Shown here: piece after piece, positions 1-35,307 of the stretch
Position numbering within the stretch: position 1 is the stretch's first letter
Layout: every line of letters begins with the position of its first letter
Source of the DNA: a virus
Virus record (IMG/VR): IMGVR_UViG_3300042555_000343
Coordinates: 1 to 35,307 of that record
Reading direction: 5' to 3' (one strand)
Length of the DNA stretch: 35,307 bases
Position numbers and translations under genes: made by a program
Notes under the pieces: generated by a model
Databases searched by the model: none
What the model was told of the DNA's origin: nothing
Seen by the model: only the letters and a program-made list of their open reading frames with translations

Positions 1-127
1 TCGATGGCGCTGGCGAAACTGACGACATCACAATCCCTGGCGTAGCTTTGGGTGACATGGTCATTGGCGCATCTTTGGGTGTGGACTTGGTAGGTTTGAC
101 AGTGACAGGTTATGTCTCTGCCGCAAA
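1..127. repeat. Terminal direct repeat (left copy), circular-genome overlap
   Basis: Bases 1-127 are identical to bases 35181-35307. The reading frame of the small gene starting at 35075 continues without interruption when the two ends are joined. The repeat is exactly 127 bases, an odd length typical of a de Bruijn assembler's maximum k-mer. I therefore read it as the overlap left when a circular or circularly permuted molecule was assembled, not as a biological terminal repeat. The non-redundant genome is 35,180 bp. Confidence 0.93.
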
Positions 128-218
128 CACTGTTAAGTTCCGCATTCAGAATGAGTCTGGATCAAGCGCTGACCTTGCTTCTTCAACACTCCGTGTTGTT
201 GTGGCTCGTATGGTCTAA
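1..218 (+). CDS. Small capsid-associated (decoration-like) protein, C-terminal part
   Basis: This is the 3' part of the gene that begins at 35075; the first two bases complete a codon opened at 35180. The joined protein is 107 residues, rich in Val, Gly, Ala and Ser with alternating hydrophobic residues, as expected of an all-beta protein. It contains no Cys and no membrane segment. It lies directly after the major capsid gene, and an intrinsic terminator follows it. That position and fold type fit a head decoration or stabilising protein, but I recognise no specific family and the role is inferred from context. Confidence 0.8.
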   Translation, partial: DGAGETDDITIPGVALGDMVIGASLGVDLVGLTVTGYVSAANTVKFRIQNESGSSADLASSTLRVVVARMV

Positions 219-220
219 AT

Positions 221-246
221 AAAAGGGGGCTAATAACCCCCTTTTT
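221..246 (+). terminator. Rho-independent terminator
   Basis: AAAAGGGGG, a seven-base loop (ctaataa) and CCCCCTTTT form a 9-bp stem whose G:C part runs directly into a T run. It begins three bases after the stop codon of the capsid-associated gene. It would end the high-level capsid transcript, with some read-through into the next genes. Confidence 0.88.
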
Positions 247-258
247 CATGGAGTTTTT

Positions 259-459
259 ATGGCAACATTTAGATGTTTGACAAGTGGTCAGACTGTTACT
301 TTTGTACATCAGCATGACATTGACTCTATGAAGGGTCATGCAGGTTATGTCAGAATTGATATAGAAGAAACACCTGAAACCTATGAAAAACCCGTAGTTT
401 TAGCCCCTCCTACTCCTGTCAAGAAGCTAGGTAGACCAAAGAAAGTAGCAAATGTCTGA
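259..459 (+). CDS. Small phage protein with basic GRPKK tail, unknown function
   Basis: A 66-residue protein whose ATG is preceded by GGAG at good spacing. The first half is compact and mixed polar/hydrophobic. The second half is Pro-rich and ends in an AT-hook-like basic stretch (GRPKK). It is the first gene after the terminator and overlaps the next start by eight bases, so the two are probably translated together. No family recognised. The basic tail could touch DNA or RNA, but nothing else supports that. Confidence 0.72.
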   Translation: MATFRCLTSGQTVTFVHQHDIDSMKGHAGYVRIDIEETPETYEKPVVLAPPTPVKKLGRPKKVANV

Positions 460-655
460 TATTGATCCAAGAGAGTTTGGCAAACTAGAAGCCCAAGTTG
501 AGGCTTTACAGGCAGAAGTTCATGCCATGCGTGAAGACATTAAAACTCTGTTAGAGATGGCTAACAAGTCTAAGGGCGGTATGTTTGTTGGGATGGCTAT
601 TGCATCTGTTGTTGGTGGCATTATTTCGTTTATTGCGACTAAGGTAATACGATGA
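452..655 (+). CDS. Coiled-coil protein with C-terminal membrane segment (holin-like / XhlA-like)
   Basis: A 67-residue protein. Residues 8-40 form a strongly heptad-like coiled coil (LEAQVEALQAEVHAM), and residues 43-64 form one Gly/Ala/Ile-rich membrane helix followed by a short basic end. This layout resembles XhlA/hemolysin-type small phage membrane proteins and some holin partners. It lies about 11 kb from the lysis cassette, among capsid-associated genes, so a structural or DNA-entry role is equally possible. Its stop overlaps the next start by ATGA. Confidence 0.75.
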   Translation: MSDIDPREFGKLEAQVEALQAEVHAMREDIKTLLEMANKSKGGMFVGMAIASVVGGIISFIATKVIR

Positions 656-1056
656 GCTTACTATCTGGTGTTATTTGTCCTATAGCCACTCAAGACATTC
701 AGATAAATCTGAAGAACCGCAATAATGCGTTCAAGAAGTTTGGCTATGGCCCACCTAACCCAGAAGAACCCAATGAGCTGTTTTGGCTAAAGAAAGCCAA
801 GATGTATAACGCACCTACTGAAAGCATTAAATCAATGCTCTGCGGTAATTGTGCGGCCTTTATCCAGACTCCTAAGATGATGGAATGCATCATTGGTGGA
901 CTAGAGAAAGATGAAGGCGAAGATGAGTTGTCTTATGACGAAGAGTTCATCAAAGCCGCTGATCTCGGCTATTGTGACTTGTTTCAGTTCACTTGTGCTT
1001 CCGCTCGCACTTGTGATGCGTGGAAAGGTGGCGGCCCTATAACCAAGGAAAAATGA
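652..1056 (+). CDS. Cysteine-rich phage protein, HiPIP-like
   Basis: A 134-residue protein with cysteines at about positions 9, 64, 67, 79, 108, 115 and 121. The spacing CGNCAAF (64-70), GYCDLF (106-111) and CDAW (121-124) follows the CxxCxxF...GxCxxF...CxxW order of high-potential iron-sulfur proteins, which hold one [4Fe-4S] cluster. There is no signal peptide or membrane helix. The acidic segment at 85-100 is probably a loop. It lies in an ATGA-coupled row of micro-proteins behind the capsid genes. The cluster-binding idea is a motif match only; a structural zinc site is the main alternative. Confidence 0.78.
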   Translation: MSLLSGVICPIATQDIQINLKNRNNAFKKFGYGPPNPEEPNELFWLKKAKMYNAPTESIKSMLCGNCAAFIQTPKMMECIIGGLEKDEGEDELSYDEEFIKAADLGYCDLFQFTCASARTCDAWKGGGPITKEK

Positions 1057-1217
1057 TGTACGGAAAATCCCCAAAAATGACTAGTTCTAAAGCCCCTAAG
1101 AAGGCCAAAGGTATGCCTGTAACCATCATGGTTGCTGTTGGTAAGCCTAAGTCTATGCCTGTTCGTGGTAGCCGTACTGCCACCAATATGATGAAGAAAT
1201 CAGGTCGTGGCAAATGA
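1053..1217 (+). CDS. Small basic protein, unknown function
   Basis: A 54-residue, strongly basic protein (many Lys, Arg, Gly and Ser) beginning MMYGKSPKM. I chose the ATG at 1053 because it overlaps the previous stop (ATGA) and AAGGA lies just upstream; the upstream ATG at 1020 lies inside the cysteine-rich gene. The high positive charge and lack of hydrophobic core suggest a nucleic-acid-binding or virion-packaged peptide. It is the first of four consecutive Lys-rich micro-proteins. Confidence 0.7.
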   Translation: MMYGKSPKMTSSKAPKKAKGMPVTIMVAVGKPKSMPVRGSRTATNMMKKSGRGK

Positions 1218-1360
1218 AAAAGGCAGAGGCCAAAATCTCTAAGGTCATGCGAGAGTACAAGGCGGGAACGCTTCACTCTGGCAAAGGTGGCCCTGTTGTT
1301 AAGAAGCCTAAACAGGCTATTGCCATTGCTTTATCTCAGGCTCGAAAGGTCAAGAAATGA
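1214..1360 (+). CDS. DUF6496-like micro-protein
   Basis: A 48-residue basic protein containing MREYKAGTLHSGKGG and a helix with QAIAIALSQARK. This matches my memory of the DUF6496 pattern (M-R-E-[YF]-K-x-G-x-L-H-S-G ... Q-A-I-A-I-A-L-S). Function is unknown; the family is common in phages and bacteria as a tiny Lys-rich protein. It is joined to both neighbours by ATGA overlaps. Confidence 0.82.
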   Translation: MKKAEAKISKVMREYKAGTLHSGKGGPVVKKPKQAIAIALSQARKVKK

Positions 1361-1503
1361 AACAAGGTCTCTACGCTAACATCAATGCCAAACAAGAACG
1401 CATTAAAGCTGGTTCTAAGGAAAAGATGCGTAAGGTTGGCTCTAAAGGCGCTCCTACTGAGGCAGCATTTAAGGCGGCAGCTAAGACTGCTAAAAAGAAA
1501 TGA
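1357..1503 (+). CDS. Small Lys/Ala-rich phage protein
   Basis: A 48-residue protein beginning MKQGLYANINAKQERIKAG and ending in an Ala/Lys helix (AAAKTAKKK). Proteins with the same opening and a central KMRKxGSKGAPT segment are familiar from many tailed phages, always without known function. It is ATGA-coupled to the DUF6496-like gene upstream and to the next gene. The charge pattern resembles a histone-like tail and suggests nucleic-acid binding, which is inference. Confidence 0.8.
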   Translation: MKQGLYANINAKQERIKAGSKEKMRKVGSKGAPTEAAFKAAAKTAKKK

Positions 1504-1790
1504 AATCCCCTGCTTGGCAAAGAAAAGAAGGCAAATCTGCTTCTGGGGGCTTGAATGCCAAGGGGAGAGCATCTTATAATGCAGAAACTGGTGGTAATTT
1601 AAAAGCGCCAGTAAAGTCGGGAGATAACCCTCGTAGGGCATCCTTTTTAGCACGAATGGGCAATATGCCTGGCGCTGAGATGAAAGATGGAAAGCCTACC
1701 CGACTTCTTCTTTCTCTTAGAGCTTGGGGTGCATCGTCCAAGGAAGACGCTAGAGCAAAAGCCAAAGCTATCTCTAAGAGGAACAAATGA
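1500..1790 (+). CDS. DUF6321-like phage protein
   Basis: A 96-residue protein with the ordered blocks PAWQRKEGKSASGGLNAKGR, LKAPVKSGDNPRRASFLARM and GKPTRLLLSLRAWGASSK, which I recall as the conserved core of DUF6321. It is basic and soluble. Function is unknown. The conserved Trp, Arg and Gly positions suggest a compact nucleic-acid- or phosphate-binding fold, but this is not demonstrated. It overlaps both neighbours by ATGA and closes the run of Lys-rich micro-proteins before the tail genes. Confidence 0.85.
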   Translation: MKSPAWQRKEGKSASGGLNAKGRASYNAETGGNLKAPVKSGDNPRRASFLARMGNMPGAEMKDGKPTRLLLSLRAWGASSKEDARAKAKAISKRNK

Positions 1791-2125
1791 GACCATATTC
1801 TGTCGGTACTAATCTAACTGCTAATACGGCTACTACGCTGTTTACAGTACCGACTGGCTATTATGCTTTGTGCGTTCTCCTTCACGCATCAAACAATGGT
1901 TCATCAAATAAACACATTAGTTTTACTTGGCATGACTTTAGTGCAAACCTAGATATTCTAATTACTAAAGAGTACACACTAACATCTAAGTCAACTTATG
2001 CTGAGATTGATGTTAATCAATATATTGTGATGGAAGAGGGTGATTACATATCTGCTCTTTCAGAAAATGGTTCTACTATTTCTGTCATTGCAACTTTTGA
2101 AATTGAAGGATCGCAACGAATATGA
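1787..2125 (+). CDS. Putative virion protein, beta-rich
   Basis: A 112-residue protein rich in Thr, Ser, Tyr and Ile in alternating patterns, with no charged helices, cysteine motif or signal peptide; it looks like a small beta-sandwich. It lies directly upstream of, and ATGA-coupled to, the head-tail adaptor. Comparable proteins sit at this position in other podovirus-like genomes. A neck, decoration or fibre-anchor role is possible; I recognise no family. Confidence 0.72.
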   Translation: MRPYSVGTNLTANTATTLFTVPTGYYALCVLLHASNNGSSNKHISFTWHDFSANLDILITKEYTLTSKSTYAEIDVNQYIVMEEGDYISALSENGSTISVIATFEIEGSQRI

Positions 2126-2769
2126 CATTCCTACAACTGATTAACAATGTATTGATTCGCTTGCGTGAGACTCAAGTTTCTACCAACAATGAGACTGCAT
2201 ATTCAACTCTGATTGGCTTGTTTGTCAACGATGCCAAGCGTCAGATTGAGGATTCTTTTAGTTGGAATGTCCTTGGTCAAACAGTTACATTGACCACAAC
2301 ATCAAGCGCCCATGTTTACTCAATGACTGGTGCTGGTCAGAAGTTCCAAGTAATGGATGCTCTGAACACCACATCAAATGTTGCATTGCAGAATATTTCT
2401 TTTGTTGAGATGAACAGATATCAGAATCTTGTTCCTTCAATTACTGGAGTTCCACAGTACTACGCTTTTGATGGTGTAGATGGTAATGGAGACACACAAG
2501 TAGTTCTCTATCCAAGACCTGATGGTGTTTACAGCATTCCATTTTCTCTGACAGTACCACAAGCACCATTGGCTGCTGATGGCACTTCAGTGTTAGTTCC
2601 TGATGTTCTTGTTGTGCAGAATGCTTATGCTAGAGCATTGGTAGAGCGTGGTGAAGATGGTGGATTGAACTCTTCTGAGGCTTATCAACTGTACAGAGGT
2701 ATGTTGGCTGACCAGATTGCTTTAGAAGGCACTCGTTATCCTGAAAATCAGGAGTTTGTAGCAGTATGA
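2122..2769 (+). CDS. Head-tail adaptor protein (P22 gp4-like / phage adaptor)
   Basis: A 215-residue protein starting MTFLQLINNVLIRLRE, the amphipathic first helix typical of podoviral adaptors that dock to the portal. The following segment (AKRQIEDSFSWNVL) and the closing helices (about 165-205, ending in ENQEFVAV) also fit this class. Adaptors of this type form a ring below the portal and start tail assembly. Both neighbours overlap by ATGA, and the downstream gene is the hub, giving the usual adaptor-hub order. Assignment is from layout and N-terminal pattern; P22 gp4 itself is about 166 residues. Confidence 0.75.
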   Translation: MTFLQLINNVLIRLRETQVSTNNETAYSTLIGLFVNDAKRQIEDSFSWNVLGQTVTLTTTSSAHVYSMTGAGQKFQVMDALNTTSNVALQNISFVEMNRYQNLVPSITGVPQYYAFDGVDGNGDTQVVLYPRPDGVYSIPFSLTVPQAPLAADGTSVLVPDVLVVQNAYARALVERGEDGGLNSSEAYQLYRGMLADQIALEGTRYPENQEFVAV

Positions 2770-4310
2770 GCCAAGCACTCCAAACGCAAAGTATCTCAGC
2801 ACCAGGCTTCTTTGGTCTGAATACACAAGACTCGCCATTAGATTTGGCGGCTGGTTTTGCTTTGGTTGCAACAAATTGCATCATTGATCAATATGGTCGT
2901 ATTGGTTCTCGTAAGGGTTATGCAAGGGTTAATTCATCTTCTGGAAACCTTGGCGCTAACGATGTTGGTGTTATCCATGAGTTAGTTCAAGCTGATGGCA
3001 TTCTTACTGTTTTGTTCGCAGGGAATAACAAGTTATTTAAGTTAGATAGCTCAAATGCTGTTGTTGAATTGACCTATGGGGGGGGTGGTACTGCTCCTAC
3101 CATTACTGCTAGCAATTGGTCATGTGCTTCACTCAATGGGATTACTTATTTCTTTCAAACAGGACATGATCCACTGATCTTTGACCCTGCTGTTAGCACT
3201 ACAACATTTCGCAGAGTTACTGAGAAAACAGGTTATGTAGGAACAGTTCCTTCTGCGAACATTGTTATCTCTGCATTTGGTCGTTTGTGGGCTGCTGATA
3301 CTGCTTCAGACAATGTAACTGTCTTTTTCTCTGATCTTTTAGCAGGTCATGTTTGGAGTACAGGAACGGCTGGAAGTTTAAACATTGATAGAGTTTGGCC
3401 TAATGGTTCTGATGAGATCACAGGATTAGCGGCACATAACAACTTCTTGATCATCTTTGGTAAACGTCAGATTCTGGTGTATGCCAATGCGACTTCACCT
3501 GCAATCATCACTTTGTCTGACACTGTTGGCGGTATTGGATGTATTGCTAGAGATTCTATTCAGAGTACTGGTAAGGATGTTTTGTTCTTATCCAATTCTG
3601 GTGTTAGATCATTTGCTAGAACGATCATTGAGAAGTCTGCTCCGATTGGAGACTTGTCCAAGAATATTCGCAGTGACTTTATGGCTATTGTTGGTAGTGA
3701 GACAGCTTCCAATATCAAGACTGTTTACTCTGAAACAGAAGCCTTTTACTTGTTGACTGTGCCTACTGTTAAAGAGGTTTATTGCTTTGACACAAGAGGT
3801 CAATTACAAGATGGTTCTTTCAGGGTTACTGTTTGGAACTCTATAGAGCCAACTGCTTTGTTATCTCGCAGAAATGGTGATGTTCTGATTGGCAAGAATG
3901 GTTACATTGGTAAGTACAGCACTTATCAAGACCATACTTCTTCTTACAGGATGCAGTACTTTACAAACCATGCTGACCTTGGAAATGCCAATGTCACTTC
4001 ATTGTTAAAGCGTTTAAAAGTAGTTGTGATTGGTGGAACAAACCAGTTTGTCACGATTAAGTGGGGATTCGACTTTAGTACAAATTACTTGTCTGCCAAT
4101 GCTTTGATTCCTTCTCAAGGAACGTCTGAGTATGGTATTGGTGAGTACAACATTGCTCAATACTCTGATGGTGTTGCTATACAGACTCTGGTTGTACAGG
4201 CAAGTGGTAGCGGTAAAATTGTTCAAACTGGCTATGAATCAAATATCAATGGTACTGCGCTTTCTATGCAGAGAATTGAAATTCAATCTAAAGATGGGAA
4301 AATGTCGTGA
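2766..4310 (+). CDS. Tail hub / DNA-stabilisation protein (P22 gp10-like)
   Basis: A 514-residue all-beta protein. It begins with a GFFGLNTQDSPLDL segment and an N-C-x(3)-D-x-Y-G-R-I-G-S-R-K-G-Y block, typical of gp10-like hub or beta-propeller proteins that plug the podoviral neck after packaging. The rest is repeated short beta strands with Gly turns. Its size is close to P22 gp10 (about 470). It directly follows the adaptor. A run of eight G at 3078-3085 lies inside the frame and reads as Gly codons. The exact family (gp10-like, or a T7 gp12-like tubular protein) is uncertain. Confidence 0.72.
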   Translation: MSQALQTQSISAPGFFGLNTQDSPLDLAAGFALVATNCIIDQYGRIGSRKGYARVNSSSGNLGANDVGVIHELVQADGILTVLFAGNNKLFKLDSSNAVVELTYGGGGTAPTITASNWSCASLNGITYFFQTGHDPLIFDPAVSTTTFRRVTEKTGYVGTVPSANIVISAFGRLWAADTASDNVTVFFSDLLAGHVWSTGTAGSLNIDRVWPNGSDEITGLAAHNNFLIIFGKRQILVYANATSPAIITLSDTVGGIGCIARDSIQSTGKDVLFLSNSGVRSFARTIIEKSAPIGDLSKNIRSDFMAIVGSETASNIKTVYSETEAFYLLTVPTVKEVYCFDTRGQLQDGSFRVTVWNSIEPTALLSRRNGDVLIGKNGYIGKYSTYQDHTSSYRMQYFTNHADLGNANVTSLLKRLKVVVIGGTNQFVTIKWGFDFSTNYLSANALIPSQGTSEYGIGEYNIAQYSDGVAIQTLVVQASGSGKIVQTGYESNINGTALSMQRIEIQSKDGKMS

Positions 4311-5005
4311 GCAACTATACACAATCCACTAACTTTGCTACTAAAGATTCACTTCCTTCTGGTGATCCATTAAAGATCGTCAAAGGTACTGAGATCAACA
4401 CTGAGTTTGTCAACATTGCTGTTGCTATTGCGACTAAGGCTGATTTAGCATCTCCTACGTTTACTGGTACACCAGCAGCGCCTACAGCATCTAGTGGAAC
4501 AAACACCACTCAGGTAGCGACTACTGCTTTTGTCACAGCGGCAGTAACAGCTTCTTTGGCGGCTGTTTACCCTGTAGGTTCTATTTACATCAATGCGGGT
4601 GTTTCAACAAACCCTGCGACTTTGCTAGGCTTTGGTACTTGGACAGCATTTGGTGCGGGTCGAGTCATGGTTGGCCTCAATGCAAGTGACGCATTGTTTG
4701 ATACTTTGGAAGAAACTGGTGGTAGCAAAGACGCTATTGTCGTAACTCACGCACACACAACTTCAACAACAGTTACTGACCCGCAACACCAACACGCAGC
4801 ATCTTCTGGAAATTTCCTTACAGAAACAGGCTCTGGCTCTTATGCCTATGGTGGCACTGGCGCTAACATAAGTGTCGTTACTAATACTGCAAACGCATCT
4901 ACTGGAATTAGTGTTTCAACAACAATTAACACTAGTGGTGATCCTGGCACTAACGCTAACCTTCAACCATACATTACTGTGGCGATGTGGAAGCGTACAG
5001 CATGA
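4307..5005 (+). CDS. Tail fibre protein with HxH receptor-binding tip
   Basis: A 232-residue protein. Residues 50-76 carry the tail-fibre repeat pattern (TFTGTPAAPTASSGTNTTQV then ATTAFV). Residues 88-125 carry the YPVGSIYINAG...GFGTWTAFGAGRVMVGL block common at fibre tips. HAH (148-150) and HQH (161-163) are HxH motifs like those that hold metal ions along the axis of trimeric T4-type fibre tips. The C-terminus LQPYITVAMWKRTA is the usual ending of this class. It probably forms a trimeric spike that contacts the host receptor. The short shaft suggests it attaches to another fibre or to the tail hub. Confidence 0.85.
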   Translation: MSNYTQSTNFATKDSLPSGDPLKIVKGTEINTEFVNIAVAIATKADLASPTFTGTPAAPTASSGTNTTQVATTAFVTAAVTASLAAVYPVGSIYINAGVSTNPATLLGFGTWTAFGAGRVMVGLNASDALFDTLEETGGSKDAIVVTHAHTTSTTVTDPQHQHAASSGNFLTETGSGSYAYGGTGANISVVTNTANASTGISVSTTINTSGDPGTNANLQPYITVAMWKRTA

Positions 5006-5295
5006 TTTCACACCACTTCAGTGATGGTTTGTATGCCAAGGAAGCCTCATTTGAGGCGGGTACAGCCATTCTGAAGCATACCCATGACTTTAGCCATTTG
5101 TCTATCTTAGCTAAAGGTAAGGTTGCGGTGATGAAGGGTGATGAAGTAGAAGTTATAGAAGCGCCAGCGTGTGTTGAGATTAAGGCTGGTTTGACACATG
5201 GTGTTAAGGCTTTGACAGATTGTGTTTGGTTTTGTATTCATGCCACTGACGAGAAAGACCCGTCAAAAGTGGACAATATTTTGATTGGAGTTTGA
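5002..5295 (+). CDS. Small cupin-fold protein
   Basis: A 97-residue protein with a single cupin-like core: GTAILKHTHDFSHLSILAKG gives H26, H28 and H32 in the first motif, and IKAGLTHGV gives H66 in the second. Start chosen at 5002, where ATG overlaps the fibre stop (ATGA). Single-domain cupins bind a metal and may be enzymatic or purely sugar-binding. Directly behind a tail-fibre gene, it might help fibre assembly or glycan binding, but no substrate can be read from the sequence. Confidence 0.82.
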   Translation: MISHHFSDGLYAKEASFEAGTAILKHTHDFSHLSILAKGKVAVMKGDEVEVIEAPACVEIKAGLTHGVKALTDCVWFCIHATDEKDPSKVDNILIGV

Positions 5296-5296
5296 T

Positions 5297-6313
5297 ATGC
5301 CATTTATAGCAGCAGGAGCATCTTTAGTCGGTGGTTTATTGGGTGGTCGTTCTGCTAGACGAGCCGCACAGACACAAGCTGATGCACAAAGAGAGGCGGC
5401 AAGATTAGCCGCTGAAGAAGCTAGATTTCGTCCTGTTGGTGTAACCACACGTTTTGGTTCATCTCAGTTTACGACTGATCCTACTACAGGTCGTGTTACA
5501 GGTGCTGGCTATACGCTAAGTCCTGAGATGAAGGCCATGCAAGACCGATTCTTAGGTCTGGCAGAAACAGGTTTGACTGATGCAGAGGGTGCTAGAGCAA
5601 GGTTTGCTCCACTACAGGGTGCGGCTGAAGGTTTGTTTGGTCTTGGTCAACAGTATCTTGCTCAGTCTCCTCAAGAGGCGGCACAGCAGTATATGGCTGG
5701 TCAACAGAATCTGTTAGCGCCTAGTCGTGAAAGACAGATGGCTCAACTACAGAATCAACTATTCCAAACAGGTCGTGGTGGTTTGGCAGTAGGAGCTACT
5801 GGTGCTAGACCAAGTGGTGCGGCAGGTCTTGGTGCGGCTAACCCTGAGATGGAAGCCTACTACAACGCTATTGCTCAACAAGATGCTGGTTTAGCGGCTC
5901 AAGCAATGCAAGCTGGACAACAGCAAGTAGCGTTTGGTGCGGGATTGTTTGGCACTGGCGGTAACTTGTTAAGCCAAGGTTATCAAGGTCAAGCAGCGGC
6001 TCTTACGCCTTACCAAGCCTATTTGTCTGGCGCTACTGGTTTAGAGAATCTTGGACAACAGCCTTTGGAGATTGGTTCTGCTTTGGGTGGTCGTAATGCC
6101 AATACAGCAGGTGCTAATGCTCTTTATGGTGGCGGTATGGGTGCGGCTAATTCAATGTTTGCGGCTAATGCCTATAACCCGTTTGCTACAGCATTGACTG
6201 GTTTTTCACAGAACCCTGCTCTTATGAGAGGCGTTAGAAATGCCTTCTCTCCATCATATAACTATGGTGCTTTTGGTGGTGGAAGCGGTACATTTGGTGA
6301 AGGGGAATACTAA
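5297..6313 (+). CDS. Putative internal virion / DNA-ejection protein A
   Basis: A 338-residue protein. The N-terminus (FIAAGASLVGGLLGG) is a Gly/Ala-rich hydrophobic segment, followed by an Ala/Gln/Arg helix (residues 20-45) and then a long low-complexity Gly/Ala/Gln region. The ATG at 5297 with upstream GGAG is preferred over a TTG at 5285. The layout and the place after adaptor, hub and fibre genes match podoviral ejection proteins (P22 gp7/gp20/gp16 class), which leave the virion and form a channel through the host envelope. It is the first of three such genes in a row. Confidence 0.75.
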   Translation: MPFIAAGASLVGGLLGGRSARRAAQTQADAQREAARLAAEEARFRPVGVTTRFGSSQFTTDPTTGRVTGAGYTLSPEMKAMQDRFLGLAETGLTDAEGARARFAPLQGAAEGLFGLGQQYLAQSPQEAAQQYMAGQQNLLAPSRERQMAQLQNQLFQTGRGGLAVGATGARPSGAAGLGAANPEMEAYYNAIAQQDAGLAAQAMQAGQQQVAFGAGLFGTGGNLLSQGYQGQAAALTPYQAYLSGATGLENLGQQPLEIGSALGGRNANTAGANALYGGGMGAANSMFAANAYNPFATALTGFSQNPALMRGVRNAFSPSYNYGAFGGGSGTFGEGEY

Positions 6314-6315
6314 TC

Positions 6316-7581
6316 ATGGCAGAAATCGTCCAATCCTTATTCGGGATTACTCCCGATATGTATCAGCAAAGCCAACAGGCTAGAGCTGATCAACAAGCAC
6401 TTCAATATGCACAATTAACACCTTTCCAACAGGCTAACTTTGCCATTGGTCGTGGCGCTAATATGCTTGGTGGCGCTATTGGTGGTGCATTGGGTGGTCA
6501 AGACCCACAATTGGCGCTGATTAGTGCTAGACAACAGATTTCAGGTCAGATTAACTATGCTGATCCTGAGTCTATTGCCAAGGGTGTAGATATGTTATCT
6601 CGTGCTGGTGATACGCAAGGTGCAATGATGCTTTCCGATGTGTATCGTAAGGCTGAGAGTGAACGAGCATTGACTGCACAAAGAACAGCTCAAGCAGGTC
6701 GTGAACGTCAACAAGCAATTCCTAATGACATTTTGATTGCCAATGAAATTGCGACTTTGACAGATGCTCAAGATCAATTGTTGAATCAACCTGCATCACC
6801 AGAGCGTGATCGTGCAATAAATTTGTTAACGACTCGTTTGACTCAACTTGAGCGTTTGACAACTAAAGAAAAGACTCAGCCAAAAACAAGTTATGGCCCT
6901 GAAGCTGATAGAGCAGCTTTTGCAAGATTTGGTAAAAACTTTAGCGATTTAACACAAACAGAAGCCGCTGTAATAGATACTTTGCTAGAAGAACGTGGTG
7001 TTAAAAAAGCTAAAGAAGGCGCTCCTAAATTGACCAATGTAATGCCTGGTCAAAAAGAGTTTGCTGACATACCAAAATTTAGAGCAGATGTGCAGAAGAC
7101 CATTGCTCCTCAAATCCAATCTGTTACTGCGGCAGATCAAGCATTGCAAGCCATTAACGATTCAATTACAAAAAACAACTTTGTCTCATTTAATGCGGCT
7201 AGAGTTCAATTGGCGAAGGCTCTTGGAGACAGTCAACTCAGTAGGCGTGATGTTGAGCAAGCAGGTGGAGACCCGTCTTTGTTTGGCAGACTTTTGGATA
7301 GTACTTCAACATTGTTTACTGGTACTCCAACAGTGGAAACGCAGAATCTTATTAAGAACACTTTGACTGCAATTAAGAAGGTTTCTACAGATAAAGCCAA
7401 TAGAGAGATTGATGTGCAGAGAAACATTGCATATAACACACCTGGCTATGATCGCGCTCGTGTAGATGCGGCACTTACTTTCCCTGAGTTTGCTGTTCAA
7501 CCTGTAGGCGTTACAACTGATAAAAAACCAGTTACAAGAACTCTTAAAAGCGGTAAAGTTGTTACTGTAATTGAAGAATAA
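6316..7581 (+). CDS. Putative internal virion / DNA-ejection protein B
   Basis: A 421-residue, Gln/Ala-rich, largely helical protein. Residues 1-60 contain MAEIVQSLFGITPDMYQQSQ and a Gly-rich hydrophobic patch (GANMLGGAIGGALGG) like that of its upstream neighbour. The middle (100-190) is a charged helical region. The C-terminus is more globular. Two bases separate it from the previous stop. Size, composition and order fit the second member of a podoviral ejection-protein trio. No enzymatic motif is visible. Confidence 0.72.
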   Translation: MAEIVQSLFGITPDMYQQSQQARADQQALQYAQLTPFQQANFAIGRGANMLGGAIGGALGGQDPQLALISARQQISGQINYADPESIAKGVDMLSRAGDTQGAMMLSDVYRKAESERALTAQRTAQAGRERQQAIPNDILIANEIATLTDAQDQLLNQPASPERDRAINLLTTRLTQLERLTTKEKTQPKTSYGPEADRAAFARFGKNFSDLTQTEAAVIDTLLEERGVKKAKEGAPKLTNVMPGQKEFADIPKFRADVQKTIAPQIQSVTAADQALQAINDSITKNNFVSFNAARVQLAKALGDSQLSRRDVEQAGGDPSLFGRLLDSTSTLFTGTPTVETQNLIKNTLTAIKKVSTDKANREIDVQRNIAYNTPGYDRARVDAALTFPEFAVQPVGVTTDKKPVTRTLKSGKVVTVIEE

Positions 7582-7590
7582 GGATTCATC

Positions 7591-10236
7591 ATGGCAGTTT
7601 ATGAAATTGATGGAAAGAGGTATCAAACTGATACTCCTTTAACTGATGCCGAACTAGAAGAGTTATCTGGAAAGACAACTCCTTCTACTAGTGCTGTGAC
7701 TGCTGAAGCCGCACGAAGAGGTATTGCAACTACTGTTGGCACTGTTTCAGGTCTATCAAATGTCCTTTTTTCTGCTTTGGAAAGAGCAGGAGTTAACCCT
7801 TTAACTTTGGGCATGAGAGCTTCTGGTGGCACTGTTGCCCCAGCACCGACAACTGGTGGTGTTGTTGAGACATTTAGAACAGCTCGTGAACCTGTTTTGC
7901 AAGGGACTATGCAAGCCCTTGGGACTACTGGAGTGCAACCACAAACTGGTATGCAGAAGATTCTTGCTCAAGGAACAGAGGCTGTTACATCACCAGAAAG
8001 CTATCTATTCCCTGCATTGGCAGCCACTAGACGTATGGGTATGTTTGGTCAAAGCATATTCCGTCCTGCTGAACAACAGGTAATTGGCTCTGCCGCTGAA
8101 GCTGGTGGCATGGCAGGTGAGTATGCTGGCGAGAAATTAGGCTCTGCTACCACTGGTAGAGTGGTTGGTAGTATTGCAGGTGGTGCAGGTGGTGCTTATG
8201 GCTTGGGAACTACCCTTAAAACAGTACCTTTAGCTGGCAAAGGCTTTGATGTTGCTAAAGCTCAATGGGACAAGGTTCGTGGAACTGTTCCTGAAGATGA
8301 ATTGCTAAAAGATGTAGACAACCGCATCAGCAATATCTTTATTGCCGCAGGTGCTGCCGATCCTACTGTTTTGGATACCATCACTAAAGCCGCTAAAGCA
8401 CAGCAAAGTCTTTCTTTGAAGACTCCTGGCGGTACACCAGTACAGATGCCAATTAGCTCTCTGTTGGCAGACAATCCTGTTGTCAATCAATTGATTCAAA
8501 GCCTTTCTGCTAAAGACCCTGTATTCAGAGCGCAGTATGGCAATCAATTTGAGCAAGCTAAACAGGCTCTAAATGCTAGTCAGATTCGTTTGTTTGGAGA
8601 CCCATCAAAGGTAAGTGTTAATGTTTCTCCGCTTAATTTGGCTAAACCACAAGCCCGTAGAACTCGCACTATTGATGAACAGATTGCAGATACTTTTAAG
8701 GATGCAACTCTTGATCCCAATACTTTTGGTCAACGGGTTTCTGCGCTTGTTGCCGCCAAAGAAGATGCTGCTTATAAGACTGTCAAACCTCTTTATACAG
8801 AAGCCTTTGATATTGCCAAGCAAAAGAATGTTGAATTACCTGCCAACTCTGTTGATGACATATATAACTTTGTTGCTGGTGAGCAAGCATCTGACATCTT
8901 TAAGACATTCCCGTCTATCTACAATCGTGTTCGTGCAAAATTCCGTCCTACAGAAGTAGAGCCTAGCCCTATTCTTACCGCAGAAGGTCGTCCAATGACC
9001 GAGGGTGGAATTAAGTTTACTGCCGCTACAGTAGAGGATTTGGACTCGTTAAAGCGTGAAATCAACAAACAATTGCGTAAAACGAGCGAACCCGCTGATA
9101 TTCGATTGCTCTCCGAGTTAAAAGCTCGTGTTGGTGGTCATATCGATAGCCTAGACCCTGACTTTGTTTCGGCTTATCGCAATGCTGATGCTTCTTACTT
9201 CCAAAAGGTTGGTTTGCCATTCAATTCTGAGACTTTAAGGTCTGTTGATCGAAAGAAGTTTGTTGAACAAATTGTTCCTGCAATCATTGGTAATAAGTCC
9301 AATGTTGATGACTTTATCAGGGCTACTGGTGAAGATGGTGTTCGTGTGGCAAGGGATGCGTTCTACGATAGTTTTAGTCGTGCCGCACTCAAGAATGACG
9401 TTATAGACCCTAAAGCGGCCAACAAGTGGCTTACAAAGAACCAAGGTGGTATCTCTTTAGTGCCAGGCTTGGAGGATGAACTCCGTACTGCATCAAATAA
9501 TGTAACGGCTCTTATTGCTGAACGAAATCGCTTAGATGCCGCATTTAAGAAGGCTGCTGGAGATCAAATTGTGAGTTCTGGTGGTTTCAGTAGTCCACAA
9601 GATTTAGTCTCCAAGATGTATGGTGATGTGAACTTTACCAACAAGTTTATGAAGCAGTATGGAGCGAATAAGGATGCAGTGAATGCGGCTCGTTCCTTCA
9701 TGTTGGATGACATTGTTCGTTCTGGTGATCCAATTGGAATGCTGAATGACAGGACAAAAGCCGCTGTGTTTAACAGAGTGTTTGGGCCAACTTATGCTCA
9801 GAAGATTCAAGACTTTGCTTTAGTATCTGACAGGCTCAATAAAGACCTAACAAATGTGCCTTTCAAGGTTGAAACAGTACCTAAGACACCTTTTGAGAGC
9901 GTTGTTGGTATCCCTCCAGAACAAGTTATTTCTAGATTCACCAATCCTGTTTCTGGTAATTTCTACGCTATCAGTTCACTTATGAGTAAGTTCTGGGCAA
10001 ATAAGGCATCGGCTTTGACAGAAGAGAAGTTAAAGGCTTTGCTGTTAAACCCAACTGATGCTGTAAAAGTATTCTCAGCACTCCAACAAAAGAATGGTAC
10101 TTTTGACCAAAGTAAAATTCAAGAAGCCATCCGTGTTGGTAAAAAGTTTGGCATTGATTGGGGTCGTGATGCGATTCAAGATATTACAACTGGTGCTGCT
10201 CGTGGTGGTGTTGAATCAATGACCGAAGAGCAATGA
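7591..10236 (+). CDS. Large internal virion / DNA-ejection protein C
   Basis: An 881-residue protein, the second largest here. It opens with MAVYEIDGKRYQTDTPLTDA, a short DNA-circulation-like N-terminal motif. Residues 50-215 hold Gly/Ala-rich, membrane-active-looking helices (GSIAGGAGGAYGLG). From about 230 it is a long alternation of amphipathic helices. I found no clear lytic transglycosylase motif. Position and composition suit the largest ejection protein (P22 gp16 / T7 gp16 functional class). The gene overlaps a tiny membrane-protein gene by ATGA. Confidence 0.75.
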   Translation: MAVYEIDGKRYQTDTPLTDAELEELSGKTTPSTSAVTAEAARRGIATTVGTVSGLSNVLFSALERAGVNPLTLGMRASGGTVAPAPTTGGVVETFRTAREPVLQGTMQALGTTGVQPQTGMQKILAQGTEAVTSPESYLFPALAATRRMGMFGQSIFRPAEQQVIGSAAEAGGMAGEYAGEKLGSATTGRVVGSIAGGAGGAYGLGTTLKTVPLAGKGFDVAKAQWDKVRGTVPEDELLKDVDNRISNIFIAAGAADPTVLDTITKAAKAQQSLSLKTPGGTPVQMPISSLLADNPVVNQLIQSLSAKDPVFRAQYGNQFEQAKQALNASQIRLFGDPSKVSVNVSPLNLAKPQARRTRTIDEQIADTFKDATLDPNTFGQRVSALVAAKEDAAYKTVKPLYTEAFDIAKQKNVELPANSVDDIYNFVAGEQASDIFKTFPSIYNRVRAKFRPTEVEPSPILTAEGRPMTEGGIKFTAATVEDLDSLKREINKQLRKTSEPADIRLLSELKARVGGHIDSLDPDFVSAYRNADASYFQKVGLPFNSETLRSVDRKKFVEQIVPAIIGNKSNVDDFIRATGEDGVRVARDAFYDSFSRAALKNDVIDPKAANKWLTKNQGGISLVPGLEDELRTASNNVTALIAERNRLDAAFKKAAGDQIVSSGGFSSPQDLVSKMYGDVNFTNKFMKQYGANKDAVNAARSFMLDDIVRSGDPIGMLNDRTKAAVFNRVFGPTYAQKIQDFALVSDRLNKDLTNVPFKVETVPKTPFESVVGIPPEQVISRFTNPVSGNFYAISSLMSKFWANKASALTEEKLKALLLNPTDAVKVFSALQQKNGTFDQSKIQEAIRVGKKFGIDWGRDAIQDITTGAARGGVESMTEEQ

Positions 10237-10322
10237 AAGATTGGACTATAGCAATTGCCGTAGTCCTTCTTCTTTGTTTTGTAATTTTTTGTAGTTATAT
10301 TGTTTTTTGGGCATTCCCGTGA
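10233..10322 (+). CDS. Tiny single-span membrane protein (29 aa)
   Basis: A 29-residue protein starting MKDWTIAIAVV. Residues 5-26 are one continuous hydrophobic helix (Val, Leu, Ile, Phe, two Cys), and it ends WAFP. Its ATG overlaps the stop of the large ejection protein, and its stop overlaps the next start, so it is translationally locked into the operon. Candidates are a holin/antiholin helper or an inner-membrane adaptor for the ejection proteins. Too short for family recognition. Confidence 0.6.
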   Translation: MKDWTIAIAVVLLLCFVIFCSYIVFWAFP

Positions 10323-10453
10323 TCGCCTTACTTTTGGCGGCAACCATAGAATACCGATGTATTAAATGGACTTGGACAGGCGATGTTTACAACCGAAGGG
10401 TTGTTTGCCTGAAGTGGGAGAGAAAGAATGATCGATCCGATAAGCGCACTTAA
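10319..10453 (+). CDS. Small phage protein, GTG start (44 aa)
   Basis: A 44-residue protein starting at GTG in a GTGA overlap with the previous stop. It reads IALLLAATIEYRCIKWTWTG, then DVYNRRVVCLKWERK, a pattern I remember from small proteins in many phages. It has a short hydrophobic N-terminus, two Cys and a Trp-rich middle with basic residues at the end, and could be a membrane-edge protein. It runs 26 bases into the next gene. Function unknown. Confidence 0.6.
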   Translation: MIALLLAATIEYRCIKWTWTGDVYNRRVVCLKWERKNDRSDKRT

Positions 10454-10922
10454 TGGCCTACAGAGCGCCATTTCGATGGTTAAGAAGGCTAGTAAGGTAG
10501 CCACAGAATTAGGTTCTCTTGCCCCCATGATTGGCAAGATGTTTGATGCAAAGAGCCAGGCAACGAAGGCTATGCTTCAAGCAAAGAGGGAGAAGAAAGG
10601 CTCGAACATGGGTGCTGCTCTACAGATTGAGATGGCACTAGAGCAAGCCAGAGCCTTTGAGGAAGAGTTAAAGATGTTGTTCATGCAGACAGGCAAGATT
10701 GATGTCTGGAACAAGATCAAAGCCCGTCAAGCAGAGATGGACTTGGAGGATGCCAAAGAGATTAGTGCCTTGAAGAAAGCTGAGAAGGAAGCCAAGGCTA
10801 AAGACGAGGAAATGCAAGAGATAGCCATGATTGTTGGTGGTATTGCTTTTGTTCTACTTCTAGTCTTTATTGGTATAAATGAGTTGATGAGCTTATGTCC
10901 AAAGGGCGGTTGTGGTAGATGA
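10428..10922 (+). CDS. Helical protein with C-terminal membrane segment
   Basis: A 164-residue protein. Residues 1-130 are almost entirely charged helix, with a coiled-coil-like stretch at 100-130 (EISALKKAEKEAKAKDEEMQ). One hydrophobic span lies at about 133-155, followed by a short Cys-containing tail (LCPKGGCGR). The upstream GGGAGAG is a good ribosome site. It precedes the lysis cassette by about 1 kb. A membrane-anchored lysis regulator or DNA-entry factor is plausible; no family recognised. Confidence 0.72.
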   Translation: MIDPISALNGLQSAISMVKKASKVATELGSLAPMIGKMFDAKSQATKAMLQAKREKKGSNMGAALQIEMALEQARAFEEELKMLFMQTGKIDVWNKIKARQAEMDLEDAKEISALKKAEKEAKAKDEEMQEIAMIVGGIAFVLLLVFIGINELMSLCPKGGCGR

Positions 10923-11068
10923 ACGAGTACCAGAAGCAATTCGACTTGTTTTGCAGGGTGTTCTGCTATGGGTGTATTGCTTGGTGGTTTCTAGGATTCT
11001 TGAGGTTCTTGCCTGATGACTTGTCTAACAAGATTGTTAACCTTTTACTTGGAAAGATTGGGTTATGA
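10919..11068 (+). CDS. Small hydrophobic protein (49 aa)
   Basis: A 49-residue protein, MNEYQKQFDLFCRVFCYGCI and onward, with a Trp/Phe-rich hydrophobic stretch at about 11-32 and three Cys at 12, 16 and 19. Start and stop each overlap the neighbours by ATGA, so expression is coupled. It probably associates with the membrane. No family recognised. Being among single-span proteins just before the spanins suggests a lysis-timing role, which is inference. Confidence 0.62.
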   Translation: MNEYQKQFDLFCRVFCYGCIAWWFLGFLRFLPDDLSNKIVNLLLGKIGL

Positions 11069-11235
11069 AAATTACCACTTATCAAGAGAACGCAAAGATG
11101 TTATGGGAGGCTCATAGAGTGATCCACCAACAGAATATGCAAAGGTTGGCAGAACTCAATCGTCAATGCCAAGAGCAACAAAAAGCCAAAGAGATCAAGA
11201 CTCAATGGGTCAAGGCTGTGGATGTGATGGCATGA
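11065..11235 (+). CDS. Small helical protein (56 aa), unknown
   Basis: A 56-residue, Gln/Lys/Glu-rich protein (MKITTYQENAKMLWEAHRVI then a Gln-rich helix) that should fold as one or two amphipathic helices. It has no membrane segment and one Cys. ATGA overlaps on both sides tie it to the lysis-proximal operon. Function unknown. Confidence 0.6.
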   Translation: MKITTYQENAKMLWEAHRVIHQQNMQRLAELNRQCQEQQKAKEIKTQWVKAVDVMA

Positions 11236-11438
11236 GATATATCTTTTTGATATCAGTATTGTTCTTGGCTGGATGTGAAGACAGATACAGGTACTTCTGC
11301 CAAAATCCTGAGAACTTTGTTCATCCTAATTGCCAGAAGCCTAAGTGCTTGTTTACCCAGACTTGCCCTGAGTATTTAGTAGCCCCTATTCTTGAAAAAA
11401 AGGTTAACGATGTCCAAGAACCAAAGACCAACAATTGA
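11232..11438 (+). CDS. Small phage lipoprotein
   Basis: A 68-residue protein. MRYIFLISVLFLAGC is a clear lipoprotein signal with lipobox LAGC, so Cys15 would be lipidated after cleavage by signal peptidase II. The mature part begins CEDRYRYFCQNPENF and has further Cys in a regular pattern (Pro-Cys-rich), as in a recurrent family of phage lipoproteins. The start was placed at the ATG overlapping the previous stop, because an upstream ATG at 11166 would bury the signal peptide. Possible roles are an outer-membrane spanin-like component or superinfection exclusion. Confidence 0.75.
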   Translation: MRYIFLISVLFLAGCEDRYRYFCQNPENFVHPNCQKPKCLFTQTCPEYLVAPILEKKVNDVQEPKTNN

Positions 11439-11886
11439 AGAAGTAGAAACCTATGTATGGGGCTTTGTGGTCGTTATGGTCACATTGATTCTTTGCTTTA
11501 TTGTTATTGCTTTGCTCTACTCTGTTACTTTTGTGACTCAGCCTATCAAGAGTATGGCCCCGATAGATATGGCTTACACCAAGATGCTGAACGACATTGT
11601 TTTGCTGATTGTGGGTGGCATCGGTGGAGTTATCGGTAAGAAGGGTGTAGGAACGGCTTTAAACGCCATCCAAGGCACTCCAACACCGCCTCCAACACCC
11701 GTATCGACTCCTGTGGCTTCTAATACTTGGACATCAACAGGATCAGCACCTAACTGGTTGAACTTCAAGAATCCTGATTTAGATGAGTCATGGACACCTC
11801 CTCCTCCACCGACTACACCACCTGATTTGCTAGAAGCAGACCATGAGCGTGAGCAGTTGGCTATGGCTCGTAAAGAGGCTCAATAA
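11410..11886 (+). CDS. Two-span membrane protein with Pro-rich tail, holin candidate
   Basis: A 158-residue protein. Hydrophobic segments at about 15-43 (VWGFVVVMVTLILCFIVIAL) and about 62-78 (IVLLIVGGIGGVIG) are separated by a short loop. The C-terminal half is Pro/Thr-rich (PTPPPTPVSTP; PPPPPTTPP) and charged at the end. I chose ATG 11410 with AAAGG upstream. It sits immediately before Rz, Rz1 and the endolysin, the usual place for a holin. The long soluble tail is unusual for a holin, so this is a candidate only. Confidence 0.65.
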   Translation: MSKNQRPTIEEVETYVWGFVVVMVTLILCFIVIALLYSVTFVTQPIKSMAPIDMAYTKMLNDIVLLIVGGIGGVIGKKGVGTALNAIQGTPTPPPTPVSTPVASNTWTSTGSAPNWLNFKNPDLDESWTPPPPPTTPPDLLEADHEREQLAMARKEAQ

Positions 11887-12386
11887 TGTTTGGCATACCA
11901 TTACCTTGGGTTTTGGTGGTTCTTTGTATAACCTTGTTTGGAACTTACAGAGGTGGATACCACTTTGGTTGGTCAGACAGAGATAAAGAAATGCAGATTG
12001 AGATTGCTCGCAAGAATGAGGAATCTCGTCAGACTGAACAGAAACTTAACGAACAATTAAACGCTACTGCTGGTAAACTTTTGGAGGTTAACGATGTTGT
12101 CAACAAAAAACAAAGTGCTTTGGATGCTGCCATTCGTGCTGGTAGGGTGCGCCTCCCCTCCCCAAGTTGTGTACAAGCCCCCACAAGTACCCCCGTTGCC
12201 CCCACAGATACAAAAGCAACCAGTGAACCTGACAGACCGACTGACACAGCTTCTGATGCCGACAGAGCAACCCTCCAAGCCATCGCAGAAATAGTGGCAC
12301 AGGGAGATCGGAATACTGCTGCACTCAATGCTTGCATAGAGTCGTATGAAAATGTAAGGAATCTTCTAAATGACAATAAACGCTGA
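11886..12386 (+). CDS. Rz-like i-spanin
   Basis: A 166-residue protein with an N-terminal membrane anchor (about 5-21, PLPWVLVVLCITLFG) followed by a long periplasmic coiled coil (30-85, rich in Glu, Gln and Lys). This is the standard layout of inner-membrane spanins (Rz), which join the outer-membrane partner to fuse envelope layers at lysis. A second reading frame, coding for a lipoprotein, lies wholly inside it. Its 3' end overlaps the endolysin start by 17 bases. Confidence 0.82.
   Translation: MFGIPLPWVLVVLCITLFGTYRGGYHFGWSDRDKEMQIEIARKNEESRQTEQKLNEQLNATAGKLLEVNDVVNKKQSALDAAIRAGRVRLPSPSCVQAPTSTPVAPTDTKATSEPDRPTDTASDADRATLQAIAEIVAQGDRNTAALNACIESYENVRNLLNDNKR
12094..12294 (+). CDS. Rz1-like o-spanin lipoprotein nested in Rz
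   Basis: A 66-residue protein encoded in the +1 frame entirely within the Rz gene. It begins MLSTKNKVLWMLPFVLVGCA: a basic start, hydrophobic core and lipobox LVGC with Cys19. The mature part is Pro-rich (PPQVVYKPPQVPPLPPQIQK), as in lambda-type Rz1. Outer-membrane lipoprotein spanins with this fully embedded architecture pair with the host Rz gene. GGAGG lies at 12084-12088, five bases before the ATG. Confidence 0.85.
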   Translation: MLSTKNKVLWMLPFVLVGCASPPQVVYKPPQVPPLPPQIQKQPVNLTDRLTQLLMPTEQPSKPSQK

Positions 12387-12966
12387 ACAACTTAAACAGC
12401 TTCATATTGGCCCTGAGTGGTTAGATGGTTTAAATGCCACTTTTGAGCGTTTTGACATTATGAATCCCCTTAGAAAAGCGGCTTTCATTGGTCAATGTGG
12501 GCATGAATGTGGGAACTTCAAAATACTTGAAGAAAATTTGATGTATAGGGCAGAGGCTTTACAGAAGTTATGGCCTAGAAGGTTTGATGCTACCAAAGCA
12601 CAGATGTGCGCTCGCAATCCTAAGTTGATTGCCAATACTGTTTACTCTAGTCGAATGGGAAACAGGGATGAGGCTTCTGGTGATGGCTATCGGTTTAGAG
12701 GTCGTGGGTGTATCCAATTGACAGGACACGCCAATTATTACCATGCTGGTCAGGCTTTAGGGGTGGATTTTGTGATGAATCCTGATCTTGTAGCAACTCC
12801 AATGTATGCTGCACTTACTGCGGGATGGTTCTGGGACACCCATAAGCTAAACCAATACGCTGATACCAAAGACTACAAGACCATGACCAAGAAGATCAAT
12901 GGTGGCTTTATTGGTTTGGCAGACAGAGAAAAGCACATTGCCCATGCTCTCTCTGTCCTTGGTTAA
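12370..12966 (+). CDS. Endolysin, GH19 chitinase-like muramidase
   Basis: A 198-residue glycoside hydrolase family 19 lysozyme. FIGQCGHECGNFKILEENL (39-57) holds the catalytic-acid region with Glu46 and a second acidic pair at 54-55. GYRFRGRGCIQLTGHANY, near residue 107, is the diagnostic substrate-cleft block of phage GH19 enzymes. There is no signal peptide, so release depends on a holin. It cleaves peptidoglycan at the end of the cycle and is the last gene of the late + strand block. Its stop overlaps that of the convergent - strand gene by three bases, with no terminator visible between them. Confidence 0.93.
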   Translation: MTINAEQLKQLHIGPEWLDGLNATFERFDIMNPLRKAAFIGQCGHECGNFKILEENLMYRAEALQKLWPRRFDATKAQMCARNPKLIANTVYSSRMGNRDEASGDGYRFRGRGCIQLTGHANYYHAGQALGVDFVMNPDLVATPMYAALTAGWFWDTHKLNQYADTKDYKTMTKKINGGFIGLADREKHIAHALSVLG

Positions 12967-13214
12967 CTTTTCATGTTCCTTACATAAGCAGCAAAGCTAG
13001 ATGCTGTGTCGCCAAATGACTTCATTAAGCTGAACTCATTGGCTACCTCATCTAGAGTCTTGTTGCGTACTGGACAGTTCCTTCCTTGTGTACAGTCATA
13101 AGTGCAACAATCCATACCACTAGATTTGTTTGCTCTTAATATCTGCTTTCCAAGGTTACTGTTTTGTTCAACCATGTTAAAGGCTTCATCTTCCTCTTTT
13201 GTCCATTCAGTCAT
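12963..13214 (-). CDS. Small Cys-motif phage protein
   Basis: An 83-residue acidic protein. Residues 36-50 carry CCTYDCTQGRNCPVR, a cysteine cluster I recognise from small proteins in many phages, where it may bind zinc or simply be structural. It is the last gene of the leftward early block and overlaps its upstream neighbour by ATGA. Function unknown. Confidence 0.75.
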   Translation of the reverse strand: MTEWTKEEDEAFNMVEQNSNLGKQILRANKSSGMDCCTYDCTQGRNCPVRNKTLDEVANEFSLMKSFGDTASSFAAYVRNMKS

Positions 13215-13747
13215 TCTTGCTCCTTGTTAGGCCACTCAGCCCAGACTATTGGCTTGCCGATCAAGTGTTCTTTCTCCATCACCATCGCAACAAACTCCAA
13301 TGGAGACACTTGCACAGGCTCATCCTCTGCTTCTTGCTGTGGTGTGCCAATGCCTACATTCCCAGTTACAGGGTCAATCTTCACTCTGTCATTAGAATAC
13401 ATAGATGCTTCTAAAGCGTATGGCTCATCTTTTGCTTCTAGTTCCTCAATGCGTTTAGCCATGCGCTGTATTTCTTCAACCAAAACAGCTTGCGTGTCCC
13501 AGTCAGGATTGAATTCATTCTCTTCTAGTGCGGCTTTAATGGCGGTGATGGCTCCCCCATGCAATTCATAGCCATCAGTTGATATTCCAGTTTCTTCAAA
13601 CCGCTGGCGCTGTCTGCGTTCAACCAATGATCGATATAGCTTTTCATCCGCTTTTGCCATATCGCTATAAGTGTCTATGTCGTCAATGATGTTCCAGAGT
13701 TTTTCCAACGCCTCCAATGCAAGGCGTAATGCTTCGTCTTTAGTCAT
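13211..13747 (-). CDS. Phage protein with TKDEALRLALEALE N-terminus
   Basis: A 178-residue acidic protein. The start MTKDEALRLALEALEKLW and the later AITAIKAALEE are hallmarks of a widespread group of phage early proteins with no assigned function. Residues 85-105 are helical (EEIQRMAKRIEELEAK). The C-terminal part ends IVWAEWPNKEQE. Its MTKDE opening also matches the next two genes upstream, suggesting a shared N-terminal helix or duplicated start. ATGA overlaps link it to both neighbours. Confidence 0.75.
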   Translation of the reverse strand: MTKDEALRLALEALEKLWNIIDDIDTYSDMAKADEKLYRSLVERRQRQRFEETGISTDGYELHGGAITAIKAALEENEFNPDWDTQAVLVEEIQRMAKRIEELEAKDEPYALEASMYSNDRVKIDPVTGNVGIGTPQQEAEDEPVQVSPLEFVAMVMEKEHLIGKPIVWAEWPNKEQE

Positions 13748-13953
13748 GCTTGTCTCCTTGCTCGGATGGCTTGATCTACACGATTCGAGAGGCCACGATC
13801 AGCGCCAAGTAGTGCAATCCCTGCCCAATAAGCACAAGCCTCACGCTCATGCTGTGTTACTAGCCTGGCAAAGCGTAATAAACCTTCCTCATCAAACTTC
13901 AAACCATGAATGGTATTTTCTATAGCCAAGTTAATGATTTCATCTTTGGTCAT
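13744..13953 (-). CDS. MTKDEIINLA-family early protein, paralogue 1
   Basis: A 69-residue protein, MTKDEIINLAIENTIHGLKF and onward, with a conserved ARLVTQHEREAC block. The first 35 residues closely match the + strand protein at 20551-20733, and the opening plus the LVxQHExEAC block also match its upstream neighbour. The pattern is a small helical protein, possibly a regulator. It is ATGA-coupled on both sides. Function unknown. Confidence 0.72.
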   Translation of the reverse strand: MTKDEIINLAIENTIHGLKFDEEGLLRFARLVTQHEREACAYWAGIALLGADRGLSNRVDQAIRARRQA

Positions 13954-14198
13954 GATTGTGCCTTTGTTCTTATGGCTTTGATTGCAGTAGATTCAGGGTC
14001 ATCCAAATTCCATGCAATCTGATCTTCAATCGCTTTAACACACGCTTCAAGCTCATGTTGTGCTACTAATTTGGCAAAGGCTTCAAACCTGTCGTTATGT
14101 CCAGCCGACCACCAATAAGGTGGATTGTTAGGGTCATTACTTACATCCACAGAAAAACCCGCACGTCTAGCCAAGTTAATGATTTCGTCTTTGGTCAT
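13950..14198 (-). CDS. MTKDEIINLA-family early protein, paralogue 2
   Basis: An 82-residue protein starting MTKDEIINLARRAGFSVDVS, with a central NPPYWWSAGHNDRFEAFAKL and then LVAQHELEACVKAIED. I chose ATG 14198 because it overlaps the upstream stop and has AGGTGA before it; a longer form starting at 14234 is less likely. It shares the opening and the QHExEAC block with paralogue 1. Similar proteins are common in phage early regions; function unknown. Confidence 0.72.
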   Translation of the reverse strand: MTKDEIINLARRAGFSVDVSNDPNNPPYWWSAGHNDRFEAFAKLVAQHELEACVKAIEDQIAWNLDDPESTAIKAIRTKAQS

Positions 14199-14353
14199 GT
14201 CTTCACCTGTAAGGATATAGGTATATAGATGCAAGCCTTGTCTTTTGAGTTCTTAGTTCTGACTTGCAATGTAGAGAATACTCTTCTCTTACAGTTAAGA
14301 CACTTGGCATCAGGCTCTTTTGGCTTGCAACCAATTTGGTTTAACACGTTCAT
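14195..14353 (-). CDS. Small CxxC protein (52 aa)
   Basis: A 52-residue protein starting MNVLNQIGCKPKEPDAKCLN, with KCLNCKRR giving one CxxC pair plus Cys at about 9 and 45. ATG 14353 has a near-perfect ribosome site, AAGGAGGGTGAG, and overlaps the upstream stop. The longer frame starting at 14440 runs across the neighbour in another frame and is rejected. It is probably a small zinc-binding protein; function unknown. Confidence 0.7.
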   Translation of the reverse strand: MNVLNQIGCKPKEPDAKCLNCKRRVFSTLQVRTKNSKDKACIYIPISLQVKT

Positions 14354-14529
14354 CTCACCCTCCTTAAAGGAACTTCTTTCTTTTCTGGAGGTGGTGGTGT
14401 CATGTGTTCTGAAGGTGGAGTCCATCCATGTTTTCTCCACAGTGCCTGGACATCAGACCCTGATTCCCACTTGAAATCCTTGGTTGGAATAGAGGGATAA
14501 CTGATCTTTGAATGTGGAGGAAGTGTCAT
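14350..14529 (-). CDS. Small Pro-rich phage protein (59 aa)
   Basis: A 59-residue protein: MTLPPHSKISYPSIPTKDFK, then a segment with ALWRKHGWTPPSEHM, and a PPPPEKK tail. The W-x(2)-HGWTPPSE pattern is familiar from small phage proteins. Start and stop both overlap neighbours by ATGA, which strongly supports the frame. Function unknown. Confidence 0.68.
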   Translation of the reverse strand: MTLPPHSKISYPSIPTKDFKWESGSDVQALWRKHGWTPPSEHMTPPPPEKKEVPLRRVR

Positions 14530-14858
14530 TTTGTCACCTTCATAATTCTTTGTTTTCTACCTGAACGACCATTGCGTGTACCAATAATCTCAATAAATCC
14601 CTTGTCTAACAAAGCACGATAACGAGCTGTTATGGAGGAATATGGGTATTGGGGATACATCTCTAGCACCTGATCAGAAATACACCCCTCTGGGAAGCTC
14701 TTAATGGCCTCATAGACGAGTTGTTCTATCTTGGTGGTGTCAATGGCTTGGGATGCCTCATGGCTCGTTACAGGGTCTTCTTTGCGTACCAACTTAAATG
14801 CTGGTGTACCAAAGAATCTGTCCATTGACTGCTTCATGTTGTTAAAAATATCATTCAT
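14526..14858 (-). CDS. Winged-helix DNA-binding protein
   Basis: A protein of about 110 residues with DPVTSHEASQAI near residue 29, then GCISDQVLEMYPQYPYSSIT, which looks like the recognition part of a winged helix, and a basic wing with RNGRSGRKQR. This DPVTSHEA...GxISDQV...SSxTARYRAL pattern is shared by a phage family often found near replication genes. It could be a replication or transcription regulator. AGGAG six bases before the second ATG (14858) decides the start; ATG 14861 is the alternative. Confidence 0.8.
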   Translation of the reverse strand: MNDIFNNMKQSMDRFFGTPAFKLVRKEDPVTSHEASQAIDTTKIEQLVYEAIKSFPEGCISDQVLEMYPQYPYSSITARYRALLDKGFIEIIGTRNGRSGRKQRIMKVTK

Positions 14859-14949
14859 CATTGACTCCTATTAGGTGAGGCTACTCGCTGCGTCTGTGCT
14901 CATACGACCGATAGATTCCACAGCATCCGCTTTCGCCTCGTAAACTTAC

Positions 14950-15186
14950 TTAAAAAGGCAGGTCTTCGTCTGCAAAACTAGCCTTCTTAGGGGCTTGCTT
15001 GGGTTGGTACTCTTCTTTGGGTGATACTGCTAGACCCATAAATTTGCCTGATTTACCTTCTTTGATCCAAGCAGATAGCCAGTAGTCCTGACCATTTACA
15101 GTTATGTTCCCTTTATAATCGGGATGGTTGCCTGTTTCTTTCTTATCGTTTTTGAACAAAACGCCAGAGTTATCTTTCTTTTCCAT
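14950..15186 (-). CDS. SSB-like protein with acidic DEDLPF tail
   Basis: A 78-residue protein. The core has short beta strands and aromatics (YKGNITVNGQDYWLSAWIKE, then GKFMGLAVSP). The C-terminus DEDLPF closely resembles the DDDIPF tip by which single-stranded DNA-binding proteins recruit partners. It directly follows, and touches, the gene for a single-strand annealing protein. I infer a small phage SSB or annealing cofactor. It is shorter than a canonical SSB OB domain (about 110 residues), so the fold is not certain. Confidence 0.68.
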   Translation of the reverse strand: MEKKDNSGVLFKNDKKETGNHPDYKGNITVNGQDYWLSAWIKEGKSGKFMGLAVSPKEEYQPKQAPKKASFADEDLPF

Positions 15187-15794
15187 TACATTTCCTTCGC
15201 TTTCTTTAACGCACTTCTTACTTTACTTGGAAGGAGTGTCCATAGGGCAATCTTTTGTTGATCGTCTAGGTTCTCTCCCTCTAACTTAACCCAAGCTGCC
15301 TTGGGATCACCTTGCTCACAAGTGGCAATCAGTTCAACTGCCATCTCTTGTAAGTACTGTAATTCTTCTGGAGGAATATTGTCTGTTGCACCCTGAGTAG
15401 GTGTAATAACCACTGATTTACCCTCTTCTGGCAAATCCTCACCCGCATAAATGTAGAGTCCCAAACCATGCAGACTCAGAGCTTTGGTCATACAGCGCAT
15501 GATGGCAGTGTTCACTGCAAAAGCATCAGGATTAGGGATGGCTTTGTTTCTATAGTCCATTACAGGAAGCTGACAGGTCATTGGTTTGCCAAACATGGTG
15601 GCAGTAACAAACACCATTGCCGTACCATTGATATCCATGAAACACTTGTCTCCAAACATCTCTACCTTATAGGAAGCAGTAGGATCGGCTTTGAGAGCCT
15701 CTGCCCATGCCCAAGCCCATGACAGGTAAGTCAGGTTGTTTTTCTTCTCTGTATGAGAATTAACATCTTTTTTAAGTAACGCTTCTATTGACAT
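15186..15794 (-). CDS. Single-strand annealing recombinase, Sak/DUF1071 type
   Basis: A 202-residue protein. The opening with NLTYLSWAWAWAEALKADP is the signature I associate with DUF1071 annealing proteins of the Sak/Erf/Redbeta functional group. Conserved blocks AFAVNTAIMRCMTKALSLHG and LGLYIYAGEDLP follow. Such proteins anneal complementary ssDNA during replication-linked recombination. It shares one base with the SSB-like gene, which points to a joint annealing module; RusA on the other strand could resolve the products. Confidence 0.85.
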   Translation of the reverse strand: MSIEALLKKDVNSHTEKKNNLTYLSWAWAWAEALKADPTASYKVEMFGDKCFMDINGTAMVFVTATMFGKPMTCQLPVMDYRNKAIPNPDAFAVNTAIMRCMTKALSLHGLGLYIYAGEDLPEEGKSVVITPTQGATDNIPPEELQYLQEMAVELIATCEQGDPKAAWVKLEGENLDDQQKIALWTLLPSKVRSALKKAKEM

Positions 15795-15804
15795 ATTAAC
15801 TCCT

Positions 15805-15987
15805 TTAAAAATTATCGTTTAACTCTTGATCAATGATTTGTGTTTGTTGGTCAAGGTCTAAATCCTTGAACTCAATAAAGTCTGCTTCTTGGCAGCAAAC
15901 TATTCTGTTTCCCTTGATTGTCAGGCAATAAGGACAGTATTTAATGTCAGAAAACTCTTCCAAATAGGTCTGAAATAGTGATTTCAT
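15805..15987 (-). CDS. Small zinc-ribbon-like protein (60 aa)
   Basis: A 60-residue protein with YCPYCLTIKGNRIVCCQEAD: CxxC followed by CC about ten residues later, a short zinc-ribbon layout. It ends with an acidic helix (FKDLDLDQQTQIIDQELND). Similar proteins occur in many phage early regions. It overlaps the preceding gene by ATGA. Function unknown; a nucleic-acid or protein adaptor is plausible. Confidence 0.75.
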   Translation of the reverse strand: MKSLFQTYLEEFSDIKYCPYCLTIKGNRIVCCQEADFIEFKDLDLDQQTQIIDQELNDNF

Positions 15988-16184
15988 GTGAGCCTATCGA
16001 AAGCCATTTCCCATAGAACATCACCTGCTAGATCGGTGAGCTTGTTTAACTCATCTTCTGTCAATGGTGTTCCATCTTCATAGCATCCACCTGAAAAGTA
16101 GGCATCAGAGAAGTCTGGATAATCTCTGCTGTCTACTCCATCTATCTCTAGGTCTATGACCTTTTTCCCATTAAGAATCGGCAT
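15984..16184 (-). CDS. Small acidic phage protein, first gene of leftward early operon
   Basis: A 66-residue acidic protein containing EIDGVDSRDYPDFSDAYFSG and a C-terminal helix, a pattern common in small phage proteins of unknown function. ATG 16184 has AGGAG just upstream in a leader (TTTAACAGGAGTGAAT) that is almost repeated before the + strand gene at 19700. A longer frame from 16223 lacks a ribosome site. It is the first gene behind the operator-bearing intergenic region. Confidence 0.75.
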   Translation of the reverse strand: MPILNGKKVIDLEIDGVDSRDYPDFSDAYFSGGCYEDGTPLTEDELNKLTDLAGDVLWEMAFDRLT

Positions 16185-16352
16185 ATTCACTCCTGTTAAA
16201 CGTGGACTACTATTTGCCCACACCGCTAATGTGCCACACCTTTTTAGCCTTTTATACTAGGATTTACCCTAATAGACAGCACTTTTTTCTATGCTAATCT
16301 GAAAAGACTTGTCCTATTAACTAATAGTCCTTCTACCTACTTCCTTCTTCTT
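16185..16352. promoter_or_regulatory. Divergent early intergenic region
   Basis: This 168-bp AT-rich gap separates the leftward and rightward early operons. On the - strand a TATAAA -10-like hexamer (16251-16256) directly follows the operator palindrome. On the + strand TATACT (16253-16258) is a weak -10 candidate without a good -35. The layout fits divergent early transcription controlled by one repressor. No gene is seen in it. Confidence 0.55.
16259..16270. promoter_or_regulatory. Operator-like palindrome, copy 1
   Basis: AGGATTTACCCT, a 12-bp imperfect inverted repeat. The 24-bp block 16250-16273 read on the - strand matches 19630-19653 on the + strand at 21 of 24 positions, and the palindrome core also matches 23464-23475 and 23902-23913. 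It lies where a repressor would cover the -10 of the leftward early promoter. Confidence 0.6.
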
Positions 16353-16532
16353 ATGCACGTTGAAATACTTGAACAAAGATGCGCTGAAGCCTTGCTTGGG
16401 TACTCTCAAACAATGGCAGATGCTTACACAACCGATTCAGAGGACTTACACGCCTCTATGACAGCCTTGCTTGCTAGAACGCTAGAACTACATCTAAACC
16501 GAAAAATCAATTTGGAGAACCTTTTCAAATGA
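16353..16532 (+). CDS. Small helical early protein (59 aa)
   Basis: A 59-residue protein, MHVEILEQRCAEALLGYSQT and onward, predicted to be all helix with a Leu-rich second half (ASMTALLARTLELHLNRK). It is the first gene of the rightward early operon, and its stop overlaps the next start by ATGA. I see no strong ribosome site. Function unknown; first-gene position suggests an early regulator or a host-takeover peptide. Confidence 0.6.
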   Translation: MHVEILEQRCAEALLGYSQTMADAYTTDSEDLHASMTALLARTLELHLNRKINLENLFK

Positions 16533-16900
16533 CCCAAGCCATGATCATTAAAGCTCTACAGAATGGGCCACTTACTTCACAAGAAGTCTGCGATCTAACA
16601 GGGATGCCTAAATCCTCTGTATTGTCCACAGCTAAGAAGTTGAGATACAAAGGTGATCTAACCACAGAAGAGGTCAAAGTTGGTCGCTACAGAGTTGCCA
16701 GGTACACCCTTGAACCACACATGATTGAGGCTCAAAAAGTTGTCAATGATGAGCCTCGTTGCTTGCTGAACCCTTTTGACATCAGGAACGCTAAAGGAAT
16801 CTTCAGTAAATCAGAGTACGCTGTGATGAATGCTCAAGCTAAAAGATTGCTTGGCAGACCAAAACCTGCAAAAGAGATCACAAATAATCAATTTATTTAA
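16529..16900 (+). CDS. Winged-helix early regulator
   Basis: A 123-residue protein. Residues 5-60 form a winged-helix domain: IIKALQNGPLTSQEVCDLTG, then MPKSSVLSTAKKLRYKGDL as recognition helix and a VGRYRVARYTL wing. The rest is basic with a GRPKPAK segment. It is the last gene before the strong promoter at 16910 and the structured RNA region. It may control early transcription, possibly through the four-copy palindrome, though no binding site can be assigned to it. Confidence 0.78.
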   Translation: MTQAMIIKALQNGPLTSQEVCDLTGMPKSSVLSTAKKLRYKGDLTTEEVKVGRYRVARYTLEPHMIEAQKVVNDEPRCLLNPFDIRNAKGIFSKSEYAVMNAQAKRLLGRPKPAKEITNNQFI

Positions 16901-16909
16901 AAAAACTTC

Positions 16910-16936
16910 TTGACATCTTATTGTTTTGTGTATAAT
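16910..16936 (+). promoter_or_regulatory. Consensus sigma70 promoter
   Basis: TTGACA (16910-16915) and TATAAT (16931-16936) are both perfect matches to consensus, separated by 15 bp, which is shorter than the optimal 17. The upstream 25 bases are strongly A/T-rich, like an UP element. Initiation about seven bases downstream would be at about 16943, exactly where the first RNA hairpin begins. No coding region starts for almost 600 bases, so the promoter appears to serve the non-coding RNA. Confidence 0.82.
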
Positions 16937-16942
16937 CCAATT

Positions 16943-17420
16943 CGTCTGAGTGGCATCAGACGAGTGACGCTAATTAGTTAAACCCTTCAGATATCTGTGG
17001 TGGTCTTGTCAGACGGCAAGTGAACTTTTGATTAGCGTCATTCGTTTGCTGTTGCTCTCGCCAAGAGCCAAGACCACCAGAGTTATTTGAGGGGTTTTTG
17101 CTTTTGGGGACTGTAAGGATTGCAGACCAAAGTTAGCTGCAAGTAAAGTAGGACTCAGAACCTAGCCATTAGAGACTGGACACAGGTAGACCGCTCGTAA
17201 GGCCGCCGTAACTGTGTTGAGAGGCAACGGGGGAACTATCCCAAGCCAAGCCCACATGAGTGACCCGCAAGGGATGCAGGAACGGGCAGATAGGACGCTC
17301 TGAGGCGTGTAATCCTGCAAGCTATGCAATCAGTAAGGTATAGCCCAATGTTCGTCCCAGACTTGTCTGAAACTAGCATAGGTACTCACTAATCTTGTTA
17401 ACTCAGGATTAGGTGAGTAT
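16943..17420 (+). ncRNA. Structured non-coding RNA region with interlocking helices
   Basis: No credible gene lies between 16901 and 17522. From about 16943 the sequence can form a hairpin (16943-16949/16956-16962), helix A (16963-16974/17031-17042), helix C (16980-16989/17088-17097, one G:U) and helix B (16998-17008/17069-17079). B nests in C, and A crosses both, giving a pseudoknot. Further hairpins: 17054-17058/17064-17068, 17180-17185/17212-17217, CCC-GCAA-GGG at 17264-17273, 17321-17327/17338-17344, and a 12-bp stem with one bulge at 17383-17394/17407-17419. Helix C runs into TTTTTGCTTTT, so a shorter RNA ending near 17105 is possible. Large phage RNAs (GOLLD or ROOL type) are candidates; I cannot assign a family. 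Confidence 0.7.
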
Positions 17421-17528
17421 TTGCCAATTTGAACCCGACTGAACTGAACTAGCATATATAGGGAAAGTACGGATTAACAAATATGGAGAAGTTGTTTATT
17501 GTTATGGATCATTTAAAAAAGGATGGAC

Positions 17529-17888
17529 ATGGACAACTTTGAGAGATTCTGGGCAGCATGGCCTAAGTCAATAAGAAAAGGCGGTAAGTCTTCTTGTCTC
17601 GTAAAGTGGAAAAAGTACTACTGTGAGACTTGTGCAGATCAGATCATTAAGCACATTGAGTGGATGAAAACAACCGATGCTTGGAGAAAAGACGATGGTG
17701 CTTTTATTCCTGCACCTTTGGTCTATCTGAACCAACAAAGATGGGATGGGGCTGAGATTCCTGAATCATTCGGGATCAAAGTTGAAGTGCAAATTGATCC
17801 TGCCTTGGCAAAGATTGATGCTGACAGAAAAAAAGCCGCCCCGATGCCTGAACATATCCGAGCAAGATTAGCTGAACTAAGGAAATAA
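17529..17888 (+). CDS. Replication/primosomal protein, C-terminal-domain-like
   Basis: A protein of about 119 residues (MDNFERFWAAWPKSIRKGGK start) with a middle block KKYYCETCADQIIKHIEWMK and DDGAFIPAPLVYLNQQRWDG. FxxFWxAYPK...FIPxPxxYLNQxRW is the C-terminal pattern of phage replication initiators and primosomal proteins. The N-terminal DNA-binding half of such proteins is missing, so this is either a stand-alone small form or works with a host helicase loader. AAGGA lies at better spacing for 17529 than for the ATG at 17523. Confidence 0.75.
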   Translation: MDNFERFWAAWPKSIRKGGKSSCLVKWKKYYCETCADQIIKHIEWMKTTDAWRKDDGAFIPAPLVYLNQQRWDGAEIPESFGIKVEVQIDPALAKIDADRKKAAPMPEHIRARLAELRK

Positions 17889-17890
17889 AA

Positions 17891-18082
17891 ATGCCGATTT
17901 ACTTACCCGCAGAATACGAAACAATAGTCGCAGGAACAGGCGATGGATTTGTAAGTTTCACGCAAAAAAGATTAGATGGTGAAGAAATGGTCATGTACCT
18001 TTCACTCCATCAATTTGAGACAATTTTTAACCATGAAAAAACAATTGTCAGAGAGGCTTTGAATTCTGATGTCGCACCATGA
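17891..18082 (+). CDS. Small early protein (63 aa), unknown
   Basis: A 63-residue protein, MPIYLPAEYETIVAGTGDGF and onward, with mixed strand and helix, no Cys and no membrane segment. It follows the replication protein by two bases, with AAGGAAA as ribosome site. I recognise no family. Its place between replication and methyltransferase genes suggests an accessory early role. Confidence 0.65.
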   Translation: MPIYLPAEYETIVAGTGDGFVSFTQKRLDGEEMVMYLSLHQFETIFNHEKTIVREALNSDVAP

Positions 18083-18086
18083 CGCA

Positions 18087-18176
18087 ATGAGACTACTAGA
18101 CAAGGTTAAGGAGGGTGTTCCTTACCCTCTCCATCTGATAAACAAAGCCTTAGAGCTTACTGGCGACCTAGAGTAA
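18087..18176 (+). CDS. Tiny early protein (29 aa)
   Basis: A 29-residue frame, MRLLDKVKEGVPYPLHLINK then ALELTGDLE, which looks like two short helices. It resembles tiny phage proteins I have seen in the same place, and it fills an otherwise empty 100-bp gap. The ribosome site is weak. A three-codon frame at 18079 overlaps the previous stop and might pass ribosomes on. Moderately likely to be real. Confidence 0.45.
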   Translation: MRLLDKVKEGVPYPLHLINKALELTGDLE

Positions 18177-18182
18177 ACCCCT

Positions 18183-18395
18183 ATGGCATACAGCCGAAAA
18201 AACATATCCAATGAGGGCGACAGAGTTGTTCTTGAGAAAGCCGAAGCAAGGGAGATATTCCGAACTTGGCAAACAAACAGAGATAACGATTTTGTTCGTG
18301 CCAGGCTTGAGCGTTGCGAAAGAATCTATGGAACTGGAGCAAGAGATCGGGTCAGGTTTTATATGCGTCAAATGAAAGAAGGACAAATTGAATGA
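18183..18395 (+). CDS. Small Arg-rich phage protein (70 aa)
   Basis: A 70-residue protein, MAYSRKNISNEGDRVVLEKA and onward, with EAREIFRTWQTNRDNDFVRA and ERCERIYGTGARDRVRFYM. I recall similar small proteins in many phages; the family may be DUF7696, but I am not certain. It is highly charged and helical. It overlaps the start of the methyltransferase gene by eight bases. Function unknown. Confidence 0.72.
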   Translation: MAYSRKNISNEGDRVVLEKAEAREIFRTWQTNRDNDFVRARLERCERIYGTGARDRVRFYMRQMKEGQIE

Positions 18396-19209
18396 GTTGG
18401 CATTATTTGCGGGAGCTGGAGGGGGAATCCTTGGAGGACATTTGCTCGGATGGAGAACTGTTGCAGCCGTTGAAATCGAAGATTACCCACGCAGAGTTTT
18501 ACTGCAACGGCAAGCTGATGGACTCTTACCTAGATTCCCTATCTGGGACGACATTAAAACATTCGATGGGAAGCCTTGGGCAGGAAAAGTCGATGTCATC
18601 TCAGGTGGATTTCCCTGTCAGGACATTTCTGCCGCAGGAAAGGGTGATGGACTCGATGGGGAACGAAGCGGAATGTGGAAAGAAATGGCACGGGTGGTTG
18701 GCGAAGTACGATCACAGTACGTCTTTGTGGAAAACTCCCCAATGCTCACTACTAGAGGAGGAGTTAGAGTCATTGGAGACCTTACCCAAATGGGGTATGA
18801 CTGTAAATGGACTGTTATGGGAGCAGCCGATGTTAATGCCCCACACCAGAGAGACAGAATGTGGATTGTCGGCAAATTGGCCAACACCAGTTCACAGCGA
18901 GGCCAGGCAGGGTCTACAGATTCGCAGGGAGGGCAAGAAAGGCACTCAAACGAGTCTCAGCACAGCGGTTCTAACTTGGCCTACACCTCGGACAAAGGGG
19001 ATGTGTGGCGGGAGTGGGAGTTGGGATTTGTTGAACAAAAACACAACAATCGAAGAGGCTCGGCTAATGGGAGCAGGAAATGGTGGTCAACTGAACCCAA
19101 CGTGGGTCGAGTGGCTCATGGGGTGGCCTCTAGGGTGGACAGACTTAAAGCCATTGGCAATGGACAAGTCCCATTGTGTGCAGCAACAGCATGGAGAATC
19201 CTGAAATGA
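18388..19209 (+). CDS. DNA cytosine-5 methyltransferase
   Basis: A 273-residue C5-methyltransferase. FAGAGGGILGGHLLGW (7-22) is the SAM-binding motif I. GGFPCQDIS (73-81) holds catalytic Cys77. FVENSP (113-118) is motif VI (ENV, here ENS). HQRDR (153-157) is motif VIII, and KAIGNGQVP (254-262) is motif X. The target-recognition region is short and low in complexity (about 168-235). It starts at TTG, four bases after AAGGA. It probably protects phage DNA from host restriction. No cognate nuclease is next to it. A second open frame (18392-19204) covers almost the whole gene in the +1 frame. Confidence 0.93.
   Translation: MNELALFAGAGGGILGGHLLGWRTVAAVEIEDYPRRVLLQRQADGLLPRFPIWDDIKTFDGKPWAGKVDVISGGFPCQDISAAGKGDGLDGERSGMWKEMARVVGEVRSQYVFVENSPMLTTRGGVRVIGDLTQMGYDCKWTVMGAADVNAPHQRDRMWIVGKLANTSSQRGQAGSTDSQGGQERHSNESQHSGSNLAYTSDKGDVWREWELGFVEQKHNNRRGSANGSRKWWSTEPNVGRVAHGVASRVDRLKAIGNGQVPLCAATAWRILK
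18392..19204 (+). CDS. Overlapping +1-frame protein inside the methyltransferase gene
   Basis: A 270-residue open frame, MSWHYLRELEGESLEDICSD and onward, lying +1 to the methyltransferase along its full length. It has its own ATG eight bases after AAGGA, a better spacing than the methyltransferase TTG. It contains SLWKTPQCSLLEEELESLET, two WPTP blocks (near residues 167 and 199) and a closing NPTWVEWLMGWPLGWTDLKP. I remember protein entries in other phages with the same order of blocks. A 270-codon chance frame is improbable (about 2 in a million for random even-composition sequence). Whether it is translated, or is only an echo of conserved methyltransferase codons, cannot be decided here. 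Confidence 0.5.
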   Translation: MSWHYLRELEGESLEDICSDGELLQPLKSKITHAEFYCNGKLMDSYLDSLSGTTLKHSMGSLGQEKSMSSQVDFPVRTFLPQERVMDSMGNEAECGKKWHGWLAKYDHSTSLWKTPQCSLLEEELESLETLPKWGMTVNGLLWEQPMLMPHTRETECGLSANWPTPVHSEARQGLQIRREGKKGTQTSLSTAVLTWPTPRTKGMCGGSGSWDLLNKNTTIEEARLMGAGNGGQLNPTWVEWLMGWPLGWTDLKPLAMDKSHCVQQQHGES

Positions 19210-19634
19210 GCTTTATGGTCACTTTTAAGGTAGACGCTGACCCTGTTGGCAAACAAAGAGCAAGGTATGCCAAACGTGGAAACTTTGTCCAAACTTACAC
19301 CCCTGACAAAACAAGAAACTATGAGTCTTTAATCAAAGAAGCCGCAATAGAAGCAATGGGAAGTAGCGAACCCTTAGAAACCCCTGTAACGCTGTATTTG
19401 TACATTCGTGCGCCAATTCCTAAGTCTTTGCCAAAAAAGCGCATAGAAGCCTGTTTAAACGGCTTAGAGAAGCCAATTAAGAAGCCAGATGCATCCAATG
19501 TGCTTAAAAGTGTAGAAGACGCTATGAATGGAGTTGTTTACAAGGATGATTCGCAGATCGTGAACATCCATGTTTCCAAGGTTTATTCAAGTGTTTCAGG
19601 AGTAGACGTTTGCATAAAAGAATGCTTGGATTAG
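19206..19634 (+). CDS. rusA: RusA-type Holliday junction resolvase
   Basis: A 142-residue endonuclease. The N-terminal beta strand with PVGKQRARYAKRGNFVQTY, and the block KKPDASNVLKSVEDAMNGVV followed by YKDDSQI, are typical of RusA. The catalytic aspartates are about 95, 105 and 114/115. RusA cuts four-way junctions. Here it would resolve intermediates made by the Sak annealing protein or branched DNA before packaging. I chose ATG 19206, which overlaps the methyltransferase stop by ATGA; a start at 19176 is less likely. The operator palindrome overlaps its stop codon. Confidence 0.92.
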   Translation: MSFMVTFKVDADPVGKQRARYAKRGNFVQTYTPDKTRNYESLIKEAAIEAMGSSEPLETPVTLYLYIRAPIPKSLPKKRIEACLNGLEKPIKKPDASNVLKSVEDAMNGVVYKDDSQIVNIHVSKVYSSVSGVDVCIKECLD

Positions 19635-19644
19635 GGTAAGTCCT
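19633..19644. promoter_or_regulatory. Operator-like palindrome, copy 2
   Basis: AGGGTAAGTCCT within a larger inverted repeat (ATTAGG...CCTAAT). The 24 bp at 19630-19653 match copy 1 (reverse strand) at 21 positions, including the A-rich TACAAAA that follows, which may act as a -10. It lies 56 bp before the small gene at 19700, suggesting a second controlled promoter inside the rightward early block. Confidence 0.6.
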
Positions 19645-19699
19645 AATACAAAACCTTGCAAAACAAGACTAACATTTAATTTTTAAACAGGAGTGAATG

Positions 19700-19936
19700 A
19701 TGGAAAAAACTTGGGAATTTGACACAACCACAGGCGAAGGTAGCGAGATCGTTACTGTAGTTTACGAGTATGAGAACGATGGTGAGACCACCTATAACGA
19801 GTCAATCAAAGAAGTTTGGTTTGAGGGTCGCAATGTCATAGGGCTATTCTCTGACGAACACTTCAAAGAACTAGAGATGGAAGCAGCAATGCGCTTTCAA
19901 CACCACAAGCTGAACTACAAGATGGAGGATGTATGA
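19700..19936 (+). CDS. Small acidic early protein (78 aa)
   Basis: A 78-residue acidic protein, MEKTWEFDTTTGEGSEIVTV and onward, with strand-rich first half and a helical end (KELEMEAAMRFQHHKL). It is preceded by ACAGGAGTGA, nearly the same leader as the first gene of the leftward operon; AGGAG spacing favours 19700 over the ATG at 19697. Similar small proteins are common in phages; function unknown. Confidence 0.75.
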   Translation: MEKTWEFDTTTGEGSEIVTVVYEYENDGETTYNESIKEVWFEGRNVIGLFSDEHFKELEMEAAMRFQHHKLNYKMEDV

Positions 19937-20109
19937 CTAACCAAGAAAGAGATTTGTTTGTTAAGGCTTGCAAACTTTTAACTGTTGCCAGCTTTTATAG
20001 CGACAAAAACAGGCAAGAAAGCAAAGTTGTTGCTGAACAAATACAGGATGCATTGATTATTGACGCATCAAATATATTGACAGAACATAACAATGCGGAA
20101 GCGAACTAA
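19933..20109 (+). CDS. Small helical early protein (58 aa)
   Basis: A 58-residue protein, MTNQERDLFVKACKLLTVAS and onward, all helical, with one Cys and an Asn/Glu-rich end. It overlaps the previous stop by ATGA and runs 17 bases into the next gene. The coupling on both sides supports it; no family recognised. Confidence 0.62.
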   Translation: MTNQERDLFVKACKLLTVASFYSDKNRQESKVVAEQIQDALIIDASNILTEHNNAEAN

Positions 20110-20554
20110 ACGCAAGGTATGGGCATTGATTGATCCTCTCACTCATGCCCTAACTGGTGCAGCCATCACCCAAAGGGATAAGCTAGACAAGCTCAGAATG
20201 CTCGAATACTCAGCACTAGAAGCAATGATCAAAGGACAAGGAACAGTAACCGATTGGCGAACCCTTGTCGATGTTTTAAACCTGAGTGAAACGATTGCCA
20301 GGTGTGGTGTCGGAAAAGATGAGGTGTTGCCCGTATGCGAGAAAGCCCAAAAAGCCTTACATGAAGCGGCAGTTAGGTTTCAATCAAGTAAGCGAATGGG
20401 CTTATCGGGTGAGGGCATACAGTCAATTAGGGATTTAATCCAATATGCTGATTTACAACAATCAAGCATTAGTCGATCTGAATTCGAGAGATATATTAAG
20501 AAAACCAAAGATTATATTAAATCAAATAATGATTTAGTCGTGGAGATAACATGA
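20093..20554 (+). CDS. Phage early protein, KRKVWALIDPLTHA type
   Basis: A 153-residue protein with a basic start (MRKRTKRKVWALIDPLTHAL), then a long helical core with SETIARCGVGKDEVLPVCEK. The KVWAL-x-(D/N)-P-(x)n-A-G-A-A-I-T opening is shared by a family common in phage early regions, without known function. The fold appears to be a helical bundle. It is joined to the downstream gene by ATGA. Confidence 0.75.
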   Translation: MRKRTKRKVWALIDPLTHALTGAAITQRDKLDKLRMLEYSALEAMIKGQGTVTDWRTLVDVLNLSETIARCGVGKDEVLPVCEKAQKALHEAAVRFQSSKRMGLSGEGIQSIRDLIQYADLQQSSISRSEFERYIKKTKDYIKSNNDLVVEIT

Positions 20555-20733
20555 ACAGAGATGACATTATTAAATTGGCAATAGAAAACACCATTCATGG
20601 ATTAAAGTTTGATGAAGATGGCCTTATACGCTTTGCCAAACTGATAGCAGAACATGAACGCAATGAAATAATAGAAATTTTGGATGCGTCAACTGGATAC
20701 GTTCACATGGATGCAATAAGGGAAAGAACATGA
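20551..20733 (+). CDS. MTKDEIINLA-family early protein, + strand paralogue
   Basis: A 60-residue protein, MNRDDIIKLAIENTIHGLKF and onward, with LIRFAKLIAEHERNEI. Residues 1-36 align almost position for position with the - strand protein at 13744-13953 (MTKDEIINLAIENTIHGLKF...RFARLVTQHERE), while the C-terminal halves are unrelated. This indicates an ancient duplication with domain swapping. Function unknown. Confidence 0.72.
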   Translation: MNRDDIIKLAIENTIHGLKFDEDGLIRFAKLIAEHERNEIIEILDASTGYVHMDAIRERT

Positions 20734-21053
20734 ACGAACCAACTAAAGCTATCCAGTACCTGATTGATACAGCCCCTCTCTACAGTAAGGCCAAAGCCAC
20801 TAGGATGTTTTTAGAAGAATTTCGCAAGAGTCGCAAAGCCCAACTCATGTCACAAGCAGGGACTGAAGTACTTGGAAAGCAAGAAACCTATGCCTATGCC
20901 CACCAAGACTACATAGAGATTTTGGAAGGAATCAGGCAAGCTGTCGAAACCGAGGAAAAGTATCGATGGTTAATGACGGCAGCCCAAGCCAGAATCGAGT
21001 GCTGGAGAACCGAGCAATATAGTGCCAGAATGGAAATCAAGGCCACCACTTGA
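20730..21053 (+). CDS. Phage early helical protein (107 aa)
   Basis: A 107-residue all-helical protein: KAIQYLIDTAPLYSKAKATR, KSRKAQLMSQAG and RWLMTAAQARIECWRTEQYS. The A-Q-A-R-I-E-x-W-R-x-E-(Q/H) end is familiar from a widespread phage family found next to HNH or Ref-like genes. Function unknown. It overlaps its neighbours by ATGA (5' side) and TTGA (3' side). Confidence 0.75.
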   Translation: MNEPTKAIQYLIDTAPLYSKAKATRMFLEEFRKSRKAQLMSQAGTEVLGKQETYAYAHQDYIEILEGIRQAVETEEKYRWLMTAAQARIECWRTEQYSARMEIKATT

Positions 21054-21340
21054 ACAACAAACTGAACGCAAAGGAAAGACTACACCTTGCAAGGGTTAAA
21101 AACCTACCTTGCTCGGTATGCGAAGCACCACCACCGAGTGAGGCTCACCACTACAAACAAGGTCTGCAATACACTTGCATTGCTTTATGTGTTGATTGTC
21201 ACAGAAACCCAGTAATGGGATGGCATGGTCAAAAGAGGGCTTGGGCTATTCAAAAGATGGATGAAATAGACGCATTGAATGAAACCATCCGCAGATTGTG
21301 TGAGGATATGCCTTCAAAAAGCGATAAAAGCCCCTTTTAA
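21050..21340 (+). CDS. Ref-family / HNH-like recombination nuclease
   Basis: A 96-residue protein with CSVCEAPPPSEAHHYKQGLQ, YTCIALCVDCHRNPV and GWHGQKRAW. C-x2-C ... AHH ... C-x2-CH and the downstream HG are the metal-binding and catalytic layout of Ref-type HNH nucleases, which in phage P1 act with RecA. It starts at TTG in a TTGA overlap with the previous stop; no alternative ATG lies upstream of the motif. It is the last gene of the rightward early block and a likely partner of the annealing protein and RusA. Confidence 0.82.
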   Translation: MNNKLNAKERLHLARVKNLPCSVCEAPPPSEAHHYKQGLQYTCIALCVDCHRNPVMGWHGQKRAWAIQKMDEIDALNETIRRLCEDMPSKSDKSPF

Positions 21341-21413
21341 GACGTTTTCTAGTGCTTGTGCATCCAACTATGCCAGACGTAAAAAAAGAGCTTATAGCCC
21401 TTATTTGATAGAC

Positions 21414-21437
21414 AAAGAAAAACCCTCCGTAGAGGGC
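21414..21437 (-). terminator. Intrinsic terminator between convergent operons
   Basis: On the - strand CCCTC-TACG-GAGGG is followed by TTTTTCTTT, a good Rho-independent terminator for the leftward accessory block. The same hairpin has only a weak T-rich tail on the + strand, so it may also slow the rightward operon. The 150 bp between 21341 and 21490 hold no gene that I can support. Confidence 0.72.
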
Positions 21438-21490
21438 TTGAATTTATCGTTTTGTAAGTATTCGCAGAATCAGGGCAATGCAAGCGTATA

Positions 21491-21796
21491 TCATTTAGCC
21501 TCGCTTTTTACTTTAAAAGTAGCAAAAAACCAGTTGCAGTTTTGCTGACCATATTTTGCAGAATCATGGCGTAGGTGCATTGGTGGCTTGTCAGACCCTA
21601 GTGGGAAATAATAACTGTCAACATTTTCAAATCCCATTTTGTCCAATGTTTTGCACAATTCTCCAAATTTTCCCCTTGCTACAGCTACGCACAATTGACC
21701 AGAACCGCCACTTTTACCAGTCTCACAATCAAGGGCTGTCAATGCACCATAAACTTGGAATCTTTTAATTTCAGATAATTCAAAAAATGATTTCAT
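21491..21796 (-). CDS. Accessory early protein (101 aa), unknown
   Basis: A 101-residue protein, MKSFFELSEIKRFQVYGALT and onward, with mixed strands and helices, four Cys and an aromatic-rich end (NWFFATFKVK). ATG 21796 has GGGAG at proper spacing; a start at 21808 is less likely. It is the last gene before the terminator. I recognise no family; such genes at the end of early blocks are often host-takeover factors. Confidence 0.68.
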   Translation of the reverse strand: MKSFFELSEIKRFQVYGALTALDCETGKSGGSGQLCVAVARGKFGELCKTLDKMGFENVDSYYFPLGSDKPPMHLRHDSAKYGQQNCNWFFATFKVKSEAK

Positions 21797-21963
21797 TTTG
21801 ACTCCCATAATTTAATTGCATTTTGTTTGCATTGTTCAACTTGATCTACTGATAAACCAAAAGCTATTTGTTCCGCTAGTTCGCTGGCTTTTTGTGCTTT
21901 TTGTTCATCAGGTGCTGTTAAGGCCAAAACTAGGCATTGTGTTAGTGCTTGTAATTGTGTCAT
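21793..21963 (-). CDS. Small helical accessory protein (56 aa)
   Basis: A 56-residue protein, MTQLQALTQCLVLALTAPDE and onward, built from two or three amphipathic helices. The start at 21963 is supported by AAGGGG upstream; a longer frame from 22017 has no ribosome site and would overlap the previous gene. It overlaps the downstream gene by ATGA. Function unknown. Confidence 0.68.
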   Translation of the reverse strand: MTQLQALTQCLVLALTAPDEQKAQKASELAEQIAFGLSVDQVEQCKQNAIKLWESK

Positions 21964-21973
21964 TTTCAGCCCC

Positions 21974-22303
21974 TTAAAAGTTTTGGTAGATGAAAGAATC
22001 GTCAGAAGTTGACCCAATGACAGAAGTGTTGTCGCACAAATAATTCATAACGTGTTGCTTTTGTTTTTCTTCTGTTTCAATATCATCTAAGTCTATTGAA
22101 TAATCGTTTGCAATAGTTTTCCAGTTTTGTTCGCTGTATTCGCAACAAATAGCGATCACATCTAGTTCAATTTCTTCGCCTGTATCATTTTCGTATGATT
22201 CAAAATAGTCAAATAGTTGCATTAAACCTTCACGGCTGAAATTATCGGGACGGATTTTCTGGAAATAGTCGCAAAATTCTGAGAAATAAACTGTAGTTTT
22301 CAT
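21974..22303 (-). CDS. Acidic accessory protein (109 aa)
   Basis: A 109-residue, strongly acidic protein: MKTTVYFSEFCDYFQKIRPD, then FSREGLMQLFDYFESYENDT and GEEIELDVIAICCEYSE. I remember this F-(x)n-L-F-x-Y-x-E-x-Y-E...GEEIELDVIA(I/L)CC pattern from a common phage family of unknown function. High acidity suggests a DNA mimic or inhibitor, unproven. It is preceded by the repeated leader TTTATAGGTGTCAA (22305-22318, reverse strand). Confidence 0.75.
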   Translation of the reverse strand: MKTTVYFSEFCDYFQKIRPDNFSREGLMQLFDYFESYENDTGEEIELDVIAICCEYSEQNWKTIANDYSIDLDDIETEEKQKQHVMNYLCDNTSVIGSTSDDSFIYQNF

Positions 22304-22325
22304 GTTGACACCTATAAATTGGAAA

Positions 22326-22369
22326 CCTTGGGAAATTCCAAGGCCATAAGCCCCTAAATTAAGGGCTTA
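22326..22369. repeat. Two tandem intercistronic hairpins
   Basis: CCTTGG-gaaatt-CCAAGG (22326-22343) and TAAGCCC-(9-base loop)-GGGCTTA (22347-22369) are perfect stems three bases apart. They lie between two genes of the leftward accessory operon, with no T run on either strand, so they are more likely RNA stability or processing elements than terminators. Confidence 0.6.
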
Positions 22370-22380
22370 CAGTCTTAAAA

Positions 22381-22578
22381 TTAAGATAAAAGGGCTTTGC
22401 AAAGTAGATCAGCCTCGTGTAGATCAATGGCTGACCGAAAAGCCTCTAAATATTCTGCAAATTGTGGGTGATCTGGCCTCATGTTGATCCCGCCAGCTTT
22501 GCGAGTTGATTCGACAATGATTCCAGCACTGTTGGCCAGATATGCAGCGTAATTGCTTGAATTGTGTAGAGTGAGCAT
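22381..22578 (-). CDS. Small accessory protein (65 aa), unknown
   Basis: A 65-residue protein, MLTLHNSSNYAAYLANSAGI and onward, with a helical second half (FAEYLEAFRSAIDLHEADLL). ATG 22578 follows the repeated leader TTTATAGGTGTCAA (22581-22594, reverse strand), which decides the start over a GTG at 22587. No family recognised. Confidence 0.68.
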   Translation of the reverse strand: MLTLHNSSNYAAYLANSAGIIVESTRKAGGINMRPDHPQFAEYLEAFRSAIDLHEADLLCKALLS

Positions 22579-22595
22579 TATTGACACCTATAAAA

Positions 22596-22829
22596 TTACA
22601 TATAAAAGCGGGTTTTGTCAGCGGTCAACTCATTGAAGCGGTCAATGTAACGCTTAATTTGAGCTTCATCATCATCAAATATATTGTGAATAACGCTTGA
22701 ACGTTCCTTGATAAGCCATTGATGATAGTAATCAGCGCCCTCTGTCTCAAATAAGCTCAAGGCAAAGTCAGCGTCTATTGTGGCTTGATCTTCGGGAAAA
22801 TTGTCAATTGCAGCTTGATAAAAAGTCAT
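22596..22829 (-). CDS. Small acidic accessory protein (77 aa)
   Basis: A 77-residue acidic protein, MTFYQAAIDNFPEDQATIDA and onward, with SLFETEGADYYHQWLIKERS and an Arg/Asp-rich end. The leader TTTATAGGTGTTCAC (22831-22845, reverse strand) precedes ATG 22829, so the GTG at 22838 is not used. Negative charge and aromatic content recall small phage inhibitor proteins, but there is no direct evidence. Confidence 0.68.
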   Translation of the reverse strand: MTFYQAAIDNFPEDQATIDADFALSLFETEGADYYHQWLIKERSSVIHNIFDDDEAQIKRYIDRFNELTADKTRFYM

Positions 22830-22861
22830 TGTGAACACCTATAAAAAATTGATTGAGAGAA

Positions 22862-23038
22862 TTATTTATATCCGTTTATATAAGGATATACATTAATTGA
22901 TAATTGTTTTTGATTCATGCTACTGCAAAATTCATATGCTTTTTTTAGGGCATCTTCATCATTTATAGCAAAAACGTGAGGTTCTACAAAAGGCAAATAT
23001 TCGCCATAGTAGGTAACGCAACATATGTAGTGTTTCAT
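22862..23038 (-). CDS. Small accessory protein (58 aa)
   Basis: A 58-residue protein, MKHYICCVTYYGEYLPFVEP and onward, beginning with a beta hairpin and followed by a helix (DEDALKKAYEFCSSM). Three ATGs stand in tandem; AAGGGG spacing favours the third (23038). It has three Cys. It may resemble a small ferredoxin-like or RRM-like fold; function unknown. Confidence 0.66.
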   Translation of the reverse strand: MKHYICCVTYYGEYLPFVEPHVFAINDEDALKKAYEFCSSMNQKQLSINVYPYINGYK

Positions 23039-23048
23039 CATCATCCCC

Positions 23049-23144
23049 TTATTTAACCAAAACGTCAAAATAATCCAGTAAACCTATGCAAAGCACAAGG
23101 GCTATTGCAAGGGCCGCTGCATAGTCTAAAAATTGATCGTTCAT
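23049..23144 (-). CDS. Tiny membrane protein (31 aa)
   Basis: A 31-residue protein, MNDQFLDYAAALAIALVLCI and onward, consisting mostly of one membrane helix (residues 8-25) with acidic start and basic end. Its ATG overlaps the upstream stop (ATGA), and TTAGGGG precedes it. Single-span micro-proteins in early phage regions can alter host membranes or act in exclusion; this is inference. Confidence 0.6.
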   Translation of the reverse strand: MNDQFLDYAAALAIALVLCIGLLDYFDVLVK

Positions 23145-23338
23145 GCTGTAACCCCTAAAATTGAGGGTTTATCGGTGCAAATACACGCAACACGCTGGAA
23201 TTTTGGTGCATTGTCTAATGTACAAGCAATTAGATTGCGGCCCGTGTGTGTGTAGCTTTCAACACGCATTGATTGCCCGTGAACTTGAATAATTTGGCCT
23301 ATTGTGTATTGGCCCTTAGGGATAAAAGCAAATTTCAT
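23141..23338 (-). CDS. Small beta-rich protein, first gene of leftward accessory operon
   Basis: A 65-residue protein, MKFAFIPKGQYTIGQIIQVH and onward, rich in short strands, resembling a small beta-barrel. It has three Cys near the end (ACTLDN...VACICTD). ATG 23338 follows the repeated AATAGGTGTTACA leader (23342-23356, reverse strand). It is the first gene of the accessory operon. Function unknown. Confidence 0.68.
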   Translation of the reverse strand: MKFAFIPKGQYTIGQIIQVHGQSMRVESYTHTGRNLIACTLDNAPKFQRVACICTDKPSILGVTA

Positions 23339-23531
23339 GATGTAACACCTATTTGAGTTGATAAAAGAGAGAGCATTTTTTGACCCTCTCACTATATAAG
23401 CATAATAGAATCGTGCCAGTTGCTGTAAGTTGTTGATTTATAAGACCCCTCCAAATCCCTAATAGGGTTTACCCTTGGAACTATTGTGTGCAATAATTAA
23501 ATAAATCAATTTTTCGCATAAGGTTAGGACA
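23339..23531. promoter_or_regulatory. Divergent intergenic region with promoters
   Basis: This 193-bp AT-rich gap separates the leftward accessory operon from the rightward gene at 23532. On the + strand TTGACC (23380-23385) and CATAAT (23401-23406), 15 bp apart, repeat the short spacing of the promoter at 16910. On the - strand TATTAT lies 16 bp from a weak CTTACA. No gene is seen here. The operator palindrome is in its right half. Confidence 0.5.
23464..23475. promoter_or_regulatory. Operator-like palindrome, copy 3
   Basis: AGGGTTTACCCT, an almost perfect inverted repeat (5-bp arms around TT). It is the exact reverse complement of copy 4 at 23902-23913. It lies 56 bp before the start of the gene at 23532, which could be autoregulated through it. 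Confidence 0.6.
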
Positions 23532-23771
23532 ATGGCACGGCCCCCTAAAGTAGATACAGTACAGTTTAGACGCAAGCTGGACAATCCTAAGCTGCAAATA
23601 CTTTTATCCGCTGGACATGGCAATATTTCACAAGGTTTCGAAAACCTATTGAGCCTTTATCACTACTTGCATAGTATCGGATATAGAACAGATAGCCCCT
23701 TGGAAACAATAGGGTTAGTAACTAACCTAGAACAAAGTAAAAGGGGTAGCCCTAGTCAAGTGAACGTGTAA
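23532..23771 (+). CDS. Small phage protein / candidate regulator (79 aa)
   Basis: A 79-residue protein beginning MARPPKVDTVQFRRKLDNPK, with LQILLSAGHGNISQGFENLL and then a helical LYHYLHSIGYR. The same order of blocks occurs in small phage proteins I have seen, without assigned function. The compact N-terminal strand-helix pattern could be a ribbon-helix-helix-like DNA-binding unit. It stands alone between two operator copies, which makes it a candidate for the protein that binds them. Confidence 0.7.
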   Translation: MARPPKVDTVQFRRKLDNPKLQILLSAGHGNISQGFENLLSLYHYLHSIGYRTDSPLETIGLVTNLEQSKRGSPSQVNV

Positions 23772-24031
23772 GGAATAGTAAGAGGGAATCAATAGGGAAT
23801 GTATAGGGTAAGACAATGACAAACAATAATTCAAGTACCCTAAAAATGGTGCATCAAACCCTCTTTCAACTTTATGCAAAAAACGCATAACCTTTGCACT
23901 AAGGGTAAACCCTGATGTATGGATAGACAGTAGTAGAAACCCTAGTGTTATGTATGGGGGGGGAGGGGTAGAGTGGTGTGTGTAGATATTGGTGTAGCCC
24001 CCTACCCTCAAAAAAAGCTAAAAGGAGAAAC
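23772..24031. other. Gene-poor region upstream of terminase
   Basis: These 260 bp contain no convincing gene. They hold operator copy 4, several TAGGG/CCCTA-type motifs, a run of eight G (23955-23962), a GTGTGTG stretch, and the AAGGAG ribosome site of the small terminase gene. Being directly upstream of terminase, the region is a candidate for the packaging initiation site (pac/cos) and for the late promoter. Frames on the - strand here are Pro/Ser-rich and lack ribosome sites. Confidence 0.5.
23902..23913. promoter_or_regulatory. Operator-like palindrome, copy 4
   Basis: AGGGTAAACCCT, the exact reverse complement of copy 3, about 120 bp before the small terminase gene. It may control the late or packaging operon. 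Confidence 0.58.
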
Positions 24032-24397
24032 ATGGAACAACTAAAGCGAGGAAGAGGAAGACCTAAAGGAAGCGTCAAGATGACCATACAGAGGTTTGCT
24101 GATAACCCTCCTATGGTGTTACCTAAGACTGACCATCAGAGGCTCAAGGAGCTTAAAGAGTTGATGATCAGGAGTGGAGGTAAGGATGTTGCTCAGAAGG
24201 TAATAGAGATAGCTTTAAATGACGAGCATCCCCATCAATTGGTGGCTTTGAAGATGTGTCTTGATAGGACTCTACCTGTGAGTATGTTTGAGAAGGATAA
24301 GAGTCAGAGGAGTGCTGTGACCATCAATATCACTGGATTAGGTGAAGAGCCGACCATCATTGAACAACCTGAAGATGTAGAGGCAAAGTATGGCTGA
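24032..24397 (+). CDS. terS: Putative small terminase subunit
   Basis: A 121-residue protein. It opens MEQLKRGRGRPKGSVKMTIQ, an AT-hook-like basic segment, then a helical core (HQRLKELKELMIRSGGKDVA) and an acidic end (EEPTIIEQPEDVEAKYG). ATG 24032 has AAGGAG upstream; an earlier ATG at 23978 is unlikely. The place directly before, and overlapping, the large terminase by eight bases is the usual one for the DNA-recognition subunit. Assignment is mainly positional. Confidence 0.72.
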   Translation: MEQLKRGRGRPKGSVKMTIQRFADNPPMVLPKTDHQRLKELKELMIRSGGKDVAQKVIEIALNDEHPHQLVALKMCLDRTLPVSMFEKDKSQRSAVTINITGLGEEPTIIEQPEDVEAKYG

Positions 24398-25649
24398 TTT
24401 GAATTTCTCTCTCTTACCTTGGCAACAACAGGTCTTTGCTGATAAAACAAGGTTCAAGGTTGTGGCTGCTGGGCGTAGGTGTGGTAAGTCTCGTATGGCG
24501 GCTGTTACCTTACTGATAGAGGGACTGAAGTGTCCTCAGGGGTCTGCTGTGCTGTATGTGAGTCCTACTATGGGGCAGTCAAGACAGATTATCTGGGACT
24601 TGCTGTTAGACCTTGGTAGAGAGGTTATACAGAGTAGCCATGTAAATAACTTGGACATTACTCTGATAAACGGAGCAAGGATTTATGTTCGTGGTGCTGA
24701 TAGACCTGATACGCTTCGTGGTGTGTCTTTAACCTATGCTGTACTAGACGAGGTAGCGGATATTAAACCAGAGGCTTGGGAACAAGTTATTAGGGCTTCT
24801 TTGTCTGACAAGCGAGGTAGAGCCTTGTTCATTGGGACACCCAAGGGACGTAACTGGTTCTATGATACCTTTAAGCTAGGAGAGAGTGAGGATGATCCTG
24901 ATTGGAAGTCATGGCACTTCACCACTGCTGATAACCCTTTGATTGACCAAAAAGAGATTGAATCTGCCAAGAAGACCCTGAGTACCTTTGCTTTTAAACA
25001 AGAGTACATGGCGAGCTTTACGAATGCGGGGAGCGATATCTTTAAGGAAGAGTGGATCAAATATGGGGAAGAGCCTCAATATGGTTCTTACTTCGTAGCG
25101 GTGGACTTAGCGGGATTTGAGGAAGTTGCCAAACAAGCGGCTAATTCCAAGAAAAGGTTAGATGAGACTGCTATCTCGGTGGTGAAGGTTACTGACGATG
25201 GTAAGTGGTTTGTCGAGAAGATTGAGCATGGTAGATGGGATATTCGGGAGACTGCGGCTAAGATTCTCTTGGCGATAAGGGATTACAGACCTTTAAGTGT
25301 TGGGATCGAGAGGGGGGCTTTAAAGAACGCTGTTTTGCCCTATTTGAGCGACCTTATGAGAAAGAACAACACCTATGCCCATATCGTGGATTTGACTCAT
25401 GGGAACAGAAAAAAGGCTGATAGGATCATTTGGGCATTGCAAGGAAGGTTTGAGCATGGCAGAATTGTGTTAAATTCTGAGGGAGATTGGGATGAGTTTG
25501 TTGACCAGTTAATCCTGTTCCCTGCTCAAGGAGTCCATGACGACCTACCTGACTCTCTTAGTTACATTGATCAACTCGCTGTTACATCCTACATGGAAGA
25601 GGATAACAGTGATGATTGGCAACCTATAGATATTATTTCAGGAGTCTAG
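24390..25649 (+). CDS. terL: Large terminase subunit (packaging ATPase/nuclease)
   Basis: A 419-residue protein. The ATPase half has the Walker A variant AAGRRCGKSR (26-35, Lys33), Walker B YAVLDE (116-121, Asp120/Glu121) and the coupling motif IGTPKG (148-153). The RNase H-like nuclease half has FVAVDLAG (Asp239), GIERGA (Glu307) and HDDLPDSL (Asp384/385/388). It is a complete, somewhat compact terminase that pumps DNA into the prohead through the portal. A one-base gap follows it before the protease gene. Confidence 0.95.
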   Translation: MADLNFSLLPWQQQVFADKTRFKVVAAGRRCGKSRMAAVTLLIEGLKCPQGSAVLYVSPTMGQSRQIIWDLLLDLGREVIQSSHVNNLDITLINGARIYVRGADRPDTLRGVSLTYAVLDEVADIKPEAWEQVIRASLSDKRGRALFIGTPKGRNWFYDTFKLGESEDDPDWKSWHFTTADNPLIDQKEIESAKKTLSTFAFKQEYMASFTNAGSDIFKEEWIKYGEEPQYGSYFVAVDLAGFEEVAKQAANSKKRLDETAISVVKVTDDGKWFVEKIEHGRWDIRETAAKILLAIRDYRPLSVGIERGALKNAVLPYLSDLMRKNNTYAHIVDLTHGNRKKADRIIWALQGRFEHGRIVLNSEGDWDEFVDQLILFPAQGVHDDLPDSLSYIDQLAVTSYMEEDNSDDWQPIDIISGV

Positions 25650-25650
25650 G

Positions 25651-26385
25651 ATGGCAGATGGATTATTCAATGCCTCTCGTCTATATGAGGTTCTAAAGCA
25701 ATATGGACTACTTCCTAAACACGCCAATTATTCTCCAGCAGGTGAAGCATCAGGTTTGTTTTCTCCTGAACTAAATAGAATGGTTGCTCCAGATGCTGCA
25801 TTGGTTAGAGACCCATATGCTAGAGATTCTACGATGGCAACTTTTGCCCATGAGATGACTCATGCAGTTCAGAACAATTTGCTTGAAAATACTGCATATC
25901 AAATTCAAAAGAAAAAACAACAAGGCGGTAAACTTACTGACCAAGAGGCTCAATATTTAAGAGCCGCAGAGCAACTCTTTGCTAGACAATATGGAAATGT
26001 AGGAAGTTTTAATAAATCTAAGTATAGAGCTGATACTCAGTCTTATAAGAATATGGTTAAGGATATGTACTCTTCCCCAACAGGGAACAAAGACTTTGAG
26101 TCATACAGGAAATCTGTGGATGAAGCTCAAGCATTTGGTGTTGGGAATATGTCTTATCCATCAAATTTAAGACGTTCTGGACAAAATCCTCACTTTGATC
26201 CATCTATGGCACAAGAGTTTGACATCTTATTATCGATGTATCAAAATCTACCAGAGTCTTTGAAGAATTCTGCTGCTATATCAAAACAAACTCAAATCGA
26301 AAAAAATCGACAAACTTCAAAGGATTTTTATCTTGAATCCGCAAAAGATATGTTCAAGAATCCTTTTGAGCCAACCATAAAATAG
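25651..26385 (+). CDS. Putative zinc metalloprotease (zincin, HEMTH)
   Basis: A 244-residue protein. ATFAHEMTHAVQNN (63-76) is an HExxH zinc site with His67, Glu68 and His71. DEAQAFG, with Glu158, is a plausible third ligand in the gluzincin manner. The rest is helical, with Lys/Gln-rich segments. It has no signal peptide or membrane segment. It lies between terminase and portal, both in the same direction, so it is probably made late and may be virion-associated. Processing of head proteins or of a host target are possible roles; I know no characterised phage relative at this position. Confidence 0.78.
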   Translation: MADGLFNASRLYEVLKQYGLLPKHANYSPAGEASGLFSPELNRMVAPDAALVRDPYARDSTMATFAHEMTHAVQNNLLENTAYQIQKKKQQGGKLTDQEAQYLRAAEQLFARQYGNVGSFNKSKYRADTQSYKNMVKDMYSSPTGNKDFESYRKSVDEAQAFGVGNMSYPSNLRRSGQNPHFDPSMAQEFDILLSMYQNLPESLKNSAAISKQTQIEKNRQTSKDFYLESAKDMFKNPFEPTIK

Positions 26386-26397
26386 AAGGTAATCACT

Positions 26398-28434
26398 ATG
26401 GCAAGCGATGAACAATTGACTCAAAACGAGTTTTACCAGCCAACAGAGAACGATAAAGAGTTAACTCGATTCGTTATTGACCACTGTGATCGCTGGAGAG
26501 ACTATCGCAACACCAATTTCCTTGATAGTTACCTTGAATACGAGCGTATTTTCCGTGGAGAGTGGGCAGCAGAGGATAAAACTAGGGATTCTGAACGTTC
26601 TAGAATCGTTACTCCCGCTACCCAACAAGCAGTAGAGACTCGTCATGCCGAGATTATGGAAGCAATCTTTGGTCAAGGTGAGTACTTTGACATTGAAGAT
26701 GACCTGAAAGACATAGATGGCAATCCATTAGACGTTGAAGTTCTTAAAGCTCAACTGATGGAAGACTTCAAACAAGACAAAATCCGTAAATCTATCGACC
26801 AAATTGAGTTGATGGCAGAAATCTACGGCACTGGCATCGGTGAGATCGTTGTTAAAACAGAGAAAATCTTTGAACCTGCGACTCAGGCGATTCCTGGTCA
26901 ATCAATGCAAGCCGCTATCGGTGTTGTAGAAAAGAATCGTATTGCAGTCAAGATTGTTCCTGTCAATCCTAAGAACTTCCTGTTCGACCCCAATGGAACA
27001 AGCGTAGACGACTGTATGGGTGTTGCCATTGAGAAGTATGTTGGCATCCACAAGATCGTTGAAGGCATCGAAAAAGGCATCTATCGCAAGGTTGACATCA
27101 CAACAACCTATGAAGATACAGATTTAGAGCCTACTCAAGAGTTAAGCCAGTATCGTGATGAAAAAGTGTTACTTTTGACATACTATGGCTTAGTTCCTAG
27201 AGAATATCTGACAAACAAAGATGATGAAGTTGCTGTGTTGTTTCCTGATGACTCAGTAGCAGAAGATTACACAGACATGGTTGAGGCAATTGTGGTGATT
27301 GCTAATGATGGGATGCTTCTCAAAGCAGAAGAAAACCCATACATGATGAAAGACCGCCCTGTCATTTCCTATCAAGACGATACAGTTCCTAATCGACTAT
27401 TAGGTAGAGGTACTGTAGAGAAATCCTACAATATGCAGAAGGCTATTGATGCTCAAGTTCGTAGCCATTTGGATTCTTTAGCATTGACTACCTCTCCTAT
27501 GATGGGTATGGATGCTTCTCGCCTACCAAGAGGTGCTAAGTTTGAGGTAAAGCCAGGCAAAGCCTTCATGGTCAATGGTAATCCCTCTGAGATTCTCTAT
27601 CCATTCAAGTTTGGTGAGACAAGTCTGAACAACCTGAATACTGCCAAAGAGTTTGAGCGTATGCTCCTTCAGGCTACTGGTACTTTAGACTCTCAAGGTA
27701 TGGTTTCTCAGGGTAATCGTGATGGCGCTGGCATGAGCATGGCAGTTGCTACGATTATCAAGAAATACAAGCGTACCTTAGTTAACTTCCAAGAAGACTT
27801 CTTGATTCCGTTTATTCAGAAGGCAGCATTCCGCTATATGCAGTTTGACCCTGAGAGATATCCTAGTGTGGACATGAGGTTTATTCCTACTGCTACGCTT
27901 GGTATTATTGCTCGTGAGTACGAACAACAACAGTTCATTGGTTTATTGCAGACTCTTGGCCCGAATACACCTGTTCTGCCGTTAATATTGAAGGGCATCT
28001 TAAACAACTCTAGTTTGACTAACAGATTTGAGTTGATGAGTGCTTTGGATCAGATGAGTCAACCTGACCCACAAGCCCAAGAGATGCAACAAGTTCAACA
28101 ACAGTTGGCTCTTCAAGCGGCACAGGCTCAGATTGCTGTCAATACGACACAAGCAGAGCAGAATCGTGCAGAGGCGGCTAAGTTAATGACTGAGGCTCAA
28201 TTGATGCCACAAGAAGTACAGGCTAAAGTGATTGCTTCTACTACGAAGAATCTTCCACAAGGGAATGAGTCTAATGAGTTTGATAAACGAGTGAGAATTG
28301 CTGAGTTGATGCTCAAAGAAGCTGATATAAAGAACAAGAGTAAAATCGTTGAACTTCAAATGGCTGACAAACAAAAGAATTTACAGCAAATTGAAAACGA
28401 CTTTCTTGACCAATTATCTGGAGCTTTGAAATGA
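26398..28434 (+). CDS. Portal protein, P22-like
   Basis: A 678-residue portal. The N-terminal part has a Trp/Arg-rich helix (CDRWRDYRNTNFLDSYLEYE), then SERSRIVTPATQQAVETRHA, typical of P22-type portals. The wing and stem regions follow, including VPNRLLGRGTVEKSYNMQKA and a tunnel-loop-like stretch near 430-455. From about 545 to the end it is long, Gln/Ala-rich helices, matching the extended barrel of podoviral portals. It forms the dodecameric ring for packaging and for adaptor docking. The next gene overlaps by ATGA. Confidence 0.92.
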   Translation: MASDEQLTQNEFYQPTENDKELTRFVIDHCDRWRDYRNTNFLDSYLEYERIFRGEWAAEDKTRDSERSRIVTPATQQAVETRHAEIMEAIFGQGEYFDIEDDLKDIDGNPLDVEVLKAQLMEDFKQDKIRKSIDQIELMAEIYGTGIGEIVVKTEKIFEPATQAIPGQSMQAAIGVVEKNRIAVKIVPVNPKNFLFDPNGTSVDDCMGVAIEKYVGIHKIVEGIEKGIYRKVDITTTYEDTDLEPTQELSQYRDEKVLLLTYYGLVPREYLTNKDDEVAVLFPDDSVAEDYTDMVEAIVVIANDGMLLKAEENPYMMKDRPVISYQDDTVPNRLLGRGTVEKSYNMQKAIDAQVRSHLDSLALTTSPMMGMDASRLPRGAKFEVKPGKAFMVNGNPSEILYPFKFGETSLNNLNTAKEFERMLLQATGTLDSQGMVSQGNRDGAGMSMAVATIIKKYKRTLVNFQEDFLIPFIQKAAFRYMQFDPERYPSVDMRFIPTATLGIIAREYEQQQFIGLLQTLGPNTPVLPLILKGILNNSSLTNRFELMSALDQMSQPDPQAQEMQQVQQQLALQAAQAQIAVNTTQAEQNRAEAAKLMTEAQLMPQEVQAKVIASTTKNLPQGNESNEFDKRVRIAELMLKEADIKNKSKIVELQMADKQKNLQQIENDFLDQLSGALK

Positions 28435-31400
28435 TTAACATTGATGCACTGAATGACGAAGAAAAACTGGCAGCTCTGGAGTCAATTCACAAGTCCATTG
28501 CAGAAAGCAAAGAGATTCAGCGAAAGAAGATTACTACAAATGTAGAAATGATTGTTAAGGCTCTCAAGAAGATTGAGGCTGACCTTAAACAAAGATATGA
28601 CGAGACAGGACAGTTAATTGCCAACTTAAAGAGTGGTGAAGATGGTCGTGATGGTAAGGATGGCAAAGACGGAAAGAATGGTAAAGATGGTAGAGATGGC
28701 CCAATGGGGCCGAGAGGCTACGATGGAGTGCCTGGTCGCAATGGTCTAGACGGAACAGATGGTGTATCCGTTACTGATGCTCACATCGACTTTGATGGCA
28801 GTCTGATCATCTCTCTATCTTCTGGTCGAGTAATCAATGTTGGTGAAGTAGTAGCGGCAGATATTGCCGAGAAGATCAAAGTGATCACCAATGGTGGTGG
28901 AACAAGTCAGAGTGTATTAGATGCTATTGCTTCTTTACAGGCTCAGATAGATGCAATTGCCAGTGGTTTGGAATATCAAGGCACATGGAATGCTTCCACC
29001 AATGTACCGACATTAGCCTCTAGTGTTGGCACTGCTGGTTACTACTACATTGTTGCAACCGCAGGTTCTACTAATTTGAATGGTATTACTGATTGGCAAA
29101 TAGGCGATTGGGCGGTATTCAACGGGACTATTTGGCAGAAGATTGACCAAAGTAACTTGGTGACTTCTGTTGCGGGTCGTACTGGTGCTATTGTTTTAAC
29201 GACTGCTGATATTGGTGGTTTGGGTACGATTGCAACCCAAGCGGCAAACAACGTAACTATCACTGGTGGCAGTATCACTGGCATAACTGATTTGGCTATT
29301 GCTGATGGTGGTACGGGTGCATCTACTGCTAATGCGGCATTCAATGCTTTAGCGCCTAGCCAAACGGGTAATAGCGGTAAGTACCTAACAACTGATGGTA
29401 CAGATACATCTTGGGCAACAAACCCATTGGGTACGGTAACTAGCGTTAGCGGTACAGGAACTGTTAACGGGTTAACTTTAACTGGAACAGTCACAAGTTC
29501 AGGCAGTTTGACACTTGGTGGGACATTGAGTGGCATCGCAAATTCTGCTCTGACTAATTCCTCAATTACGATCAATGGTTCAGCAACCAGTTTGGGTGGC
29601 TCAATCAATGTTGGCACAGTAACAAGTGTTGGGGCTACTGTTCCTTCGTTCTTGTCTATTGGTGGATCACCCGTAACAAGCAGTGGTACTTTAGCTATCA
29701 CTCTGTCAGGAACTGCATTACCTACTACTTCTGGCGGTACAGGTTTAACATCCTTTACTGCTAATGGCGTGGTTTATGCTTCATCTACGAGTGCATTGGC
29801 TACTGGTTCAGCATTGACATACGATGGAAGCAAACTTGTTAACACTGGCTATAACAAAAGCACTTATCAAGTTTCAACTGATGCAGTCAGTACATTTGAA
29901 TCAGTAGGTGGTGGATATTTAACCTACGATGGTGCTGGTGGTGCAAGTGTTTACTCTAGATCAAATGCTACTACAGAAAATGCTTTAACTTTTCGAGCTT
30001 CTGGCTTTTCGTTCCGCATTGGTGGGACTCAGGTTGCTTCTCTAGGCTCATCAAACTTTAGTTTATACAACAGTCAACTTTTATTTAATGGTGCAACCTC
30101 TGGTTATACGGGGTTTGCTGCTCCAGCAGTATCAAACTTTACTGTTTATACCCTCCCATCTTCTGATGGAACAAATGGTCAATCCTTGACAACAAATGGT
30201 AGCGGTACTTTGTCATGGGTAAGTGGCACAGGTGGTACTGTTACTTCTGTAGGCGGTACAGGAACAGTTAGTGGCTTAACCCTGACAGGAACAGTAACAT
30301 CCTCTGGCAACTTAACTTTGGGTGGTGCGCTTGATTTATCTGCCTATAACGGGGCAGGTGCTTTTACTACTTTGAGTGCTTCTAGCACAGTAACCCTCTC
30401 TGGAGGTACTGCTAACGGAGTAGCGTATTTAAACGGCTCTAAGGTTGTTACAAGCGGTTCTGCGCTTACTTTTGATGGCTCAAGTTTGTCAAATACACGA
30501 GCGTCTGGGACTTTTGCTACTGGCTCTTTTATTACAAGTATTGGTAGCGTATCGGGCGTTTTTTCTGGTGATTCATCTCTTGGCGTAGTTTCAATTGGAA
30601 GCTACTCAAATCACCCTGTCGCTTTTTATCAAAACAACTCAGAAGCCATGCGCCTAACCAGCACAGGTCTGGGTATTGGTACAAGTAGTCCTGTTGGAAA
30701 GTTACAGGTATCTGGCGCTAACGATTCTAGAGTAGCACTAATTAATGGAGCGACAAAAGGCGTTCGTTTTAATATCGGTTCTTCTGGATCATCCATTGAA
30801 GGGGTTGACAATACTGGTACTGGGTCATTTCAGCCACTAACAGTTGGCGGATCAACTATAGCCTTTTCTATTTCTGGTAGTGATAAGGCACTTCTCGACT
30901 CCTCAGGCAATCTAGGCTTGGGAGTTACTCCTAGTGCTTGGGGAAGTATTTTTGCTGGTGGTGTATTTCAAGCAAAAAACGCATCGGTAATGGGATACTT
31001 AAATGCGGTTTATTTAGGTGCGAACTATTACGCAACAAATTCTTCTGATAATTACATTGCAACAGGATTTGCATCACGTTATCAACAAACAAGCGGTCAG
31101 CATCAATGGCTTATCGCCCCATCAGGCACAGCAGGAAACGCCATTACCTTTACTCAGGCAATGACTCTGGATGCTAGCGGTAACTTGGGTATTGGTACAA
31201 CCTCTCCTAATCGCACTTTGGATGTGCGCGGCTTTATAAGTGCTTCTGATGGAACAACTAGAACAGAAATTGTGAACGGTAGCGGTGTTGGTTATTTTGG
31301 TACGGCAACCAATCACCCGCTTGCTTTCCAAACAAACAACACAGAACGTGCCCGTATAGACTCAAGCGGTAACTTGCTGGTGGGGGCTACTGCACCATAT

Positions 31401-32213
31401 ACAGCGGCGTTTACTGGCATCTCTGTTCAAGGCTTAACAAGTGGAACAGGTAATTTGTCTTTGGGTCTTAACAAGTCAGGAACTCCTCAAATTTTGAGTG
31501 GTGATGTTCTTGGCAACATCTATTTTTATGGTGTTGATAATGACATAACTGCTGGCAACAATAATATTGGCGCAAGAATTGCATCAATTGCAACGACAGA
31601 TTGGACAACAGACGGCACAACGTCAAATGCCGCACTTGTTTTTTATACACATGGAACTACGTCTGGCGCACCAGAAGAACGTGCCCGTATAACATCAGGC
31701 GGTGACTTGCTGGTGGGGACTACTACTTTTGCAAGCGGTCAAAATGGTGTTTTACTCAGAGGTACTAGCGGTGGTGCAACTGATGAAGTTCTACAAGTTA
31801 GAACGTCTGGCACAGGGAGTAAATTTAATACAGCTTTTTACAACGATAACGGGCGTGTTGGTTCAATCGATACAAACGGTTCATCTACCTCCTTCTCTAC
31901 TTCTTCAGACTACCGCTTAAAGCATGACATCGCCCCAATGACAGGCGCATTGGCAAAGGTAGCATTGCTTAAACCTTGCACTTACAAATGGAATGTTAAT
32001 GGCTCTGATGGCGAAGGCTTCATTGCTCACGAGTTGGCTAAAGTTGTGCCTCAATGCGTAACTGGTGAAAAAGATGCTATTGACGCTGATGGAAAACCAA
32101 AGTACCAAGGCATTGATGTATCTTTCTTGGTAGCCACACTCACAGCCGCCATCCAAGAACAACAAGCAATCATTGAATCACTCAAGGCACGTTTAGATGC
32201 CGCTAATCTTTAA
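28431..32213 (+). CDS. Large tail fibre with collagen-like region and S74 chaperone
   Basis: A 1260-residue fibre. Residues 1-68 form a coiled coil that may anchor it. Residues 69-111 are collagen-like Gly-x-y repeats (GEDGRDGKDGKDGKNGKDGR). A globular module with TSVAGRTGAIVLTTADIGGL follows, then long beta-repeats (GTVTSV...GTVxGLTLTGTVTSSGxLTLGG). The last 105 residues are a peptidase S74 intramolecular chaperone: SDYRLKHD, with Ser1159 and Lys1164 as the self-cleavage dyad, and a closing helix. It should trimerise and cut off its own chaperone. It is unusually placed between portal and scaffold. Confidence 0.93.
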   Translation: MINIDALNDEEKLAALESIHKSIAESKEIQRKKITTNVEMIVKALKKIEADLKQRYDETGQLIANLKSGEDGRDGKDGKDGKNGKDGRDGPMGPRGYDGVPGRNGLDGTDGVSVTDAHIDFDGSLIISLSSGRVINVGEVVAADIAEKIKVITNGGGTSQSVLDAIASLQAQIDAIASGLEYQGTWNASTNVPTLASSVGTAGYYYIVATAGSTNLNGITDWQIGDWAVFNGTIWQKIDQSNLVTSVAGRTGAIVLTTADIGGLGTIATQAANNVTITGGSITGITDLAIADGGTGASTANAAFNALAPSQTGNSGKYLTTDGTDTSWATNPLGTVTSVSGTGTVNGLTLTGTVTSSGSLTLGGTLSGIANSALTNSSITINGSATSLGGSINVGTVTSVGATVPSFLSIGGSPVTSSGTLAITLSGTALPTTSGGTGLTSFTANGVVYASSTSALATGSALTYDGSKLVNTGYNKSTYQVSTDAVSTFESVGGGYLTYDGAGGASVYSRSNATTENALTFRASGFSFRIGGTQVASLGSSNFSLYNSQLLFNGATSGYTGFAAPAVSNFTVYTLPSSDGTNGQSLTTNGSGTLSWVSGTGGTVTSVGGTGTVSGLTLTGTVTSSGNLTLGGALDLSAYNGAGAFTTLSASSTVTLSGGTANGVAYLNGSKVVTSGSALTFDGSSLSNTRASGTFATGSFITSIGSVSGVFSGDSSLGVVSIGSYSNHPVAFYQNNSEAMRLTSTGLGIGTSSPVGKLQVSGANDSRVALINGATKGVRFNIGSSGSSIEGVDNTGTGSFQPLTVGGSTIAFSISGSDKALLDSSGNLGLGVTPSAWGSIFAGGVFQAKNASVMGYLNAVYLGANYYATNSSDNYIATGFASRYQQTSGQHQWLIAPSGTAGNAITFTQAMTLDASGNLGIGTTSPNRTLDVRGFISASDGTTRTEIVNGSGVGYFGTATNHPLAFQTNNTERARIDSSGNLLVGATAPYTAAFTGISVQGLTSGTGNLSLGLNKSGTPQILSGDVLGNIYFYGVDNDITAGNNNIGARIASIATTDWTTDGTTSNAALVFYTHGTTSGAPEERARITSGGDLLVGTTTFASGQNGVLLRGTSGGATDEVLQVRTSGTGSKFNTAFYNDNGRVGSIDTNGSSTSFSTSSDYRLKHDIAPMTGALAKVALLKPCTYKWNVNGSDGEGFIAHELAKVVPQCVTGEKDAIDADGKPKYQGIDVSFLVATLTAAIQEQQAIIESLKARLDAANL

Positions 32214-32227
32214 CCTAAAGGAAAATC

Positions 32228-32524
32228 ATGGCTATTTCTTATAACTGGTCAATCAATCAAATGGACAGACTTACCTCTGATGGTTTTGTCGTTACTGTTC
32301 ATTACAATGTTTCCGCAACAGATGGTGACTATTCAGCATCTACTTATGGCACTTGTGGCTATACCCAAGAGAGTGAAACCTTTGTTCCTTATGACGACTT
32401 AACTCAAGAAATGGTTGTTGGTTGGGTTCAAACATCTTTGGGTAAAGATACTGTAGAAGCCTCTTTGCAAAGCCAAATTGATGCACAGAAGAATCCTGTT
32501 CAACAGTCTGGTCTGCCTTGGTAA
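32228..32524 (+). CDS. DUF7936-like small phage protein
   Basis: A 98-residue protein: ISYNWSINQMDRLTSDGFVV, a strand-rich middle, PYDDLTQEMVVGWVQTSLGK, and the ending QKNPVQQSGLPW. This order matches my memory of DUF7936, found widely in phages next to fibre genes. It may be a fibre or capsid accessory protein. TAAAGGAAAATC precedes its ATG and recurs before the gene at 32571. Confidence 0.8.
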   Translation: MAISYNWSINQMDRLTSDGFVVTVHYNVSATDGDYSASTYGTCGYTQESETFVPYDDLTQEMVVGWVQTSLGKDTVEASLQSQIDAQKNPVQQSGLPW

Positions 32525-32570
32525 AACGAGAAGCCATCACTCGATCTTGATGGCACATTAAAGGAAAATC

Positions 32571-32789
32571 ATGGCAAACACGAAAACGCCTGTGACTATC
32601 GATGGAATTGAATATCAATTTGAGCAAATGACACAAGAGCAACAAACTCTAGTCAACCATGTGGCAGATTTAGACCGAAAACTAGGTTCTGCTAGGTTTT
32701 CTATTGACCAATTGCAGGTAGGCAGGGACGCCTTCTTTAAGATGCTTAAAGAATCCCTAGAAGTAGTTACTGATGTAGAGCCAAAATGA
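32571..32789 (+). CDS. DUF6447-like small protein
   Basis: A 72-residue protein, ANTKTPVTIDGIEYQFEQMT and onward, with a strand start and two helices (VNHVADLDRKLGSARFSIDQ). The VTIDGxEY opening followed by a helical hairpin resembles DUF6447, an uncharacterised phage family. It is preceded by the TAAAGGAAAATC leader and by a small hairpin (32533-32538/32549-32554), and overlaps the next start by ATGA. Confidence 0.75.
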   Translation: MANTKTPVTIDGIEYQFEQMTQEQQTLVNHVADLDRKLGSARFSIDQLQVGRDAFFKMLKESLEVVTDVEPK

Positions 32790-33025
32790 GTCCAGAACTT
32801 GAAAAGTACTACTCCGATCGCTTTGATATGTTTTCACAGCAGGGGTGGATAGATTTAATGCAAGATGTAGACAAAATGCTTGAATCTATGAATAATGTCT
32901 CTACCATTTCTGACGAAAAAAGTCTACAATTTCGCAAAGGTGAGATTTCTATGCTAGTTTGGCTACAAACCCTGAAATGGGTTAGTGAAAGAGCATACGA
33001 GGACTTAAATGAGAAGAATGTTTGA
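32786..33025 (+). CDS. Small acidic structural-region protein (79 aa)
   Basis: A 79-residue protein, MSPELEKYYSDRFDMFSQQG and onward, with WIDLMQDVDKMLESMNN and RKGEISMLVWLQTL. I recall this MSPELEKYY...FRKGE(I/L)xxL order from small proteins located just before the FmdB-like gene in several T7-like and related phages. Function unknown. ATGA overlap upstream; it runs 17 bases into the next gene. Confidence 0.77.
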   Translation: MSPELEKYYSDRFDMFSQQGWIDLMQDVDKMLESMNNVSTISDEKSLQFRKGEISMLVWLQTLKWVSERAYEDLNEKNV

Positions 33026-33236
33026 ATTTGCTTGCGAATGCGGGCAGCGCACTGAGGCTCTGGTGATTTATGAGGTCTCCAGTATTCAGTGTGGATGCGG
33101 TGGGGTAGCCCATCGTATCGTAAGCGCACCTAACTTTAACTTAGAAGGTTGGTCTGGTCACTTCCCGTCCTCTTATGGGCGGTTTGAGGCTAAACACATT
33201 GATAAGTTAAAGGCAGAGCGCAAAGCCAACTCATAA
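33009..33236 (+). CDS. FmdB-like zinc-ribbon phage protein
   Basis: A 75-residue protein. CECG and CGCGG give four closely spaced cysteines of an FmdB-type zinc ribbon, followed by SAPNFNLEGWSGHFPSSYGR and a basic helix (HIDKLKAERK). This combination is common in phages just upstream of the scaffold. It probably contacts nucleic acid or helps early capsid assembly. ATG 33018 is an alternative start with GAGAAG before it. Confidence 0.8.
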   Translation: MRRMFEFACECGQRTEALVIYEVSSIQCGCGGVAHRIVSAPNFNLEGWSGHFPSSYGRFEAKHIDKLKAERKANS

Positions 33237-33286
33237 GCGTAAAGCCGAGTTGATTATCCTACAACCATTTTGGCAGGAACAAAAAT

Positions 33287-34015
33287 ATGCTGATTGATGA
33301 TGAAAAAGAGCCGCTAGGCGAACTCGAAGTAGAAGAGTCTAAAACTGAACTTCCTGAGAAATACAGGGCAAAAAGTCTAGAAGAGATAGTACGGATGCAC
33401 CAAGAGGCTGAAAAGCTCATTGGTAAGCAAGCCCAAGAGGTTGGCGAAGTCCGTAAATTGGCTGATGAGTTGCTCAAGCAGAACCTCGGATCAAAACAAC
33501 AGCAAGTTGAGGAAGAACCTGAAGTTGATTTTTTTGAGAACCCTCAGAAAGCAGTTCAGAATACGATTGATAGACATCCTGATGTACTTGCGGCTAGACA
33601 AGCTGGTCAAGAGTTCAAAAGGATGCAGATTCAGCAGAAGTTAGCGCAGGATCACCCTGATTACTCCCAAGTAGTCAATGATTCCGAGTTCCAAAATTGG
33701 GTGAAATCTTCACCTGTACGCTTGGGACTTTATGCAAAGGCTGATGGTGACTTTGACTATGATTCGGCTAATGAATTGTTGTCTACCTTTAAACAATTGC
33801 GTGGTATTAAAGCTAAAGAGTCTGAACAAGCGGGTAACGCACAGAGGACAAAGAGCATGAAAGCCGCACAAGTTGATGTAGGTGGCTCTGGAGAGAGTTC
33901 AAAGAGAGTCTATCGAAGGAGTGACCTCATTCGTCTCAAGATGACTGACCCACAGAGATATGAAACCTTGAGTGATGAAATCATGCAAGCGTACTCTGAA
34001 GGTCGTGTTCGATAA
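33287..34015 (+). CDS. Scaffolding protein
   Basis: A 242-residue, charged, helical protein with an acidic start (LIDDEKEPLGELEVEE), a coiled-coil stretch at about 28-68 (EEIVRMHQEAEKLIGKQAQE), and a basic C-terminal part (RVYRRSDLIRLKMTDPQRYE). Scaffolds of P22/T7-type phages have the same acidic-helical-basic order, with the basic end binding coat protein. It lies directly before the major capsid gene, as expected. A ribosome site (CAGGAAC) precedes ATG 33287. Confidence 0.85.
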   Translation: MLIDDEKEPLGELEVEESKTELPEKYRAKSLEEIVRMHQEAEKLIGKQAQEVGEVRKLADELLKQNLGSKQQQVEEEPEVDFFENPQKAVQNTIDRHPDVLAARQAGQEFKRMQIQQKLAQDHPDYSQVVNDSEFQNWVKSSPVRLGLYAKADGDFDYDSANELLSTFKQLRGIKAKESEQAGNAQRTKSMKAAQVDVGGSGESSKRVYRRSDLIRLKMTDPQRYETLSDEIMQAYSEGRVR

Positions 34016-34036
34016 TTTAACTTAGGAAATTTAATC

Positions 34037-35011
34037 ATGGCTAATACCGCATTTTCCCCAACAAATAGTGTAACCACTACCTCCGCAGCCGCATTTATTC
34101 CAGAGATTTGGAGTGATGAAATTGTTGCCGCCTATAAAAAGAACCTCGTTTTGGCCAATTTGGTCAAGAAGATGTCTTTCAAAGGCAAAAAGGGTGACAC
34201 TGTTAACATTCCTAGCCCTGCTCGTGGTTCTGCCTCTTTGAAGGCCGCTACTGATGCTGTGACTTTGATCGCTAACAGCGAAACCAACATTCAAGTGTTG
34301 ATCAACCAACACTATGAGTACTCACGCTTGATCGAAGACATCGTTGAAGTGCAAGCCCTGACATCACTGCGTTCTTTCTACACAGAAGACGCTGGTTATG
34401 CTTTGGCTCGTCGTATCGACACCGATCTGGTTCGTTTGGGTCGTGCTTTCAATGGCGCTACAGTTGGTACTGATGACTATGCTACTAGCAACACTACTAC
34501 CAAAGCCTTTGTTGGTTCTGATGGTACTACTGCTTACAACAGCACATCTTCTAACGCTGCCGCTTTGACTGATGCTGCTATTCGTCGCACCATTCAGCGT
34601 TTGGACGACAACGACATTCCTATGGATGGTCGTTTCTTCCTGATCCCACCTTCAAGCCGTAACACGCTGATGGGTTTGGCTCGTTACACTGAGCAAGCAT
34701 TTGTCGGCAATGGCGATGCAATCCGCAATGGTGAAATTGGTCAGCTCTACGGAATGGCTGTTTTCGCTACCTCTAATGCTGATACTGGCGCTGGTAACTC
34801 TGGTGCTGATCGTATCTGCTTGATGGGTCATCGTGATGCGATGGTGTTGGTTGAGCAGTTGGGCATCCGTTCACAGACTCAGTACAAGCAAGAGTACCTT
34901 GGTACATTGTTTACTGCTGACACTCTGTATGGCGTGAAGGCTCTGCGTACAAGCGCTACAAGCTCTGCTTCTAACGCTTCAGCCGCCTTTGCTTTGGCAG
35001 TTCCAGCCTAA
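34037..35011 (+). CDS. Major capsid protein (HK97-fold)
   Basis: A 324-residue protein with IPEIWSDEIVAAYKKNLVLA (21-40) and then KKGDTVNIPSPARG, typical of the N-terminal arm and first domain of an HK97-fold capsid protein in podoviruses. DTDLVRLGRAF and DAAIRRTIQRLDDNDIPMDG belong to the spine and A-domain region. The protein has no cleavable scaffold domain, in line with a separate scaffold gene upstream. Strong GC-rich third positions compared with neighbours suggest selection for high expression. A terminator follows. Confidence 0.92.
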   Translation: MANTAFSPTNSVTTTSAAAFIPEIWSDEIVAAYKKNLVLANLVKKMSFKGKKGDTVNIPSPARGSASLKAATDAVTLIANSETNIQVLINQHYEYSRLIEDIVEVQALTSLRSFYTEDAGYALARRIDTDLVRLGRAFNGATVGTDDYATSNTTTKAFVGSDGTTAYNSTSSNAAALTDAAIRRTIQRLDDNDIPMDGRFFLIPPSSRNTLMGLARYTEQAFVGNGDAIRNGEIGQLYGMAVFATSNADTGAGNSGADRICLMGHRDAMVLVEQLGIRSQTQYKQEYLGTLFTADTLYGVKALRTSATSSASNASAAFALAVPA

Positions 35012-35020
35012 TTGCAGTTG

Positions 35021-35053
35021 CGCCCCTCATCCTAGTGGTGGGGGGACTTTTTT
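35021..35053 (+). terminator. Probable Rho-independent terminator after capsid gene
   Basis: CCCCTC pairs with GGGGGG (one G:U) with a small internal mismatch around the loop, followed by ACTTTTTT. It lies about 10 bases after the capsid stop. Partial termination here would keep capsid protein in excess of downstream products. Confidence 0.62.
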
Positions 35054-35074
35054 AACTTAATTAGGAGAATTATT

Positions 35075-35307
35075 ATGGCAACCGCATCAGCAGTAACAGT
35101 AAGGCGTGGTAACGACCAGTTCCGTGGACTTTTCAGCGATACATGGGTAGTTCGTGCTACCTTGGACGCTGGTTCATTAGTCGATGGCGCTGGCGAAACT
35201 GACGACATCACAATCCCTGGCGTAGCTTTGGGTGACATGGTCATTGGCGCATCTTTGGGTGTGGACTTGGTAGGTTTGACAGTGACAGGTTATGTCTCTG
35301 CCGCAAA
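35075..35307 (+). CDS. Small capsid-associated (decoration-like) protein, N-terminal part
   Basis: This is the 5' part of the gene completed at 1-218 after circularisation. ATG 35075 has TTAGGAGAATT upstream. The protein starts MATASAVTVRRGNDQFRGLF and continues as an all-beta, Gly/Val-rich chain. It directly follows the capsid terminator. Bases 35181-35307 duplicate the window start, so they should be counted once. Frame and sequence continue perfectly across the join. Confidence 0.82.
   Translation, partial: MATASAVTVRRGNDQFRGLFSDTWVVRATLDAGSLVDGAGETDDITIPGVALGDMVIGASLGVDLVGLTVTGYVSAA
35181..35307. repeat. Terminal direct repeat (right copy)
   Basis: Identical to bases 1-127. It marks the circular join of a 35,180-bp genome and lies inside the small capsid-associated gene. 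Confidence 0.93.

What the first reader, a model, noticed from the sequence alone, without database searches (positions are those of the whole stretch)
25651..26385. Zincin-type metalloprotease between terminase and portal
HEMTH with a possible third ligand Glu158 indicates an active zinc protease in the head-gene block. Capsid maturation proteases of tailed phages are usually serine or aspartic types with a different fold, and this capsid protein shows no cleavable scaffold domain. The enzyme may be packaged to act on the host or may process the portal, fibre or scaffold.
Basis: partly seen in the sequence, partly recalled or inferred. Interest (0 to 1): 0.62.

Follow-up and report, generated by a model that had tools for sequence, protein, structure and literature searches.

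The report
Tagged phage protease in cargo slot
A freshwater-type phage carries a zinc protease at a genomic site where its close relatives carry nothing or unrelated effector-like proteins, and many of those unrelated proteins end in the same short tail, which suggests a shared label for loading proteins into the virus particle and delivering them to the bacterium.

Summary
The ORF, HEMTH (residues 67-71) and Glu158 are real. In 34 diverse relatives H67, E68, H71, Y152, R153, E158 and H181 are invariant. A confident AF2 model (pLDDT 89) has the zincin layout, and its top aligned structures are gluzincins (anthrax lethal factor catalytic domain, Z 6.3). dN/dS is 0.06-0.22.

It is not a head-maturation protease of this phage group. 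Among 154 relatives sampled by TerL alone, 84 have an empty TerL-portal junction, even with 95% identical TerL. Others carry unrelated ORFs there: HNH enzymes, GNAT, ADP-ribosyltransferase-like proteins, other zincins, unknowns. The junction is a high-turnover cargo slot.

The surprise is the C-terminus. The window clade is the zincin core plus about 40 residues ending FKNPFEPTIK. Eight other cargo families with unrelated cores end with the same motif, [YF]x[DN]P[FLM]xx[ST][TIV][KR]-stop (for example YSDPFGDTTR). Slot HNH genes and the untagged zincin clade lack it; in TerL-sampled contigs it ends 16 slot ORFs and none of 5,471 others. Its polyvalent-protein domain partners suggest a C-terminal virion-targeting tag, functionally like T4's capsid-targeting sequence: a packaged, injected zincin effector. 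Packaging, injection and substrate are inferred, not shown.

The parts
25651..26385 (+). zincin cargo protein, 244 aa
25849..25863 (+). HEMTH, residues 67-71: His67 and His71 predicted Zn ligands, Glu68 predicted general base
   Evidence: H67, E68, H71 invariant in 34 homologues; inside helix 55-90, block pLDDT 94-97
26104..26124 (+). Y152-R153 and Glu158 (EAQAFG), predicted third Zn ligand at the start of helix 156-167
   Evidence: Y152, R153, E158, A161 invariant; helix 156-167
26191..26202 (+). H181-F-D183-P184, second conserved motif (HxDP[ST][MIL]), role unknown
   Evidence: H181 and P184 invariant, D183 nearly so
26263..26382 (+). C-terminal extension of about 40 residues, present in the window clade and absent from the core-only members
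   Evidence: alignment A7
26353..26382 (+). C-terminal motif FKNPFEPTIK, proposed virion-loading tag
   Evidence: same motif at the C-terminus of eight other slot cargo families
24390..25649 (+). terminase large subunit, upstream border of the slot
26398..28434 (+). portal protein, downstream border of the slot
23978..24397 (+). putative small terminase subunit (by position; conserved in relatives)
   Evidence: no significant family match

Best explanation
The gene encodes a gluzincin-type zinc metallopeptidase (His67, His71 and Glu158 bind zinc, Glu68 is the base) of the polyvalent-protein/lethal-factor-like kind. It is one of several interchangeable cargo proteins carried at the TerL-portal junction of this phage group. 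It is made late with the head proteins. Its C-terminal motif [YF]x[DN]P[FLM]xx[ST][TIV][KR]-COOH recruits it into the assembling head (to portal, scaffold or shell, partner unknown). It is then ejected with the DNA and cleaves a host protein early in infection. Shown here: conserved zinc-site residues, predicted zincin fold, purifying selection, slot turnover, shared C-terminal motif on unrelated cores. Inferred: zinc binding and activity, late expression, packaging by the tag, injection, host target.
For: Zincin: invariant H67/E68/H71/E158 in 34 homologues; AF2 model pLDDT 89.4, pTM 0.89, with N-helix 9-17, strands 23-25, 36-38, 43-45, HEXXH helix 55-90 and Glu helix 156-167, which is the core fold PMC5512222 gives for polyvalent-protein MPTases; VIA-align rows 1-14 are all anthrax lethal factor, best 4dv8 Z 6.3, 130 residues, rmsd 3.9, followed by M13, IrrE and M1 zincins mixed with a few unrelated helical proteins, the best of these at Z 4.2. 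Cargo slot: 84 of 154 TerL-sampled contigs are empty, others hold many different ORFs; at least 80 changes of slot content on a TerL tree of 180 contigs. Company: LPD23 with HELSH/HELQH zincins, ART-PolyVal, domains that PMC5512222 proposes are packaged and injected; a slot zincin is 31% identical over 285 residues to part of an 11.4-kb 'structural protein' gene of Pseudomonas phage Epa33. Tag: a scan of IMG/VR for DPFG[ND]TT[RS]-stop gave 24 stretches, 23 of them ends of ORFs just upstream of this portal; in TerL-sampled contigs 16 of 148 slot ORFs against 0 of 5,471 other ORFs; nine core families without detectable similarity to one another carry it, HNH enzymes 0 of 9; L107 has two tandem cargoes, each tagged, and tags in L107, L178 and L185 are 457-1,376 nt away from the portal; amino acids are kept while codons differ; core-only zincin relatives lack the extension.
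Against: No virion proteomics or expression data; the phages are uncultured. Some members in the same slot (205-aa zincins) lack the tag, so the slot does not require it. Tags could share ancestry through recombination at the 3' edge, and among close relatives their DNA is similar. In the DTTR group the last codons (ACAAGGTAA) may serve as the portal ribosome-binding site, which could explain the final residues there but not DPF, nor the window, where AAGG follows the stop. Counts are not corrected for shared descent. VIA-align Z 6.3 is middling by the tool's own note, and Foldseek found no significant PDB match.
Confidence: 0.55

Rival explanations
1. The C-terminal motif is a recombination scar or translation-coupling element at the 3' edge of the slot, not a protein signal. 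The zincin is an ordinary intracellular moron protein (for example superinfection exclusion or host takeover) expressed late or early and never packaged.
For: The slot turns over often; among close relatives tag DNA is similar and its last codons look like a Shine-Dalgarno sequence for the portal gene; untagged proteins also live in the slot.
Against: Amino acids are conserved with differing codons across diverged phages; tags in L107, L178 and L185 are not next to the portal; in the window the ribosome-binding site follows the stop; slot HNH genes are never tagged.
Confidence: 0.27
2. A virion-processing protease: it trims portal, fibre, scaffold or an ejection protein during assembly in the phages that have it, as an optional replacement for other means.
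For: Position inside the head-gene block; the same family also sits next to the portal in other phage lineages (L222, L225, L210, L214, L228); autoprocessing is proposed for polyvalent-protein MPTases such as P1 DdrB (PMC5512222).
Against: Most phages with 85-96% identical TerL and about 77% identical portals have no protease in the slot, or a non-protease; standalone versions have no fused partner to release.
Confidence: 0.12
3. A catalytically inactive zincin fold that serves as a structural or adaptor protein at the portal vertex.
For: Structural proteins can retain enzyme folds (general knowledge); no activity has been shown for this family, and it sits next to the portal gene.
Against: All predicted catalytic and ligand residues are invariant across 34 members, and selection is purifying.
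Confidence: 0.04

Closest known systems
Zincin-like MPTase domains of polyvalent proteins (PMC5512222; Pfam MPTase-PolyVal, LPD23-associated zincins)
   Same: Predicted fold order, HEXXH plus downstream Glu, phage structural-gene context, ART and LPD neighbours in the same slot; one branch of this very family is the C-terminus of a 1,479-aa multidomain ORF upstream of a portal (L214).
   Different: Standalone 244-aa protein with its own C-terminal tag; sequence family matches no Pfam or PHROG model above threshold.
T4 internal proteins with capsid-targeting sequence (PMC3012670)
   Same: Variable cargo proteins united by a short targeting sequence; packaged and injected, some anti-restriction.
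   Different: T4's signal is N-terminal and is removed by the prohead protease (known, not tested here); here it is C-terminal, in phages with a P22-type coat and SU10-type portal, and packaging is not shown.
Encapsulin cargo-loading peptides
   Same: Short, usually C-terminal peptide that loads unrelated enzymes into an HK97-fold shell (PMC10960027, PMC8346489, abstracts only).
   Different: No sequence relation claimed; the partner of the phage motif is unknown.
Anthrax lethal factor catalytic domain (peptidase M34)
   Same: Best structural alignment, Z 6.3 over 130 residues.
   Different: 18% identity, different sequence family, no delivery domains.
Prohead maturation proteases of tailed phages
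   Same: A protease gene in the head-gene block.
   Different: Different catalytic type, and dispensable in near relatives.

Membership tests
Zincin/gluzincin metallopeptidase | HEXXH with both His and Glu conserved | tested here: met
   invariant in 34 members
Zincin/gluzincin metallopeptidase | third-ligand Glu on a downstream helix | tested here: met
   E158 invariant, helix 156-167
Zincin/gluzincin metallopeptidase | fold: N-helix, three strands, HEXXH helix, Glu helix | tested here: met
   AF2 secondary structure against PMC5512222
Zincin/gluzincin metallopeptidase | His67, His71 and Glu158 clustered in space | not testable with these tools
   coordinates not released; only alignment ranges
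Zincin/gluzincin metallopeptidase | zinc binding and peptidase activity | not testable with these tools
   needs protein
Polyvalent-protein MPTase | match to the curated models | tested here: not met
   no Pfam hit above cut-off
Polyvalent-protein MPTase | several effector domains in one polypeptide | tested here: not met
   standalone in the window; relatives L214/L217/L221/L223 are fused
Prohead maturation protease | required by, hence present in, phages with the same head genes | tested here: not met
   84 of 154 junctions empty
T4-type internal protein | unrelated cargoes sharing a short terminal sequence | tested here: met
   nine core families
T4-type internal protein | signal N-terminal and cleaved by the prohead protease | tested here: inconclusive
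   the strict motif is C-terminal; N-termini also resemble one another (MADGLF); cleavage not testable
T4-type internal protein | packaged in the head and injected | not testable with these tools
   needs virions

The most novel reading that the evidence does not exclude
A group of uncultured podovirus-like phages has a dedicated C-terminal virion-loading peptide ([YF]x[DN]P[FLM]xx[ST][TIV][KR]-COOH) that lets interchangeable effector genes at the TerL-portal junction (zincins, ADP-ribosyltransferase-like proteins and unknown folds) be packaged and injected: a plug-in effector delivery system analogous to, but independent of, T4's capsid-targeting sequence.
Probability: 0.45. Interest if true: 0.85.

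Novelty: new variant of a known kind. Interest (0 to 1): 0.68.

Why it matters
If the motif is a loading tag, it gives a sequence-only way to list injected effectors in environmental phages, most of which have no known function, and a testable handle on how small phages choose which proteins enter the head. It would also be a natural tag for placing proteins inside capsids. Even without packaging, the slot shows that the TerL-portal junction is a reservoir of fast-changing, effector-like genes within the late operon.

Tried and rejected
Capsid-maturation protease: rejected, because the slot is empty or holds other genes in most near relatives. Homologues in isolate phages and prokaryote genomes: none found. 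Known family by profile: only sub-threshold hits (DUF6055, M13, eCIS_core). First AF2 model with 12 sequences was too weak around E158; 34 sequences fixed this. Foldseek against PDB: no significant match with either model; BFVD gave two unnamed environmental phage proteins (E 1.9e-6 and 0.019). MW202710.1 carries a related HEIQH zincin just upstream of its terminase genes, but without the tag. Whole-record search of 30 relatives found tags in only 4 records, all in the slot by position, none in the empty-slot records. Literature searches for this junction as a cargo slot gave nothing on point, in a library that lacks most subscription journals.

Full report
WHAT IS THERE. The 244-aa ORF at 25651-26385 sits directly between TerL (24390-25649) and portal (26398-28434) on the + strand, 1 nt after the TerL stop (families). 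The window is an IMG/VR virus record of 35,307 bases. HEMTH is at residues 67-71 and Glu158 lies in EAQAFG. No Pfam or PHROG model claims the protein.

IS IT A ZINCIN. Three rounds of searching viral contigs plus the TerL survey gave 34 usable homologues (20-88% identity). Invariant positions are L15, P22, G35, H67, E68, H71, Y152, R153, E158, A161, H181, P184 and L193. The window clade is under purifying selection (dN/dS 0.06-0.22). With 12 sequences AF2 was poor around E158 (pLDDT 71 overall); with 34 it rose to 89.4 (pTM 0.89). The order of elements, helix 9-17, strands 23-25, 36-38 and 43-45, HEXXH helix 55-90, Glu158 helix 156-167, matches the published core of polyvalent-protein MPTases (PMC5512222). 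Structural alignment ranks the lethal factor catalytic domain first (4dv8, Z 6.3, 130 residues, rmsd 3.9, 18% identity), then other zincins (M13, IrrE, M1, ACE) mixed with a few unrelated helical proteins. Z 6.3 alone is not conclusive by the tool's own notes, and Foldseek was not significant; it is the agreement of fold order, invariant residues and a list dominated by zincins that persuades. PMC5512222 reports that the MPTase of phage N4 virion RNA polymerase was also unified with 4dv8.

IS IT A HEAD PROTEASE. Sampling relatives by TerL alone, without regard to what follows, gave 154 contigs in which both borders could be seen. In 84 the portal starts at once. In the rest there are single or multiple ORFs; all slot ORFs examined fall into about two dozen unrelated families. 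Many empty junctions belong to phages with 95% identical TerL and portals in the same similarity range as the occupied ones, about 77%. On a TerL tree of 180 contigs slot content needs at least 80 changes and the zincin family at least 14 (this set includes loci that were found through the zincin or the tag, so it overstates their share). A protease needed for head maturation would not behave like this.

WHAT ELSE IS IN THE SLOT. HNH endonucleases (named from their sequence motifs; L058, L065, L068, L087 and others), a GNAT (L012), zincins of a different type with LPD23 (L069, L102, L109; HELSH or HELQH), ADP-ribosyltransferase-like proteins (ART-PolyVal in L084 E 1.9e-6, just under the curated cut-off; L030 weak; L061 by eye only), and several unknown families. 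LPD23, MPTase and ART are hallmark domains of polyvalent proteins, large multidomain proteins proposed to be packaged and injected (PMC5512222). The L102 zincin is 31% identical over 285 residues to part of an 11.4-kb 'structural protein' gene of Pseudomonas phage Epa33 and its kin. The window's own zincin family is also found next to the portal in other phage lineages (L222, L225, L210; after the portal in L228) and as the C-terminal part of a 1,479-aa ORF just upstream of the portal in L214.

THE SHARED TAIL. The window protein ends FKNPFEPTIK. Its core-only relatives end about 40 residues earlier. Comparison of all slot proteins shows that nine families with no detectable similarity in their cores end alike: YSDPFGDTTR, YKDPFGNTTR, YQDPFNDTTR, YADPFVDTTR, YKDPFPNTIK, YKDPLGFTIK, FKDPFKDTTR, FKNPFEPTIK and so on. 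One of the nine is a chimeric family whose members share an N-terminus but carry either an ART-like or a zincin domain. An exact DNA scan of all IMG/VR for DPFG[ND]TT[RS]-stop returned 24 stretches: 23 are 3' ends of ORFs directly upstream of this portal and one is a chance hit. In contigs sampled by TerL only, 16 of 148 slot ORFs and 0 of 5,471 other ORFs carry the motif (Fisher p 2e-26, not corrected for shared descent). HNH enzymes, which have their own means of spread, are never tagged (0 of 9).

SIGNAL OR SCAR. Against a scar: codons differ while residues are kept (GAT CCT CTA GGT TTT ACA ATC AAA against GAC CCT TTC CCG AAT ACC ATT AAG against AAT CCT TTT GAG CCA ACC ATA AAA); three tagged ORFs are not next to the portal, one of them the first of two tandem tagged cargoes in L107; in the window the ribosome-binding site lies after the stop. 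For a scar: within the 95%-TerL group the tag DNA is nearly uniform and its end (ACAAGGTAA) could be the portal Shine-Dalgarno site. A possible natural experiment: a small unknown family (window 652-1056) ends GGPITKEK when encoded elsewhere (window, L023, L037), but in-slot copies carry an extension with a degenerate look-alike (VDDEPFSDSTKD, FDDPFKDSTS). N-termini are also alike in several families (MADGLF, MAEGLL, MATGLL), which may be a second signal or the upstream recombination edge.

MECHANISM. Most likely: late expression with the head genes; the C-terminal peptide binds portal, scaffold or shell and loads the protein into the head; ejection with DNA; cleavage of a host protein. Only the sequence and fold statements are shown; loading, ejection and substrate are inferred from the company the gene keeps and from T4, where a highly diverse set of internal proteins shares only a capsid-targeting sequence (PMC3012670).

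LIMITS. All close relatives are metagenomic fragments. No virion data exist in the tools. Family counts depend on BLAST separating the cores; deeper relations between some cores are possible. The literature library lacks most subscription journals, so prior notice of the tag cannot be excluded.

Noticed in passing
window 28431-32213: A 1,260-aa collagen-repeat fibre with a Peptidase_S74 chaperone domain lies between portal and scaffold; most relatives have only about 450-640 nt there, so this is a second variable site in the head block.
   Followed up: partly
window 652-1056; L023, L037, L123, L178, L194, L196: A small Cys-containing protein family ends GGPITKEK outside the TerL-portal slot, but in-slot copies carry an extra tail resembling the tag (D.PF.DST.D).
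   Followed up: partly
window 18388-19209: C-5 cytosine methylase (PF00145, E 9e-31) with a fully overlapping 270-aa open frame at 18392-19204 on the same strand.
   Followed up: no
L019, L027, L059, L215, L229-L240: A second clade of the zincin (about 205 aa) in the same slot lacks the 40-residue extension and tag and ends QNQQPASQGR.
   Followed up: partly
L025, L028, L039, L054, L122, L146: Another shared C-terminal tail in the slot (GDPNALRLSFAEWKKL) on small proteins with differing N-termini.
   Followed up: no
L076 7276-8148: An extra 290-aa frame between two TerL parts, ending in the normal TerL C-terminus, looks like an intein or other insertion in TerL.
   Followed up: no
L214 8-4447: 1,479-aa ORF upstream of a portal with an ART-like stretch and a C-terminal zincin of the window's family; no PHROG match.
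   Followed up: partly
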